A stretch of 64,000 nt of DNA, taken from contig CP131056.1 in NCBI GenBank assembly GCA_030657355.1, forward strand, positions 2,810,501 through 2,874,500, read 5' to 3'. Shown in pieces: positions 1-64,000 of this stretch; position 1 is the stretch's first letter; each line of letters starts with the position of its first letter. A model generated the notes under the pieces. It worked only from the letters and a program-made list of their open reading frames with translations, was not told the origin of the DNA and searched no databases. This DNA comes from Radicibacter daui (GTDB taxonomy: Bacteria; Pseudomonadota; Alphaproteobacteria; Radicibacterales; Radicibacteraceae). The translations under genes and the position numbers were made by a program.

Positions 1-1
1 C

Positions 2-424
2 TGGCGGGGTCAGCCCAGTTACCAGCCGCAGAATGCAGACATGATCGACCTTGCGGTGATGAAGGCCGTCACCACCATCTCGGCCAACCCGCTCGATCCG
101 GAAAGTGCCGACAAGGCAGTGAAGGCGGCGGGTTACAATCAGGATTATTTCCTGCGCGAATTCAAGAAACGCGTCGGCCATACCCCGCGCAAATATCAGG
201 AATTCCGCCGCATGGAGCGCGCCATGCATCTGCTGGAAGCCGGCCTTCCAGTGTCCGGCGCAGCGGCGGAAGTGGGCTATACCGACCCCTATTATTTCTC
301 CCGCATGTTCAAGCGCATGATGGGCATCAGCCCGCGCGAACACGTCAACTGCATCCGCAAGAGCCGCCATGGCGGATTGCTGGGCATGGACGAGCCGGAT
401 CAGGAACGGCAGTTAAGGGCGTAG
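2..424 (+). CDS. AraC-family transcriptional regulator, C-terminal part (cut by window edge)
   Basis: The frame is open to the left edge, so this is the 3' end of a longer gene; the first internal ATG is at 41. The visible protein contains the double helix-turn-helix DNA-binding domain of AraC/XylS regulators. The first helix pair lies around AVKAAGYNQDYFLREFKKR, and the second around VSGAAAEVGYTDPYYFSRMFK, followed by the typical MMGISPREH. The ligand-binding part lies outside the window, so its inducer cannot be judged. It ends 160 bases before the next gene on the same strand and has no clear operon partner here. Family assignment is from motifs; the target genes are unknown. Confidence 0.85.
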   Translation, partial: WRGQPSYQPQNADMIDLAVMKAVTTISANPLDPESADKAVKAAGYNQDYFLREFKKRVGHTPRKYQEFRRMERAMHLLEAGLPVSGAAAEVGYTDPYYFSRMFKRMMGISPREHVNCIRKSRHGGLLGMDEPDQERQLRA

Positions 425-477
425 CGGAGGTGAGAGGGGGCGGCCAAGTGAGATTTCATACCTCACCTAATTTATGA

Positions 478-504
478 TTGTGACTTTCATTCTCAAAATA
501 TAAA
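478..504 (+). promoter_or_regulatory. Possible promoter upstream of the Sel1-repeat lipoprotein gene
   Basis: The 160-base gap after the AraC gene becomes AT-rich just before the next gene. It holds TTGTGA at 478-483 and TATAAA at 499-504, only 15 bases apart, about 80 bases before the chosen ATG. The short spacing makes this a weak sigma-70-like call. Confidence 0.3.
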
Positions 505-584
505 ACCGACAGCTGATCAGGCTGGCAAAAATGCGTACAGGTTGCGCTCGCCCGCCTCCTTCTTTCAGGAAAAATGGCGTGAGA

Positions 585-1652
585 ATGAAGCTGAAGTTGC
601 GGACCTCCCTGCTCTGCGCAGGCTCGCTGATTTTCGCCTTGCAGGGATGCACAACCGACAAGGGCCAATCGCAGCCACCCCAGACGTCGAGCACAGCAGT
701 TCCCGCCCCGCTTACAGGCGATCCCTTGAGCGATGCCCAGAATGGCGATGCCGCCGCCATGGTGACTGTGGGCCGCATGTACCTCAACGGCACCGGCGTA
801 GCCAATGACGATCATCAGGCTTTTGTCTGGTTCAGCAAAGCGGCCGATCTGGGATCGACTGATGGACAATATTATCTCGGCAGACTGTACGCCGAAGGCT
901 CGGGCGTGGAGCGCAGTTATGGCCGCGCTATCTACTGGTACAACCGGGCCGCGAACAGAGGCCATACTGTAGCCCAGTACGATCTGGCGATGATTTATTC
1001 CCATGGCTGGGGCGTTCCTAAGGATAGCAGCCTCGCGTACAGCCTTTTCCTGAAGGCCGCGAACCATGGAAATGCCGATGCCCAATATTGGCTGTCGTCA
1101 CCCAGCCGACAGGCTGGCGAACATGACGACCGGGCGCTTTACTGGCTGCAACAAGCGGCTACAAACGGCCACTCAACAGCACAGTCCAATCTGGGCATCA
1201 GGTATCTCATCGGCGATGGCGTCCCCAAAGACCTGAATCTGGCTGCCCGGTGGATGGAAAAATCAGCCAATCAGGGAGATGCAGCAGGTGAATACAATCT
1301 GGCTCACCTGTATTTCACGGGAGAGGGCGTGGAACGTAACCCTGAACGGGCCGCGGAGCTTTACAGACAGTCAGCCGAACAGGGTTGGGCAGCGTCACAG
1401 TTCATGCTGGGAACAATGTATGGCGATGGTAACGGCATCAGGAAGGATCTGGTTATCGCCAAGGCCCTACTGACCCTTGCGGAGCGAGGTCATGTCTTAA
1501 TTCCAACGCCGGGGCTGGATCAGCAGTTCGCCAAGATGAATGCCCAGCAGCTTTCGGAAGCGCAGGATCTGGCCGATCACTGGAAGCTAAGGGAGCCGCT
1601 CCCCACAATGAGCCAGACTTGGCATGACACGGAAGGGGCCGCACCGGGTTGA
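585..1652 (+). CDS. Sel1-repeat (SLR) lipoprotein
   Basis: A 355-residue protein. The start at 585 is preferred over an in-frame ATG at 531 because it gives a clean lipoprotein signal: MKLKLRTSLLC, a hydrophobic stretch, then LQGC with the lipidated Cys near residue 22. The rest is about six to seven Sel1-like repeats of roughly 36 residues. They follow a pattern like A..LG.MY..G.GV..D...A..W..KAA..G, for example around MYLNGTGV, LYAEGSGVE, IYSHGWGV and LYFTGEGVE. Sel1 repeats form alpha-solenoid protein-interaction surfaces, often in envelope proteins. The partner is unknown. The gene stands alone and its stop lies two bases from the convergent toxin gene. Confidence 0.85.
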   Translation: MKLKLRTSLLCAGSLIFALQGCTTDKGQSQPPQTSSTAVPAPLTGDPLSDAQNGDAAAMVTVGRMYLNGTGVANDDHQAFVWFSKAADLGSTDGQYYLGRLYAEGSGVERSYGRAIYWYNRAANRGHTVAQYDLAMIYSHGWGVPKDSSLAYSLFLKAANHGNADAQYWLSSPSRQAGEHDDRALYWLQQAATNGHSTAQSNLGIRYLIGDGVPKDLNLAARWMEKSANQGDAAGEYNLAHLYFTGEGVERNPERAAELYRQSAEQGWAASQFMLGTMYGDGNGIRKDLVIAKALLTLAERGHVLIPTPGLDQQFAKMNAQQLSEAQDLADHWKLREPLPTMSQTWHDTEGAAPG

Positions 1653-1654
1653 GG

Positions 1655-1942
1655 TCATGGCCATTGCTGCGCACCGTGCAGAATGCGAACCAGATCGATA
1701 GCCTCCACCACCCGATAGACAACGATGAATGGCGTGCCGGCGACCACAAGCTCACGCGTTCCGGCTATCCGTCCGACGCGACCTGAAAGCGGGAACTCCC
1801 GCAGCCGCTCGGCTTGACGCTCGATCTGATCCCATATATCGAGCGCGGCCTTCGGATTGTCCGCCGCGATATGGTCAGCTATCTGTTCAAGGTCTCTGAC
1901 GTAGGACTCGCGCCTGACGAGGCGTCTGCGTTCAGTTGCCAT
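1655..1942 (-). CDS. ParE/RelE-superfamily toxin of a type II toxin-antitoxin pair
   Basis: A 95-residue basic protein with the ParE fold signature. The N-terminal helices run ESYVRDLEQIADHIAADNP, then a helix with AERLREFPLSGRVGR, and the C-terminal strands read FIVVYRVV and IDLVRILHGAQQWP. ParE toxins usually poison DNA gyrase and RelE types cleave ribosome-bound mRNA; sequence alone does not say which applies here. Its start overlaps the end of the upstream antitoxin gene by 11 bases, the usual arrangement for co-translation. It converges on the Sel1 gene with a two-base gap. Family call is firm, mode of action open. Confidence 0.85.
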   Translation of the reverse strand: MATERRRLVRRESYVRDLEQIADHIAADNPKAALDIWDQIERQAERLREFPLSGRVGRIAGTRELVVAGTPFIVVYRVVEAIDLVRILHGAQQWP

Positions 1943-2414
1943 TCAGGGCTGCACGGCGCACAAGTTCGGCCCGCTTTGCCCTCACACGAGCCTCCCACTC
2001 ATCCCCGGCGACAGGCTGGTTGGATCCCTCCTCAATGCCATCGAGTGCAAGTTGGACCTGACTGCGGAACCAGGCATCATGTTCGGCAGCTTCGCGCAAT
2101 TGTCGCTGACGCTCTGCCGTATCCGGCCGCTTACGCTGAACCGCAGCGGGATCATGCTGCGTCAAGTCGATTTCAAACCGTTCGAACCCCAGCTCCTCGC
2201 GCACATAGGCCGCTGCGGTATTAAGGTTGCGCCAAAGGCGTACCCGGCGGGAGCGCTGCGCCGCCACTGCCCTCTCCGTTGCCCCGTACCGGACCAGAAC
2301 GGCAAAACCGCCCGGCTGCCCGATAACGACAGCGCCGCTTAGCGCCCGGGCATCCGCAAGGTTGCGGACGGCCTTCCCGTCAATGGTTTCAAGGACAAGT
2401 GCCGATTCTGGCAT
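1932..2414 (-). CDS. Antitoxin partner of the ParE-like toxin, with an extra N-terminal domain
   Basis: About 160 residues, roughly double the length of usual ParD/RelB antitoxins. The C-terminal third (DAWFRSQVQLALDGIEEG ... GDEWEARVRAKRAEL) looks like the toxin-wrapping region of stability-determinant antitoxins. The N-terminal part (IDGKAVRNLADARAL ... GGFAVLVRYG ... SRRVRLWRNLNTAAAYVRE) is a separate domain that I recall from plasmid partition-associated ParC-type proteins, with low certainty. I chose the ATG at 2414 because GAGG sits six bases upstream. The alternative ATG at 2426 lies inside the operator palindrome. It is the first gene of the pair and probably represses its own promoter. 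Confidence 0.7.
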   Translation of the reverse strand: MPESALVLETIDGKAVRNLADARALSGAVVIGQPGGFAVLVRYGATERAVAAQRSRRVRLWRNLNTAAAYVREELGFERFEIDLTQHDPAAVQRKRPDTAERQRQLREAAEHDAWFRSQVQLALDGIEEGSNQPVAGDEWEARVRAKRAELVRRAALNGN

Positions 2415-2424
2415 CGAAGGCCTC

Positions 2425-2453
2425 ATCTGATAAAGATCACACTTTTATCAGAT
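2425..2453. promoter_or_regulatory. Perfect 10-bp inverted repeat, likely autoregulatory operator of the toxin-antitoxin pair
   Basis: ATCTGATAAA at 2425-2434 is mirrored exactly by TTTATCAGAT at 2444-2453 around a 9-base spacer. It lies between the minus-strand -10 box and the antitoxin ribosome site, where an antitoxin-toxin complex would block transcription. Its role is inferred from position. Confidence 0.65.
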
Positions 2454-2480
2454 AATCGCATATCCTGCCGTCCGAACCAA
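2452..2480 (-). promoter_or_regulatory. Promoter of the antitoxin-toxin operon
   Basis: On the minus strand TTGGTT (2475-2480) and GATTAT (2452-2457) are 17 bases apart, a good sigma-70-type spacing. The -10 box touches the inverted repeat, and the start codon chosen for the antitoxin is about 40 bases downstream. Confidence 0.5.
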
Positions 2481-2497
2481 TCTTGAGTTCAGCGCAG

Positions 2498-2533
2498 AAA
2501 AAAAGCCGGCGCCTCCTCGAAGCGCCGGCTTTT
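2498..2533 (-). terminator. Rho-independent terminator of the dihydroorotase operon
   Basis: AAAAGCCGGCGC (2501-2512) pairs perfectly with GCGCCGGCTTTT (2522-2533). On the minus strand the hairpin is followed by a run of seven T. It closes the minus-strand operon whose last gene ends at 2561. Confidence 0.85.
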
Positions 2534-2560
2534 CATCTCGCGACCCGCAGGCCCGTGCGA

Positions 2561-2902
2561 TCAGTGGTGCGCGCGGTGCAGGATGCTTTCGGTCACACCG
2601 GTTTCGTAATCCATGCCTTCCTTGGTGACGATGGCGATGGAGGGGAACTGGCTGACGATGAGGCCCTTGCGCTCCAGCGCCTTCCACACCGCCTCATTGC
2701 CAAGACCGGTGGCGTCCGACGTCATCACCACGGCCGGGCCGACATGGAAATGGTTGCCGTGCGGGCTCGGCAGCAGGCCGGTGTGGCGCGCCCCCTCGGG
2801 TTCGGGCGCGTCACCACCGACGGTGGCAGCCAGGAACTGGAAGATGGCGAGCGTCTTGAGCTGAAGGGCATTGAGCTTCAGCGGGTTCACTTTGGCGTTC
2901 AT
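2561..2902 (-). CDS. Small conserved protein of unknown function, coupled to the HPt gene
   Basis: A 113-residue soluble protein with no signal or membrane segment. It starts MNAKVNPLKLNALQLKTLAIF and has a His-rich middle (PHGNHFHVGPAVV) and an acidic GMDYETGVTES near the end. I recognise no named domain; it resembles uncharacterised proteins found in Rhodospirillales. Its ATG overlaps the stop of the HPt gene in an ATGA, so it is the third and last cistron of the operon. The cluster HGNHFH could bind metal, but that is only a suggestion. It is followed by a strong terminator. Confidence 0.75.
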   Translation of the reverse strand: MNAKVNPLKLNALQLKTLAIFQFLAATVGGDAPEPEGARHTGLLPSPHGNHFHVGPAVVMTSDATGLGNEAVWKALERKGLIVSQFPSIAIVTKEGMDYETGVTESILHRAHH

Positions 2903-3270
2903 GATGCTCCGTAACGCTGGCTGAAAAACTGGATGACGGCCGTAAAATCGGCCTTGAACGCGGGCACCGCAGCCAGGGCGGCAGCAAGTTCGCCAGCGCT
3001 TGCGGCTTCTTCGATGTAAGCCGCGCGGGCGGCTGCGGCAAGGGCGGCGATGTTGGCGAGCATTCCCTTGGCTTCATGCGCAAGCGCGCGCAGTGCGACG
3101 GCGTCGCTGGCGGCGCAGGCCTGTGCCATCTCCGCCATGATGCGCTCACCTTCCTCGGCAAGGCGGGCTGCCATGATGCGCAGCACATCCTCGCCGAGCA
3201 TGTCCTCAAGCACGGCGAGGCTGGCAGCATCAAAAAGGCCCCCGCCCTCCCCGGGCTCGCCCGTCGTCAT
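2899..3270 (-). CDS. Solo histidine phosphotransfer (HPt) domain protein
   Basis: A 123-residue, mostly helical protein matching the HPt four-helix bundle. The phospho-accepting motif is LRALAHEAKGMLANIAA, with the candidate His at residue 65 followed by the usual K-G. HPt proteins shuttle phosphate between hybrid kinases and response regulators. No kinase or receiver gene is adjacent, so partners must be encoded elsewhere; two hybrid kinases lie in this window at 35-38 and 59-62.5 kb. The gene overlaps dihydroorotase upstream and the small conserved gene downstream, each by an ATGA. The pairing with a pyrimidine enzyme is unexpected. Family call is by motif and length. Confidence 0.8.
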   Translation of the reverse strand: MTTGEPGEGGGLFDAASLAVLEDMLGEDVLRIMAARLAEEGERIMAEMAQACAASDAVALRALAHEAKGMLANIAALAAAARAAYIEEAASAGELAAALAAVPAFKADFTAVIQFFSQRYGAS

Positions 3271-4613
3271 TTGCCGGTCGCCACAATCGCATCGAGGAAG
3301 CGTGCCGGCTCGCCGATGGCGCCGCCCAGCAGTTCATCATCGCGCATGACGATGTTGCCGCGCACGACGGTGGCAACCGGCCAGCCGGTCACCTGCATCC
3401 CGTCATAGGGCGTCCAGGCGGCGCGGCTCTTGATCCACGCATTGGTGATGGTGCGTTTGGCCTTGAGATCGACGATGGTGAAATCAGCATCCCAGCCGCG
3501 GGCGATGCGGCCCTTGCCGGCCAGCGAGAACACGCGCTGCGGGCCGTGGGCGGAAAGATCGACAAACCGCTCCAGCGTCAGGCGGCCGGCATTCACATGG
3601 TCCAGCATCACCGGCACCAGCGTCTGCACCCCCGTCATGCCGGACGGCGTTGCCGGATACTGCTTGGACTTCTCTTCCAGCGTGTGGGGCGCGTGGTCGG
3701 AGCCGAGCACATCGGCAACGCCTTCGGAAACCGCGCGCCACAGGGCAAGGCGGTGATGTTCCTCGCGGATCGGCGGGTTCATCTGCGCGAGGGTGCCGAG
3801 CCGGTCATAGGCCTCGGGCGCCGAAAGCGTCAGGTGCTGCGGCGTCACTTCCATGGTGGCGACATCCTTGGCGGCAGCCAGCAGCTCCGCCTCGTCACCG
3901 GTGGTGATGTGCAGCACATGCACCTTGCGGCCGGTCTCGCGGGCAAGGCGGATGATGCGGCTGGTGGCCAGCACCGCCGTTTCCACATCGCGCCACACCG
4001 GATGCATGCGCGGGTGGGCGCCGCCTTCCACCAGCTTGAAGCGCTCGCGCATCCGCGCCTCGTCTTCGGCATGGATGGAGACGACGCGGTGGCCATGGGA
4101 GAGCACGGCGCGGATATGCTCTTCGGCCTCTACCAGCAGGCTGCCGGTGGAAGAGCCCATGAAGATCTTGACGCCGGCACAGCCCGGCAGCGTCTCAAGG
4201 CTCGCCATCTCCGCCGCGTTCTCGGGCGTTGCGCCCATGAAGAAGGCGTGATCGACCCAGGCACGGCCCTTGGCACGGGCCAGCTTGTCGGCAAGCGCCT
4301 CGGCGCTGGTGGTCGAGGGCTTGGTGTTGGGCATCTCGAAGATGGTGGTGACGCCACCTGCCGCCGCACCGGCGGTGCCGGTTGCCAGATCTTCCTTGTG
4401 CTCGTTGCCCGGCTCGCGGAAATGCACCTGGCTGTCGATGACGCCGGGCAGAATATGAAGGCCGGTGGCATCAAAAACCTGATCGCCGGCAGAAGCCGGA
4501 ATGTCGCCGATATGGGCGATGCGGCCGGCGATGACGCCGATATCGGTGGAGATACGGCCCGCGGCCATCATGACGGTGCCGCCCTTCAGCACCAGATCAA
4601 AACGCTCCTGCAT
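3267..4613 (-). CDS. pyrC: Dihydroorotase-type cyclic amidohydrolase
   Basis: A 448-residue amidohydrolase-fold enzyme expected to interconvert carbamoyl-aspartate and dihydroorotate in pyrimidine synthesis. The start at 4613 (MQERFDLVLKGG) is chosen because upstream residues look non-coding. Visible motifs are GVIDSQVHFREPG (residues 57-69), MPNTKP near 94, K149 in GVKIFMG as a possible carboxylated metal-bridging Lys, H181, H235 and D306 in GSDHAPH. The metal motif normally reads D-x-H-x-H; here the first His is Gln (Q62), while the substrate-binding Arg in HFREPG remains. Allantoinase is an alternative, but HFREPG and MPNTKP favour dihydroorotase. First gene of a three-gene coupled operon. 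Confidence 0.8.
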   Translation of the reverse strand: MQERFDLVLKGGTVMMAAGRISTDIGVIAGRIAHIGDIPASAGDQVFDATGLHILPGVIDSQVHFREPGNEHKEDLATGTAGAAAGGVTTIFEMPNTKPSTTSAEALADKLARAKGRAWVDHAFFMGATPENAAEMASLETLPGCAGVKIFMGSSTGSLLVEAEEHIRAVLSHGHRVVSIHAEDEARMRERFKLVEGGAHPRMHPVWRDVETAVLATSRIIRLARETGRKVHVLHITTGDEAELLAAAKDVATMEVTPQHLTLSAPEAYDRLGTLAQMNPPIREEHHRLALWRAVSEGVADVLGSDHAPHTLEEKSKQYPATPSGMTGVQTLVPVMLDHVNAGRLTLERFVDLSAHGPQRVFSLAGKGRIARGWDADFTIVDLKAKRTITNAWIKSRAAWTPYDGMQVTGWPVATVVRGNIVMRDDELLGGAIGEPARFLDAIVATGK

Positions 4614-4804
4614 GCCCCAAATCCCCTGACTGTCTTTTAAGGAAGCGGCGCCTGCCGGCGCCCGGTCAGAGGGCAGGTTTAGGAGCCTTGCCGCCCAAGG
4701 TAAAGCATCGCATGGCGCTTGATAGCGGCGGCAGGCAGGCCTATGTGCCAGTAAGGAGCACAGCAGGCCGCCCATAAGGGCGCCCTCCCAGCGATGGACA
4801 GACC

Positions 4805-5692
4805 ATGACCGGTTCCGCCAGCGGATATCTCACCCTTCCCGCCCGCGCCGTGCTTGCCCTTGGCGGCGAGGACCGTGTGGCCTTCCTGCAAGGGCTTGTT
4901 TCCAACGATATCGCCGCCGTCAGCCCGGCCCGCGCCGTGCAGGCCGCGCTGCTGACGCCGCAGGGCAAATATCTCTTCGACTTTGCGGTGGCCAGCGACG
5001 GCGACAGATTGCTGCTGGATGTGGAAGCTGCGCGGCTGGATGATCTTTACCGTCGCCTGCGCATGTACAAGCTGCGCTCGAAGGTAACGCTGGAGCCTCT
5101 GGCCGGGTGGAGCGTCACCGCCCTTGCCGGCCCGACCGCAGCGACGCTTGGCGCAGCAAGCGAGGCTGGCAGTGCGGCCCCGCTGGCTGGCGGCGTCCTC
5201 TTTACCGATCCCCGCATAGCCGGGCTCGGTGCCCGGCTGATGGCACCGGCTGAGGCGTCAAGCGCAGCGCTCACCGAAGCCGGCATTCCGGCGATGGACG
5301 AGGCCACTTATGAAACGCTGCGACTGACGCTCGGCGTGCCGGACGGAGCACGGGATTTCGAGCTGGAAAAATCCACGCTGCTGGAAGGCAATATGGACGC
5401 CTTCAACGCCATCTCGTGGGAAAAAGGCTGTTATGTCGGCCAGGAACTGACGGCGCGCACGCGCTATCGCGGCCTTTTGAAGAAACGCATGATGCCGGTC
5501 GAGATCGAGGGGCCCCTCCCCGCGCCCGGCACGCAGATTCTGCAGGACGGCAAGGATGCCGGAGAGGTGCGCAGCGGCGCTGGCAACCGCGCCATTGCCA
5601 TCATCCGGCTGGAAGCGCTGGAAAAGACCGGCCTGCCGCTGATGGCAGGCGAAGCGCGCATCCTGCCGCCCGCCGGCACCCCGCAGGGCTGA
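4805..5692 (+). CDS. ygfZ: Folate-binding YgfZ/CAF17-type iron-sulfur cluster maturation protein
   Basis: A 295-residue protein of the GcvT-like fold. It carries the family signature KGCYVGQELTART near residue 203, whose Cys is essential in YgfZ, and the N-terminal LQGLVSNDIA segment. Family members use tetrahydrofolate and help assemble or repair [4Fe-4S] enzymes such as the radical SAM protein MiaB. Length fits the alphaproteobacterial form. It is divergent from dihydroorotase across about 190 bases, and is followed 19 bases later by an AraC-type regulator on the same strand, possibly co-transcribed. In this window mtaB encodes a plausible client enzyme. Confidence 0.88.
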   Translation: MTGSASGYLTLPARAVLALGGEDRVAFLQGLVSNDIAAVSPARAVQAALLTPQGKYLFDFAVASDGDRLLLDVEAARLDDLYRRLRMYKLRSKVTLEPLAGWSVTALAGPTAATLGAASEAGSAAPLAGGVLFTDPRIAGLGARLMAPAEASSAALTEAGIPAMDEATYETLRLTLGVPDGARDFELEKSTLLEGNMDAFNAISWEKGCYVGQELTARTRYRGLLKKRMMPVEIEGPLPAPGTQILQDGKDAGEVRSGAGNRAIAIIRLEALEKTGLPLMAGEARILPPAGTPQG

Positions 5693-5711
5693 CGCAGGAG
5701 CCAGGGCGCCC

Positions 5712-6638
5712 ATGAGCACCGCGCTTGCCCGCAAGGAGAGGATCGGCCCCGAAAGCGAGGCAGGGGACTGCCGGCCGGAGTGGTCAGGCAGCACGGCCTT
5801 TCCGGCGGAGCGGCGCATCTGGCAGCGCGAGGGTATTGGCGCGGTGGCAACCGTGCGCCAGCGGCGCGAACTCTATATGGCGCGGGTTGCCATTGACGCG
5901 CCGACGATCATCCTCGTCAGCCGTGGGTCGAAGACCCTTGTGGGTGAGGGCTGGCGGGAGGTGATCCATACCGACGATGCCATTTTGCTGGCAGCCGGCG
6001 TCAGCTACGACATTATCAACTCGCCCGATTCCGACGGCCTCTACGAAGCCGCCTGGTTTGCCTTCAGCCCCGGGCTGATTGCCGCGCCCTTTCCGGAAGA
6101 GAGTCTGACCCGCCCGGTGGAAGGGCAGATGGCACTGCGGTCCCTGCCGGTCGGCTTCGTCGCCGCCTTTGAACGCGCCCTTGGCAGCATGATGGCGCCG
6201 GAGACGGCACCCTTGCCGATCATGGCGCAGCAGGCCCGCGAACTCCTGACCTGGATCGCCCTTTCCGGCGGCCGGTTCCTGCCGGCGGAAGCACCGCCGC
6301 TACCCGTCAGGCTGCGCAGCATGATCGCCGCTGCGCCGGAGGCAGAATGGAAAGCTCCCGACCTTGCCCGCGCGCTGGCGATGAGTGAGGCAACGCTGCG
6401 CCGCCGCCTTGCCGCCGAAGGCACCAGTCTTGGCAAGCTGCTGACCGATGTACGCATGTCCCGCGCCCTGACCTTGCTGCAGGTAACGGACAGGCCGATC
6501 AACTGGATTGCGCAGGAGGTGGGGTATGACTGCGCTTCCCGTTTTGCCGCCCGGTTCCGCGCCCGCTTCGGTTTCCTGCCGCGGGCCGTGCGTGGCGAAA
6601 GACGCGTGCGTACTGGTGATGCCCCGGAAGTGACTTGA
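5712..6638 (+). CDS. AraC-family transcriptional regulator
   Basis: A 308-residue regulator. The N-terminal half looks like a cupin-type sensing domain (GVSYDIINSP, AAWFAFSPG). The C-terminal hundred residues carry two helix-turn-helix motifs: DLARALAMSEATLRRRLAAEG near residue 225 and INWIAQEVGYDCASRFAARFR near residue 270. The layout resembles activators that respond to small molecules or surface signals. Its gene lies just behind ygfZ and ahead of a secreted PEBP-family gene, but nothing in the sequence ties it to either. Inducer and targets are unknown. Confidence 0.85.
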   Translation: MSTALARKERIGPESEAGDCRPEWSGSTAFPAERRIWQREGIGAVATVRQRRELYMARVAIDAPTIILVSRGSKTLVGEGWREVIHTDDAILLAAGVSYDIINSPDSDGLYEAAWFAFSPGLIAAPFPEESLTRPVEGQMALRSLPVGFVAAFERALGSMMAPETAPLPIMAQQARELLTWIALSGGRFLPAEAPPLPVRLRSMIAAAPEAEWKAPDLARALAMSEATLRRRLAAEGTSLGKLLTDVRMSRALTLLQVTDRPINWIAQEVGYDCASRFAARFRARFGFLPRAVRGERRVRTGDAPEVT

Positions 6639-6701
6639 TCGAATCAGCACATTTATTGACTGAAGACGAGCCGAAATAAGTCCACAAACACGCCAACTTC
6701 A

Positions 6702-6736
6702 TCAGGCCCGACGCCCGGCTGGCGTAGCGGGCCTGA
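6702..6736 (+). promoter_or_regulatory. Stable leader hairpin just before the ribosome site of the PEBP-family gene
   Basis: TCAGGCCCG (6702-6710) pairs with CGGGCCTGA (6728-6736), and the inner bases ACGCC/GGCGT extend the stem with a two-base bulge. There is no T run. The Shine-Dalgarno AAGGAG follows directly at 6738-6743. It could stabilise the mRNA, modulate loading of ribosomes, or end the upstream transcript. Confidence 0.5.
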
Positions 6737-6750
6737 CAAGGAGTTAGCCC

Positions 6751-7320
6751 ATGACCCGGATTTTCCGCCCCGTCCCCCTGATGGTCGCCGCCGCGCTGCT
6801 GGCGGCAACTGGCACCAGCGCTTCTGCTGCGGATTTCACCCTTTCCAGCCCCGACCTCCAGGACGGGCATTTCGCCAGTTCGCAGGTGATGAGCGCAGCC
6901 TTCGGCTTCGGTTGCAACGGCGACAATATTTCCCCGGCGCTCAACTGGAGCGGCGTGCCCGCCGGTACCAAAAGCCTGCTGCTCACCATCTGGGACAAGG
7001 ACGCTCCGACCGGGGTCGGCTTCACCCATTGGATTGTCGCCAATATCCCGCCCACGGCAACGGGCCTGAAGCCGGGCGCCGGCAGCGGCGCAGCAACCTT
7101 GCCGGAAGGTGCACTCCAGACCCGCACCGATCTCGGCAAACCGGGTTATCTCGGCCCCTGTCCGCCGGTCGGCACCACGCATGACTATATCTTCACCCTC
7201 ACGGCCCTGAAGGTTGAGAAGCTGCCTGTGGACGAGACGGCAACGCCGGCGCTCATCGGCTTCATGGCCGGGCAGAACAAGCTCGCGAGCACAAGTTTCA
7301 CGGGCCGGTACAGTCACTGA
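6751..7320 (+). CDS. Secreted YbhB/YbcL-type phosphatidylethanolamine-binding (PEBP) family protein
   Basis: A 189-residue protein with a clear Sec signal peptide ([19 protein letters not shown], predicted cleavage after ASA near residue 26). The mature part matches the bacterial Raf-kinase-inhibitor-like PEBP family: [28 protein letters not shown], then HWIVANIPP and [19 protein letters not shown]. Bacterial PEBP proteins bind small anionic ligands; their physiological role is mostly unknown. The start is fixed by AAGGAG seven bases upstream. A strong terminator 50 bases downstream makes it a single-gene unit or the end of the ygfZ-araC run. Confidence 0.88.
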
Positions 7321-7371
7321 CGGCAACCGGCCCGGAAGACAGAAAAGGGCCGCAAAAAGCAGCGAAGATTT

Positions 7372-7410
7372 GAAGGGCGAGCCCCGGCCGGGGCTCGCCC
7401 TTCTGTTTTG
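7372..7410 (+). terminator. Rho-independent terminator after the PEBP-family gene
   Basis: A perfect 32-base palindrome (7372-7403; arm GAAGGGCGAGCCCCGG) followed by TGTTTTG. It separates the PEBP gene from cobT. Confidence 0.8.
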
Positions 7411-7561
7411 CAGCCTTATTCGCCAACTTGTTCTTATGTTAGCGCAGCCTCTTGCCCCGCCGCCCTGCCGGGATGCTAGAGTGGCCGCTCAAGGCCCGGT
7501 TTCGGGACCAGCCGCCCTTTTGAGGAAGGGTGGCCCACCCAGTCAGGAAGCAGTGCGTTTC

Positions 7562-9568
7562 ATGTCGTCGCCTACCGATATCTCGCCCCAGCCCCGCCGC
7601 ATGAGTGCCAGCGCCGAGCCGCGTCTTGCCAGCGGTGCACCGGCCGGGCCGGGTGGAACGGCGGCCGGCAATGTGCCGCCGGGCGGCGTGCCAAAGGGCG
7701 AGGCGCAGGTGATGCGCAAGGAATCGCCGGCCGATGTCTACCGCCAGGTCGCAACGGTTGCCGTGCGTTCCATGGCCGCCAAGGGCGATATCGAAGTCAA
7801 TTTTGGCGGCGAGGCTGCGGCGATTTCCGGCAACCGGGTGCGGCTGCCGATGCTGCCGCGCGATCTGGACCCGACCGCCCTTGCCAGCATGCGCGGTGCG
7901 GCCGATCAGGTGTCCCTGCGCCTTCGCCACCACGACGCTGCGCTGCATGCCGGGCGTCTGCCCATCAACGAGACGGCACGCGCCACCTATGACGCGCTGG
8001 AGCAGTGCCGCTGCGAAACGGTGGGCGCACAGGATATGGCGGGCGTAACCCGCAATCTGGATGCCGCCCTTGCCGACCGCTATCGCCGCAAGGGCTTCGA
8101 GCGCATTCAGGAGCGCGATCAGGTGCCGCTGGCCGATGCCGTGCGCCTGATTGCCCGTGAGGCCATGACCGGCCAGCCCATCCCCAAGAGCGCGGCCGGT
8201 GCCGTGGGTCTGTGGCGGGAATGGGTGGAGCAGCGTATCGGCATGGAACTGCCGCATCTGCGCGAGGTGATGGACGATCAGGACGCCTTCTCCCGCCTTT
8301 CCCGCAAGCTGCTGGCCCGCCTCGATCTGGAGGATGACCCCTTCGAGAACGAGGAGCAGGAAGAAGAGCAGGAAGAGCAGAACCAGGACGCTGCCGACGA
8401 GGAAAAGCCCGACAGCCAGAACAGCCCCGGCGAGGGTGAGCCCGCCGCCGGCCAGCCGCAGATGGACTTTGAAGCCAGCGAAGGCGACATGGACCAGTCC
8501 GGCGAGGCGGAAGGCGAGGATATGGAGGGCGACGAGCGCCAAGGCGCCGAGGGTGAAGAGCCCGCCGGCCCCGGCCAGCCCTGGATGCCGCCGGGCGATC
8601 GTGGTTTCGATCCCGAGGATTATCGCCCCTTCACCACCCGCTTCGACGAGGTGGTGCTTGCCGATGAACTCTGCGACCCGGACGAGCTGTCGCGCCTGCG
8701 CCTGCAGCTGGACCAGCAGCTCAAGCACCTGCAGGGCGTCATCGCCCGCCTTGCCAACCGCCTGCAGCGCCGGCTGATGGCGCAGCAGCTGCGCGCCTGG
8801 GATTTCAACCTTGAGGAAGGGCTGCTGGATACCAGCCGCCTTGACCGGGTCATCACCAACCCGGCCCTGCCGCTGACCTACAAGATGGAAACGGATACCG
8901 ATTTCCGCGACACTGCCGTGTCGCTGCTGATCGACAATTCCGGCTCCATGCGCGGACGCCCCATCACCATCGCCGCCATTGCCGCCGATATTCTGGCCCG
9001 CACGCTGGAGCGCTGCGGCGTGAAGGTGGAAATCCTGGGCTTCACCACCCGGCAGTGGAAAGGCGGCGAAAGCCGCAATGCCTGGATCGAGGCCGGCAAG
9101 CCGGCAAGCCCCGGCCGCCTCAACGATCTGCGCCACATCATCTACAAGGCCGCTGATGCCCCGTGGCGCCGCGCGCGCAAGAGCCTTGGCCTCATGCTGC
9201 GCGAAGGGCTGCTCAAGGAAAATATCGACGGCGAAGCGCTGCTGTGGGCGCATCAGCGCCTGATCGCGCGGCCGGAAGATCGCCGCATCCTGATGGTGAT
9301 CTCCGACGGTGCGCCGGTGGATGACAGCACACTGTCGGTCAATTCCGGCAGCTATCTCGAGCGGCATCTGCGCAATGTCATCGACTATATCGAGACCCGC
9401 TCGCCGGTTCAGTTGGTAGCCATCGGCATCGGCCATGATGTGACGCGCTATTACAAGCGCGCCGTCACCATCGTGGATGCGGAGCAGCTGGGCGGCACGA
9501 TGATGAACCAGCTAGCCTCCCTGTTCGAGGAAGAGTCCGGTGGCCCGCGGCGGCGTAATGCCGCCTGA
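7562..9568 (+). CDS. cobT: Aerobic cobaltochelatase subunit CobT
   Basis: A 668-residue protein matching CobT, the subunit that with CobS forms the AAA+ chaperone-like complex driving Co2+ insertion by CobN in aerobic B12 synthesis. The ATG at 7562 is preferred; residues encoded further upstream have no domain character. Order of regions: N-terminal helical part with [19 protein letters not shown], a very acidic low-complexity stretch (about residues 258-340, Glu/Asp-rich), then a C-terminal von Willebrand A domain with the MIDAS motif DNSGSMRG near residue 456. cobS usually sits next to cobT but is not here. The 3' end overlaps the patatin gene by 29 bases. Confidence 0.92.
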
Positions 9569-10463
9569 CGGGAGGGGAGAGCGCAAGGCGCGCCTCGGCC
9601 TTGCCCTTGGCGGCGGTGCGGCGCTCGGCTGGGCGCATATCGGCGTGCTGCGGGTCCTGGAAGCGCAGGGCATTACGCCGGACATCATCACCGGCACCTC
9701 GATGGGCGCTTTTGTCGGCGGCTGCTTCGCGGCCGGCCGGCTGGGCGTGCTGGAGGATATCGCCCGCTCCATGCGCTGGAGCACGCTCTGGCGTCTTGCC
9801 GATTTCAAACTCGGCTCCTCCGGCCTTTTTGGCGGCGAGAACATCTCCGAAGAGCTGCGGCGCGAGCTGGGTGACCCGCTGATCGAGGATCTCGCCATCC
9901 GTTTTGCCGCCATGGCCTCGGACCTGACGACGGCCGAAGCCCGGCGGCTGGACAGCGGCAATCTCGTGGATGCGATCCGCGCCTCCATCTCCCTGCCCGG
10001 CATCTTCACCCCGATCCGCCACCAGCGCGAACTCTGGGTCGATGGCGGCATGACCGAGCCGCTGCCCATCACCGCCTGCCGCGAGCTGGGCGCTGACCTC
10101 ATCGTCGGCGTCAATGTGCTGGGCAATTACAACGGCGCCAGCCTGATCCGGGACGAGCGGCGCATCTTTGCGCAAAAGCGCGGACTGTCGAAGGCGCTGG
10201 GGCTGGTGACGGGCGGCGGACGCGGCCCCGGGGCCATGACCATCGTCAACGCCTCCTTCGCCGTCGTGGTGCAGGAACTCATCAAGACAAAACTCGCCCT
10301 CAACCCGCCAGACCTCTATGTCGCCCCCGACGTGAAGGGGTACAATCCGGCTAATTTCGACCGGGCGGACGAGCTGATAGAGCTTGGCCGCGCGGCCATG
10401 GTGGCCCAGCTGCCGCGCCTTTATGAGCTGATGGCCGAAAACGGCCTGCCGCTGCCGCGCTGA
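9540..10463 (+). CDS. Patatin-like phospholipase, RssA-type
   Basis: A 307-residue patatin-fold hydrolase. All catalytic elements are present: the oxyanion loop [12 protein letters not shown] (from residue 24), the nucleophile elbow GTSMG with Ser54, and the catalytic Asp in [10 protein letters not shown]. It resembles the RssA/YchK group of cytoplasmic patatins, which probably act as serine esterases on lipids. The start may be at 9540 or the in-frame ATG at 9558; either overlaps cobT, implying translational coupling. hrpB follows 29 bases downstream on the same strand. Unlike the two patatins near 43-45 kb, this one keeps the Asp. Confidence 0.87.
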
Positions 10464-10492
10464 AGCCCGCCGAGGACAAAAGCAGACGATCC

Positions 10493-13000
10493 ATGCCCAA
10501 AGCCTTTTCAGCCGATGGCAGCCTGCCCATCGACGGCCTGCTGCCGGATATCGCCGGCTCGCTGGCGGCCACGCCCAACCTTGTGCTGCAGGCCCCGCCC
10601 GGTGCCGGCAAGACCACGCGTGTTCCGCTGGCCCTGCTGGAGGCCCCGTGGCTTGCGGGCAAAAGCCTCCTGATGCTGGAACCACGGCGCCTTGCCACCC
10701 GCGCCGCCGCCCGCCGCATGGCCTCGACACTGGGCGAAAGGCCGGGCGAGCGCGTGGGTTACCGCGTGCATATGGACAGCAAGGTGGGGCCGGCAACCCG
10801 CATCGAGGTGATCACCGAAGCGATCCTGACCCGTCGGTTGATCGACGACCCGTCGCTGGAAGGTGTCGGCTGCGTGATTTTTGACGAGGTGCATGAGCGC
10901 AACCTTTCGTCCGACCTCGGCCTTGCGCTTTGCCTTGAGGTACAGCAGGGCCTGCGGGACGATCTGCGCCTGCTTGCCATGTCGGCCACACTGGATGGCG
11001 AACGTTTTGCCCGGCTGATGGGCGGCGCGCCCGTTATCACCAGTGAGGGCCGCGCCTTTCCGGTGGAAGTGCGCTACCGCCCGGGTGACGGACGCCTTGC
11101 CGAACGCACGGCAACCGCCATCCGCGCCGCGCTGAAAGAAGAAACCGGCTCGGTGCTCGTCTTCCTGCCCGGCATGGGCGAAATACGGCGTACGCAAGGG
11201 CTGCTGGGTGACCTTGGCCCGCAGGTGGATGTGCTGCCGCTGCATGGCTCCCTGCCCGTCGAGACGCAGGATGCTGCCATCTCCCCGGCCGGGCCCGGCC
11301 GGCGCAAGGTGGTGCTCTCCACCGACATCGCCGAAACCAGCCTGACCATCGAGGGGGTGCGCGTGGTGATCGATGGCGGGCAGCGCCGTACCGCCCTCTT
11401 TGATCCGCGCTCCGGCATGACGCGGCTGGAAACCCGTAAAGTCAGCCGCGCCGCCGCCGAGCAGCGCACCGGCCGTGCCGGCCGTGTGGAGCCCGGTGTT
11501 GCCTACCGCCTGTGGAGCGAGGCGGAGCACCGCGCCCTTGCTGCCTATACCGCACCGGAGATACTGGAGGCAGACCTTGCGCCGCTGGCGCTCGATCTTG
11601 CCCTGTGGGGCACACGCGACGCCGCCACGCTCGCCTGGATCGATGCGCCGCCTGCCGGGCCGATGGCGCAGGCGACCGAACTGCTGACCGAGCTTGGCGC
11701 CCTGGGTGAAGACGGCGCCATTACCCTTCATGGCCGCGCCATGGCGACCCTGCCGCTGCATCCGCGCCTTGCCCATATGGTGCTGGCTGCGGAGCGACAG
11801 GAGGGTGCCTCCGGCGGCGATGGCGCGCTGGCCGCGGCCCTTGCCGCCCTGCTCAGCGAGCGCGACAGCCTTGCCGGCGCCGCCGGACGCGGCGCGGATA
11901 TCCGCCCGCGGCTGGACCTGCTGCGCGAACGGGCACAGGGGGCGCCGCCCGCCGCCCATGCCATCCGCCAGAATGCGGGCGAAATCCGCCGCCGGGCCGG
12001 CATCAAGGGGGCCGACTGGAACAGTGCACGGGCCGGCGCGGTGCTGGCGCTCGCCTACCCCGATCGCCTTGCCCAGCAGCGCGGCGGTGCCGGCCGGTTC
12101 CGCCTGTCCGGCGGCAAGGGCGCCGTCATGGATGCGCTCGACCCGCTGGCGGCCAGCGAGTTCCTGGTGGTGGCAGACCTTGCCGGCGGTGAAGAGGCCC
12201 GCATCCAGCTGGCCGCCCCGGTATCGCTCTTTGAGCTGCCCCCGCCGAAGAATGTGAGCGCCATCTACTGGGACCACCGCGAAAAGGCGGTGGCCGCCCA
12301 TAAACAAAGCCGCATTGGCGCGCTGGTGCTGAAGCAATCTCCCCTGCACAAACCAGACCCGGCAGCGGTGACCGAAGCGATGATCGCCGGCGTGCAGAGC
12401 CTCGGCATCGAGTGCCTGTCCTGGACCCCGGCGCTGCGGCAATGGCAGGCCCGTGTCAACCTGCTTGCCCGCACCCTGCCGGAACAAGGCTGGCCGGCAG
12501 TCGACGATATTGCGCTGATGGGCAACCTTGAGCGCTGGCTTGCCCCCTACCTCACCGGCCTGATGCGGGCCGAACACCTCTCCCGGCTGGACCTTTCTGC
12601 CGCGCTGGAGGCAATGCTGGAGTGGCCGCAGCGTCAGGCGCTGGCAGACCTTGCGCCCACGCATTTCACCGTGCCGTCAGGCGACGGCATCCGGCTTGAT
12701 TATCTCTCAGGTGACGTACCGCTGCTGGCGGTCAAGTTACAGGCGCTGTTCGGCCTTACCGAAACGCCGCGTATCGCCGGGGGCCGCGTACCGCTGCTGA
12801 TCGAACCACTGTCGCCCGGCCAGCGTCCGCTCGCCCGCACGCAAGACCTCGCCAGCTTCTGGACCAATGCCTATCCTGAGATCCGCAAGGAGATGCGCGG
12901 GCGTTATCCCAAACATCCCTGGCCGGACGATCCTTTTGCCATGCCGGCCACCATGCGCACCAAAGCATCGCTCGACAGACAGGCCAAACAGCATAAATAA
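10493..13000 (+). CDS. hrpB: ATP-dependent helicase HrpB (DEAH-box)
   Basis: An 835-residue DExH helicase of the HrpB family. Motifs in order: Walker A PPGAGKTT (residues 35-42), DEVHER near 130, SAT near 163, the STDIAETSLTIEGV segment, and QRTGRAGR in the second RecA domain. The helicase-associated HA2 region and the HrpB-specific C-terminal domain follow. HrpB is an RNA/DNA helicase of uncertain cellular role. Length is normal for the family. The stop codon ends at 13000 and the convergent glycosyltransferase stop begins at 13001, so there is no room for a separate terminator. Confidence 0.92.
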   Translation: MPKAFSADGSLPIDGLLPDIAGSLAATPNLVLQAPPGAGKTTRVPLALLEAPWLAGKSLLMLEPRRLATRAAARRMASTLGERPGERVGYRVHMDSKVGPATRIEVITEAILTRRLIDDPSLEGVGCVIFDEVHERNLSSDLGLALCLEVQQGLRDDLRLLAMSATLDGERFARLMGGAPVITSEGRAFPVEVRYRPGDGRLAERTATAIRAALKEETGSVLVFLPGMGEIRRTQGLLGDLGPQVDVLPLHGSLPVETQDAAISPAGPGRRKVVLSTDIAETSLTIEGVRVVIDGGQRRTALFDPRSGMTRLETRKVSRAAAEQRTGRAGRVEPGVAYRLWSEAEHRALAAYTAPEILEADLAPLALDLALWGTRDAATLAWIDAPPAGPMAQATELLTELGALGEDGAITLHGRAMATLPLHPRLAHMVLAAERQEGASGGDGALAAALAALLSERDSLAGAAGRGADIRPRLDLLRERAQGAPPAAHAIRQNAGEIRRRAGIKGADWNSARAGAVLALAYPDRLAQQRGGAGRFRLSGGKGAVMDALDPLAASEFLVVADLAGGEEARIQLAAPVSLFELPPPKNVSAIYWDHREKAVAAHKQSRIGALVLKQSPLHKPDPAAVTEAMIAGVQSLGIECLSWTPALRQWQARVNLLARTLPEQGWPAVDDIALMGNLERWLAPYLTGLMRAEHLSRLDLSAALEAMLEWPQRQALADLAPTHFTVPSGDGIRLDYLSGDVPLLAVKLQALFGLTETPRIAGGRVPLLIEPLSPGQRPLARTQDLASFWTNAYPEIRKEMRGRYPKHPWPDDPFAMPATMRTKASLDRQAKQHK

Positions 13001-14956
13001 TTAGCCATTAACAATAGCTTCCAGAAGTTTCTGAAAGTTATTGCTGAACTTATGCACATCCCAGAGGGGCGCCGTCTCCCGCCCGCCCATCAGCCGCTGC
13101 CGCAGGCTTTTCAGCTCCTCAGGCGCGGCGGCGAGGATTATGGCGCGCTCGATATAGGCCGCCTCGTCCGCCACCACCAGCGCCTCTCCCAGCCCCGCTG
13201 CCGTCACCATGCTGGCGCCGATGCGCGAGGCCCAGCGCGGGCCCGTGCGGGTCAGCATCGGCAGACCGGCCCACAGGGCGTCGATTGCGGTGGTGGAGGC
13301 GCTGTAGCTGAAGCTGTCGAGCATCAGATCAGCATGGGCATGGCGGGCGAGATGCGCGCTCTTGTCGGCAAGACGCGGGGCAAAGATCACCCGTTCCGCC
13401 GTCACGCCGCAGGCCGCGAAAGTGGCCTGCAGAAACCGGGTGGCTTCCGGTGCCGTGCTGGAGAGCCAGAGCACGGAGCCCGGCACTGCACTCATAACTT
13501 TTGACCATATTTCAATAGCCTGAGCATCAATCTTCATCAGGTTATTGAAAGCGCAGAAGACAAAGGCACCTTCCGGCAAGCCATGATCGGCGCGGCTGCC
13601 AACAGTGGCGGCAACAAGCGCCCGGTCTGCCGGATGGTAATGCGGCAGCCGCCAGACAGCCTCCCGGATGGCGCCGGTTTCTTCCGGCGGGGCCACGATG
13701 GCATCGCCGATGACGCCATCCATGAAATCAAGTCCCAGCCCGCCGCCATGGCCAAGCCAGTAGAGCTGCTTCGCCGCCGGGCGGGCCGCAAAAGCCGGCA
13801 GCACGCTGCCATCCATGTAGCCGGTGAGATCGATCAGCACATCAAGACTGTCCGTGCGGAGCCGTGCGGCCAGATCGTTGTGAGAAACTCCATCCAGAAC
13901 ATTGAAATGACCGGCAGAAGCCTGAAGCCGCTGCCAGTGCCCGGAAAGGTCCTGACTGCGGTTCTTGGTGGCATAGAGGAAACTTTCCGCCTCCCCGGCG
14001 GCGCCCTGCGCCTCGATGAGGCCGACCACTGTATGGGCGATGGGATGGTCGCCGAAATGCGGGGATACATAGCCGACGCGCAGTTTATGCCCCCGCATCC
14101 GGATGGGCGCAGGCGTGGCAGGCGACGCCGCAAGCAGGCCGTTTGCGCGCTGGTGAAGCGCAGCCTCCGTTGCCGGCGACAGGCCGACATAGGGAACCAG
14201 ATAGGCCATGGAGGCGAGCACCTGCCAGCTCGTCTGGTTGGCGGCGAAAGCGGCACCATCCGCTTCCACACTCTGGCGAAAGCGGGCGACCAGATCATGG
14301 CGGCCAAGCTCGGCCGCAAGGCCCAGCGCCATGGCTAGCACCGCCCCTTGCATCGGGGCGGCAGCCAGCGTCGCCAGCGCCTCCGCCTTGCGCCCGGCCA
14401 GCTTCAGCGCCGTTGCCAGATTGAGCCGGGCTTCCGGCCAGTCGGCCCGCGCCTCAAGGCAATGGGCAAAAAGGCCGGCCGCCTGCTCGCCGTCGCCCTG
14501 CTGCAGGCGGCAGAGCGCGAGATTGAAGATCAGCTCCGGTGTTGCCGGCCCGTTGGCGAGCATGGCGCGCAGCAGCGCTTCGGCCTCGGCCTCGCGGCCC
14601 AGTGCAATCAGCGCCGACGCCTTGCCGGCACCGGCCGGCCGGGCCGCGGGGGCCAACACCAGCGCCTGCTCATAGTCAGCCAGCGCAGCCTCCGCCTGCC
14701 CCAGCTTCAGCAGCAGGTTGCCGCGGTTGATACGGTAGTTGGGGTGGTCCTTGAGAGCGATGGCCGCGCCGATGCGCTCCAACCCCTCCGTCCCCTGCCC
14801 CAGTTCCCCCAGCACCACGCCCAGCAGATGCAGCGTCTCGCTCTGGTGCGGATCAAGCACCAACGCTTCCCGGTAGAGCGCCAGTGCCTGCTGGCGCTCC
14901 CCGGCCTGATGGGCGGCAACACCCCGGGTCAGCAGGTCAATAAGGCTGGCGGCCAT
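13001..14956 (-). CDS. TPR-containing GT41-like (O-GlcNAc transferase/SPINDLY family) glycosyltransferase
   Basis: A 651-residue protein. The ATG at 14956 (MAASLIDLLTRG) is preferred over a longer frame. The first 260 residues are tetratricopeptide repeats (AGERQQALALYREALVLDPHQSETLHLLG and similar). The rest resembles the catalytic region of O-GlcNAc transferase/SPY proteins: KLRVGYVSPHFGDHPIAH, DVLIDLTGYMDG, FVFCAFNNLMKI, and DLMLDSFSYSASTTAIDALWAGLPMLT. Bacterial relatives attach sugars to proteins, sometimes flagellin or adhesins; donor and target are not visible here. It lies after the heparinase operon on the same strand, separated by 142 bases. Confidence 0.82.
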   Translation of the reverse strand: MAASLIDLLTRGVAAHQAGERQQALALYREALVLDPHQSETLHLLGVVLGELGQGTEGLERIGAAIALKDHPNYRINRGNLLLKLGQAEAALADYEQALVLAPAARPAGAGKASALIALGREAEAEALLRAMLANGPATPELIFNLALCRLQQGDGEQAAGLFAHCLEARADWPEARLNLATALKLAGRKAEALATLAAAPMQGAVLAMALGLAAELGRHDLVARFRQSVEADGAAFAANQTSWQVLASMAYLVPYVGLSPATEAALHQRANGLLAASPATPAPIRMRGHKLRVGYVSPHFGDHPIAHTVVGLIEAQGAAGEAESFLYATKNRSQDLSGHWQRLQASAGHFNVLDGVSHNDLAARLRTDSLDVLIDLTGYMDGSVLPAFAARPAAKQLYWLGHGGGLGLDFMDGVIGDAIVAPPEETGAIREAVWRLPHYHPADRALVAATVGSRADHGLPEGAFVFCAFNNLMKIDAQAIEIWSKVMSAVPGSVLWLSSTAPEATRFLQATFAACGVTAERVIFAPRLADKSAHLARHAHADLMLDSFSYSASTTAIDALWAGLPMLTRTGPRWASRIGASMVTAAGLGEALVVADEAAYIERAIILAAAPEELKSLRQRLMGGRETAPLWDVHKFSNNFQKLLEAIVNG

Positions 14957-15098
14957 GGCTTCATACCTTCGCGTCCCATCCCGGATCGGGACGCCACTGT
15001 TTAAGCGCAGTGTCGACCCGTCAGCGCAAGGTACTGGAGAAAAGGCAAAAAATGAAATGTGACCGCTGTCTTTCCGCCGCGCCGCATGGCCAGCCCCC

Positions 15099-17039
15099 TC
15101 ATTCCTTGCGGATGGTGAGGCCGAACGTTCCAGAGGCCGGCTCCTTGCCCTCAAAGCGGATGCGTTTGATCTGCGGCCCCCAGGCCTCCAGATGGCGGGG
15201 ATCGGTGATGGCGATAACCTCTACTTCCGCCACAACAAGATTGTGCGGCGAGATCACGAGAATGCCGCTTGTCCCCTCGATCAGGCAGCTGCCGTCCGGC
15301 CGCACTGTAACGGGCCGGTCCGCCACATGCAGCGGCAGGATGAACTGGCTGAGAGGCACCTTCAGATCGATCTCGTCGCGGATGTCGAGCACCGCCGCGT
15401 GATGGTCGAAGCCGATGGTGCGCTCCATGCGGCATTCGCCCGGCTCCGTCAGGTAGGCCGGGCTTGCATCCAGACGCAGGATACTCCTGCTGCCATCGCG
15501 CCCGAACCGGACGGACCGGGCCTCTGCCCCGACACCCGCCCGTTGCAGCAAACCATTGATCTGCGGAACATTGTGGCCCGTTGAGCTGATATGCCACATG
15601 TCATAGCGGGTCTCGGTAAAGGTTGATTTCGAATAGGCCCCCTGACCCAGATCGATGATCAGCGGCTCCCCGTCGAGATAGACGCCGAACTGGCCGATAT
15701 CGTTGTGCGAATGATGGTTGATATGGGGGTCATTGCTGCCGGCAATCGCGCTCACCATCAGCCCGGCACCCGCCTTGTCGCTCTCGCGGGCAATCATCAT
15801 CTGCATATCAGCAAGCCACACGCTCTTGCCGTAGTGCCGCGCACCGGGTGACGTCATCTCCGGCGTCCAGAACAACAGCCGGGTGAGATGAACCAGAAAA
15901 TGCCTAGCATATTCATTATGGCCGCGCGTGCGCACCTCCCGTGCCAGCTTGCGGCGGGCAACACGGTCCACATCGTCCCAAATCATGCCGGCAAGCGCCG
16001 CTGACCCGATCCGGGTGGCGTAACGGCTCAGCACACCGTGGTCGAGATCGATCCTGGAGCTACCATCGGCAAAATTGACGAAGCGGTTGCCCGCAATATG
16101 CAGCGGCAAGATATGGTCGCCGAAATTACGGAACTTGGCATTGCGGGCAAAGCCAAGATCAAGCTGGAAGCGATCTTCCACCAGATCGATGAACGCCGCC
16201 AGCCGGCCGGCGCTGACCACCCAGTAGCTTGGCCCTTCGATGCAGCTGCCGCTCTCCTCGATCGTGTCGAAGAAGCGCTGCATCGGGGCCACCAGTTTCA
16301 TGGCAATTGCCGCAAGCCGGGCCGGATCCTCCACAACATAACAGGCTGCCTGCAACAGGTTATGTGCACACCAGGCCGTCCAGTTGTTACGACCGAGGTA
16401 CCAGCCAAACGCCTTCGGCCCCTCCAGCACCGCCAGTGCCCGCCGCGTCACCTCCTGATGGATGCGGTAATAAAGCGACGGGACCCTCTCCAGCAGAAGC
16501 GGGCGCAGCAGGTAACAAGCCTCCGCCAGCAACGCGGCGGTTTCGCAGGTAAACAGGTCGAGATAGTCGTCCCCCGGCACCGGCAGCGGATCATCCGCCT
16601 TCCAGGGATTGGGGTTCTTGAACATGACCATTTCGTGCTGGCCGGCAAAGTTGTGAGCGGGCACGCACCAGCTCACCTCCCCCAGAAGGGCCCAGAAATA
16701 GTCGATGATGCGGGTGAGATAGGTGCCCTTTGCCGTCAGGCACTCGGCAATAACCAGATGGGAGAACTCATAGCGCCGCCGGAAATAGTTTTCCTCATAG
16801 GCGATCCGGTCGCCATTGGTGATGAAATCCATATACATTGAGCCGGTGAGCGGGTCGATTTCGGTGCCTTGAAGCGCGTCGGCATAAGCAAGAATGGCCT
16901 CGACCGACAAGGCAAGGCGCGAATCGGCTGCGGCCTTTCCCCAGCGGGCGCGCTCGGAGATATCCGGAAACGGCTTCCAGCCGGCGCCAGCCTTCGCGCC
17001 CTCAAGAAGCCGCTCGATTTTCATTTGGTCTGCAAACAT
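15099..17039 (-). CDS. Heparinase II/III-family polysaccharide lyase-like protein
   Basis: A 646-residue protein with the two-part heparinase II/III layout: an N-terminal alpha/alpha toroid (WCVPAHNFAGQHE, LGRNNWTAWCAHNLLQAACY) and a C-terminal beta-sandwich domain beginning near INHHSHNDIGQFGVYLDGE. The HSHND segment and the preceding Asn/His positions are typical of catalytic and metal-binding residues in these lyases. They cleave uronate-containing glycans by beta-elimination. No signal peptide is visible, suggesting cytoplasmic action on imported oligosaccharides. Last gene of a five-gene operon behind the ABC transporter; the true substrate cannot be read from sequence. A second in-frame ATG lies at 17024. 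Confidence 0.78.
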   Translation of the reverse strand: MFADQMKIERLLEGAKAGAGWKPFPDISERARWGKAAADSRLALSVEAILAYADALQGTEIDPLTGSMYMDFITNGDRIAYEENYFRRRYEFSHLVIAECLTAKGTYLTRIIDYFWALLGEVSWCVPAHNFAGQHEMVMFKNPNPWKADDPLPVPGDDYLDLFTCETAALLAEACYLLRPLLLERVPSLYYRIHQEVTRRALAVLEGPKAFGWYLGRNNWTAWCAHNLLQAACYVVEDPARLAAIAMKLVAPMQRFFDTIEESGSCIEGPSYWVVSAGRLAAFIDLVEDRFQLDLGFARNAKFRNFGDHILPLHIAGNRFVNFADGSSRIDLDHGVLSRYATRIGSAALAGMIWDDVDRVARRKLAREVRTRGHNEYARHFLVHLTRLLFWTPEMTSPGARHYGKSVWLADMQMMIARESDKAGAGLMVSAIAGSNDPHINHHSHNDIGQFGVYLDGEPLIIDLGQGAYSKSTFTETRYDMWHISSTGHNVPQINGLLQRAGVGAEARSVRFGRDGSRSILRLDASPAYLTEPGECRMERTIGFDHHAAVLDIRDEIDLKVPLSQFILPLHVADRPVTVRPDGSCLIEGTSGILVISPHNLVVAEVEVIAITDPRHLEAWGPQIKRIRFEGKEPASGTFGLTIRKE

Positions 17040-17122
17040 CTGGCCGTTCCAGGTCGGAGGCAGGCACGGGGCCGTAGTCGGGCCGCGCTCTTGGGGCTGC
17101 TGGTCTTGTTATTGCGCTCGGG

Positions 17123-18211
17123 TCAGATGCCGTGCCGGATTCGGAGGCCCGATCCGGCATCGAAGATCCGAACCCGCGCGGGATCCGGCACCAGTCTCAC
17201 GGGCTGGTCCGGCGCCAGGTCACGCTGTTCCTTGAAGGCGGCGGTCATCCGTCCGCCTCCGGCATCGCACAGCACCACCATGTCGGAGCCGGTATTTTCT
17301 ATGGCATGGATCGATCCCGGTATGCCGCCCTCCTCGGCCCCGGCAATCAACCGGATGTGTTCGGGCCGGATGGCGTACAATATCGGCTGCCCCTCCTTGA
17401 CCGGATAATCCGCCCCCAGCGGCAGCAGCGTTCCATCCTTGAGGAGCGCAACGGCTGCGCTGTCGTTGGCCGCCACCGTTGCCTCCACCAGATTGATGGA
17501 GGGTGTGCCCAGAAAGCTCGCGACAAAGACATTGACCGGATCATCATAAAGTTCGAGCGGTGGGCCCGCCTGCTCAACCCGGCCATCCCGCAGGACAACG
17601 ATCTTCTGGCCGAGCGTCATGGCCTCGACCTGATCGTGGGTAACATAGACCGAGGTAGTACCAAGCCGGCGGTGAAGCTCGGCGATTTCTCCTCGCACCT
17701 GCACTCTCAGCTTGGCATCGAGATTGGAGAGCGGCTCATCAAACAGAAAGGCCGTCGGGTTACGCACGATGGCCCGGCCCATGGAGACCCGCTGACGCTG
17801 GCCGCCTGAAAGCGACTTGGGTAGCCGGTCAAGCAGCGGCTCCAGCTCCAGCATGCGGGCTGTTGCATCCACCTTGGCGGCAATCCGGCTTTTCGGCACC
17901 CCGGCAAGCTTCAGGGCGAAGCCCATATTCTCCCGCACGGTCATTTGCGGATAAAGTGCATAGCTCTGGAACACCATGGCGATGTCGCGCTGCTTGGGCG
18001 GCAGCCGGGTTACATTCTTGCCTGCTATTTCGATGCGACCACCGGTGACCTCTTCAAGCCCGGCAATAATTCGGAGCAGCGTTGACTTGCCCGATCCGCT
18101 CGGACCGATCAGCACGCAGAATTCGCCATCCTCGATATCCAGCGACACGTCTTGGATGATATGCGCTGCGCCAAACGACTTGTTGACGTTCTTCAGGCTT
18201 ACGGAACCCAT
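17123..18211 (-). CDS. Sugar ABC transporter ATP-binding protein (UgpC/MsmK/MalK type)
   Basis: A 362-residue ATPase with all ABC motifs: Walker A GPSGSGKST (from residue 36), Q-loop VFQSYALYPQMTV, signature LSGGQRQRV, Walker B AFLFDEPLSNLDAKLR and the switch His in VYVTHDQVEAMT. The C-terminal 120 residues form the regulatory TOBE-type domain common to CUT1 sugar importers. It energises the two permeases encoded directly upstream in the same operon (24-base gap). The heparinase-like gene follows 83 bases downstream. Confidence 0.93.
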   Translation of the reverse strand: MGSVSLKNVNKSFGAAHIIQDVSLDIEDGEFCVLIGPSGSGKSTLLRIIAGLEEVTGGRIEIAGKNVTRLPPKQRDIAMVFQSYALYPQMTVRENMGFALKLAGVPKSRIAAKVDATARMLELEPLLDRLPKSLSGGQRQRVSMGRAIVRNPTAFLFDEPLSNLDAKLRVQVRGEIAELHRRLGTTSVYVTHDQVEAMTLGQKIVVLRDGRVEQAGPPLELYDDPVNVFVASFLGTPSINLVEATVAANDSAAVALLKDGTLLPLGADYPVKEGQPILYAIRPEHIRLIAGAEEGGIPGSIHAIENTGSDMVVLCDAGGGRMTAAFKEQRDLAPDQPVRLVPDPARVRIFDAGSGLRIRHGI

Positions 18212-18235
18212 GGCTTCACCAAAACCTTCTTCGTT

Positions 18236-19075
18236 TCAACCTTTTACGGCGCCAGCGATAAGGCCGCGGTTGAACTGTTTCTGGAGCAGGAGATAGACGA
18301 TAATGCAGGGCACCGTGGCGATTACCGTCACGGCGATGAATATGTTCTGCTGCAGGATCTCGTCGACGCGCAGGGAGCGCAGCACGACCGGGATCGTATA
18401 AAGCTCGCGCTTGTCGACAGCGATGAGAGGCAGCAGGTACTGGTCCCAGATCATCAGGAAACCGAAGATCGTGGTCGACCCGAGGGCAGGCTTGACCAGC
18501 GGGAGGATGACCCGCCAGAAAATCTGCAACTCGCCGGCCCCGTCGACGCGGGCAGCATCCTCAAGATCGCGTGGCACCGCGCGCATGAATTCGGTCAGGA
18601 TGAAAACAGAGAACGCCCAGCCGACAATCGGCAGGATCATCGCCGCATAGCTGTTGTAGATCGACACGCCGATGATCGGCAGCTTGGCATGCAGGATGAG
18701 ATAAAGCGGGATCGAGATAACCTCGTCCGGCAGCATCATCGTGGAGAGGATGACAAGGGTGACGACGGCGGCGCCGCGAAACCTCTTGCGGGCCAGCGCA
18801 TAGGCAGCAAGGGCACTGACCAGCGTTTGCAGGAAGGTGCCGATGATGACAACGACGAGCGAATTGAACAGGTAAAGCCAGGCTTTGACCTTGACCCAGC
18901 CATAGATGAAGTGGTCCAGCGTCGGCACACTCGGCCAAAAGACGAGCTGGCCAGGCTGCACCGTATTCTTGTCAAAGGCCGTAGCAACGATGCCCCAGAA
19001 CGGCCCGCAAAAAACGATCACCAGCAGCAGATAGACGGCGCCGCGGGCCAGCTTTTGAAGAAAGGTTGGTCTCAT
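18236..19075 (-). CDS. Carbohydrate ABC transporter permease, MalG-type
   Basis: A 279-residue inner-membrane protein with about six hydrophobic segments. The EAA loop that contacts the ATPase reads EFMRAVPRDLEDAARVDGAGELQIFWRVILPL split over the C-terminal half, with the usual E-D-A-A-x-x-D-G-A. Such CUT1 permeases pair with a MalF-type partner, encoded here 11 bases upstream. It ends 24 bases before the ATPase gene. Confidence 0.92.
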   Translation of the reverse strand: MRPTFLQKLARGAVYLLLVIVFCGPFWGIVATAFDKNTVQPGQLVFWPSVPTLDHFIYGWVKVKAWLYLFNSLVVVIIGTFLQTLVSALAAYALARKRFRGAAVVTLVILSTMMLPDEVISIPLYLILHAKLPIIGVSIYNSYAAMILPIVGWAFSVFILTEFMRAVPRDLEDAARVDGAGELQIFWRVILPLVKPALGSTTIFGFLMIWDQYLLPLIAVDKRELYTIPVVLRSLRVDEILQQNIFIAVTVIATVPCIIVYLLLQKQFNRGLIAGAVKG

Positions 19076-19086
19076 GGCAGCCCCTC

Positions 19087-19968
19087 TTACGTACGGGCAA
19101 GACGGTTTTTCACGACCACATGCGCGATCGTCAAAATCACCGTGAAGGCAAACAGCAGAAATGAAACGGCGGCGGCATAGCCGTAGTCGAGCCGGTCGAA
19201 GCCGGTTTTGAAGATGTTGGTCATGATCGTTTCCGTGGCCCCGGCTGGCCCGCCGCCAGTGGTCGTGTAGATCTCGGTAAAAACCCGGAACCCACGGATC
19301 AGCGACAGCATGATGACGACTGAAAAAGCCGGAGCGAGGCCGGGCACCGTAACGTGCCAGAGTTTGCGCAACGGGCTGGCACCATCAACATCGGCCGCGT
19401 CGTAAAGCTCGCGATTGATGCCCGCGAGGCCGGCGATGAAAATCACCATATTGTAGGGAATGTTCTTCCAGATCTGGAGCAGGATTACCACGAAGAGCGC
19501 CTGGTTCGGATCCGACATGAAGCCCTGCGGCCCGACGCCAAAGAGCCCAAGCAGGCTGTTAACCACGCCGCCCGCCGCCGGATAGAACAGGATGCGCCAT
19601 ACCTCGGCCAGAATGGCAACGGAGGTCACCGCTGGAAAGAAGATGGCCGTGCGCACGATACGCACATGCAGCGCCTGCCCTTCGAGGACAAGGGCAACAG
19701 CAAAGGCCAGAAGCGCCCCGGCGATGGTCGTTGAAATCACATAGATAAGCGTATTCCACGCCGCCGCATGCAACGCAGCGTCAGAAAGCGCGCGCTCATA
19801 ATTGGCAAACCCTACCCATTGGCTCTGCCCGGAAAACTTCACCTTGTAAAAGCTCATGATCAGTCCCTTTACGATCGGGACGAATTTGAACCAGGTGAAG
19901 AAAACCAGCGCCGGGGCGAGGAACAACCACGGCGCGGCCCAGCGCCAGCGTCTTGGGTCGATACTCAT
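19087..19968 (-). CDS. Carbohydrate ABC transporter permease, MalF/UgpA-type
   Basis: A 293-residue membrane protein with six predicted helices (starting WLFLAPALVFFTWFKFVPI). It has a typical EAA motif, NRELYDAADVDGASPLRKLWHVTVP. It forms the transmembrane channel with the MalG-type partner downstream. The gene is the second cistron after the solute-binding protein gene (76-base gap). Assignment to sugar import rests on the CUT1-type sequence and the whole operon. Confidence 0.92.
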   Translation of the reverse strand: MSIDPRRWRWAAPWLFLAPALVFFTWFKFVPIVKGLIMSFYKVKFSGQSQWVGFANYERALSDAALHAAAWNTLIYVISTTIAGALLAFAVALVLEGQALHVRIVRTAIFFPAVTSVAILAEVWRILFYPAAGGVVNSLLGLFGVGPQGFMSDPNQALFVVILLQIWKNIPYNMVIFIAGLAGINRELYDAADVDGASPLRKLWHVTVPGLAPAFSVVIMLSLIRGFRVFTEIYTTTGGGPAGATETIMTNIFKTGFDRLDYGYAAAVSFLLFAFTVILTIAHVVVKNRLART

Positions 19969-20044
19969 CTTGTTGTCCTTGTGCCATGCAGGGCCACCGG
20001 CACCGCTTCATAAAAGCAGTGCCGGCGCGGTCCTTTGTCCTGGA

Positions 20045-21334
20045 TTACCTGGCAAGCACGCCCTGATTGGCGAGCTCTTCATTAACCGCCGCATCGATCT
20101 CGCCAAGACCGGCCCTTATGTCGGAAGAGCAGTCGGAAAGGATCTTGTTGAAACCGTCAGAGGTCATCTGGCGGATCGGTTTCCAGTTCGGCACCCGCGG
20201 AAAATAGCGGGCGCTTGTTGCATAGAGCTTGGCAAAGGTCCCCCAGTCCGCGTCGGGCTGGATCTTGGTGACGTCGACATTCTTGTTGATCGACAGCCGC
20301 ACAATCGGGCTGGACCCCGTTCCCACGCCCATGCCCATCTCCTGCCCCTTTTCAGAGACCAGGAACTCGATGAATTTTTTGGCAAGGTCTTCATGCCGGG
20401 TCGAGGCCATGATGAAAGCAGCCTCGCCCTCGGCGAGTTCGGCCTGCCCGGCCGGCCCCGCAGGCGGCGGCACCACCTCGATGACAGCGCGGCCAGGCTC
20501 CTTGCTCAGGGGCGCCAGATGATAGGGCCCGGTGCGGTAGATGCCAGCCTGGCCGGACGAGAAGACCGGGGTCGTATCGCCGGTCGTCGCGGTAATGGCG
20601 GAGGGTTGGGCGAAGCCCTTGCACACAAGATCACGGGCGAAGGATATCGCCTTGGCCGTTTCCGGCGTGTCCAGCGAAGAGACGTAGGCAGCACCTTTCT
20701 GTTCCAGAAACTTGCCACCGGCCTGCCAGATCAGGTCGGCAAGAAACCAGGTGGCATATCCGCGGGTAGCGGACAGCGGCATGACGTAACCGTAGGTATC
20801 GGCCTTGCCGTCGCCATCCGGATCATCTTCCGTGAAGGCCTTGGAGAGATTGAAAAGATCTTCCCAGGTCTTGGGAACGGGGTAGCCCAGCTTTTCGCGC
20901 CAATCCTTACGGATAAAGACGGCAAAGGCCTGCGCCGAAGTCGGCACGCCGTAATATTTGCCATCGACAGCTTCCACGCTCTGCCAGGCGACATCATAGA
21001 GCTGATCCCCGCCCTTCAGCGAAGCCCGATCGATCTCCTTGACGATGCCCATATCGAGCAGCTGCCCCATGGAGGTCGCATCATTGATGATCATATCGGG
21101 CAGGGAATCGCCGGCAGCAGCCCGCGCCAGGCGCGTCTCGAAATCGGTGTTCGCCAGGAAAAGATCGATCGTGACGCCGGTCTCTTTGGAAAACTCCTGG
21201 GTGATCGCATCCAGGACGGCCTTTTCATTCTCGCCATAACGCATCCACACCTTGAGGGTGTCTGCGGCCTGAACTGACGAAACGAAGGCAACACTCATCA
21301 AGGCCGCCGAGGCGACCGCATAAGTTATTTTCAC
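20045..21334 (-). CDS. Periplasmic sugar-binding protein (extracellular solute-binding family 1)
   Basis: A 429-residue exported protein with a signal peptide MKITYAVASAALMSVAFVSS and cleavage after VQA near residue 23. The mature part begins ADTLKVWMRYGENEKAVLDAITQEF, the characteristic start of family 1 binding proteins, and has SETG-like and DMIINDATSMGQLLDMG segments. It captures the substrate for the two permeases downstream. It is the first gene of the operon, about 85 bases from a well-formed promoter that overlaps a LacI-type palindrome. Ligand is unknown; the heparinase-like gene suggests an acidic oligosaccharide. Confidence 0.92.
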   Translation of the reverse strand: MKITYAVASAALMSVAFVSSVQAADTLKVWMRYGENEKAVLDAITQEFSKETGVTIDLFLANTDFETRLARAAAGDSLPDMIINDATSMGQLLDMGIVKEIDRASLKGGDQLYDVAWQSVEAVDGKYYGVPTSAQAFAVFIRKDWREKLGYPVPKTWEDLFNLSKAFTEDDPDGDGKADTYGYVMPLSATRGYATWFLADLIWQAGGKFLEQKGAAYVSSLDTPETAKAISFARDLVCKGFAQPSAITATTGDTTPVFSSGQAGIYRTGPYHLAPLSKEPGRAVIEVVPPPAGPAGQAELAEGEAAFIMASTRHEDLAKKFIEFLVSEKGQEMGMGVGTGSSPIVRLSINKNVDVTKIQPDADWGTFAKLYATSARYFPRVPNWKPIRQMTSDGFNKILSDCSSDIRAGLGEIDAAVNEELANQGVLAR

Positions 21335-21425
21335 CGCTTCCTCCTTCTTGTCCCCTCCTGCTTCGCGCCATCCCGCGTGATCCTGACCACGCGACCGGCC
21401 TCATTTCCGGGAAGGGTTGCGACAG

Positions 21426-21455
21426 ACTATAGGCACGCCAGGAATGACATTTCAA
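21426..21455 (-). promoter_or_regulatory. Promoter of the sugar ABC/heparinase operon
   Basis: On the minus strand TTGAAA (21450-21455) and TATAGT (21426-21431) are 18 bases apart. This is a good sigma-70-like match, placing transcription start about 85 bases before the solute-binding protein gene. Confidence 0.6.
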
Positions 21456-21470
21456 GAAAACGTTTAACTT
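21454..21470. promoter_or_regulatory. LacI-family operator-like palindrome overlapping the -35 box
   Basis: AAGAAAACGTTTAACTT contains the perfect core AAACGTTT (21458-21465) centred on CG, the hallmark of LacI/GalR operators. It abuts the -35 box of the ABC operon and lies between that operon and a divergent LacI-type regulator gene, so repression of uptake until a ligand appears is likely. Confidence 0.55.
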
Positions 21471-21683
21471 ACTTTCGGATAGATAAATTCAGACAATCCA
21501 GAAGCGAAAATTCCGATATTGATGCTGCCATAAAGCGTCAATTCACACGATAAATCCGCACAACCTCCAATCAGAACATGGCTGCAGAGTGTTCGCCCAT
21601 GACCGGGTCGCCCGACAGCCATTGCAAATCCGACGCCGTGCTGTATACAAATAACAGGAGAAAAGGAAATCGGTTAACTCTTC

Positions 21684-22697
21684 ATGAGTCGCATAAAAAA
21701 GGCCACGATACGGGATGTCGCCGCAGCTGCCGGCGTCTCCATCGCGACCGTTTCAAAATACATAAACGGGCAACAATCCTTTTCTGCACAGGTCGAGGAA
21801 AAGCTGCGCCAGGCGATAGAAGCCCTTGGCTACAGCCAGAACCCCGCAGCCCGCAGCATGGTAACGGGCAGAACGGCAACTATCGGGCTGGCCGTCATGG
21901 ATATCGCCAACCCCCACTATGCAAATATCGTAAAAGGTGCCAACCGGATCGCCCTAGGCAACGGGTACAACCTGCTGGTCGCCGACCTTGAGGAAAACAT
22001 CGCCTCGGTGCGGCAGATGCTGGAAGCGCTGGTGCTGCGCACCGACGGACTGATTGTCAGCTCCCGCATCCCGGCCGATGTCATCGACTGGCTCTCTCGC
22101 CTCGACAAGCCGGTTGCCTTTCTGGGCAAACCGGAGAGCGGACCGGGGCAGAGGGATCTCGTCACCGTCGGCATGGACAGTGTCGAGGTTGCCACGCTGC
22201 TCGCCGGCTACATTGCCCGGCAGGGTTTCTCCCGCATTGCCTATGTCGGCTACACCCGCGCAGCCTGGAATGCTGAGCGCCTTAGCGGACTGCGCAGCGT
22301 CTTCGATCCCGCCAGCATCAAGCTTGCCGAGTTCGACGCGGAAGCCCCCACCAGCGAAGCCGGAGAGAAGCTCGCTGCCCGCGTGCTACTTGGCCCCAAC
22401 CGCCCGCAACTTGTCATTGGCTGTAACGATCTGGTGGCGATCGGTGTCATGGCCGAGGCCCGGACGCTCGGCTTTCGCGTACCGGAAGACATCGCCTTCG
22501 CCGGCATCGATAACATTCCCACCAGCCGCTATGTCTGGCCGCCGCTGACAACGGTTGATGTCCACAGTGAAGCGACGGGCGAGGCCGTCATGCAAAAGAT
22601 CATCGCGATGATCGAAGGGCGGACGGCTGCAGACGATCCGACACTCCACCCGTTGCTGGTCATCCGCGAGTCAACCAGCCACTTCCAGGGGAAGTAG
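21684..22697 (+). CDS. LacI-family transcriptional regulator of the sugar ABC/heparinase operon
   Basis: A 337-residue regulator. The N-terminal helix-turn-helix is ATIRDVAAAAGVSIATVSKYING (residues 7-29) with the hinge helix near NPAARSMVTG. The rest is the periplasmic-binding-like sensor domain (TIGLAVMDIANPHYANIVKGA, DLVAIGVMAEARTLGFRVPEDIAFAGID, ending in LTTVD and the C-terminal region). The ATG at 21684 is the first possible start after an in-frame stop at 21675. It is divergent from the ABC operon, and a LacI-type palindrome sits at that operon's promoter. The inducer is presumably the imported sugar. Confidence 0.9.
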   Translation: MSRIKKATIRDVAAAAGVSIATVSKYINGQQSFSAQVEEKLRQAIEALGYSQNPAARSMVTGRTATIGLAVMDIANPHYANIVKGANRIALGNGYNLLVADLEENIASVRQMLEALVLRTDGLIVSSRIPADVIDWLSRLDKPVAFLGKPESGPGQRDLVTVGMDSVEVATLLAGYIARQGFSRIAYVGYTRAAWNAERLSGLRSVFDPASIKLAEFDAEAPTSEAGEKLAARVLLGPNRPQLVIGCNDLVAIGVMAEARTLGFRVPEDIAFAGIDNIPTSRYVWPPLTTVDVHSEATGEAVMQKIIAMIEGRTAADDPTLHPLLVIRESTSHFQGK

Positions 22698-22729
22698 GCC
22701 CTTCATCCGGCAAACAACGCCGGGACATT

Positions 22730-23236
22730 TCACTCAGCGACAAGCGCCTCAAGGCGCAAGCGGGCGATGCGGGCAACCTGTGCCAGCGCGGTGCGCTTTT
22801 CCGTCTCGAAATCATTTTCCACCCGCGTCTCGAAGGCCGCGAGGATGCTCAGCCGGTCATGTCCCTTGACCGCGATGATGAAGGGAATGCCGAATTTCTC
22901 GCGGTAAGTCCGGTTCACGGCATCGAAGCGGGCATATTCCTCCTCGCTGAGCTGGTCGAGGCCGGCGCCCTTCTGCTCGGAGCGGGAGGAGGACGTCAGC
23001 GAGCCCGCCCGGGCAAGCTTGCCCGCAAGATCAGGGTGGGCGCGCAACAGCGCGAGCTTGTGCTCGTCATCCGCCAGCGAGACGGCATGCACCATCGCGT
23101 CATGCAGGGCCTGCACGGAAGCGAAAGGCCGCTGCCCCGCCACCGCCTCCGCCACCCAGGGCGAATGCTCGAAAATACCGCCCAGCGTGGAGACGAAGCT
23201 CTCCTCGCTCATGCCGTTGATATCGGAAAGACGCAT
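22730..23236 (-). CDS. uraD: OHCU decarboxylase (2-oxo-4-hydroxy-4-carboxy-5-ureidoimidazoline decarboxylase)
   Basis: A 168-residue protein matching UraD, which converts the uric-acid oxidation product OHCU to S-allantoin. Family marks are FEHSPWVAE at residue 22-30, the catalytic-His motif LLRAHPDLAGKLA (H67), the SxxEQKGAGLDQLSEEE segment, and the FGIPFIIAVKG strand. It lies 81 bases behind the BTAD regulator gene on the same strand, suggesting co-transcription. Uricase and HIU hydrolase genes are not in this window, but xanthine dehydrogenase and an allantoate-amidohydrolase-like gene are within 16 kb. Function is confident from motifs. Confidence 0.92.
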   Translation of the reverse strand: MRLSDINGMSEESFVSTLGGIFEHSPWVAEAVAGQRPFASVQALHDAMVHAVSLADDEHKLALLRAHPDLAGKLARAGSLTSSSRSEQKGAGLDQLSEEEYARFDAVNRTYREKFGIPFIIAVKGHDRLSILAAFETRVENDFETEKRTALAQVARIARLRLEALVAE

Positions 23237-23317
23237 GGACCTGTGCCGCTGCCTGCCTGTTTGTGACCCGGCAGAATAACGGGCAAACAGGCTAGCGCGT
23301 CAATGCGGGTTAAGGCG

Positions 23318-25075
23318 TCAGACGGCCTCACCCCAAAGGGGGGATGCCCGCCCCGCCTCCGGAAAAGTCGCCTGGCGAATACGCTCCAGTACACCGGCAG
23401 CCTTGCTGACATGCCCGTCCATCTGCATGCGGGCAGCAAGGGCAATCCACTCTCGCGCGGCAACCTCTGCCACCTGCCAGTCGCCCCGTTCCATCGCCAG
23501 CTCAACCTTGCAGGCGACCACCTCCACCTGCAACGTCGTCGGGCGGCGTGTATTGCGCGTCGACCGGATAAAGGCATCGGAGAGCCACATCTGGGCCCGG
23601 GCATAATCGCCAAGGCGTGCATGGATCATCGCAATCACCTTGGCACAGCCAGCCTCCCAAGAAGTGTCGTCGACCTGGCAGGCAAGGGCAAAGGCCTCTT
23701 CAAGTTCCGGCAGCATGCCGGCAGCAGGTTCTCCCCGCCGCAGCCGGATCTCGCCCTGGACGGCGACAACCCACGGACGGAACGCCACCCAGCGCTCGGC
23801 ATCGACGAGCAGGCGCGCCTGCTCGATCCTCGGCACGGCCTCGTCCAGCCGGCCATGGCGCATCAGGCCCCAGGCGCCGGTCGCCAGCGCCCAGCATTCC
23901 TGCCGCCGGTTGCCGACGGCCCGCGCCCTCTCCTGCGCCTGCCCGATAAGGGCCAGCCCCTCTTCGTACCGGCCCCAGCCGAGGAAGTTGAAGCCCCGGA
24001 AAGCCATGATACCCGACAAGCTTTCTTCATCGCCGGCAGCCTCGGCGGCGGCATTGAGGCAAACCTCCGCCGCCTTGCGCTGCCCGGCCACCACCTCGAC
24101 ATAGGCCAGCTCACGCAGCGCCGTGCTTTCAATCTTCCGGTCGGCAATCTGGCGGGCCAGCGTTGCCGCCTGCTGAAGCAGGATCGCCGCTTCGCCATCA
24201 TGGCCACGGCAGGCATGGACGAGTGCGGTGCCAAGCTCCAGCCGCGTGGTAGCGGCAAGGCGCGGGTCATGCACCCGCTCGGCATCGCTGACAGCCCGGC
24301 GCAGCAGCTCGACGCCGGTATCGGTGGCTCCGGCGGCGATTGCCGCGTGGCCGGAGCGCAGCATGGAATTGACGTAGTTTTCCGGCGCGATCCCTGCCGG
24401 GGCCGGCGCCATCGGCCGGTGCGCTGCCTTGCGCAGTGCCGGCGACGGCAGCTCCCCCAGCTCCTCGCGAAAGTAGGCTTCGGCCGCCGAGACATGGGCA
24501 AGGGCCGCCTCCTGCCGTCCGGCGAGCGTCAGGCTTTTGGTGAGCAGGATATGCGCCGCCTCGTTGAGCGGATCCCGGCGAACGCCAAGCTCCGCCAGCC
24601 GGATAGCCCGGCTGTAATCCTCCGCCGCAAGCGCCCGGACCGTATCCTGGCGGATACGCCCTTCCACGATGGCGGCAACCCGCTCGCGTTCAATCAGCAG
24701 CCAGGTGGCAAATTCCGGGCTGCACCGGGGGGTCAGACTGCCGAGCAGCGGGCCGGCCTGCTCGACGTCGAAATCCTCATGCTCGAGCTGCCGCACATCA
24801 ACAGCCACGGTGGAGCAAATCACCGCCTCCACCGGATCGCCGGTGAGCGTGATGGCGCATCCCAGCGCCTGCCTGAGCGAGGCAAGGCACCAGCGCAGCG
24901 ATCCCAGCGGATCGGCGGTTTCCGGAAAAAGCTCGACAGCCAGCATACGCCGGTCAAGCCGCTGGCGTGACAGCAGGACCCGGGCCAGCAAAGCCCACAC
25001 CTGCTGGCCCCGTACCGGGCGCACAAGACCCTGGGCATCAATGATCTCGGGCTCGCCGAGAAGCCTGATCGTCAT
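23318..25075 (-). CDS. BTAD/TPR-type transcriptional regulator (SARP-like)
   Basis: About 585 residues. The ATG at 25075 (MTIRLLGEPEIIDAQG) is chosen because the SARP-like fold begins there, though its ribosome site is weak and upstream starts cannot be excluded. Residues 1-90 resemble the OmpR-like winged helix of SARP regulators (IRLLGEPEI, VWALLARVLLSRQRLDRRMLAVELFP, LRWCLASLRQALG). Residues about 100-240 are the bacterial transcriptional activation domain. The remainder is TPR-like helices. No ATPase domain is present. It is divergent from the DUF4242 gene and upstream of uraD, so control of purine catabolism is possible but unproven. Confidence 0.78.
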   Translation of the reverse strand: MTIRLLGEPEIIDAQGLVRPVRGQQVWALLARVLLSRQRLDRRMLAVELFPETADPLGSLRWCLASLRQALGCAITLTGDPVEAVICSTVAVDVRQLEHEDFDVEQAGPLLGSLTPRCSPEFATWLLIERERVAAIVEGRIRQDTVRALAAEDYSRAIRLAELGVRRDPLNEAAHILLTKSLTLAGRQEAALAHVSAAEAYFREELGELPSPALRKAAHRPMAPAPAGIAPENYVNSMLRSGHAAIAAGATDTGVELLRRAVSDAERVHDPRLAATTRLELGTALVHACRGHDGEAAILLQQAATLARQIADRKIESTALRELAYVEVVAGQRKAAEVCLNAAAEAAGDEESLSGIMAFRGFNFLGWGRYEEGLALIGQAQERARAVGNRRQECWALATGAWGLMRHGRLDEAVPRIEQARLLVDAERWVAFRPWVVAVQGEIRLRRGEPAAGMLPELEEAFALACQVDDTSWEAGCAKVIAMIHARLGDYARAQMWLSDAFIRSTRNTRRPTTLQVEVVACKVELAMERGDWQVAEVAAREWIALAARMQMDGHVSKAAGVLERIRQATFPEAGRASPLWGEAV

Positions 25076-25303
25076 CGCCACTTGCAGATACCCCCAGCCC
25101 ATCGCCGGCAGCATGGCGGCCGGAAGCGGCACGCCTTGCGATCCCTTGTCTCCAGTTCTCTTGCCCGCGCTCCGTGTGACGAACCGTTTGACGGTCCTCG
25201 TCCTGATTTTTTGCGCACCACACGAGCGCTCCAACGCCGCGCCGCGATGAGAGGTACCGGGCGGCGCTCCTGCTGCCCCTGTCCAACCTGATGGAGACTG
25301 ATT

Positions 25304-25585
25304 TTGCCGGTTTACGTAATCGAACGCCACATTCCCGATGCCGACAAGCTGACAGCCGAGCAGCTCAAGGACATTTCCGCCAAGTCTAACGCCACGGTCG
25401 AAGGGCTGGGCGAACCTTATCGCTGGATTACCAGCTACGTTGCCGGGGATCGCATTTATTGCGTGCACGAGGCCGAAAGCGCCGACGTGATCCGCCGCCA
25501 TGCCCGTGAAGGCGGTTTTCCCGCCGACAAGGTGACCGAAGTCGCCGCCGAAATCGGCCCGCAGACCGCCGAAAAGCGGCGCTGA
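25304..25585 (+). CDS. DUF4242-family small protein
   Basis: A 93-residue protein starting at a TTG with GGAG seven bases upstream. The sequence (MPVYVIERHIPDADKL, then SYVAGDRIYCVHEAESADVIRRHAREGGFPADKVTEV) matches DUF4242, a ferredoxin-like-fold family that includes a nickel-binding Streptomyces protein. The conserved ERH, CVHEA and HAREGGFP positions are intact and could bind metal. Its cellular role is unknown. It is divergent from the BTAD regulator across 228 bases and 33 bases upstream of a gene for an exported protein, with which it is probably co-transcribed. Confidence 0.82.
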   Translation: MPVYVIERHIPDADKLTAEQLKDISAKSNATVEGLGEPYRWITSYVAGDRIYCVHEAESADVIRRHAREGGFPADKVTEVAAEIGPQTAEKRR

Positions 25586-25618
25586 ACGACCGGGTTCCTG
25601 AAATTCGGGGGGATTTGA

Positions 25619-26197
25619 ATGAAGCGATTTCCTGCGGGGGTCGGCCTTCTCGGCCTGCTGCTGTTCGGTGCCCTGTCGGCATCGGCCGGCAGCAAGGAGG
25701 CCGCTGCGCCGCCACTGAAACCCATGGCATCCGCCGGGCCCTTCGTGGACAGGGTGCACACGGTCGCCGGGCGCCTCGGCGATGTGCATGTAGCCCTTGC
25801 CGAAGGTTACACCGCCCTGCCCTGCGCTTCCGGCATGGAAGGAGGGTCGATGGGGATCCACTATGTCAACCAGGCGTACCTGGCCGATGACACGCTGGAT
25901 CTCTCACGCCCGGAAGCGGTGATGTATGAACCCCAGCCTGACGGTTCACTGCAACTCGTCGGCGCTGAATACATCACCTTCAAGGGGCCCGCCAACCTCG
26001 GCGGGCATCTCTTCAACTTCGTGACGGCCCCGAACCGCTACGGGCTCGATCCGTATTACGAACTGCATGTCTGGGCCTGGCGCACCAACCCGAGAGGGCC
26101 GTTCGCCGACATGAACCCGGATGTGTCCTGCATCTGGGCCGCGCCCGGCGGCGAAAGCAGCCGGTCTGCGGCCAAGTCAAGGATGGGGGTTCCCTGA
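25619..26197 (+). CDS. Exported conserved protein of unknown function
   Basis: A 192-residue protein with a signal peptide (MKRFPAGVGLLGLLLFGALS, cleavage near ASA-GS at residue 23). The mature region carries stretches I recognise from an uncharacterised but widespread bacterial family: MGIHYVNQAYLADDTLDLSRPEAVMYEP, LVGAEYI, and PNRYGLDPYYELHVWAW, then NPDVSC. The two Cys, in LPCASG and DVSC, might form a disulfide. It sits 33 bases behind the DUF4242 gene and ends at a strong terminator, so the two form a short unit. No enzymatic motif is evident. Confidence 0.8.
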   Translation: MKRFPAGVGLLGLLLFGALSASAGSKEAAAPPLKPMASAGPFVDRVHTVAGRLGDVHVALAEGYTALPCASGMEGGSMGIHYVNQAYLADDTLDLSRPEAVMYEPQPDGSLQLVGAEYITFKGPANLGGHLFNFVTAPNRYGLDPYYELHVWAWRTNPRGPFADMNPDVSCIWAAPGGESSRSAAKSRMGVP

Positions 26198-26207
26198 CAC
26201 CAGGCGA

Positions 26208-26250
26208 AGGCGGCGGCATCCCGGGGCACGGGATGCCGCCGCCTTTCCTC
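26208..26250 (+). terminator. Rho-independent terminator after the exported protein gene
   Basis: AGGCGGCGGCATCCC (26208-26222) pairs perfectly with GGGATGCCGCCGCCT (26230-26244) around a 7-base loop, followed by TTCCTC. Confidence 0.75.
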
Positions 26251-26306
26251 ATCGACCGGCCTTTGCCGCATTGCGGAAGACCTGCCCGCCCCGTTCTGTT
26301 CTCCCC

Positions 26307-26336
26307 TTGCTGATGGCGCCAAACGGCTCCTACAGT
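26307..26336 (+). promoter_or_regulatory. Possible promoter of the xanthine dehydrogenase genes
   Basis: TTGCTG (26307-26312) and TACAGT (26331-26336) are 18 bases apart, about 55 bases upstream of the xdhA ATG and after the preceding terminator. The match is fair but not decisive. Confidence 0.38.
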
Positions 26337-26391
26337 TGATAGTTTGAAAGAAAAAAGAACGACACGGAACAGGCAGGCGGGCGAACGGACG

Positions 26392-27858
26392 ATGACGACG
26401 TCTATCCGGTTTTTGCTGGGTGAAGAGCCCATGGAGATCAGCAGCGCCGATCCGACGATGACGGTGCTGCAATGGCTGCGCGGCCCCGGCGGGCGCTGCG
26501 GCACGAAGGAAGGCTGCGCCGAAGGTGACTGCGGCGCCTGCACCGTGGTGCTGGGCGAGCCGGGACAGGAAGACGGGACCGTGGCCTACCGCGCCGTCAA
26601 TGCCTGCATCCAGTTTGTGCCGACGCTCGATGGCAAGCAGCTGCTGACGGTGGAAGATCTGCGCGCGCCCTCCGGCGCGCTGCACCCGGCCCAGCAGGCG
26701 ATGGTGGACAAACATGGCAGCCAGTGCGGTTTCTGCACCCCCGGCTTCGTCATGTCGCTCTTCGAGATGTATGAGAAGGCAGACGCCGCGCCGGAAAACC
26801 CGGCCATCGAAGACCAGCTCACCGGCAATCTGTGCCGTTGCACCGGCTACCGGCCGATCATGGATGCGGCACGCGCCATGTATGCCTTGCCGCGCGAGAC
26901 CCGTTTTGCCGCGGCGCAGGGCCGTGTGGCCTCAGCACTCAAGGAACTGAAGCGCACCACCGGTCTTGATTACACCGCCGGGGGCCGGCAGTTCGTCGCA
27001 CCGGTGACGCTGGAAGAGATGGATGGTGCCCTCGCCGCTCACCCCGGCGCCACCCTGCTGGGCGGCGGCACGGATGTCGGCCTGTGGGTTACCAAGCAGC
27101 ACCGGGACCTGAAGACGCTTGTCTACACCGGCGCCTGCGCACCGCTGCATGCCATTACCACGCACAGCGATGGCAGCCTGAGCATCGGCGGCGGCGCCAG
27201 CCTGGCCCGCGCAGCGGAGGTGCTGGGTGCCTATCATCCCTCTCTCGCCATTTTGATGCGGCGCTTTGCTTCCAGCCAGATCCGCAATGCCGGCACACTC
27301 GGCGGCAATGTCGCCAATGGCTCGCCTATCGGCGACAGCATGCCGGCGCTACTGGCGCTGGGTGCCACGGTCACGCTGCGCTCGGCCCGCGGCAGCCGCA
27401 CCCTGCCACTGGCGGCCTTCTATCACGACTATATGAAGAACGACCGCGCCCCGGATGAGTATGTGGCCGCGATTGATGTGCCGCCGCTCGGGGGCCGGGT
27501 TTTTGCCACCTACAAGCTTTCCAAGCGCTTCGATCAGGATATCTCTGCTGTATGCGCCGCATTTGCGCTGACGCTGGAGGAAGGTGTGGTCAAGGAAGCG
27601 CGGCTGGCCTTCGGCGGCATGGCCGGCATTCCCAAACGCGCTGCCGGTGCCGAAGCCGCCCTTAAGGGGCGGGTTTTCGATGCCGACGCGCTCAAGGCGG
27701 CACTTGCTGCACTGGCGGAAGATTTCAGCCCGCTGTCGGACATGCGCGCCAGCGCCGCTTACCGTGCCCTTGCCGCTGCCAATCTGCTGCGCCGCTTCCA
27801 GCTGGAAGCAAGCGGCAGTGTGCCGGCAGCAGAGCTGGAGGTTTATGACTATGCCTGA
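26392..27858 (+). CDS. xdhA: Xanthine dehydrogenase small subunit (2Fe-2S and FAD)
   Basis: A 488-residue protein. The ATG at 26392 is chosen because the ferredoxin domain starts at [10 protein letters not shown]; the TTG at 26344 would add a charged, unrelated leader. The plant-type [2Fe-2S] cluster has Cys42, 47, 50 and 72; the second cluster has Cys112, 115, 148 and 150 (QCGFC and CRCTGYRP). The FAD domain follows ([27 protein letters not shown]), then the CO-dehydrogenase flavoprotein C-terminal domain. It passes electrons from the molybdenum site to NAD+ during hypoxanthine and xanthine oxidation to urate. Its end overlaps xdhB. Confidence 0.95.
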
Positions 27859-30193
27859 TACCAGCCTCAAGACCGCGGCGGTGCCCCAGCCGGCAAAAGG
27901 CCATGCCGGAACAGCCCACGCGCATGACAGCGCCGAGCGCCATGTGAGCGGCAGTGCCGTCTATATCGACGATATCCGCGAGGTTGCCGGCACCCTGCAT
28001 ATCGCCCCGGTGCTTTCCACCCGGGCACATGCCCGCATTCTCTCCGTCGACCTCTCCGGTGCCGAGGCGGTTCCGGGTTTCGTCACCGCCCTTACCCCGG
28101 CGGATGTACCGGGCGTCAATAATTTCGGCGCTGTGAAGCTCGACGATCCGATCATCGCCGAGGATCTGATCGAATTCTGGGGCCAGGTGGTGCTGGCGGT
28201 GGCCGGCGAGACGCTGGAAGCCGCACGCGCTGCCGCCCGGGCGGTGAAGATCACTTACGAGGATCTGGAGCCGATCCTTTCCATCGAGCGGGCGATCGAG
28301 CTCGACGCAACCGTCGCGCCGCCCCTCACCATGAAGTCCGGCGATGCGGCGGCGGCAATGGCGACGGCAAAACACCGGCTCTCCGGCACCTTCAATGTCG
28401 GCGGGCAGGACCATTTTTACCTTGAGGGGCACATCGCCTATGCGGTGCCGCAGGAAGAAGGCGATATGCTCGTCTATTCCTCCACCCAGCACCCGACCGA
28501 GGTTCAGCATCTTGTCTCGCGCTCGCTTGCCATTCCCGATCACGCGGTAACGGTAGAAGTCAGGCGCATGGGCGGCGGTTTTGGCGGCAAGGAAACCCAG
28601 CCGGCACAGATCGCGGCCATTGCCGCCCTCATCGCCCGCAAGACCGGGCGGCCGGCCAAACTGCGCCTCGACCGCGACGAGGACATGATCGCGACCGGCA
28701 AGCGCCACGACTTCCTAATCAAATATGAAGTCGGCTTTGACGATAGCGGGCGCATCGAGGCGCTTGCCATGGATCTGCATGCCCGCGCCGGTTATTCGAG
28801 CGACCTGACCAATGCGGTCGTCGACCGCGCGATGTTCCATGCCGGCAGCTGTTATTACCTGTCCAACGCCCGCATCACCGGCCACCGCAACAAGACCCAT
28901 ACCGTCTCCAACACCGCCTTTCGCGGGTTCGGCGGCCCGCAGGGTTATCTGGCCGGCGAGGAGGTGGTGGACGAGATCGCCCGCTATCTGGGCAAGGAGC
29001 CGCTTGAGGTCCGCAAGGTCAATTTCTACGACCGCGAGGGCGAGCGCACGCGCACCCATTACGGCCAGCCGGTAGAAGATTTCATCCTGCATGAGCTGGT
29101 GCCGGCTCTCGCCGAGCAGGCGGAGTATGACAAGCGCCGGGCAGAAGTGCGCGCCTTCAATGAAAAGAGCCCGGTGCTGAAGAAGGGCCTCTATCTGACA
29201 CCGGTACAGTTCGGCATCAGCTTCACGGCCACGCATTTCAACCAGGCCGGCGCGCTGGTGCATGTCTATTCCGACGGCTCGGTTATGCTGAACCATGGCG
29301 GCACCGAGATGGGCCAGGGGCTCTATCTCAAGGTCGCGCAGGTGGTGGCGCGCGAGTTCGGCATCGATGTCGCGCGGGTCAAGATCACCGCCACCAACAC
29401 CTCCAAGGTGCCCAACACCTCCGCCACCGCAGCATCCTCGGGCTCGGACCTCAATGGCATGGCGGCACAGGATGCGGCCCGCCAGATCAAGGAACGCCTT
29501 GTCGCCTTTGCTGCCGGGAAATATGGCTGCGCGCCGGAAGAGGTGCGGTTTGCCGACAACATGGTCGAAGCGGGCGCTGAGAAGATAAGCTTTGCCGCAC
29601 TTGCCAGGGCGGCCTACATGGCACGCACCCAGCTGAGCGCCGCCGGCTTTTACGCCACACCCAAAATCCACTGGAGCCGGGAGACGGCAAGCGGCCACCC
29701 CTTCTACTACTTCACTTATGGCGCGGCGGTGGCTGAGGTGATCGTGGATACGCTGACGGGCGAATACCGCCTGCTGCGCGCCGACCTGCTGCATGATGTC
29801 GGCCGCAGCCTCAATCCGGCCATCGATATCGGCCAGATCGAAGGCGCCTTTGTGCAAGGCACCGGCTGGCTTACCAGCGAGGAGCTATGGTGGGACAAGG
29901 CCGGGCGCCTGCGCACCCATGCCCCCAGCACCTACAAGATCCCGACGGTGCGCGACATCGCCCGCGATTTCCGCGTGACGCTCTATGAGAACGAGAATGT
30001 CGAGCCGACCATCCACCGCTCCAAGGCGGTGGGAGAGCCGCCCTTCCTGCTCGCCAATGCCGTTTTCTTCGCCCTGAAGGACGCTGTCGGCGCGGCCATC
30101 GGCTACAAGGGCAGCCCGAAGCTGGATGCCCCGGCCACGCCCGAGCAGGTGCTGATGGCGATAGAAGCATTGCGGCAGGCAACCGGACAGTAA
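27845..30193 (+). CDS. xdhB: Xanthine dehydrogenase large molybdopterin subunit
   Basis: About 782 residues, normal for XdhB. ATGs at 27845 and 27851 both fit; the first overlaps the xdhA stop. The molybdenum hydroxylase domains are intact: [12 protein letters not shown] at the start, [14 protein letters not shown], the molybdopterin loop [11 protein letters not shown], the FRGFGGPQG segment with the substrate-binding Arg, and the near-C-terminal [13 protein letters not shown] carrying the catalytic Glu in GEPP. It catalyses purine hydroxylation and needs a sulfurated Mo cofactor, likely supplied by the XdhC and NifS-like proteins encoded about 2.2 kb downstream. An SDR gene follows 73 bases later. 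Confidence 0.95.
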
Positions 30194-30266
30194 CAGAGCA
30201 TTCCGGGGGCATCGGCGGCGCAACGCCGGGCCCTTTCGGGGAACACCCCATAAAGGGAGGAGCGGC

Positions 30267-31046
30267 ATGCCGGTCGAAAAGCCACTTGCCATCGTCACCG
30301 GTGGCAGTACCGGCATCGGCCGGCAGATCGTGCTGACGCTGGCCGGCGCCGGCTGGGATGTCGCCTTCACCTACAAGGGCGCGGCAGCAGAGGCCGAAGA
30401 GACCGCGCGGACCGCCGAAGTGGCGGGTGCCGGGGTCTGGCAGGCTGAAAGCGATGTCGGCATCGCCGGCGAGGTCAATGACTTCCATGACGGCGTGCTG
30501 GAGAGGTTTGGCCGGGCGGCCGATCTGCTGGTCAACAATGCCGGGGTGCAGACCTGGGCGCCGCTGCTGGAGCTTGCCGAAGAAGACTGGGACCGGGTGA
30601 TCCGTACCAATCTCAAGGGCTGCTTTCTCAATACGCAGGCTGCGGCCCGCCGGCTGGTAGCAGCGAAAAAGGGCGGCGCGATTATCAATATCGGCTCCGG
30701 TAGCAACCGCATCGCCTTCCCGCGCCTTGTCGACTACACCGCCTCCAAGGGCGGTATCGAAATGTTCACCAAGGTGGCGGCGGCAGAACTCGGCGAACAT
30801 GGCATCCGCGTCAACTGCGTGGCGCCGGGCGCCATCGAGATTGAACGCACACGGCTTGAATCGCCGGATTATGCCGAGACCTGGGGCGCTATCACCCCGC
30901 TGCGGCGCGTTGGCCAGCCGCAGGATGTAGCCAGTGCGGTGCTGATGCTGGCCGGGCCTGAGGCGGGCTTCATCACCGGGCAGACCATCATGGTCGATGG
31001 CGGCCTTTTCTGCCTGCCCAACTGGCCCTACCGCCCCGGCCAATAG
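30267..31046 (+). CDS. Short-chain dehydrogenase/reductase (SDR) family oxidoreductase
   Basis: A 259-residue classical SDR. It has the NAD(P)-binding [11 protein letters not shown] near residue 11, [11 protein letters not shown], the catalytic Ser in INIGSGSN, and the YTASKGG motif with catalytic Tyr and Lys. The C-terminal [11 protein letters not shown] and [11 protein letters not shown] are typical of the FabG/glucose-dehydrogenase-like group. Substrate cannot be told. It is co-oriented with xdhB, 73 bases downstream and preceded by AAAGGGAGG, so it may be read with the xanthine dehydrogenase genes, but no purine-linked role is established for it. Confidence 0.9.
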
Positions 31047-31065
31047 ACCGCATGCCCATTATGAC

Positions 31066-31083
31066 GGCAGTTTGACAACTGCC
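31066..31083. promoter_or_regulatory. Inverted repeat and TTGACA box at the head of the DUF1127 leader, copy 1
   Basis: GGCAGTT-TGAC-AACTGCC is a perfect 7-bp palindrome and contains TTGACA (31072-31077), a consensus -35 box. No clear -10 box follows at 17 bases. Its palindromy is kept in copy 2, which suggests an operator or start-site control element. Confidence 0.5.
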
Positions 31084-31181
31084 TATCCCGGCATCATGGC
31101 AGCCATGCACCGCAAGCTTTGCTCTGCGTGCATGGTCCGCTGCAAAAGCCCCATGACTCCTCAAGGCCGAGTTCTGTCACC

Positions 31182-31290
31182 TTCTCCTCGTGAGCGGTTC
31201 ACGCCACCGGCAAGAGCCGGCAGACGTCGAGAACCCCGACTGTATGAACGCCGCGGCGCCCATGTGGACGACGCGCGAAACGAAGGAGAA
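31182..31290 (+). promoter_or_regulatory. Structured 5' leader that can mask the ribosome site, copy 1
   Basis: TTCTCCT at 31182-31188 is exactly complementary to AGGAGAA at 31284-31290, the Shine-Dalgarno region of the DUF1127 gene. Between them is a small hairpin, CCGGCAAGAGCCGG. Pairing would hide the ribosome site. A reading frame from ATG 31151 through the leader ends in the ATGA of the DUF1127 start. Confidence 0.45.
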
Positions 31291-31295
31291 AAGAG

Positions 31296-31517
31296 ATGAG
31301 CAAGGCTGTTGCTTCTCATGGTGTCGAGTTCGGTGTTGCCAACCGTTTCTTCGGCCTCGGCCAGATGGTCCGCAACCAGGTGAACGAGTTCGTCCGCCGC
31401 GCCCAGCTGCGCCGCGAACTGGAAAGCCTGAGCGCCCGTGAAATGTCCGACATGGGCATCTCCCCGGCTGACTTCGGCGCCATCGTCAACGGCTCCTGGC
31501 AGCGCGCTGCCCGCTAA
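31296..31517 (+). CDS. DUF1127 small protein, first paralogue
   Basis: A 73-residue basic protein. The C-terminal half is the DUF1127 domain: RRAQLRRELESLSAREMSDMG followed by ISPADFGAIVNGSW. Such small proteins are abundant in alphaproteobacteria; studied members such as CcaF1 of Rhodobacter bind RNA and are induced by stress. A strong AGGAGAA ribosome site lies seven bases upstream. It is preceded by a long conserved leader of over 200 bases and followed by its own terminator, so it is an independent transcription unit inside the xanthine dehydrogenase region. It is about 89 percent identical to the second copy by my count. Confidence 0.9.
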   Translation: MSKAVASHGVEFGVANRFFGLGQMVRNQVNEFVRRAQLRRELESLSAREMSDMGISPADFGAIVNGSWQRAAR

Positions 31518-31584
31518 GCCTCGGTAAAGACCAGCCGCCCAACGATGAGGCTGGCTGGTCGGCGGACGCCGGACGATGAAAAAC

Positions 31585-31630
31585 AAAGGGCCCCGTGGCG
31601 CTAGCGCAGCGCCGGGGCCCTTTCTTATTT
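31585..31630 (+). terminator. Rho-independent terminator, DUF1127 copy 1
   Basis: AAAGGGCCCC (31585-31594) pairs with GGGGCCCTTT (31614-31623); an inner GGCGC/GCGCC stem extends it. CTTATTT follows. Confidence 0.85.
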
Positions 31631-31752
31631 TGCACCGCAGCGTAAGCCGCCTGGGTTCCTCGACACCTGTGTCAACCTTCCCGTTGCTGTCAGCCAGTGA
31701 CCCTACTGAGCGCAGAAATCCGGGAAAACCGCACCTCGTGCTCATTATGGCA

Positions 31753-31768
31753 GCAGTTTGAAAACTGC
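31753..31768. promoter_or_regulatory. Inverted repeat at the head of the DUF1127 leader, copy 2
   Basis: GCAGTTT-GA-AAACTGC, a perfect 7-bp palindrome with a TTGAAA box, occupies the same place as the copy 1 palindrome. One base differs at the centre (GACA to GAAA), which creates a matching T-A pair and preserves symmetry. Confidence 0.5.
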
Positions 31769-31867
31769 CCATACTGTCAGCATGGCAGCCATGCGCTCCG
31801 AGCTTTGCTCTCCATGCATACTGCACTGCAAAAGCTCCATGACTCCTCATGGCCGAGTTCTGTCACA

Positions 31868-31977
31868 TTCTCCTCGTGAGCGGTTCACGCCACCGGCAAG
31901 GGCCGGCAGACGTCGAGAACCCCGACAGGATGAACGCCGCGGCGCCCGATGTGGACGACGCGCTAATGCAAGGAGAA
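31868..31977 (+). promoter_or_regulatory. Structured 5' leader that can mask the ribosome site, copy 2
   Basis: TTCTCCT (31868-31874) can pair with AGGAGAA (31971-31977), repeating the arrangement of copy 1, again with an inner CCGGCAAGGGCCGG hairpin. Confidence 0.45.
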
Positions 31978-31982
31978 AAGAG

Positions 31983-32204
31983 ATGAGCAAGGCTGTTGCT
32001 TCTCGTGGTGTTGATTTCCCGGTTGCCAACCGTTTCTTCGGCCTCGGCCAGATGGTCCGCAATCAGGTCAACGAATTCACCCGCCGCGCCCAGCTGCGCC
32101 GCGAGCTGGAGAGCCTGAGCGCTCGCGAAATGTCCGACATGGGCATCTCCCCGGCTGACTTCAACGCCATCATCAACGGCACCTGGCAGCGCGCCGGTCG
32201 CTAA
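31983..32204 (+). CDS. DUF1127 small protein, second paralogue
   Basis: A 73-residue near copy of the protein at 31296. The DUF1127 part is almost identical; changes are conservative (for example HGVEFG to RGVDFP at residues 8-13, FGAIVNGSW to FNAIINGTW). The start at 31983 is chosen because it matches copy 1 and has AGGAGAA seven bases upstream. The frame stays open upstream to an ATG at 31758, giving a possible 148-residue form. It has its own leader and terminator, so the two paralogues can be controlled separately. Retention of both intact suggests dosage or different conditions of expression. Confidence 0.9.
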   Translation: MSKAVASRGVDFPVANRFFGLGQMVRNQVNEFTRRAQLRRELESLSAREMSDMGISPADFNAIINGTWQRAGR

Positions 32205-32274
32205 GCCTCACGGGAAGGCCCAGCCACCCGTTGATGAGGATGGCTGGCCGGTGAGTGCAGGATGACGGAAGATC

Positions 32275-32318
32275 AAAGGGCCCCATGGCGCCAGCGCGGC
32301 GCCGGGGCCCTTTCTTGT
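32275..32318 (+). terminator. Rho-independent terminator, DUF1127 copy 2
   Basis: AAAGGGCCCC (32275-32284) pairs with GGGGCCCTTT (32304-32313), followed by CTTGTTT; the same structure as copy 1. Confidence 0.85.
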
Positions 32319-32435
32319 TTCTGCACCCCGGCAGGCTGCTGACGGCCTTTCCGGCATATGGGAGCGGCGCTTGACGCCGCCATCACCGAACGCCGAAACT
32401 CCGCCCGGAAACACCGTCGTCACGTATTTCGGGGC

Positions 32436-33230
32436 TTGTCTATTTTGCGCAGCTGGATCGATTCCCTCGCGGCGCTGCGCAATGCGCGGCAGGCAGCGGT
32501 GCTGGTAACCGTCGCCCGGGTTGCTGGCTCCACCCCGCGAGAGGCCGGTGCCAAGATGGTGTTCGGCCCGGACGGCAAGGCGCATGGCACCATCGGCGGC
32601 GGCCAGCTGGAAAAACGCGCCGAGGCCGAAGCCGCCCGGCTGATTGCCGAAGGCAGCGCCACGCCGGTTTTCATCGATATTCCTCTTGGGCCGGAAATCG
32701 CCCAGTGCTGCGGCGGCCATGTCACGCTGCTGCTGGAGCCCTTCCCCGCCCCGCGCGCCGCGCTGCTGTTGTTCGGCGCCGGCCATGTCGGGCGCGAACT
32801 GGTGGAGGTGCTGGGTGGCCTGCCGGTGCCGGTGCGCTGGATTGACCCCCGCGCGGAGGAATTTCCGCAGAGCCTGCCCGCCAACACCGAAAAAAGCCTG
32901 ACAGATGCCCCGCTTGCCGAAATCGCCGCGGCACCGCCGGGCAGCCTGGTTGCCATCATGACCCATAGCCATGACCTCGACCTTGAGCTGGTGGAAGCGG
33001 CGCTGAAGCGCGAAGACATGCCCTATGTCGGGCTGATCGGCTCGCGCACCAAACGCGCCCGCTTCGAGGCACGTCTCAAGGCGCGCGGCATCGATGAGGT
33101 GGCGCTGGAGCGGCTGGTCTGCCCCATCGGCGCCGGACACAAGACCGGAAAACATCCGCGCGAGATCGCCATTTCCATTGCAGCCGAGCTGCTGGAGCGC
33201 GGCCTGACCGTGGCCGCCAATGCCGGCTGA
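32436..33230 (+). CDS. xdhC: Xanthine dehydrogenase accessory protein XdhC
   Basis: About 264 residues. The start is uncertain: TTG at 32436 or TTG at 32445 (ten bases after GGGG) fit the domain start LRSWIDSLAALR; an in-frame ATG at 32358 would add unlikely residues. The two XdhC/CoxI domains are clear: AVLVTVARVAGSTPREAGAKM with GTIGGGQLE, and QCCGGHVTLLLEPF, then a Rossmann-like FGAGHVGRELVEVL and YVGLIGSRTKRARF, ending CPIGAGHKTGKHPREIAISIAAEL. XdhC binds the molybdenum cofactor and delivers its sulfurated form to XdhB. It overlaps the following cysteine desulfurase gene by 11 bases. Confidence 0.9.
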   Translation: MSILRSWIDSLAALRNARQAAVLVTVARVAGSTPREAGAKMVFGPDGKAHGTIGGGQLEKRAEAEAARLIAEGSATPVFIDIPLGPEIAQCCGGHVTLLLEPFPAPRAALLLFGAGHVGRELVEVLGGLPVPVRWIDPRAEEFPQSLPANTEKSLTDAPLAEIAAAPPGSLVAIMTHSHDLDLELVEAALKREDMPYVGLIGSRTKRARFEARLKARGIDEVALERLVCPIGAGHKTGKHPREIAISIAAELLERGLTVAANAG

Positions 33231-34392
33231 GCCTGAAGCAGGCACCGGTCAGCCGGTCTTTCTCGACCATCAGGCAACCACACCGCTCGACCCGCGGGTG
33301 CTGGACGCCATGCTACCCTTCTTCAAGGACCGTTTCGGCAACCCGCATTCCACCACCAACCGCCCCGGCCTTGCCGCCCGCGCGGCGCTGACAGCGGCAA
33401 GGGCCGAAATCGGAACCCTGATCGGAGTAGCGGGAGAAACCATCCTGCTGACCTCCGGCGGTACCGAGGCCAATAATCAGGCCATCCTCGGCCTGCCCGC
33501 CGCCGCGGGGCGTGACCGCCTCGCCATCAGCGCCTTCGAGCATCCCAGTGTCAGCGAAGCCGCCCGGCGCAGCGGCCTCACAGTCGATATCCTGCCGGTC
33601 ACCGCAGACGGTTTTGTCAATCTGGAGGCCGCAGCCCGGCTGATTGGTCCACGCACACGGCTCGTCAGCGTCATGGCGGCCAATAACGAGATCGGCACGA
33701 TCCAGCCGCTTGCCGGGATTGCCGCCCTCGCGCGCAGCGCCGGCGCGCTGATGCATAGCGATGCCTCGCAGGCGGTTGCCGGCATGGCGCTGGATGCCCC
33801 GGCCCTCGGGCTCGATCTGGTTACGCTCTGCGCCCACAAGATTTACGGGCCTGCCGGTATCGGCGCGCTCTATATCCGCCCGGCACCGCCTCTTGGGCTC
33901 CAGCCCCTTCTGCACGGCGGCAGCCAGCAGGGCGCTTTGCGCCCCGGTACGGTGCCTGTCGCGCTGGCCGCAGGGTTCGGAGAAGCCGCCCGGCTGATGC
34001 GCCTTGAGGGGCCCGGCGAATGGCCCCGCCTTGCGGCGCTGCGCGACCGGCTATTGACGCGTCTTTCCGGTGCCCTTGAGGGAGTGAGCGTCAACGGGGG
34101 CGTAGCTCCGCGCCTGCCCGGCAACCTTAACCTCACCATTGCCGGTATCGACGCCGAAATTCTGCTGCTGGAGCTCATGGACACGGTTTCCGCCTCCACC
34201 GGCTCAGCCTGCGCCGATGCCGCCGGCAAACCGAGCCCCAGCCTCAAGGCCATCGGGCTCGACGCCGCCCGGATCAGCGTCAGCCTGCGCCTCGGCATTG
34301 GCCGCTTTACCCGCGAAGCTGATATCGACCGCGCGGCCGATGCCCTGATCGGCGCCATCAAAAAGCAGCGCAGCCCGCTGGCAACATTATGA
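33220..34392 (+). CDS. Cysteine desulfurase, NifS4-like
   Basis: A 390-residue PLP-dependent class V aminotransferase-fold enzyme. It begins FLDHQATTPLD; the PLP-binding Lys207 is in LCAHKIYGPAGIG and the persulfide-carrying Cys331 is in SASTGSACAD. It shows no IscU or Suf partners. Instead it overlaps xdhC by 11 bases. In Rhodobacter capsulatus, NifS4 transfers sulfur to the molybdenum cofactor held by XdhC, so the same job is likely here: sulfuration for xanthine dehydrogenase rather than general Fe-S assembly. A NUDIX gene follows 13 bases later. Confidence 0.88.
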   Translation: MPAEPEAGTGQPVFLDHQATTPLDPRVLDAMLPFFKDRFGNPHSTTNRPGLAARAALTAARAEIGTLIGVAGETILLTSGGTEANNQAILGLPAAAGRDRLAISAFEHPSVSEAARRSGLTVDILPVTADGFVNLEAAARLIGPRTRLVSVMAANNEIGTIQPLAGIAALARSAGALMHSDASQAVAGMALDAPALGLDLVTLCAHKIYGPAGIGALYIRPAPPLGLQPLLHGGSQQGALRPGTVPVALAAGFGEAARLMRLEGPGEWPRLAALRDRLLTRLSGALEGVSVNGGVAPRLPGNLNLTIAGIDAEILLLELMDTVSASTGSACADAAGKPSPSLKAIGLDAARISVSLRLGIGRFTREADIDRAADALIGAIKKQRSPLATL

Positions 34393-34405
34393 AGGACCCT
34401 GCCCG

Positions 34406-35065
34406 ATGACCAAGAATCACAAGCCATCGGCCGACCGGGTGCGTCATGTGGATCACCACAGCGAAGCGCCGACGCACAATCCCTGGCAAACGCTGGCGGT
34501 ACGGCCGATCTACGCCAACGCCTGGATCCGGGTCAGCGAATATGACGTGATCCGCCCCAACGGTACGCCGGGCCTTTATGGCGTGGTGCATATGCAAAAC
34601 CGCGCCGCCCTTGCCATGCCCATCGACGCCGAGGGCAACACGATGCTGGTAGCGCAATGGCGCTATACGCTGGAGCGGCTGTGCTGGGAGCTGCCCGCCG
34701 GCGGCGCGCCTGTAGGCAAGAACCTGCACGAAGCCGCTTTGCGTGAATTGACCGAAGAAACCGGCCTTGTTGCCGGGAAAAGCGCGCTGCTCAACCGTAC
34801 CACCCTTTCCAACAGCTCGACGGATGGCGCCGGGGAAGCCTGGCTTTGCTGGGATCTTGCAGCCGGAGAGATGGCGCTGGATGAGACGGAGGAATTCAGC
34901 CTATGGCGGTTGCCAGTATGGCAAGCGGTCGGGCTGGCGCTGGACGGCACCATTACCGACACGCTGAGCCAGATGGCCCTTTTGACCTTTGCCGCCCGCC
35001 ATGCCCGCGGCGACCTGCCGGAAGAGGTGATGAAGCTGGTGCCGCCTCAGGAAGCGGCCGAGTAA
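34406..35065 (+). CDS. NUDIX hydrolase, ADP-sugar pyrophosphatase-like
   Basis: A 219-residue protein with an intact NUDIX box at residues 100-122: G-x5-E-x7-REL-x-EE-x-GL, reading GAPVGKNLHEAALRELTEET then GL. The surrounding WELPAGG and LVAQWRYTLERL match ADP-ribose pyrophosphatase-like members that cleave nucleoside diphosphates linked to sugars. The gene follows the NifS-like gene by 13 bases and probably ends that operon. Its last 19 bases overlap the end of a convergent histidine kinase gene. Substrate is inferred from family only. Confidence 0.88.
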   Translation: MTKNHKPSADRVRHVDHHSEAPTHNPWQTLAVRPIYANAWIRVSEYDVIRPNGTPGLYGVVHMQNRAALAMPIDAEGNTMLVAQWRYTLERLCWELPAGGAPVGKNLHEAALRELTEETGLVAGKSALLNRTTLSNSSTDGAGEAWLCWDLAAGEMALDETEEFSLWRLPVWQAVGLALDGTITDTLSQMALLTFAARHARGDLPEEVMKLVPPQEAAE

Positions 35066-37926
35066 GCCCGTGCCGGTTCACCGGTGGCGCGCTGCAGGCC
35101 GGCCGGGGCGATGAAAGGCGTAAGCGCCGCAAACACCACCTCGATATCGGTCGAGCCGCGCTCGACCGCCAGCGCAATGCGCGAGACGAGCGCCTGCCGC
35201 TCCTCCGCCATCACCCGCGCCGAGGCCGTGACGATGATGGGCATCAGCGAAAACCGGTCATCCGCCCGCACTGCCTCGATAAAGGTAATGCCGTCGGTCT
35301 CCTCATGGCCGATATCGACCACGCAAAGATCGTACAGGTCACTGCCCATCAGGAGGTCGGCGGCATCGCGCGCATCGACGGCGGTACGGGCAACCCAGCC
35401 GAGCCCGGCCAGCAACGTGCCAAGGCTCTGCTGCTCTGCCGGGGTGGACTGCACAAGCAGCACATTGCCCTGCGGCCGGTCGAGCCCGCGCACCAGCGCG
35501 GCAAGCCGCTCCCGATCCGCCGCCGTTTCGGTGAGCGCCGCGGCACCGAAGGCAATGCCCTGCCCGCCCTCACGCTGGACGCCATAGAAAAGAAAAGGTG
35601 TACGCGTCTGCCCGCCGCCTTCCGCCATGATGGCGGACATCAGCGACCACGGGTCCATGCGCTGCACCATCGCCGAGACAAAAACGGCGGCAAAGACGTG
35701 CGAGCGCAGATGGTCGAGCGCCGTCAACCCGTCCGCCACCCGGTCGGCTGTCAGCCCCAGGCGCCCGGCGAGGGCATCGAGGCGTTCGCCCAGTTCCGGC
35801 TCCGGTTCGGCAAACAGGATCTGCGCTTCGCGCTCCTGCCCGGCACGGCGGGTCGGCGGCGGCAAGGGCAAGGTCTCTGACGCGCCTTCCGCTGCCGCCT
35901 CGCCGGCGAACTCTTCCATCTCCACCGGCAGCATGAGGCTAAAGGTGGAGCCCTCACCAAACACACTGGCAACGCTCACATCGCCGCCCATCATGCGGGC
36001 AAAGCGCCGGCTGATGGAAAGACCAAGCCCTGTGCCGCCGAAACGGCGGGCAATGTCGGGTTCGGCCTGGCTGAAATCGCGGAACAGTTTCTCGAGATTC
36101 TCCGGCTTGATCCCGATGCCGGTATCCTGCACCTCGAAGACGATCATACGCTCGCCCTCGCGCCGGATATCGAGCGTGACGGTGCCCTTTTCAGTGAACT
36201 TGCAGGCGTTGGCGAGCAGGTTCATCAGCGTCTGGCCGAAGCGCACCGGGTCGGTGACGATGGTTCCGGGGTCGCCGCCCGTTGCCCGCATCAGAAGCTG
36301 GTTGCCGTTGCGCTGGGCCAGCGGGCGCACAGTCTCGACAATATCCCGGCAGGCCCGCATCACCGGCATCGTCTCTGGATAAAGCTCGATCTTGCCGGCT
36401 TCGATCTTGGAGAGGTCGAGCACGTCATTGATGAGGGCGAGCAGGTGCCGGCCGGCGGTTACCACACGGCTGAGGCTGTCCTCGGCATCCGGCACCTCAT
36501 GGTCCTGCAGTTCCTCGATCAGCATCTCGGAAAGGCCGATGATGGCGTTGAGCGGCGTGCGCAGCTCATGGCTCATGCTGGCAAGGAACTGGGATTTGGC
36601 AAGGTTGGCGGTTTCCGCCTGCCGGCGCGCATGGCTGAGCGCGTTGACGAGATCGCGCAGCTCGCGCGCCCGCACGCCCAGCTCCTCGTTGCGCATGTCG
36701 AGTTCGGCGGCATTGCGGCGGAAAATTTCCACCGTGCGCGCCATTTCGCCGATTTCGTCGCGGGCACCGAGATTGGGCACATGGGCGCTGTGATGGCCCC
36801 GGCTGATGGCGAGCATCACCCGGCGCAGCCGGTCAAGGCGCTGGATAACCACGCGGCCGACATATTGCCAGCCGACCAGCACGGAAATGAGCGCCGACAG
36901 GCCGCCTGAAAGCAGCATGGCGATATTCATGGCCGAGAGCGACCCGCGGGTCTGCGCCTGCAGCATCTCGACGCTCTGGCGGGTGCGGTCCACCAGATCG
37001 CGCGCAAGGCCTGAAAGCTGCTCGGCAATGCCTTCGCTGCTCTGCGTCAGCGCCGTCAACAGCGCCTGCTCGGTAAAGAGACGCTCCTGAATCGCCATGA
37101 AGCCGTCGTCGCTCTCCCGCCCCAGCACCTGTCGCAGCCGCACCAGACCGGCCGCGATCTCCTTGCCGGTATTGAGCGGGGCAGCCTGGGCGCGGGTAAT
37201 GAGCCCGTCGATCTCCAGTTCGGCCTGGTCCCACTGGCTGCGCAGCACATCGGAGCTGCCGGCCTGCGACTGGCTGATGACGCGGTTGGCAATCCCTTCC
37301 GCCGAGCGGCCCACTTCGGTGATGTCCGCCATGGAGCGGCGCAGGGCATGCTCGCCCACCGTCTCCCACGGTACCGCCGGATCGGCGGCATCATGCATCC
37401 AGCCATTGATCAGCATGTTGATCTGGTCGACCTGCGCATGGACACGCGCCTCGGCGGCATCGGCGCGGGACCGGGTGGCATCCACCTCACGCGCCGCTTC
37501 GGCCAGACGCCCCATCACCTCGATCAGGCCATTGGCCCGGTCGGCGATAACCCGCAGCACGGGCGTAAGGCCGCTGAGCCCCTCCAGCCGGTGAACGCTG
37601 TTGCCGACCTCGCGCACCAGCGCTTCCACGGAGGCAATATCGCGGGCGCGCGCTTCCAGCGTGCGGCCGCCAAGTATCTTGGAAACGCGGGAGGCCAGAA
37701 CCTCGGTCGTGCGGTCGAGGTCGAGCGCAACGGCGACACTGTCGAAGCGGGTGGTGGCAACGTCCTCGAACACCCCGGTCAGCCGGTTGCTCCACACCAC
37801 CGAGACGGCGGCCGGCACCAGCGCCAGCAAGGCCACGATGAGAAAGGAAGTCTGCAGGATGCGGCTGACCCGCATCGCTCCCAGGCGACGCCTGACCGTC
37901 ACTGGCTCCTTGTCCCTGGAACTCAC
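35047..37926 (-). CDS. Membrane hybrid histidine kinase with degenerate receiver domains
   Basis: A 959-residue sensor kinase. There is a membrane helix near residues 25-45, a long helical periplasmic region, a second membrane helix near 335, HAMP ([15 protein letters not shown]), then a HisKA domain with the phospho-His in [16 protein letters not shown] (about residue 455). The ATPase domain follows ([26 protein letters not shown]). Two receiver-like domains end the protein. The first lacks the phospho-acceptor Asp (FAAVFVSAM); the second keeps one in [13 protein letters not shown]. The start may also be at 37875. Ligand and partner are unknown; it overlaps the NUDIX gene end. Confidence 0.85.
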
Positions 37927-38080
37927 CGCCGCTCGCCCTTACCCCACCGGTCCTGCAACGCTGCCTTACTCTCCGCGTCCACAGCCAGCCCCGTCAACCA
38001 AGCAAATGCATCGGTCGATCTATATCCGCAGCCGGAAGTAACGCCCTCTACAACACAGCACACTTCAGGGCACGCTTTAT

Positions 38081-39352
38081 TCAGGCAGCGCTGAAGTTAA
38101 GCGCAAAGTTAAGCCACACGCGTGCGGCCACATCTGCGTCTTCTGCCGTGATCGATTCGGCCGGGTTGTGGCTGATGCCGCGGTTACAGCGCACGAAGAG
38201 CATGCCCACCTGGGTAAGGTCGGCCATCGCCATCGTATCGTGGCCGGCACCGCTATAAAGGTGCAACGGCTCAACGCCGACAGAGCGCACGGCAGCTTCC
38301 ACCTGCCCGATCATGGAAGCCGAACACGGGGTTGCCGGCATCTCATAGATAAGGGTGTGATTGAGCGTAACCCCGCGCTTTTCGGCAATCGCCTCCAGCT
38401 CGGCCAGCAGCTCCGCCCGGAGGGCCTTGCGGCGGGTATCTTCCGGCCCGCGCAGATCGATGGTGAAGCGCACTTCGCCGGGGATCACGTTGATGGCGCC
38501 CGGCAGGGTCTCCAGCCGGCCAACGGTGCCGACCATACCGGGATGGGCGCTCACCACCCGCTCGACCGCCAGCACCATCTCGGCTGCCGCCGCCAGCGCG
38601 TCGTGGCGCTGCTTCATCGGCACGGTGCCGGCATGGCCAGCCATGCCAAGGACGGTGAGGTTGAGGCGATCGGCGCCGGCAATGGCGGTTACCACGCCTA
38701 CCGGCAGGTTTTTCGCCTCCAGCACCGGCCCCTGCTCGATATGCACTTCAAAGAAACCGAGCGCATCGTGCTTCTGGCGCCGGATCTGCGGGATATTGTC
38801 GGGGTTGCAGCCGAAATCGGTGAGCGCCTCGCGCAGGGAGATGCCGTTTTCGTCCATCTCCTCCAGCACCTTCATATCGAAGGTGCCGGCGATGGCCTGG
38901 CTGGCGAAGAGACTGGTGGAATAGCGCACGCCCTCTTCATCGGCAAAAATCAGGATTTCGATGGCGAAGGGCAGCCGCACGCCGGCCCTGTTGAGCGCCC
39001 CGACGGCACTGATCGGCACCAGAAAGCCCAGCATGCCGTCATAGCGCCCGCCCTGGCGCACCGTATCCTGATGCGAGCCCGTCATCAGGGCCGGCTGGCC
39101 CGGCTTCTCCCCTTCATAACGGCCGACGAGATTGCCGACATCGTCGATACGGGTGGTCATGCCGGCGGCTTCCATCCAGCCACGGATGAATTCGTAGGCC
39201 AGTGCCTGTTCGGGCGAGCAGACGAGGCGGGTAACACCCGGACCGCCTTCGCTCGCCTCGGCCAGCTTGTCGGCACGGGCCATGATCTCGGCGCCCAGCG
39301 CACCGGCGGGCGGCAGGGAAAAGGCGGAAAGAGCGGTATCCGGCATGATCAT
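38081..39352 (-). CDS. M20-family amidohydrolase, allantoate amidohydrolase/N-carbamoyl-amino-acid hydrolase type
   Basis: About 423 residues from the ATG at 39352; 39346 or 39424 are alternatives. The dinuclear metal ligands of the AllC/HyuC group are visible: TGSHQDTVRQGGRYDG, ADEEGVRY, FEVHIEQGP, and a late SHNPAE. The IEQGP and GRYDG signatures distinguish this group from M20 peptidases. Members hydrolyse allantoate, ureidoglycolate or N-carbamoyl amino acids. With uraD and xanthine dehydrogenase nearby, allantoate is the attractive substrate, but sequence alone does not settle it. The gene stands alone on the minus strand, divergent from guaC. Confidence 0.83.
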   Translation of the reverse strand: MIMPDTALSAFSLPPAGALGAEIMARADKLAEASEGGPGVTRLVCSPEQALAYEFIRGWMEAAGMTTRIDDVGNLVGRYEGEKPGQPALMTGSHQDTVRQGGRYDGMLGFLVPISAVGALNRAGVRLPFAIEILIFADEEGVRYSTSLFASQAIAGTFDMKVLEEMDENGISLREALTDFGCNPDNIPQIRRQKHDALGFFEVHIEQGPVLEAKNLPVGVVTAIAGADRLNLTVLGMAGHAGTVPMKQRHDALAAAAEMVLAVERVVSAHPGMVGTVGRLETLPGAINVIPGEVRFTIDLRGPEDTRRKALRAELLAELEAIAEKRGVTLNHTLIYEMPATPCSASMIGQVEAAVRSVGVEPLHLYSGAGHDTMAMADLTQVGMLFVRCNRGISHNPAESITAEDADVAARVWLNFALNFSAA

Positions 39353-39648
39353 GAAGGTCCGATTGCTGGCAATGCTTGCCGCTTCAATAGCATAAAGGGC
39401 CGTGTGGACGGGAACGTTTCGCATTTCCGCATCCCGGCAGGCGGAAAATTACCCGCAGTACCGGGTCTCAATGCCGCATTATGTCATTTCCGCGCTTGCA
39501 GCCGGACGTCAGTGCGACTAGATGCACTCGTCAAGGATTTGGTGCCGCGCCCTTCCCGTGCCCCCAGGATGCCATCAGGGCGCCGCCTCCCCCTTCGACC
39601 TTGATCGCCCCTTTGTTAAGGCCCCGCCCGCGGGACCACGGAGTAACC

Positions 39649-40710
39649 ATGCGTATTGAGGAAGATCTCAAGCTCGACTTTTCCGACGTTCTCATCCGCC
39701 CGAAGCGCTCGACCCTCAAGAGCCGCTCTGAAGTGGATGTTGCCCGCAGCTTCAAGGCCCGCCACAGCGGCAAGACGCTGACCAGCGTGCCGGTGATGGC
39801 CGCCAACATGGACACCATCGGCACAATCGAGATGGCGCGGGCGCTGGCGGCGCACGGTTGCAACACGGTGCTGCACAAGTTCTACAGCGTCGAGCAGCTG
39901 ACACAGTTCTTCTCCGGGGCCGACGAGGCGCTGCGCTCGCATGTCTGGCTCTCCTACGGCGCGACCTCCCGCGACGTGGAGAAGCACGCCGCCTTTGAAG
40001 AGGCGATGAAGAAGGCCGGCGCCGGCAACAACATGCCCGACCGCATCTGCCTCGATGTCGCCAACGGCTATCAGGAAGCCTTCGTCCATTTCGTCGCCGA
40101 GTTCCGCCAGCGCTGGCCGGAAAGCGTGATCATGGCCGGCAATGTGGTGACCGGCGACCTCGTCGAGCAACTCATCCTCACCGGCACCGATATCGTGAAG
40201 GTCGGCATCGGCCCCGGCAGCGTGTGCACCACCCGCAAGATGACCGGTGTCGGTTACCCGCAGCTGTCCGCCGTTATCGAATGTGCGGACGCAGCGCACG
40301 GCCTCGGTGGCCTTATCTGCTCGGACGGCGGCTGCCAGGTGCCGGGCGATGTGGCCAAGGCCTTCGGTGCCGGCGCGGATTATGTGATGCTGGGCGGCAT
40401 GTTCGCCGGCCATGACGAGTGCACCGGCGAGATCATCGACGGGAATCCGAAGCGCATGAAATTCTATGGCATGAGTTCGGACACCGCGATGGACAAGTGG
40501 CATGGCGGCGTTGCCGAATACCGCGCCTCCGAAGGCAAGACGGTGGAAGTGCCGTATCGCGGCCCGGTGGATGCCACCATCCGCGAGATTCTGGGTGGCG
40601 TGCGTTCCTCCATGACCTATATCGGTGCACGGACGCTGAAGGAGATGTCCAAGCGCACGACCTTCGTCCGGGTCGGCCGGCAGCTCAACAACGTCTTCGG
40701 CGCCTCCTGA
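39649..40710 (+). CDS. guaC: GMP reductase
   Basis: A 353-residue TIM-barrel enzyme of the IMPDH/GMPR family without CBS domains. It reduces GMP to IMP with NADPH and release of ammonia. The start at 39649 has CGGAG eight bases upstream. Motifs are [13 protein letters not shown] at the start, [13 protein letters not shown], and the catalytic-Cys loop [16 protein letters not shown] with Cys193. The late [18 protein letters not shown] is typical of the GuaC1 class rather than IMPDH. It channels guanine nucleotides back to IMP, which fits the neighbouring purine breakdown genes. Confidence 0.94.
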
Positions 40711-40718
40711 CGGCAGGA

Positions 40719-40747
40719 CCGGCAAGCCCCTTGCGGGGCCTTGCCGG
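40719..40747 (+). terminator. Hairpin after guaC, possible terminator without a T run
   Basis: CCGGCAAGCCCC (40719-40730) pairs with GGGGCCTTGCCGG (40735-40747) with one bulged base. It lacks a T tract, so termination here is uncertain. Confidence 0.4.
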
Positions 40748-40930
40748 GCGTCACAAGGAAAGCGGCGAAAAGCAAAGAAAAGAGAAAAAGAAAAGAATTC
40801 GAAACCACATCCCATTGCCGCCCGCGCCGGGCGGCAGTAGGATGCGCGCCGACCGCCGGCGGCCGGTCGAAACGGATGGCCGCCGCACCCTGCTTTTTCA
40901 TGCTGATCACGGATCGACAAGGAGCAACCC

Positions 40931-42019
40931 ATGACCGCCGCCACCACTTCGGCTCCCCGCCTGCCCGCAGGCGTGGTGACTGGCGAGGCCTACAAGACCC
41001 TCGTTGCGGCCTGCAAGGCCGGGGGCTACGCCCTGCCCGCCGTCAACGTCACCAGCACGTCGACCCTGAACGCCGTTCTGGAAGCTGCGGCCCGCAACAA
41101 GTCCGATGTGATCGTCCAGCTCTCCAACGGCGGTGCCCAGTTCTTCGCCGGCATGGGCCTTGCCGATGCGCTGCGCGCCCGCATCATCGGTGCGGTTTCC
41201 GCTGCCCGCCACGCCCAGATGGTGGCCAAGGAATATGGCATCTGCGTCGTGATGCACACCGACCACGCCAACAAGAAGCTGATCCCGTGGGTTGAGGGCA
41301 TGGTTGCCGCTTCCGAGGCCGAAGTGGCCGCCGGCCGCGCCCCCCTCTTCTCCTCCCACATGCTCGACCTTTCGGAAGAGACGCTGGAAGACAATCTCGC
41401 CCTCAGCGCCAGCATGCTGAAGCGCATGGCCAAGATGGACATGGCGCTTGAGATCGAGCTCGGCGTCACCGGCGGCGAGGAAGACGGCATCGGCCACGAC
41501 ATTGACGATGCCGCCGAGAACCCGCACCTCTACACCCAGCCGGAAGACGTGCTGCAGGCCTATGACCTGCTCTCCCCGCTCGGCGAGTTCACCGTGGCCG
41601 CCAGCTTCGGCAACGTGCATGGCGTCTACAAGCCGGGCAACGTCAAGCTGCGCCCGGAGATCCTCAAGAACAGCCAGTCGCTGGTCGCCGAGCGTCACAA
41701 ACTTGGCCACAATCCGCTGAACCTCGTGTTCCACGGCGGTTCGGGCTCCGAGAAGGAAAAGATCGCCGAGGCGCTGACCTACGGCGTGTTCAAGATGAAC
41801 ATCGATACCGACACGCAGTTCGCCTATTCCAAGCCGGTCGGCGACTATGTGAAGGCCCATACCCGCGCCTTCGAAACCCAGATCGAAGACGACGGCACCC
41901 CCTACAAGAAGTACTACGACCCGCGTAAGTGGGTGCGCGCTGCCGAGCAGGGCATGATCGAGCGCCTTGATGAGGCCTTCAAGGATCTGGGCTCCGTCGG
42001 CAAGTCGCTGGCCCTCTGA
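40931..42019 (+). CDS. fba: Fructose-bisphosphate aldolase, class II (class IIA, FbaA type)
   Basis: A 362-residue metal-dependent aldolase of glycolysis and gluconeogenesis. It has the zinc-ligand motif VVMHTDHANKKLIPW near residue 110, IELGVTGGEEDG, the NVHGVYKPGNV segment, VFHGGSGSEKEKI and the MNIDTDTQFAY phosphate site. The length and insertions match the class IIA FbaA form rather than the shorter IIB. It has its own 220-base upstream region and a strong terminator, so it is a single-gene unit. No odd features. Confidence 0.95.
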   Translation: MTAATTSAPRLPAGVVTGEAYKTLVAACKAGGYALPAVNVTSTSTLNAVLEAAARNKSDVIVQLSNGGAQFFAGMGLADALRARIIGAVSAARHAQMVAKEYGICVVMHTDHANKKLIPWVEGMVAASEAEVAAGRAPLFSSHMLDLSEETLEDNLALSASMLKRMAKMDMALEIELGVTGGEEDGIGHDIDDAAENPHLYTQPEDVLQAYDLLSPLGEFTVAASFGNVHGVYKPGNVKLRPEILKNSQSLVAERHKLGHNPLNLVFHGGSGSEKEKIAEALTYGVFKMNIDTDTQFAYSKPVGDYVKAHTRAFETQIEDDGTPYKKYYDPRKWVRAAEQGMIERLDEAFKDLGSVGKSLAL

Positions 42020-42068
42020 TCCGGTTATCCGGATCCCGGGCGACTAGCCGCCCGGCGTGAAAGTCAAG

Positions 42069-42106
42069 AAAACGCTCCCCGGCCAACCGGGGAGCGTTTT
42101 CTTTTG
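42069..42106 (+). terminator. Rho-independent terminator of the aldolase gene
   Basis: A perfect 15-bp stem (42069-42083 with 42088-42102; arm GAAAACGCTCCCCGG) and a four-base loop, followed by TTTT. Confidence 0.9.
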
Positions 42107-42124
42107 ATCTATCCTGACCCCGGC

Positions 42125-42141
42125 TTGCCATCGGATGGCAA
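42125..42141. repeat. Short inverted repeat in the aldolase-patatin gap
   Basis: TTGCCAT-CGG-ATGGCAA, a perfect 7-bp palindrome in the 376-base gap between the aldolase and the first Glu-type patatin. It may be an operator; nothing else supports that. Confidence 0.35.
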
Positions 42142-42252
42142 CAGAAGCGCGGTATGCTGGAGCGGATCGGACAAGAAAGCCCGATGGTTCCATGGCTGGA
42201 TGATTAGGCGATAAATATTGAGCAAAAATCTATTAAACAACCATATGTTGAC

Positions 42253-42269
42253 CTGAGATAAACTCTCAG
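42253..42269. promoter_or_regulatory. Inverted repeat upstream of the first Glu-type patatin gene
   Basis: CTGAGA-TAAAC-TCTCAG is a perfect 6-bp palindrome directly after TTGACC (42248-42253), about 130 bases before the patatin start. It could be a binding site at a promoter. The rest of the gap holds no gene that I can see. Confidence 0.35.
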
Positions 42270-42395
42270 CAACCCTTTATGCAATAGCCCCGGCGACAAC
42301 CGGCAAGCTCTTGAAAAGAAAAGGCCTTCCAGTTTCGAGAAAGGCCGGTTCCTGGGAAGGTCAAGCGCCCGCCTTGAAGAAAGTGTCAGGCGGCC

Positions 42396-43523
42396 ATGAT
42401 CAAGAGAGCAATCATTCTGGGTGGCGGCGGGCCGGCAGTCGGTCTGGCGCTGGGTGCGCTGCGCAAGCTGGAAGCGGCATCGCTGGAGTTCGATGTCATC
42501 ACCGGGGCCAGCGTCGGCTCCTGGCTCGGCGCCGTCTGGGCGCTGGCGCCGGAAGGCGAGCGTTTTGCGGCGGCACATGACTTTTTTCGCCGGGTGTTCC
42601 GCCCCGCCGAACATTATGATCGCTTCCCGGTTCCGCCGATGTTCGTGCCGGACTGGGGCGCACTGGCCAAGGGCATGATGAGCCATGCCACTGATCCCGA
42701 CAGTTACCGCAACCTCGTCGTGCCGGGCATGATGCATGAGGCTGCCGGCGCCATGAGCCGCTTTGCCGGCAATCCAAGCGAATGGACCTACGACCAGGCC
42801 TGCAACATCGCCTTCAACCATATGATCGCGCCCAATCCGCTGGTGCGCTTCTGGACAAGCGCGATGTACCGGGCACCGATCACCGGCCTGTCACGCATGC
42901 ATATGGATGAGAGCGACAGCGTGACCGCGCTGGATTTGGCGCGGCTTTATGACGAGGGCATGCCGGCGCTCTATCACAGCGCCTTCAACCTCAAGACCAA
43001 CCAGCTGGAGATGTTCTCCAACCACCCGCACGAAGGATATCGCCCCATCACGGCGGAGAGCCTCGCGGCCAATTCGGCCCTGCCCTTTATCGAGGCCCCG
43101 GTGCTGATTGACGATACGCCCTTCGCCGAAGGCGCGCTTGTCCATGCCCTTACCATCACCGACCTCATTAAAAACCATCCCGATCTTGACGAGATCTGGG
43201 TGTGCCGCCTGCTCGATCACCGGCAGCTGAAGCCGCCGGAAACACTGCTGGACGCGCTTACCAACCTGATCATGACCTTTGCCGCCTCGCTCAGCGCCTC
43301 GGATGTGGAAGTGCTGCGGCAGACCCTGGCAAACCATCCCCGCCCGTGCCGGCTGATCGAAATCCCGGTCTCGACGGGAATCGATTACCACTGGACGCTC
43401 GCCAATCTCGAAAACGGGATCGCCGAGGGCGAGATCGCGGCGACACAGGCGCTGGAAAACTATTTCTTTCCACCGCCCCCGTCAGCGTCGCGAGGGCTTG
43501 GCCGCTTGCTGCGGCGCAACTGA
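42396..43523 (+). CDS. Patatin-like protein with Glu in place of the catalytic Asp, paralogue 1
   Basis: A 375-residue patatin-fold protein. The oxyanion loop [14 protein letters not shown] and nucleophile Ser39 in GASVGSW are intact. The second catalytic residue, normally Asp in D-G-G/A, is Glu245 in PFAEGALVH. The middle region (FFRRVFRP, PNPLVRFWTSAMYRAPITGLSR) is shared with the next patatin gene and absent from the RssA-like one at 9540. Function may be lipid or polyester hydrolysis with altered activity, or a non-catalytic role. It lies after the aldolase terminator with palindromes in its upstream region; no operon partner is evident. Confidence 0.82.
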   Translation: MIKRAIILGGGGPAVGLALGALRKLEAASLEFDVITGASVGSWLGAVWALAPEGERFAAAHDFFRRVFRPAEHYDRFPVPPMFVPDWGALAKGMMSHATDPDSYRNLVVPGMMHEAAGAMSRFAGNPSEWTYDQACNIAFNHMIAPNPLVRFWTSAMYRAPITGLSRMHMDESDSVTALDLARLYDEGMPALYHSAFNLKTNQLEMFSNHPHEGYRPITAESLAANSALPFIEAPVLIDDTPFAEGALVHALTITDLIKNHPDLDEIWVCRLLDHRQLKPPETLLDALTNLIMTFAASLSASDVEVLRQTLANHPRPCRLIEIPVSTGIDYHWTLANLENGIAEGEIAATQALENYFFPPPPSASRGLGRLLRRN

Positions 43524-43848
43524 GACGTGCCGGGCGACCACCCGCATTACGAGAGGCCGCCCGGTCATTCGAATAAAACTGTAGCGCTATTTTTACTCAA
43601 AATAGAATTTTGAATACATGCACTGAAGAAGAAAAATGAATCGACGGCTTACCATTTAGATTTATATCAAATTGAAGCATTTCACATTTTTTAAAACGCT
43701 CCAGAAAACAGCAATGTCCGATTAGCATATTAAATTATGCCTATTGACAACTTTTCGTAGTGAGTCGCTAGATAATTGTGCGTTGCAGCGTAAAGGGCTG
43801 AAGCCCCGGTGGGCGGCGGCCCTGACCCAGCACAGGGAGATGCACCGG
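43524..43848. other. AT-rich gene-free gap between the paired patatin genes
   Basis: About 320 bases, most of them much richer in A and T than the surroundings. Several short A/T runs are present and no convincing gene. TTGACA at 43744 and TAGATA at 43769 form a possible plus-strand promoter with a long 19-base spacer, about 75 bases before the second patatin start. Confidence 0.6.
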
Positions 43849-45087
43849 ATGAAGAGAGCGATCGCACTGGCCGGCGGCGGACCGGCTGTCGGCCTCAGCC
43901 TCGGCGCCCTCAAGCGGCTGCATGAGGAAGAAGATATCCACTTCGATATCTATACCGGCTCCAGCATCGGTTCCTGGCTCGGCATCCTGTGGAACACGGC
44001 CGACCCGGGCCGCGAGTTCGAAACGGCGCGTGATTTCTTCCGCACCGTTTTCCGCCCCGATGCCGATTACGCAAAATTCCCCATCGCCACGATTTTCGCG
44101 CCGGATTGGCAGGCCAACACACTGGCCTTCCTCAATTACGTGACCGATCCGGCAAGCTATAGCGGCCTTGTGGTGCCGGAGATGATCCGGACGGCCGGCG
44201 AAGCGCTGTTTTCCTTTGCAACCGATCCGAGCCAGTGGACGCAGGGCAATCTCAATGCCCTGATCCTCAATGCGTTCATGGCACCCAATCCTGTCATCCG
44301 CTTCTGGACCAGCGCGATCTACCTGTCGCCGGTGCTCGGGCTTTCCCGCGTCTATTATCCGAACTCGCCGGTGCTGGCGCGCATCCCCTTCGACCGTCTT
44401 TATGAAGCGGACCGGCCGACGCTCTATCACAACGCCTATAACCTGACCCGGCGGGAGGCGACCTTGTTCTCCAACCGGCCGGAGGGCGCGATCCGCCGCA
44501 TCGAGCCGCGCAGCCTGGTGGCCAACTCCGCCCTGCCCTATATCGAAGACCCGGTCGAGATCGACGGCATGCAGTTCGCCGAAGGGGCGGTGATCGACAC
44601 CGTCAACTTCGCCGACATTCTCCAGCGCCACCCGGATATCGAGGAAGTGTGGGTCAGCCGCCTGCTGGATGTCAGCCAGGCGCGCCCGCCGAAAAACCTG
44701 CTGGATGCGCTCAACAACCTCGTCATGCTGTTTGCCGCCACGGTAAGCGAAGACGACATCAAGCTCTTCAAGTTCCACATCAAGGAAGAGCAGCGGCCGG
44801 TCCGTGTCATCGAAATCCCGGTATCGATGGACATCGATTATGACTGGACCTGGAGCAATCTCGATCATGGCATTGCCGCCGGTTACGAGGCAGCGAGCGG
44901 TGTGATCGCCCGTTACCGCAGCGAAAGCGGCCATATCGAAGCCAAGCTCGACGGCGCTCCGCTGCCGGATGCGCTTGCCCGTGCCGCGGAAGCGACACCG
45001 GGTACAACCGTCGCAGCGCTCCCGGCACCACGGACACGTCCTCCCTCTACCGGCAGAAGCCGCAAACCGGCTGCCCGCTCGGCCTGA
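43849..45087 (+). CDS. Patatin-like protein with Glu in place of the catalytic Asp, paralogue 2
   Basis: About 412 residues from the ATG at 43849, with AGGGAG nine bases upstream. It aligns closely with the previous gene along its length: [16 protein letters not shown], Ser39 in [37 protein letters not shown], and Glu245 in FAEGAVIDT at the same position as in paralogue 1. An extra C-terminal tail of about 60 residues, rich in Pro, Arg and Ala, is probably disordered. It lies 62 bases upstream of a chemoreceptor gene on the same strand. Same functional uncertainty as its neighbour. Confidence 0.82.
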
Positions 45088-45149
45088 GTAGGGGCCGGAC
45101 AGGCCAAACCTTCCATCTCTTTCGGATTAGTTGTTCAGGAATTCATACG

Positions 45150-46853
45150 ATGGCGAACTGGTTTTCCAATCTGAAGCTCAGCGGCAAGGTTTCCCTGCTG
45201 CCGGTCGTTCCCCTGCTGTGCATCATCGGCCTTGCCGCGCTCAGCGACCGGGTACTCGAACAGCAGAACCAGCGCCTGACGGAGCTTCGGGATGGTGCCG
45301 CCGCCAAGGCCCGTATCGCCGCCGAGATCAGCGACTATGTCGCCCGCACCCATACCGAGCTTTATGTAATCAGCACCTGGAAGGCCGCCGGCGTGCCTGA
45401 TGACAATCTCAACAAGGCCAAGGCCAGCTTCGCCCAGACCTTTGACGAGGCGATAAAGAAGGCCGAGCAGCTTGGCGCCCGCAAGGATCTGACAGCCGAG
45501 CAGGCCGACCTCATCAAGCAGACCGAAGCCACCCTTGCCGAATATCATGACCTCACCGATCAGGTGTTCGGCATGATGGATATCGAGTTTACCGGCGCGG
45601 TTTCCTTCATCTGGTCGGCACAATCCTCCTTCGAGGCGCTCGATACCGGGCTCAAGAAGCTGGTGGGCAGCGCCAATGCCGAGACCGATGCGGCCTATGC
45701 CGACATGGCGCGGGTAGCCGGTACGGTGCGCTGGGCCAGCCTGATCGGCGCCGGCGCCGCTCTGGTGCTGACCCTCGCCATCGTGCTGCTCGTCGGTCGT
45801 GCCATCGCCAACCCGGTGCGGCGCCTCACCGCCCAGATGCGCCAGCTGGCTGCCGGCGACCTCGACATCAACATCGATGCCCGCGGCCGCAAGGACGAGC
45901 TGGGCGAGATGGCGGAGGCGCTGGAAATCTTCCGTCAGAACGGCCTTGCCATGCGCGCCGCCCAGCTGCGCGAGGAAGAAGGCAAGCAGGCTGCCGAGGC
46001 CGAGAAGCGCCGCCTGCTACACAATGTTGCCGGCGATATCGACCAGACGGTGAAGAGCGCGGCCACCACCGCTTCCGAGGCGCTCTCCAACATCCGGGAG
46101 CAGACCCGCCTGCTGATCGAAAATGTCGACCGCACCAACAAGCAGGCGATGGCGGTTGCCAATGCCTCGACCCAGACCAGCGGCAGCGTTAACACCGTAG
46201 CCGCCGCGGCAACGCAGCTGAACGGCGCCGTGCGCGATATCGACACCAACATCAAGAGCATCACCACCATTGCCCGTGAAGCGGTGGGCGAAGCCGAGCG
46301 GGCGGACCGCACCGTCAATGGCCTGCGCACCGCCAGCGACCGCATCGGCGAGGTGATCAACCTCATCAACGACATCGCCAGCCAGACCAACCTGCTGGCC
46401 CTCAACGCCACCATCGAAGCGGCACGTGCGGGTGAAGCCGGCCGGGGATTTGCGGTGGTGGCAACCGAGGTCAAGACGCTGGCCGGCCAGACCGCCAACG
46501 CAACCGAGGAAATCACCGGCGAGATCAATGCCATCAAGGCCGAGACGGAAGAGACGGTGGCCGCCATCGAGCGCATCTCCACCATCATCAAGCGTATCGA
46601 CACCTCCCTTGCCACCATCGCCGATGCCGTGACCCAACAGGGCGAGGCCACGGGCAAGATTTCGCTCAGCATGTCCGAAGTCGCGGCCAGCACCCAGCAG
46701 GTCTCCAGCGATATCGGCGGCGTCAGTGAAATTGCCGAGGAAACAGGCCGTTCCGGCCAGAGCATCGGCGCTACCAGCGAAACACTGACGTCCGGGTTCG
46801 AACAGCTCGTCGCTTCCATCGACGGCCTGGTGACCCGGCTTAAAGCGGCCTGA
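45150..46853 (+). CDS. Methyl-accepting chemotaxis protein
   Basis: A 567-residue transmembrane chemoreceptor. There is an N-terminal membrane helix ([19 protein letters not shown]), a periplasmic helical sensing domain to about residue 185, and a second helix ([21 protein letters not shown]). A HAMP linker follows, then a long coiled-coil signalling domain with the hairpin tip [35 protein letters not shown]. That tip contacts CheA and CheW. Ligand is unknown. The next gene, 90 bases on, encodes a secreted Cache-domain protein that may present a ligand to it. No other chemotaxis genes are in the window. Confidence 0.94.
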
Positions 46854-46943
46854 GGACAAGAGCCGCCCCTGCCCCGCTGGCTGCAGCCATTCCCGGGGTC
46901 TCCTTACCCATCACCCACTCCCACTGGAGCTAGAGACAGAAGA

Positions 46944-47405
46944 ATGGTCCGTTTTGCCCTTTCCCTCTTCGCCGGGCTTGCCCTTTTCGCCTCTGCCGCG
47001 TTTGCCGATGCCAAGCAGGACACGGCCGTTGCCATGGTGAATGACGCCATTGCCCATTACGACCAGGTTGGCCGCGACAAGGCATTTGTCGATTTCAGCG
47101 ACAAGAACAATGCCGAGTTCGTGAAGGGCGAGTTCTATGTCATCGCCGCCGACAGCGAGAAGGGCACCTTTCTCGCTCATCCGATCAATCCGGCGCTGGT
47201 CAACAATCCCAAGATCTGGGACCTCAAGGACGTGAACAACCGCTACATCATCCGCGACATGGTGCAGGCGGGCAAAGACCACCCCGATGGCGGCTGGACC
47301 GAATATGTCTGGACCCAGCCCGAGACCAAGAAGCTGACCCCGAAAAAGACCTATGTGAAGGTCCATGACGGGCTCTTGTTCATGGTCGGTTATTACGAAG
47401 ACTGA
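46944..47405 (+). CDS. Secreted single-Cache-domain protein
   Basis: A 153-residue exported protein. The signal peptide is MVRFALSLFAGLALFASAAF with cleavage after AFA near residue 21. The mature domain resembles the single Cache (sCache_2) fold: AVAMVNDAIAHYDQVGRDKAFVDF, FYVIAADSEKGTFLAHPINPALVN, and GWTEYVWTQPETKKLTPKKTYVKVHDGLLFMVGYY. Cache domains bind small carboxylic acids and are usually fused to receptors; here the domain is free in the periplasm. It follows the chemoreceptor gene and precedes a strong terminator, so both are probably one transcript. A role as a ligand-binding adaptor is inference. Confidence 0.85.
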   Translation: MVRFALSLFAGLALFASAAFADAKQDTAVAMVNDAIAHYDQVGRDKAFVDFSDKNNAEFVKGEFYVIAADSEKGTFLAHPINPALVNNPKIWDLKDVNNRYIIRDMVQAGKDHPDGGWTEYVWTQPETKKLTPKKTYVKVHDGLLFMVGYYED

Positions 47406-47451
47406 GCTCGCATCCGGCACGCCTTCCAGGGCCTGCCGTCCGATCGCAAAC

Positions 47452-47485
47452 AAAAACCCCTCCGGTTCAGGCCGGAGGGGTTTTT
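47452..47485. terminator. Bidirectional Rho-independent terminator
   Basis: AAAAACCCCTCCGG (47452-47465) pairs with CCGGAGGGGTTTTT (47472-47485). With A and T runs on both flanks it can end both the Cache gene and the convergent pentapeptide-repeat gene. Confidence 0.9.
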
Positions 47486-47516
47486 GCTGCTAGAAACCTG
47501 CCGCCCGGCGCCGACC

Positions 47517-48866
47517 TCAAAGGCCGATGGCGCCCCGCGTGACGGTGCCCTGAAGATTTGCCCCTTCCAGATTGGCACCGGTGAGGTCCGCGCCAGAAAG
47601 ATCGGCATAAGCGAGGTTGGCGGATTTGAGATTGACGCCCCGCAGCACCGCGCCGGCAAGGCGGGCATGCTCAAGCTGGGCATTGGTAAGGTCTGCCGCC
47701 GACAGGTCGGCCCGCTCCAGCCGCGCGCGCGTCAGGTTGGCGCGCCAGAGCACATTCTGCCCGCCCCCGATTGGCACCGGGCCAAGGCGCGCGCCCACCA
47801 GCACCGCATCGTCAAGCGTGGCACGGGAAAGATTGATGCCGCGCCAGTCGGCCTTTTCGGCATCCACCCGGCGCAAATCGGCATAGCTGAGATCGGCCAT
47901 CGCCATGGCGACACGGCGCAGGCTTGCCCCCACCAGCACGGCCGCCGACAGCATGGCCGCGGAAAGCAGCGCCCCGTCGAGATCGCGCCGGCCGAGATCC
48001 ATACCGCCCAGATCGGCCCGCTCACCCCGGCTGCCGCCGCTTTCCACCCATTCGCCATGGGCCTTCAAAATCTTGTAGAGACCGATTTCATCCAGCGCGC
48101 GCGTACGGTCGGTCTGCGACAGGTCGGTGTGGCGAAAATCGGTGCGGTCGAGGATGGCGCCGACAAGGCTTGCCCCGCGCAGCTTGGCATCCACCACCCG
48201 CGCATCGGTCAGCACGCTGCCGACAAGGTTGCAGCCGGAAAGGTCGCAACCGGTAAGGTCAGCACCCGTCAGGTCGCAGCCTGAAAGGTCGGAGCCGGCC
48301 ATGTTGGTGCCGGAAAGGTTCGCCCCGCGCAGAACGGCATCCGTCAGATCCGTCTGCATGACGAAACCATTGGAAAGCTTGGCGCGGGAAAGGTCGGAAG
48401 AACGCATGCTGGCGCAGGTTAGCTCCGCCACCAGATTCTCGGCCTCGATGGTGACGATCTGCAGGCCGTTGCGGCTCTTGCGCATCAACGTGCCGTTGCG
48501 CAAATCCACATCCACCATCGTGGCTTCATTAAGCGAAGCACCGCGCAGGCACACGCCGCGCATATCCGCCTGGCTCACATCCACCCGGTCCATCATGGCA
48601 AGGCGCAAGTCGGCGGCGAAGAGGTTGACCCGGCGCAGGTCCGCCCCGACAAGGCGGGCGCTGAACAGCCGCGCGCCGGACATGTCGGCATCGCGCAGCA
48701 TCTGGCCGGAAAGGTCTAGATTGGAGAGATCGTGCAGCTTCAGCTGCGCACGGCCGCTGCCGCGCCCCTCCAGAAAATCCCGATGCAGCGCAAGCGCAGT
48801 CATCAGATCCTGCTGGGAGATGCGGACCCGGTCGAAGTCTGATTTCGGGGGCAGTGTTTCAGTCAC
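47517..48866 (-). CDS. Pentapeptide-repeat protein
   Basis: A 449-residue protein made largely of tandem five-residue repeats of the form A(D/N)LxG (for example MLRDADMSGARLFSARLVGADLRRVNL, VLRGANLSGTNMAGSDLSGCDLTGADL). These build a right-handed quadrilateral beta-helix. A non-repeat break around residues 250-285 (LDEIGLYKILKAHGEWVE) separates two repeat blocks. The first 45 residues are a distinct acidic leader. No membrane segment is seen. Some pentapeptide proteins mimic DNA and protect gyrase, but most have no known role, and no gyrase-linked gene is near. Converges with the Cache gene at the shared terminator. Confidence 0.9.
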   Translation of the reverse strand: MTETLPPKSDFDRVRISQQDLMTALALHRDFLEGRGSGRAQLKLHDLSNLDLSGQMLRDADMSGARLFSARLVGADLRRVNLFAADLRLAMMDRVDVSQADMRGVCLRGASLNEATMVDVDLRNGTLMRKSRNGLQIVTIEAENLVAELTCASMRSSDLSRAKLSNGFVMQTDLTDAVLRGANLSGTNMAGSDLSGCDLTGADLTGCDLSGCNLVGSVLTDARVVDAKLRGASLVGAILDRTDFRHTDLSQTDRTRALDEIGLYKILKAHGEWVESGGSRGERADLGGMDLGRRDLDGALLSAAMLSAAVLVGASLRRVAMAMADLSYADLRRVDAEKADWRGINLSRATLDDAVLVGARLGPVPIGGGQNVLWRANLTRARLERADLSAADLTNAQLEHARLAGAVLRGVNLKSANLAYADLSGADLTGANLEGANLQGTVTRGAIGL

Positions 48867-49139
48867 AGCGCACCAAGCATCCCGCAGATATCAGGGCAGT
48901 CTGGCACAATCGGGTGCTCAAGTATCGACCGAAAGTATGAACAAGTCATGAATTGCATCGGACCAGAAAATTTTCCCGCAGAATGCGAAACGATTGCACC
49001 GCTATACTCAGAAAGTGAATGACCGGCCTCCATTAACCACACCGTCATTCAAAAAGAAACCGGACCGGAAGCCGCAGCGCATGATAGGGAAACCTGCCTG
49101 GCGTGCCCGCCTTATATGAAGGCAGGGTGTGAAGAACAG

Positions 49140-49168
49140 TTGACGTTCGGCCCCCTTCGCCTTATCAA
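49140..49168 (+). promoter_or_regulatory. Promoter of the ffh-rpsP-rimM-trmD-rplS region
   Basis: TTGACG (49140-49145) and TATCAA (49163-49168) are 17 bases apart. A transcript would begin near 49175, about 110 bases before the ffh ATG. The rest of the 418-base gap back to the pentapeptide gene has no gene I can support. Confidence 0.5.
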
Positions 49169-49185
49169 CCCTTCCCGACAGCCAA

Positions 49186-49219
49186 AGCCAGTCCGCGAGT
49201 TTCGCGCACTGGCTCTTTT
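49186..49219 (+). terminator. Terminator-like hairpin in the ffh leader
   Basis: AGCCAGTCCGCGA (49186-49198) pairs with TCGCGCACTGGCT (49202-49214) with one mismatch and a three-base loop, then CTTTTT. It lies between the likely promoter and ffh, so it may attenuate the operon or end a short RNA. Confidence 0.6.
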
Positions 49220-49284
49220 TGCTTGGCCTGAAACGGTGTGACAACCGCGGCAGAACAGGCAGTAACCTTGAGGAACGAGCCGAT

Positions 49285-50820
49285 ATGTTCGAGGGCCTTT
49301 CCGGCAGACTGGGCGATATCTTCGACCGGCTGCGCAAGCGCGGTGCGCTGAGCGAGGCGGATGTTACCGCCGCGCTGCGCGAAGTGCGCATTGCGCTGCT
49401 GGAAGCGGACGTTGCGCTGCCGGTGGTCAAGGACTTTATCGACCGGGTGCGCGAGCGCGCCGTTGGCCATGAGGTACTGAAGAGCATCACTCCGGGTCAG
49501 CAGGTCATCAAGATCGTGCATGACGCACTGGTGGAGATGCTCGGCGGCACCAGCGAAGGCGTGGAACTGCGCGCCGTTGCGCCGGTGCCCGTGCTCATGG
49601 TCGGCCTTCAGGGTTCGGGTAAAACCACCACCACCGGCAAGCTTGCCCGCCGCTTCAAGGAGCGCGAGCGCAAGAAGGTGCTGATGGCCTCGCTCGACAC
49701 CCGCCGCCCGGCTGCCATGGAGCAGCTGGCGGTTCTGGGCCGCCAGATCGATGTCGCCACCCTGCCGATCGTCACCGGCCAGCAGCCGGTCGAGATTGCA
49801 AAGCGCGCCATGCAGGTGGGCCGCACCGAAGGCTTCGATGTGGTGCTGCTGGATACCGCCGGCCGCCTCAGCATCGACGAAGAGCTGATGGCCGAGGTGG
49901 CCGCGGTGCGCGATGCCACCAGCCCGGCCGAAACCCTGCTGGTCGTCGACGCCATGACCGGTCAGGACGCGGTGACGGTCGCCACCAACTTCGATCATGC
50001 CGTCGGCATCACCGGCATCGTGATGACCCGTATGGATGGTGACGCCCGTGGCGGCGCCGCGCTGTCCATGCGCGCGGTCACCGGCAAGCCGATCAAGCTG
50101 ATCGGTGTCGGCGAAAAGTCCGATGCGCTGGAGGGTTTCCACCCCGACCGCGTGGCCGGCCGCATCCTTGGCATGGGCGACATTGTCGGCCTCGTCGAGC
50201 GCGCCGCCGAGACGATCGACCAGGAAGAGGCCGAGAAGCTCGCCCGCCGGGCGATGGAAGGCCAGTTCGACATGAACGACATGCTGGCCCAGATGCGGCA
50301 GATCCGCAAAATGGGTGGCATGGATGGCCTCATGGGCATGCTGCCAGGCGTCAAGAAGATCAAGCAGCAGATGTCCGAAGCCAATATCGACGAAAGCCTG
50401 CTGAAGCGCCAGGAAGCCATCATCCTGTCGATGACCAAGAAGGAACGGGCCAAGCCCGATATCCTCAAGGCCAGCCGCAAGCAGCGTATTGCCGCCGGTT
50501 CCGGAACCAGCGCGCAGGATATCAATCGCCTCATCAAGCAGTGGCAGCAGATGCAGACTGTGATGAAGCAGATGAAGAAGATGGGCGGAAAGGGGCTGCT
50601 GCGCGGCGGCCTTTCCGGCCTGATGGGCGGCATGGCCGGCAAGGGAGCTTCCCTGCCACCAGCTGGCGCCCTGCCCCCCAGCCTGCCGCCGGGTCTCGGC
50701 GGCAAGGGCGGGCTTCCCCCCAATCTTGGCGGCGGGTTGCCGGATTTAACCGGCAAGGGTCTCCCCTCCGGCCTTGGCGGCCTCTTCGGTGGCAAGGCCG
50801 ACCCGTTCAAGAAGAAGTAA
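49285..50820 (+). CDS. ffh: Signal recognition particle protein Ffh (SRP54)
   Basis: A 511-residue GTPase that binds 4.5S RNA and signal sequences to deliver nascent membrane proteins to FtsY. The N domain starts [16 protein letters not shown]. The G domain has [10 protein letters not shown] near residue 107, [22 protein letters not shown] and [10 protein letters not shown]. The methionine-rich M domain follows ([16 protein letters not shown]). The tail from about residue 440 is Gly/Pro/Leu-rich and longer than usual. The start at 49285 is set by domain content with GAGGA upstream. The receptor gene ftsY is only 7 kb away. Heads the ribosomal-protein block. Confidence 0.96.
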
Positions 50821-50914
50821 ACCGCCCGCCTCAAAACCGGGCACCGCGTTCAAAACCCTGAAAACAGCATCCCGGCAGGCCGATGGCCGGCCGGTAAATT
50901 GGAAAGAGAGAAAA

Positions 50915-51295
50915 ATGTCCCTTCGTATTCGTCTGTCCCGCGGCGGTTCCAAGAAGCGTCCGTTCTACAGCATCGTCGTTGCCGACAGCCGCTCCCCGCG
51001 TGACGGCCGCTTCATCGAGAAGCTCGGCTTCTACAACCCGATGGTTGCCACCGGCGGCGAAGACCGTATCCGCCTCGACGCCGAGAAGGCCAAGGCCTGG
51101 CTCGAGAAGGGCGCCCAGCCGTCCGACCGCGTGGCCCGCTTCCTGGCTGACGCCGGCCTGATCGAGAAGATCGCCAACGTCGAGACCCCGAAGAAGTCCG
51201 CTCCGAAGGCCAAGGCCCAGGAGCGCGCCAAGGAGCGTGCCGAGCGTGAAGCCGCCGCTGCCGAAGCGCCGGCTGAAGAAGCCGCCGAGGCCTGA
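50915..51295 (+). CDS. rpsP: 30S ribosomal protein S16
   Basis: A 126-residue ribosomal protein. [20 protein letters not shown] is the canonical bacterial S16 start, followed by [21 protein letters not shown] and [12 protein letters not shown]. It has an alphaproteobacterial-style charged tail, Lys/Glu/Ala-rich, beyond residue 95. S16 stabilises the 30S body during assembly. The ATG at 50915 is preceded by GGAAAGAGAG. It lies 94 bases after ffh and 202 bases before rimM, and belongs to the conserved rpsP-rimM-trmD-rplS order. Confidence 0.97.
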
Positions 51296-51497
51296 GACCA
51301 GGACCTTGCCCGACACGCCGCCGCCCTTGAGACGGCCGGCGTGCCGGCTTCAGGGTTTTGAACTGACTGGAACGCCGCGCCCGGCTGCCCGCCCCTCCCT
51401 CCGCCTCCTGGCGGCTATCGGGGCTCGCCGGCGCGGCGTTTCCGGTTTCTGTTTCAGGTTCCGGCCTGCTGAATTTCAGGAACTGACGAGGCATCCC

Positions 51498-52109
51498 ATG
51501 CCGCCAGCCAAGGTCTGCGTCGCCGTCATTACCGGCTCCCACGGAGTGCGCGGCGCGGTAAAGCTCAAGCCGTTCACGGCCGATCCGGAAGCGATCGCCG
51601 ATTACGGACCGCTCAGCACCGCTGACGGCAGCCGCAGCTTTGCCCTGCGCATCGTCGGCACGGCCAGCAATGGCCAGTGGATTGCCACGCTCAAGGGCAT
51701 TACCGACCGCGAGACCGCGCAGGCCCTGCGCGGCACCGAACTGTTCGTCGACCGCTCCGCCCTGCCGGCAACGGAAGATGAAGACGAATTCTATTATGCC
51801 GATCTTATCGGCCTTGCCGTCGAAGACCTGAAGGGCGAGCGCCTCGGCACCGTGCGCGCGGTGCATGAGTTTGGCGCCGGGGACCTGCTGGAGGTGCAAC
51901 TGCGTGGCGGCCAGGCCGTGATGGTGCCTTTCCGCCGCGAGATCGTGCCGACGGTTGATGTGGCCGGCGGCCGCGTTGTCATCGACCCGCCCGAAGGCCT
52001 GTTTGAAATGAGCCGCCCGGCGCCGCGCAAAGGCGCCGGCGACAAGTCGGCAACAGCAGCCGACTCGGAGGCTGATGCCGGTGCTGACAGCCCCGTGGAC
52101 GAGGGCTGA
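51498..52109 (+). CDS. rimM: Ribosome maturation factor RimM
   Basis: A 203-residue protein. The N-terminal RimM domain starts VCVAVITGSHGVRGAVKLKPFTADP, and the PRC-barrel domain includes DEFYYADLIGLAVED and VPFRREIVPTVDVAGGRVVIDPPEGLFE. The last 35 residues are a low-complexity tail. RimM assists 16S rRNA processing and 30S head assembly by binding S19. It stops three bases before trmD, so the two are co-translated. The 202-base gap from rpsP has no other recognisable gene. Confidence 0.95.
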   Translation: MPPAKVCVAVITGSHGVRGAVKLKPFTADPEAIADYGPLSTADGSRSFALRIVGTASNGQWIATLKGITDRETAQALRGTELFVDRSALPATEDEDEFYYADLIGLAVEDLKGERLGTVRAVHEFGAGDLLEVQLRGGQAVMVPFRREIVPTVDVAGGRVVIDPPEGLFEMSRPAPRKGAGDKSATAADSEADAGADSPVDEG

Positions 52110-52112
52110 GGC

Positions 52113-52868
52113 ATGCATATCCCGGAAAGTAACGGCTCCGCCCCCTGGCTTGCCCGGGTGCTGACGATATTTCCGGAAATGTTTCCGGGTCCGCTCGGCC
52201 ATTCCCTTGCCGGAAAAGCGCTGGAGGCCGGGATATGGCAACTGGAAACGCTGGACATCCGCTCCTTTGCGAGCGATAAGCACCGCTCCGTTGACGACAC
52301 ACCGTTCGGCGGAGGGGCCGGCATGGTCATGCGTCCCGATGTCATCAGCGCTGCGGTGGAAGCTGCGCGCGGGCACGGGGGGCAGGAGCATACCGGCCCT
52401 GTTATTTATCTGTCGCCACGCGGCGCTCCCCTGACCCAGGAACGGGCCCGCGCGCTTGCCGATAGCCCCGGTGCGATCCTGTTATGCGGTCGCTATGAGG
52501 GTGTCGACCAGCGCGCACTGGACCGGCTTGAGGTTGAGGAGCTGTCTGTCGGCGACTATGTGCTTTCCGGCGGCGAGCTGGCGGCGATGATCCTGATGGA
52601 TGCCGTCGTGCGGCTGCTGCCGGGAGTGATGGGAAATGTCGAGACGCTGAGCGAAGAAAGTTTCGAGCAGAGTCTTCTGGAATATCCGCTCTACACGCGG
52701 CCTGCCGTGTGGGAGGGGATGGAGGTGCCGGAGGTGCTGCTCTCCGGTCACCATGAGCGCATCCGCCAGTGGCGTCAGGCCCAGGCCGAAGAGATCACCA
52801 GGGCACGCCGCCCCGATCTCTGGGCCAGGGTTGAAGCGACACGGGCGGGCAGGCGCAAGCAGCGGTAG
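52113..52868 (+). CDS. trmD: tRNA (guanine-37-N1)-methyltransferase
   Basis: A 251-residue SPOUT methyltransferase that makes m1G37 in tRNAs, preventing frameshifts. Family features are [24 protein letters not shown] at the start, the [17 protein letters not shown] segment, and the trefoil-knot motifs [13 protein letters not shown] and [25 protein letters not shown] lies towards the C-terminus. It begins three bases after the rimM stop and is followed by rplS after a 68-base gap. Confidence 0.96.
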
Positions 52869-52936
52869 TTTTGAGGAGTGGCGGCCCGCGGCATCTCGCC
52901 TTGGGGCCGTCAGAACAGTCAAGAGAGGGCAAGGTT

Positions 52937-53335
52937 ATGAAGAACCCGATCATTGCCGCGATCGAAGCTGTCGAGATCGAGAAGCTCGACCACGCGGTTC
53001 CGGATTTCTCCCCGGGCGACACGCTGCGCGTGAACGTCAAGGTTATCGAAGGCACCCGCGAGCGCGTGCAGGCCTATGAAGGCGTCTGCATCGCCCGCAA
53101 GAACGACGGCGTGAACTCCAACTTCACCGTCCGCAAGATTTCCTACGGCGAAGGCGTCGAGCGCGTGTTCCCGCTCTACAGCCCGCGTATCGCCAGCATC
53201 GAGCTGATCCGCCGCGGTGACGTCCGCCGCGCCAAGCTCTATTACCTGCGCGATCGTCGCGGCAAGTCCGCTCGTATCGTCGAGCGCACCACCGGTCACG
53301 GCATCGAACAGCGCCCGCCCAAGGGCTCCAAGTAA
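52937..53335 (+). CDS. rplS: 50S ribosomal protein L19
   Basis: A 132-residue ribosomal protein at the 30S-50S interface. Recognised by [38 protein letters not shown] and [30 protein letters not shown]. The ATG at 52937 follows GAGAGGGCAAGG. It is the last gene of the ffh-rpsP-rimM-trmD-rplS group; two small hairpins and then a strong terminator follow within 170 bases. The highly biased codon use is normal for ribosomal genes. Confidence 0.97.
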
Positions 53336-53349
53336 GACGCTGACGTTCG

Positions 53350-53389
53350 CCTTTTCCTTAGCGGGAAAAGGTGCCCCGCCCTCTCGGGG
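53350..53389 (+). other. Two adjacent small hairpins in the rplS 3' region
   Basis: CCTTTTCC/GGAAAAGG (53350-53371) and CCCCG/CGGGG (53374-53389) follow the rplS stop. Neither has a T run. They may protect the 3' end of the ribosomal mRNA. Confidence 0.45.
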
Positions 53390-53468
53390 AGATGACATGC
53401 CTGCCGCGCTCCGCCCCTTAGGGGACATGGATCGCCGCGACAAGCCTCTGCTTCTTACGATGACATGA

Positions 53469-53506
53469 AAAAGGCTGGCCCGGGAAACCGGGCCAGCCTT
53501 TTGTCT
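53469..53506. terminator. Rho-independent terminator after the ribosomal-protein operon
   Basis: A perfect 15-bp stem (arm AAAAGGCTGGCCCGG, 53469-53483 with 53488-53502) with a GAAA tetraloop and T-rich flank. It can also serve the convergent minus-strand gene that ends at 53536. Confidence 0.9.
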
Positions 53507-53535
53507 TTGGTGCTTCCGGGCGTTGCGCAGGCGAC

Positions 53536-53952
53536 CTATGGCTGCTTGCGGTAAACCAGCTTCGAGCCATCGGGCTCATAGACCTCAAGGCTGTCGTCAT
53601 CCATCCAGTCAACATGGGCAGGCTTGCCCTTCTCGGCTTCCTCGCCGGCGTCATCCACACAGCCGGAAAAGACGATCTCGTCCTTGTCATCCACATCCCA
53701 GCTGCAGGTCACGGCCGGGGTTCCGCTCGCAGGACGAAACTCAGTGGTATCCTCATCAAAATCGATGCTGTAGCCGCGCTGCTTGCCCAGAATGGCCTGA
53801 ATGCGCTCAGCGCTCCTGCCGGCGGCCTTGAGCGCAGCAGTGCTATCGCCTTCCGCAAAAACATAGTGACCGGAGGGGGCATCATCCGCATATGCAACTC
53901 CGGCTGTGGTCACCAGAAAACCCACCACCATAAGGGCAATGGACGATTTCAA
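53536..53952 (-). CDS. Small exported acidic protein of unknown function
   Basis: A 138-residue protein with a signal peptide (MKSSIALMVVGFLVTTAGVA, cleavage after AYA near residue 22). The mature part is strongly acidic (DFDEDTTEF, DVDDKDEIVF, DDAGEEAEKG, DWMDDDSLEVYEPDG). It has two Cys (VTCSW and SGCVDD) that may form a disulfide. No known domain was recognised. It lies in the patch between rplS and dapF, on the strand opposite to both, and its stop is 30 bases from the shared terminator. Acidic clusters could bind Ca2+, but that is only a guess. Confidence 0.7.
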   Translation of the reverse strand: MKSSIALMVVGFLVTTAGVAYADDAPSGHYVFAEGDSTAALKAAGRSAERIQAILGKQRGYSIDFDEDTTEFRPASGTPAVTCSWDVDDKDEIVFSGCVDDAGEEAEKGKPAHVDWMDDDSLEVYEPDGSKLVYRKQP

Positions 53953-54071
53953 TCATTCCTCCTTGAAGCGGCAGCAGACCGGGATTCTTCGCCCGTATCT
54001 ACCGTAGCGTCGCCCCGGGCATGAATAAGATCGACAATGCAGCGGCCCCCTCTATGGCACGAAAGCCACTG

Positions 54072-54358
54072 CTCGCCCTTATATTGTGAGCCCGCAGTGG
54101 CCACCACTGCTTCCTATACCCGCTCCATGCTGGCCGCCATCTGGAAGATACACTGCTTCGGCGACGATTTTGTCGCGCTTGAGGGAGGCGGATGCCCATA
54201 TCGCTAAGCGAAAAGAGTGCAGCTGCCATAGCAGAGCACAAGATTGGCGCGGGGGGGCTTCCAACTTACCCTGCTGGGAGCCCTCGCACGCCGGGTATCG
54301 CTGTCTATGTGTGCAGTTGCCACAATGACAGCGATGAGGTTAAGGCCTGCGGCCCGTT
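54072..54358 (+). pseudogene. Frameshifted 5' relic of dapF
   Basis: This stretch aligns with the first 88 codons of the intact dapF at 55365 and about 20 bases before it (CTCGCCCTTATAT is shared). In the first frame it reads ATTASYTRSM, then WKIHCFGDDFVALEG, and hits a stop at TAA near 54207. After a one-base shift it continues PISLSEKSAAAIAEHKIGAG, SPRTPGIAVYV, and EVKACG, matching [31 protein letters not shown] and EVEACG of DapF. The start codon is lost (ATG to GTG) and similarity stops just after the first catalytic Cys. It is a decayed partial duplication, not a working gene. Confidence 0.85.
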
Positions 54359-54370
54359 ACCGGCAGAGAC

Positions 54371-54985
54371 TTATGAAACCGGCGCTGGATCGGCCGCCGC
54401 GGCATCCCGTACGAGAGTGTCATGCAGGTCCCTGTCGGCAATGACCTGCTGCACAGCCTTTGCCAACGCCTCATCAAGGGCTGCTTGAGTGCTGTCGCTC
54501 GGCGACAGCCCGCTAAATGGCCGCGTTATGTTCGCATCGTAACTGTGCGTGTAGATTGTCTTTCCCGCAGAAGAAGATGCAACCAGATTGAAGGCAACCC
54601 GGGCTTGGCAATCCACCGAGAAAAAGTGAACATCGAAATCATTGTAGAAAATTATGGTCTCGACGACGATCTTCACCCCGCCGGGTCCAGTCTTGAAGCC
54701 CATCGCCGAGAGTTCTGTTGCTACGGCCGATGAAACTTCTGTGGCAACATCATTCGTCGCGATGATCTTGGCCATCTTCATTCCGTAACCGTTTCTCTTG
54801 GTCGAAACACGATCACTGTTGATGACCCGGCCGTCCTTCGGAACGACATCGATGGTTACGCTGGAAGCGCCGGGCACGGTGCTTGTTGCGACCGGTCCGG
54901 CATATTTGACCTCGACCTCACCTTGGTTCACGGCACAACCGCCAAGACCGGCAAGGAGCAGAAAGCAGAACAGCGCCCTCTTCAT
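54371..54985 (-). CDS. YajG-like lipoprotein
   Basis: A 204-residue predicted lipoprotein. The ATG at 54985 gives MKRALFCFLLLAGLGGC with the lipidated Cys at residue 17; a longer frame upstream lacks this signal. The mature part (VEVKYAGPVATSTVPGASSVTIDVVPKDGR, VATEVSSAVATELSAMGF, and AALDEALAKAVQQVIADRDL) resembles the YajG family, whose members are outer-membrane-associated lipoproteins of unclear role. It sits tail-to-tail with the dapF relic and has an AT-rich upstream region, consistent with a transferred or rearranged patch. Confidence 0.72.
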   Translation of the reverse strand: MKRALFCFLLLAGLGGCAVNQGEVEVKYAGPVATSTVPGASSVTIDVVPKDGRVINSDRVSTKRNGYGMKMAKIIATNDVATEVSSAVATELSAMGFKTGPGGVKIVVETIIFYNDFDVHFFSVDCQARVAFNLVASSSAGKTIYTHSYDANITRPFSGLSPSDSTQAALDEALAKAVQQVIADRDLHDTLVRDAAAADPAPVS

Positions 54986-55364
54986 TGGTACACTTCCCCC
55001 ATTTGAAACGACATTGATCCCGCCGCCGCTGGTCTGTTGTGATCGATGAATATCAACGCTCACCGGCCGGCACCCAAAAGGCCAAACCGGACTACATCAA
55101 ATCTCTTAAAAAGTGCTAACTATCTAAGAATATTTTATTTAAAATAAATTATGAAAATATAAATCAATCTAAAGTATAATTCTAAGATAAACACACCGCC
55201 GGCGGAGATATCCTGGGACCGGCGGGTTAATACAAATCCGGATCGGCCTATACTTTACGAGACCAGCCACAGCGGGCCGTCCACATGAACATCTCTGCCA
55301 TGACGTGTCATTATGAGCCTTGCGATAGACGCCGATAGCCCCTCGCCCTTATATAGAACCTGTC
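54986..55364. other. Gene-free AT-rich gap before dapF
   Basis: About 380 bases without a supported gene. Bases 55090-55195 are very AT-rich, unlike the surroundings, and could hold the minus-strand promoter of the YajG-like gene. GCCCTTATAT at 55345-55354, shared with the dapF relic, may be part of the dapF promoter. Confidence 0.6.
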
Positions 55365-56276
55365 ATGACCACCACTGCTTCCCAAACCAGCTCTGCGCTG
55401 GCCGGCCGGCCCTTCTGGAAGATGCACGGCCTCGGCAACGATTTCGTCGTGCTTGACGGACGCGAGCACCCCATCGCGCTCAGCGACGAGAGCGCGGCTG
55501 CCATTGCCGACCGCAAGACGGGTGTGGGATGTGACCAGCTTATCCTGCTGGAAGCCCCGCGCACGCCGGGCACTGACGTTTACATGCGCATCCGCAACAA
55601 TGATGGCGGCGAGGTCGAGGCCTGCGGCAATGCCACGCGCTGCGTGGCCGATCTGCTGGCGCGCGAGACCGGGCGCAGCAACATCGTGATCGAGACCGTG
55701 GCCGGTCTGCTCAACGCCGATGCCTTCGCGCCCGGCGCCGCCACCGTGGATATGGGCCCTGCCCGCCTCGACTGGCAGGACCTGCCGCTGGCGCGCGAGA
55801 TGGATACCCTGTCGCTGCCGCTTTCCGCCGGTCCGCTGGCGAACCCGGTCGGCGTTTCCATGGGCAACCCGCACGCCGTCTTCTTCGTGCCCGATGCCGA
55901 GGCGGTTGATCTCGCTTCGCTGGGCCCCGGCCTCGAACACGATCCACTCTTCCCGAAGCGCGCGAATATCGAGGCGGTGACGGTGCTCGCCGATGGCTCG
56001 CTGCGTCAGCGCACCTGGGAGCGCGGGGTCGGCATTACCCGCGCCTGCGGTACCGGTGCCTGCGCCGTGCTGGTGGCGGCTGTGCGCCGCGGCCTTATCC
56101 AGGGCCGCAAGGCCGTGGTCCGGCTCGATGGCGGCGACCTCACCATCGAATGGCGCGAAAGCGACGGGCATGTGCTGATGAGTGGCGCGGCCTCCACCAG
56201 CTTTACCGGCACGCTGTCGGCGGATCTGTTCCGCGCGGCGGGGCTGGACGAAACGGGCGCCCGGGTAGCCGCATGA
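55365..56276 (+). CDS. dapF: Diaminopimelate epimerase
   Basis: A 303-residue enzyme converting LL- to meso-diaminopimelate for lysine and peptidoglycan synthesis. Start motif is [16 protein letters not shown]. The two catalytic cysteines are Cys87 in EACGNATRC and Cys228 in [12 protein letters not shown], both in perfect context. The length is slightly above the usual 275-280, mainly through a short N-terminal extension. Its stop overlaps the mtaB start as ATGA. A decayed copy of its 5' end lies about 1.3 kb upstream. Confidence 0.96.
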
Positions 56277-57583
56277 GCGAAGCAGAAGCCGATCTTTCCC
56301 CGGCGCTGCCGATCCCCGGCGCGCCGCGCGCGGACGTGGAGGTGGTGACTTTCGGGTGCCGCCTCAACGCCTATGAAAGCGAGGTCATCCGCCAGAAGGC
56401 TGCAGAGGCGGGGCTTACCGATACCATCATCGTCAATACCTGCGCCGTGACGGCGGAGGCCGAGCGCCAGGCGCGCCAGGCCATTCGCAAGCTGCGCCGT
56501 GAGAACCCCTCCGCCCGCCTCGTCGTCACCGGCTGCGGCGCCCAGATCGACCCGGAAAGTTACGCCGGCATGGGCGAGGTCGATCAGGTGATCGGCAATG
56601 AGGAGAAGCTGAAGGCGGAGAGCTGGCGTTTCCTCTCCAATGGCGGCCCGCCGTCCGAGCGTGTGCGCGTCAACGACATCATGTCGGTCAAGGAAACCGC
56701 AAGCCACATGATCGCCGGCTTCGGCGAACGGGCGCGCGCCTTCGTGCAGGTACAAAATGGCTGTGACCATCGCTGCACCTTCTGCATCATCCCCTATGGC
56801 CGCGGCAATTCCCGCTCGGTGCCGATGGGCGAAGTGGTGGCCGAAGTGCGCCAGTTGGTAGCCGCCGGCTACAGCGAAGTGGTGCTGTCGGGCGTGGACG
56901 TGACCTCCTACGGCCCCGACCTGCCGGGCAGCCCCAGTTTCGGGCAGATGATCCGCCGGCTGCTGGCCGCTGTTCCGGAGCTGCCGCGCCTCAGGCTCTC
57001 CAGCCTCGATGCCGTGGAGATGGATGAAGACCTCTGGCGCCTCATCGAAAACGAGCCGCGCCTGATGCCGCATCTGCATCTCTCGCTGCAATCGGGCGAT
57101 GACATGATCCTGAAGCGCATGAAGCGCCGCCACTCCGTGGCCGATGCGCTCGCCTTCGTGGAACGTGCCCGCAAGGCGCGGCCGGAGATCGTCTTCGGCG
57201 CCGACCTTATCGCCGGTTTCCCGACCGAGACGGACGAGATGGCGGCCACCACACTGGCGACCGTGCGCCAGCTGGGCCTGACCTATCTGCACGTCTTCCC
57301 CTATTCCGCCCGCAAGGGCACGCCCGCCGCGCGCATGCCGCAGGTGCCGATGCCCGAGCGCAAGGCACGCGCCGCCGCCCTGCGCGCCCTTGGCAGCGAG
57401 GCACTGGCTGCCTATCTCGCCTCGCAGGTGGGCAAGGAAGCCAATGTGTTGGCCGAAAAGCCGGAGATGGGCCGCACCGAGCAGTTTGCGCAGGTGCGCC
57501 TGACGGGCGCCGAGCCCGGCCGCATCACCCGCATGCGCATTACCGGCGTCGAGGGTGACTTCCTGACCGCCGAAGCGGCCTGA
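56273..57583 (+). CDS. mtaB: tRNA t6A37 methylthiotransferase MtaB
   Basis: A 436-residue radical SAM enzyme that adds a methylthio group to t6A37 of tRNA. It has the N-terminal UPF0004 domain ([42 protein letters not shown]) with three Cys for one cluster. The radical SAM motif is [17 protein letters not shown] near residue 165, followed by SGVDVTSYG and [10 protein letters not shown]-terminal TRAM-like part is present. The [10 protein letters not shown] form separates MtaB from MiaB and RimO. It is coupled to dapF by ATGA and is 48 bases before ftsY. YgfZ at 4.8 kb could help maintain its clusters. Confidence 0.93.
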
Positions 57584-57630
57584 CCGCGCCACGGCAGATA
57601 AAAGACAAAGAACGAGGGGATTACCGGCCG

Positions 57631-58821
57631 ATGTTGTTCGGGTTCGGACGCAAGAAGAAGCAGGAAGCCGAGAAGCCGGTGGAAGAGGTTCTGCCGGCAG
57701 AAGAGATTTCGGCCGAGGCAGGGGCGACCGAAACAGAAGAGCCGGCTGCGGGGGAATCTCAGACGGACGAGACCGCCTCCGTCGAGCCGGAGGTTGCAGA
57801 GCCGACACTCGAACCCGAGGTCGCGGCTGAGCCGGAAGCGATCCCTGCCCCCGTCTTTATCGAACCGGCAGCATCGCCGGCAGAGCCACCCCAGCCCAAA
57901 CGCAGCTGGCTTGGCCGCCTGACGGCGGGCCTTACCCGCTCCTCCTCGAAGCTGACCGAGGGCATTGGCAGCATCTTCACCAAGCGTAAGCTGGATGACG
58001 AGACGCTGGAGCAGCTGCAAGAGCTGCTGATCACCGCCGACATGGGCCCGGCCACGGCCGCAAAGCTGACGGCCGCACTGGCGAAGAACCGCTTCGGCAA
58101 GGAGATCTCCAGCGAGGAAGTGCGCGAGTTTCTGGCCGCGGAAATCGCCGCCATCCTGAAGCCCGTCGCCCGCCCGCTGGAAATCCAGGACGCAAAGCCG
58201 CATGTGCTGCTGATGGTCGGTGTCAACGGCACCGGCAAGACCACCACCATCGGCAAGCTCTCCCAGAGCTGGCGCGCCGAAGGCCGCCAGCCGATGCTGT
58301 GTGCCGCCGATACCTTCCGCGCCGCAGCGGTGGAACAGCTCAAGGTCTGGGGCGAGCGCACCGGCAGCCCGGTGATCGCCGGGGCCGAGGGGGCGGATGC
58401 CGCCGGCCTTGCCTTCAGCGCGCTGGAGCAGGCCCGCTCAAAGGGCAATGACATCCTGATGGTCGATACCGCCGGGCGCCTTCACAACAAGAAGGGCCTG
58501 ATGGACGAGCTGACCAAGATCGTGCGCGTCATCCGCAAAATAGCGCCCGACGCCCCGCATTCCACCCTGCTGACGCTCGATGCCACCACCGGCCAGAATG
58601 CCGTGGAGCAGGTGCGCGTCTTCAAGGAGATGGTAGAGGTCTCCGGCCTCATCCTCACCAAGCTCGACGGCTCGGCCAAGGGCGGCGTGATCGTGGCGCT
58701 GGCCCAGCAGTTCGGCCTGCCGGTACATTTCATCGGCGTGGGCGAAAGTGTGGACGACCTGCGCCCCTTCGATGCGGACCAGTTCGCGCGCAGCCTGATG
58801 GGACTAAGCGCGGTTAAATAA
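57631..58821 (+). CDS. ftsY: Signal recognition particle receptor FtsY
   Basis: A 396-residue SRP GTPase that docks ribosome-SRP complexes at the inner membrane. Residues 1-85 are the acidic, Glu/Pro/Ala-rich A domain after a basic start (MLFGFGRKKKQEAEKPVEE). The N domain follows with SWLGRLTAGLTRSSSKLTEG. The G domain has VGVNGTGKTTTIGKL near residue 195, DTFRAAAVEQL, DTAGRLHNKKGLM and TKLDGSAKGG. It is the last gene of the dapF-mtaB-ftsY group. Downstream lies a repeat element rather than a classic terminator. Confidence 0.96.
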   Translation: MLFGFGRKKKQEAEKPVEEVLPAEEISAEAGATETEEPAAGESQTDETASVEPEVAEPTLEPEVAAEPEAIPAPVFIEPAASPAEPPQPKRSWLGRLTAGLTRSSSKLTEGIGSIFTKRKLDDETLEQLQELLITADMGPATAAKLTAALAKNRFGKEISSEEVREFLAAEIAAILKPVARPLEIQDAKPHVLLMVGVNGTGKTTTIGKLSQSWRAEGRQPMLCAADTFRAAAVEQLKVWGERTGSPVIAGAEGADAAGLAFSALEQARSKGNDILMVDTAGRLHNKKGLMDELTKIVRVIRKIAPDAPHSTLLTLDATTGQNAVEQVRVFKEMVEVSGLILTKLDGSAKGGVIVALAQQFGLPVHFIGVGESVDDLRPFDADQFARSLMGLSAVK

Positions 58822-58844
58822 GGGCGGAGAAGGCCGAAAGGCAT

Positions 58845-58958
58845 ACATCCTCATCCGCCGCTACGCGGCACCTTCTCCACAAGTGGAGAAGGATTTGAGG
58901 CGCTCTTTTTCCTTCTCCATTCATGGAGAAGGTGGCCGAAGGCCGGATGAGGGTGTGT
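58845..58958. repeat. Inverted pair of a 48-base palindromic intergenic element
   Basis: The left unit (58845-58892) and the reverse complement of the right unit (58911-58958) are closely alike. Each contains CCTCATCCG, a GC-rich mini-hairpin, then CACCTTCTCCA and its mirrored TGGAGAAGG. The whole forms a large cruciform between ftsY and the convergent response regulator. It resembles the small palindromic repeats dispersed between genes in many alphaproteobacteria and may act as a bidirectional terminator or RNA stabiliser. Confidence 0.75.
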
Positions 58959-58978
58959 GCCCCTCAGCCATTTCCCCT

Positions 58979-59403
58979 TCAGGACGGTTGGCGGGTTTTG
59001 TACTGCTCCAGCACCTTGACCACGATGGGATCGAGGCGCTTTTCCAGTGCGGCCGGGGAAATCGGCTTTACCAGATAGCCGTCCGCCATATGCTCGCGCG
59101 CCTTGCGCACCTGCGCCTCGTCTGAATCGGCGGTGAGGAAGATGACGGGCGTTGCCCGCAACGCCTCGATCGGGGCGGCCCGCACCTTCTGCAGGAAACC
59201 CATGCCGTCCAGCGGTTTCATGTGGATGTCGCACAGCACGATATCCGGGCGCACACGGATCATCTCGCGCAGGCCGGCAACGCCGTCTGCGGCCTCATAG
59301 ATATGCTCGAAGCCATACTGGCGCAGCAGCCGGCCCACCAGCGTGCGGGTATATTTCTCGTCCTCGACGAGCAGGAGCTTGAGGCTCGAAATGCCTACAA
59401 CCG

Positions 59404-59407
<4 letters not shown>
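58979..59407 (-). CDS. CheY-like single-domain response regulator
   Basis: A 142-residue receiver domain without output domain. The acidic pocket is E15-D16 in LLVEDE, the phospho-acceptor is Asp60 in [15 protein letters not shown], the switch Thr is in VIFLTADSD and the conserved Lys is in YLVKP. Its ATG overlaps the stop of the upstream hybrid kinase as ATGA, so the two are co-translated and probably form one phosphorelay. The effector of the regulator is unknown. It could also exchange phosphate with the solo HPt protein at 2.9 kb. Confidence 0.9.
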
Positions 59408-62562
<3,155 letters not shown>

Positions 62563-62714
62563 CTGGCCCCCGTCGGCCTGCCCGGCCCGTTTTTGAGGTC
62601 GGCCAGTCCCGGCAACTCCCCGCTGCGGACCGGCCTGACCGTTACCGCTTCACGATAGGAAAAGCGCGAGGGACTGCAAAGAGGCGCCGTGATGAGGCGG
62701 GTATGAAGCCCCGA

Positions 62715-63362
62715 TCAGGCCGCGGCCAGCAGGGCCGGCAGCATCTCCATGGCGCGGAAGGTCTGGGCCCCCTCGGCCGTCAGCGCCTCACGCGAGCCCG
62801 GCACGGCGGCATAACCGAAAACCCTCATGCCAGCGGCAATGGCGGCGCGCACGCCCGGCACGCTGTCTTCCACCACGATGCAGTTCTGAGGGCTTGCCCC
62901 CATGGCCTGTGCCGCATGCAGGAACAGGCCCGGATCGGGTTTCCAGGACCCCACCTCATAGGCGCTGAAGATGCGCCCTTCGCCGAAGAAGGGATAAAGC
63001 CCGGTCTTGCGCAGCGAGAGGCGGATTTTTTCCGGCGTGCCGTTGGAAGCAACGCAAAAGGGCAAGCCAATGGCGGCAAGCGCCCGGTCGATGCCCTCGA
63101 TCATCGTCAGCTCGGCCTGAAACAGCACATCGGAGCGGGAGCGATGGTTGGGCAGGAAATTTTCCGGCAGCGGACGGCCGAGCATGACCTCCAGATCGGC
63201 CAGCGTGTCGGCGAACTTCCAGCCGCGATATTTGACCTCCGTCTCATGCAGATCGAGCGTCAGGCCCAGTTCGCCGGCCTGCTCCACCAGCGCGCGTGTC
63301 GCCAGCAGTTCGCTATCCACCAGCACACCGTCACAATCGAAAATAACCAGCTCGAGACTCAT
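62715..63362 (-). CDS. HAD-superfamily phosphatase, subfamily IA
   Basis: A 215-residue HAD hydrolase. Motif I is FDCDGVLVDSE with the nucleophile Asp9, motif II is CVASNGTPEK, motif III Lys is in SAYEVGSWKPDPGLF and motif IV is CIVVEDSVPGVRAA. The helical cap lies between motifs I and II, as in phosphoglycolate phosphatase, beta-phosphoglucomutase and YieH/YniC-like sugar phosphatases. The substrate is likely a small phosphorylated metabolite but cannot be fixed. It is a single gene, divergent from the aminotransferase-like gene across about 190 bases. Confidence 0.9.
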   Translation of the reverse strand: MSLELVIFDCDGVLVDSELLATRALVEQAGELGLTLDLHETEVKYRGWKFADTLADLEVMLGRPLPENFLPNHRSRSDVLFQAELTMIEGIDRALAAIGLPFCVASNGTPEKIRLSLRKTGLYPFFGEGRIFSAYEVGSWKPDPGLFLHAAQAMGASPQNCIVVEDSVPGVRAAIAAGMRVFGYAAVPGSREALTAEGAQTFRAMEMLPALLAAA

Positions 63363-63553
63363 GTTTTCCTTCGCCTACAACACAAAAGACGGCGGCCTGT
63401 GCCCCGCCTGCAATCGCTTGGGATAACCCGATTTGTTGCCGGCAGTGTGGCGCAGGGCACGGAAGCCTGTCAAAGTCGGCAGGCGTCATGGCAGCCCTGC
63501 GGGGATCATCCCGGCCAGCGCCAACAGTCAAAGAAGCGGAGCCTTGTGCTTTC

Positions 63554-64000
63554 ATGGAGCTTGATCTCGACTTTGTCCGTTCGCAGTTCCCGGCCTTTTC
63601 GGTGCCCTCGCTCAAGGGGCAGCATTTTTTTGAGAATGCCGGCGGCTCCTATACCTGCACGCAGGTGATCGGCCGGCTCGGCCGCTTCTATGACGAGACC
63701 AAGGTGCAGCCCTACGCCCCCTATGGCGCCTCGATGAAGGCCGGCCGGGCGATGGACGAAGCCTATGAGCGCCTTGCCGCCGCCCTTAATGTGGGCGAGG
63801 ACGAGGTGCATCTGGGCCCCTCCTCCAGCCAGAACACCTATGTGCTGGCACAGGCCTTCCGCCCGGTGCTGACAGCCGGCGACGAGATCGTCGTCACCAA
63901 CCAGGACCATGAGGCCAACAGCGGTGCCTGGCGGCGCCTTGCCGAGTTCGGCGTGGTGGTGCGCGAATGGCAGGTGGACCCGGATACCGGCCGGCTCGAC
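63554..64000 (+). CDS. Class V aminotransferase-fold (cysteine-desulfurase-like) enzyme, 5' part cut by window edge
   Basis: The open frame starts at ATG 63554 and runs off the right edge after 149 codons. It reads MELDLDFVRSQFPAFSVPSL, then FFENAGGSYTCTQVIGRL, YAPYGASMKAGRAMDEAYERLAAALNV, LGPSSSQNTYVLAQAF, and VVTNQDHEANSGAWRRLAEFG. These match the N-terminal half of class V PLP enzymes related to cysteine desulfurases and isopenicillin epimerases (FENAGGS, NQDHEAN). The PLP Lys and any catalytic Cys lie beyond the window, so the reaction cannot be decided. Confidence 0.8.
   Translation, partial: MELDLDFVRSQFPAFSVPSLKGQHFFENAGGSYTCTQVIGRLGRFYDETKVQPYAPYGASMKAGRAMDEAYERLAAALNVGEDEVHLGPSSSQNTYVLAQAFRPVLTAGDEIVVTNQDHEANSGAWRRLAEFGVVVREWQVDPDTGRLD

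Follow-up and report, generated by a model that had tools for sequence, protein, structure and literature searches.

A duplicated, constrained leader of two tandem DUF1127 genes in Radicibacter daui contains an exact complement of the ribosome site and possibly masks it

Leaders that control translation by means of anti-Shine-Dalgarno (anti-SD) and anti-anti-SD elements are a general class. Among the RNAs linked to DUF1127 genes, the CcsR RNAs lie downstream of ccaF1 in its transcript and have CUCCU as their working motif, a CUCCU-type motif being located in a hairpin loop. An RpoH-type promoter and processing by RNase E are further traits of these RNAs. According to excerpts of the published account, the CcsR RNAs of R. 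sphaeroides are made as part of a precursor transcript that also carries ccaF1 and are released from it by cleavage, and CcaF1 is a DUF1127 RNA-binding protein that acts on the CcsR RNAs (PMC10253847). A different mode of control is described for the leader of S. meliloti duf1127_1, which, in the excerpted report, mediates uORF-dependent transcription attenuation; in the model given there, the uORF's own ribosome site pairs with C-rich codons, resulting in a premature, probably Rho-dependent transcription stop (PMC12218461). Our literature searches retrieved no paper that joins DUF1127 with an RNA thermometer and none with the phrase 'CUCCU motif'; the matches for CcsR / CUCCUCCC were uninformative, and the match for DUF1127 together with anti-Shine-Dalgarno concerns, by its abstract, RapZ/GlmZ.

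The window analysed here, a stretch of 64,000 nucleotides of the R. daui genome (contig CP131056.1, positions 2,810,501 to 2,874,500), encompasses a tandem pair of DUF1127 genes, denoted A and B, with 89% identical protein products and coding sequences that are identical at 200 of 222 nucleotides. Each gene is preceded by a conserved leader in which the following elements are recognizable (window coordinates):

31150-31295, plus strand: copy A leader, conserved block and putative 5' UTR, identical to copy B in 136 of 147 alignment columns
31182-31188, plus strand: copy A UUCUCCU, the anti-ribosome-site arm, exact complement of 31284-31290
31189-31203, plus strand: copy A inverted repeat CGTGA-GCGGT-TCACG, adjoining the arm (from sequence)
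31207-31220, plus strand: copy A hairpin CCGGC-AAGA-GCCGG (from sequence), four pairs of which are in the consensus fold
31229-31233, plus strand: copy A GAGAA, a possible competitor for the UUCUC of the arm, predicted to be its partner before the ribosome site is made, with a probability of about 0 in the full leader
31284-31290, plus strand: copy A AGGAGAA, the ribosome site before ATG 31296 (from sequence)
31296-31517, plus strand: copy A DUF1127 gene, 73 aa, PF06568 at 28.5 bits against a curated cut-off of 23.3
31836-31982, plus strand: copy B leader, conserved block and putative 5' UTR, identical to copy A in 136 of 147 columns
31868-31874, plus strand: copy B UUCUCCU, the anti-ribosome-site arm, exact complement of 31971-31977
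31875-31889, plus strand: copy B inverted repeat CGTGA-GCGGT-TCACG, adjoining the arm (from sequence)
31893-31906, plus strand: copy B hairpin CCGGC-AAGG-GCCGG (from sequence), four pairs of which are in the consensus fold
31915-31919, plus strand: copy B GAGAA, a possible competitor for the UUCUC of the arm, which is predicted to pair mainly with it in 9 of the 15 stretches folded
31971-31977, plus strand: copy B AGGAGAA, the ribosome site before ATG 31983 (from sequence)
31983-32204, plus strand: copy B DUF1127 gene, 73 aa, PF06568 at 28.8 bits against a curated cut-off of 23.3

The sequence-only reading of this window had noted that, in both copies, TTCTCCT is exactly complementary to the AGGAGAA located about 96 bases further on, with a CCGGC/GCCGG hairpin in between. 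Both observations are confirmed, the spacing between the arm and the ribosome site being 95 nt in copy A and 96 nt in copy B. At the very start of the block, copy B additionally contains a perfect hairpin, CCATGA-CTCC-TCATGG (31837-31852), the copy A counterpart of which (31151-31166) has one A-A mismatch.

With the anti-SD/anti-anti-SD leaders, the locus has in common a three-part complementarity that involves the ribosome site, UUCUCCU and GAGAA; unlike in those leaders, there is no recognised ligand-binding core here, no Rfam match in the window at gathering score and, in the genomes searched, no conservation seen beyond the two paralogues. The likeness to the CcaF1-CcsR/cuckoo RNA system at the CIN1 locus of Rhodobacter consists in a small DUF1127 protein, of 71 aa there and 73 aa here, and in CUCCU motifs that, as in CcsR, would share the transcript of the gene provided that transcription covers the leader. 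The two differ in the position of the motif: on the plus strand between 31000 and 32400, CTCCT occurs at 31157, 31184, 31493, 31843 and 31870, so that, apart from the occurrence inside gene A (31493), it is found only upstream of the genes, whereas the CcsR RNAs lie downstream; downstream of the two stop codons, CTCCT is absent as far as the terminator-like hairpin and on to the next leader or position 32400. The link to CUCCU-type small RNAs of Rhodobacter, which had been suggested from the sequence alone, thus does not match in position. With regard to a hairpin loop, copy B has CTCC in the loop of CCATGA-CTCC-TCATGG, the copy A counterpart of this hairpin has the one mismatch, and UUCUCCU is predicted to be in a helix rather than in a loop. 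The features shared with S. meliloti duf1127_1, as far as the excerpted report describes it, are the DUF1127 gene itself, the long leader and a ribosome site that pairs with C-rich leader sequence (PMC12218461). Unlike in S. meliloti, the partner of the arm here is the gene's own ribosome site, and the reading frames in the leader are not conserved.

The 7-nt complement is unusual but not striking, and exceeds the chance expectation only moderately. When the upstream sequence was shuffled (n = 300), a complement of at least 7 nt to the ribosome site appeared in 2.0% of the cases for copy A and in 6.3% for copy B. In 464 kb of the same genome, such a complement accompanies 15 of the 284 genes with a detectable SD (11.0 expected) and 5 of the 116 genes with an SD of at least 5 nt (4.7 expected). 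Within the window, 3 of the 14 AGGAG-ATG sites have a complement, A and B among them, and TTCTCCT occurs 8 times on the two strands compared to 4.4 expected, a count of 8 or more being reached in 10 of 100 shuffles. A genome search identified ten DUF1127 genes in the source genome, and none of the other eight has a complement of 7 nt or longer in its leader; the leader type itself is confined to A and B within this genome (BLAST, E 0.001, either strand). Because the two leaders represent one duplicated element, the occurrence of the complement in both counts as a single observation.

Judging from the comparison of the two copies, the leader is constrained. The copies disagree in 11 of 147 leader columns, compared to 18 of 93 further upstream (Fisher p 0.008) and 19 of 65 in the 3' spacer that separates the stop codon from the terminator-like hairpin (p 0.00007), so that the leader is kept about as well as the coding sequence; third codon positions differ in 12 of 74 cases (p 0.06 for the comparison with the leader). 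A young duplication with patchy divergence may be part of this apparent constraint. Both arms are intact in both copies, and three bases just 5' of the ribosome site, one position off, have changed. Among the leader codons that changed ahead of a 1-nt indel between the copies, 1 of 5, 0 of 4 and 2 of 5 are synonymous in the three frames, respectively; the indel shifts the reading frame, and in the third frame, which contains an in-frame TGA, it alters one further codon, the sixth to be changed. Given that the altered codons are mostly nonsynonymous, that the indel shifts the frame and that no SD-like sequence (AGGA-, GGAG- or GAGG-like, within 20 nt) precedes the ATGs examined at 31153, 31839 and 31849, a conserved reading frame, on this comparison, does not explain the constraint.

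In the predicted folds, the ribosome site of copy A is closed throughout: the probability of pairing between the arm and the site is 0.85-0.90 in all 15 stretches folded. For copy B, the same probability varies from 0.00 to 0.95 over 15 stretches, depending on where the stretch begins and ends. In 9 of these, the arm is predicted to pair mainly with the GAGAA at 31915-31919. The unpaired fraction of the ribosome site is 0.71-0.89 in 5 of the 15, each of which ends at +40 or +60, and 0.06-0.34 in those that extend to +100. The predicted fold of copy B is, accordingly, not robust. None of the 200 shuffled leaders was as closed as copy A in either of two stretches, and 3 of 200 and 0 of 200 were as closed as copy B; all the stretches in this test end at +20, and those in which copy B opens are longer. 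Against the background of the genome, closure is common: the SD is predicted to be as closed as that of copy A in 62-64 of 284 genes, and, depending on the stretch, the opening cost is as high as in copy A for 13-87 and as high as in copy B for 31-281 of the 284 genes.

In one short stretch folded, the 7-bp helix is extended by 3 bp in both copies, with different partner columns. Covariation, which had been proposed as a check on the fold, amounts to 0 of 44 pairs of the consensus fold changed on both sides, a count that derives from two sequences only given that no wider set of homologous leaders was found in the collections searched (see below). The substitutions between A and B break 5 pairs in each copy's own best fold, compared to means of 4.6 and 5.0 for random substitutions, and among the broken pairs are all 3 that extend the helix in A and 2 of those in B. 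The fold energies are mostly ordinary: for 8 stretches, z lies between -2.04 and +0.84, and the minimum, found for the shortest copy A stretch, was matched by 6 of 200 shuffles. With the arm and the ribosome site kept and the interior shuffled, pairing at a probability of at least 0.8 was retained in 87% (short stretch) and 77% (long stretch) of the cases for copy A, and in 83% and 19%, respectively, for copy B; in the long stretch of copy B, the arm was off the ribosome site (probability of 0.2 or less) in 58% of the interior shuffles. The interior thus seems to contribute little to the closure of copy A, and GAGAA appears dispensable for the departure of the arm from the ribosome site in the long stretch of copy B, since so many shuffles behave likewise, which implies that sequence outside the interior, beside GAGAA, helps set the outcome for this copy. 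Taken as predicted, structure would account for the constraint on the leader only in part.

The rival pairing of the arm with GAGAA is a possible second state of the leader. In calculations with forced states, the GAGAA state lies above the closed state by 5.4 to 8.7 kcal/mol in copy A, and ranges from 5.4 below to 6.8 kcal/mol above it in copy B. We also folded the leader as a growing chain, each fold representing the equilibrium at the given length and not kinetics. When the chain starts at -145, GAGAA is the partner of the arm as long as the ribosome site is still missing, with a probability of 0.90-0.99 (A) and 0.66-1.0 (B); when it starts at -130, the ranges are 0.28-0.98 (A) and 0.26-1.0 (B). 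Once the ribosome site is complete, the arm of copy A flips to it with a probability of at least 0.9, and copy B remains mixed. Comparable early pairing with GAGAA-like sequences is reached by 5-22 of 200 shuffles, and for this reason we consider the early pairing only suggestive.

The reading that we favor, tentatively and with a probability of about 0.4, is that the two leaders are a duplicated, constrained and lineage-restricted 5' UTR that would lower the translation of DUF1127 through masking of the ribosome site by UUCUCCU. The complement and the lower divergence of the leader are read directly from the sequence, and the folds are calculated. During synthesis of the leader, the arm could pair first with the internal GAGAA, which may leave the ribosome site accessible on its first emergence and masked later; copy A would then settle in the masked form, and for copy B the prediction is a balanced or an open state, according to the stretch used for folding. 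Three elements of this reading are inferred: transcription of the leader over this length, masking inside the cell and a consequence for expression. Of the RNA switch that had been envisaged on inspection of the sequence, the complement in both copies, the constraint on the leader, the predicted closure of copy A in 15 of 15 stretches and the possible second state with GAGAA stand, whereas the random-like breakage of pairs by the A/B substitutions and the non-robust fold of copy B speak against it. A switch and a constant damping of translation are equally likely, and no trigger was identified. Masking of this sort would be a known kind of leader. If the leader does mask its own ribosome site, translational control in cis would be added to the attenuation described, in the excerpted report, for S. 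meliloti (PMC12218461). With A and B, nature provides a ready test of how a small number of substitutions in a leader resets translation. A bolder variant, to which we assign a low probability, is a leader with two states and no known relative: the arm chooses between the ribosome site and its GAGAA mimic, the gene is translatable only briefly after synthesis, and substitutions subsequent to the duplication have set A closed and B open or balanced, resulting in opposite default translation of two near-identical DUF1127 proteins.

Nearly as likely as masking is that the complement arose by coincidence and was copied with the duplication, with the ribosome site working normally and the leader kept for another reason, such as an RNA-binding site, a small RNA derived from the 5' UTR, the stability of the mRNA or the uneven pace at which a young duplicate diverges. 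The frequency of 7-nt complements in shuffles (2-6%) and among genes (15 of 284), the non-robust fold of copy B, the mostly ordinary fold energies, the failure of substitutions to spare the predicted structure and the rarity of complements of at least 6 nt among the nearest DUF1127 relatives (2 of 19 measured) are all what such a coincidence would produce; it does not readily produce a ribosome site closed beyond leader shuffles (0 of 200 for A) or two arms that stay intact next to three changed bases just upstream of the site. Far less probable than either is that translation of the leader controls the gene, be it that a ribosome passing through the arm opens the ribosome site or that attenuation occurs as in S. 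meliloti duf1127_1. The excerpted S. meliloti report provides a precedent for control of a DUF1127 gene by a leader ORF (PMC12218461), and open frames do run through each leader, from ATG 31153 in copy A (48 aa) and from ATG 31849 in copy B (45 aa), each ending in a TGA that overlaps the DUF1127 ATG. However, the frames differ between the copies (copy A has AAG in place of ATG 31849, and ATG 31839 shares the frame of its own gene), the 1-nt indel and the mostly amino acid-changing codon substitutions argue against a conserved product, and, among ATG starts, the three examined lack an SD-like sequence; leader translation as a control element, another suggestion of the sequence-only reading, is accordingly disfavored by the lack of frame conservation.

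Action of CUCCU in trans, with the leader either bound by or giving rise to a CUCCU-type small RNA, or else autoregulation by the DUF1127 protein, also appears unlikely. Each leader contains two CTCCT (31157 and 31184; 31843 and 31870), the first of which in copy B overlaps the loop of CCATGA-CTCC-TCATGG, and CcaF1 is, in the excerpted account, a precedent for a DUF1127 RNA-binding protein that acts on such RNAs (PMC10253847). These similarities are set against the absence of CTCCT between the stop codon and the terminator-like hairpin in both copies, the A-A mismatch in the copy A hairpin, the lack of any other similar place in the genome (leader BLAST, E 0.001) and the lack of an Rfam match. 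An RNA thermometer is very improbable. The copy A ribosome site is predicted to be paired at 37 C, and in one long stretch of copy B the unpaired fraction, 0.53 at 10 C, reaches 0.89 at 37 C and 0.92 at 45 C, but this stretch is mostly open already at 20 C (0.73), the short stretch of copy B changes only from 0.02 to 0.11 between 10 and 60 C, and copy A goes from 0.08 to 0.14 over the same range in both stretches folded. Control by temperature, as once proposed for these leaders, is therefore at odds with the prediction for copy A, which speaks against a thermometer that melts in both copies. Over all these alternatives, modest control of translation through masking of the ribosome site by the arm remains the most likely function, closely followed by coincidence.

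We then considered how widely such leaders occur. BLAST with leader B found no match in 57 other genomes of the class. A covariance model built from both copies gave two matches in 384 other genomes of the class (E 0.043 and 0.049), under stricter filters that lose some weak matches; both were rejected given that no DUF1127 gene was seen nearby and that, by eye, they lie inside other genes. The protein had no match at E 1e-6 in the same number of other genomes of the class (384) and no confirmed one in the genome_contigs and viral_contigs collections. The leader pattern was absent from viral_contigs and matched twice in genome_contigs, in a Myxococcales bin and in a Nitrospirales bin, the latter with AGGAGA 57 nt after the pattern start; we regard both as chance matches, with no DUF1127-like protein recognizable by eye in 900 nt translated on the matched strand. 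Plasmids yielded no match by protein or DNA. Thus, no convincing homologous leader was detected among the genomes, contigs and plasmids searched, collections that may omit records very near the source genome.

DUF1127 genes as such are common, being present in at least 96 of 241 sampled genomes of the class, often several per genome. From the matches listed in this class-wide search, 140 leaders were fetched and 128 measured, 12 having been dropped (3 not located and 9 without an SD). Among these 128 leaders from the matches listed, 21 have a complement of at least 6 nt, compared to about 10.5 expected from shuffles (Poisson p 0.003), and the controls within the same leaders gave 14 for the direct sequence, 8 for the reversed one and 11 for the complement without reversal. 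Split by set, again within the matches listed, the counts are 13 of 72 against 5.7 and 8 of 56 against 4.8 (p 0.11), and complements of at least 7 nt number 6 against 3.3 expected (p 0.12). In the 21 leaders from the matches listed, the loops are scattered between 13 and 141 nt, and, when these leaders are folded from -140, the pairing is part of the best fold in 6 of the 21. At most, these sequence counts point to a weak tendency of DUF1127 leaders to carry an anti-ribosome-site arm, and do not demonstrate a shared mechanism. Of the 24 nearest relatives found by protein, 19 were measured (2 were not located and 3 had no start with an SD), and the 2 leaders with a complement of at least 6 nt mentioned above belong to this set. 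Another genome of the class contains two adjacent, weakly similar DUF1127-like genes (G015:C6:307863-308307, L219 and L233); the leader of the second gene, the only one measured, is without a complement of at least 4 nt.

The DUF1127 pair is flanked by an SDR gene on one side and an xdhC-like gene on the other, within a xanthine-dehydrogenase-like neighbourhood (27584-30193, 30267-31046, 32358-33230 and 33220-34392) with a molybdopterin-binding subunit, an SDR, an XdhC-like protein and a class-V aminotransferase as the products. No promoter was identified for the pair: a scan with the sigma-70 consensus gave two sites, both on the minus strand and none on the plus strand. Upstream of each leader there is an inverted repeat, GGCAGTT-TGAC-AACTGCC at 31066-31083 in copy A and GCAGTTT-GA-AAACTGC at 31753-31768 in copy B, followed on the 3' side, in both copies, by the palindrome CATGGC-A-GCCATG; the repeat and the palindrome together might represent operator or promoter architecture. 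At their 3' ends (31518-31625 and 32205-32316), both copies contain a GGGCCCC...GGGGCCC hairpin followed by a T-rich tract, which is absent from the scan output and looks terminator-like by eye, and, in the alignment of the two copies, this hairpin is preceded by a CCAGCC/GGCTGG stem-loop.
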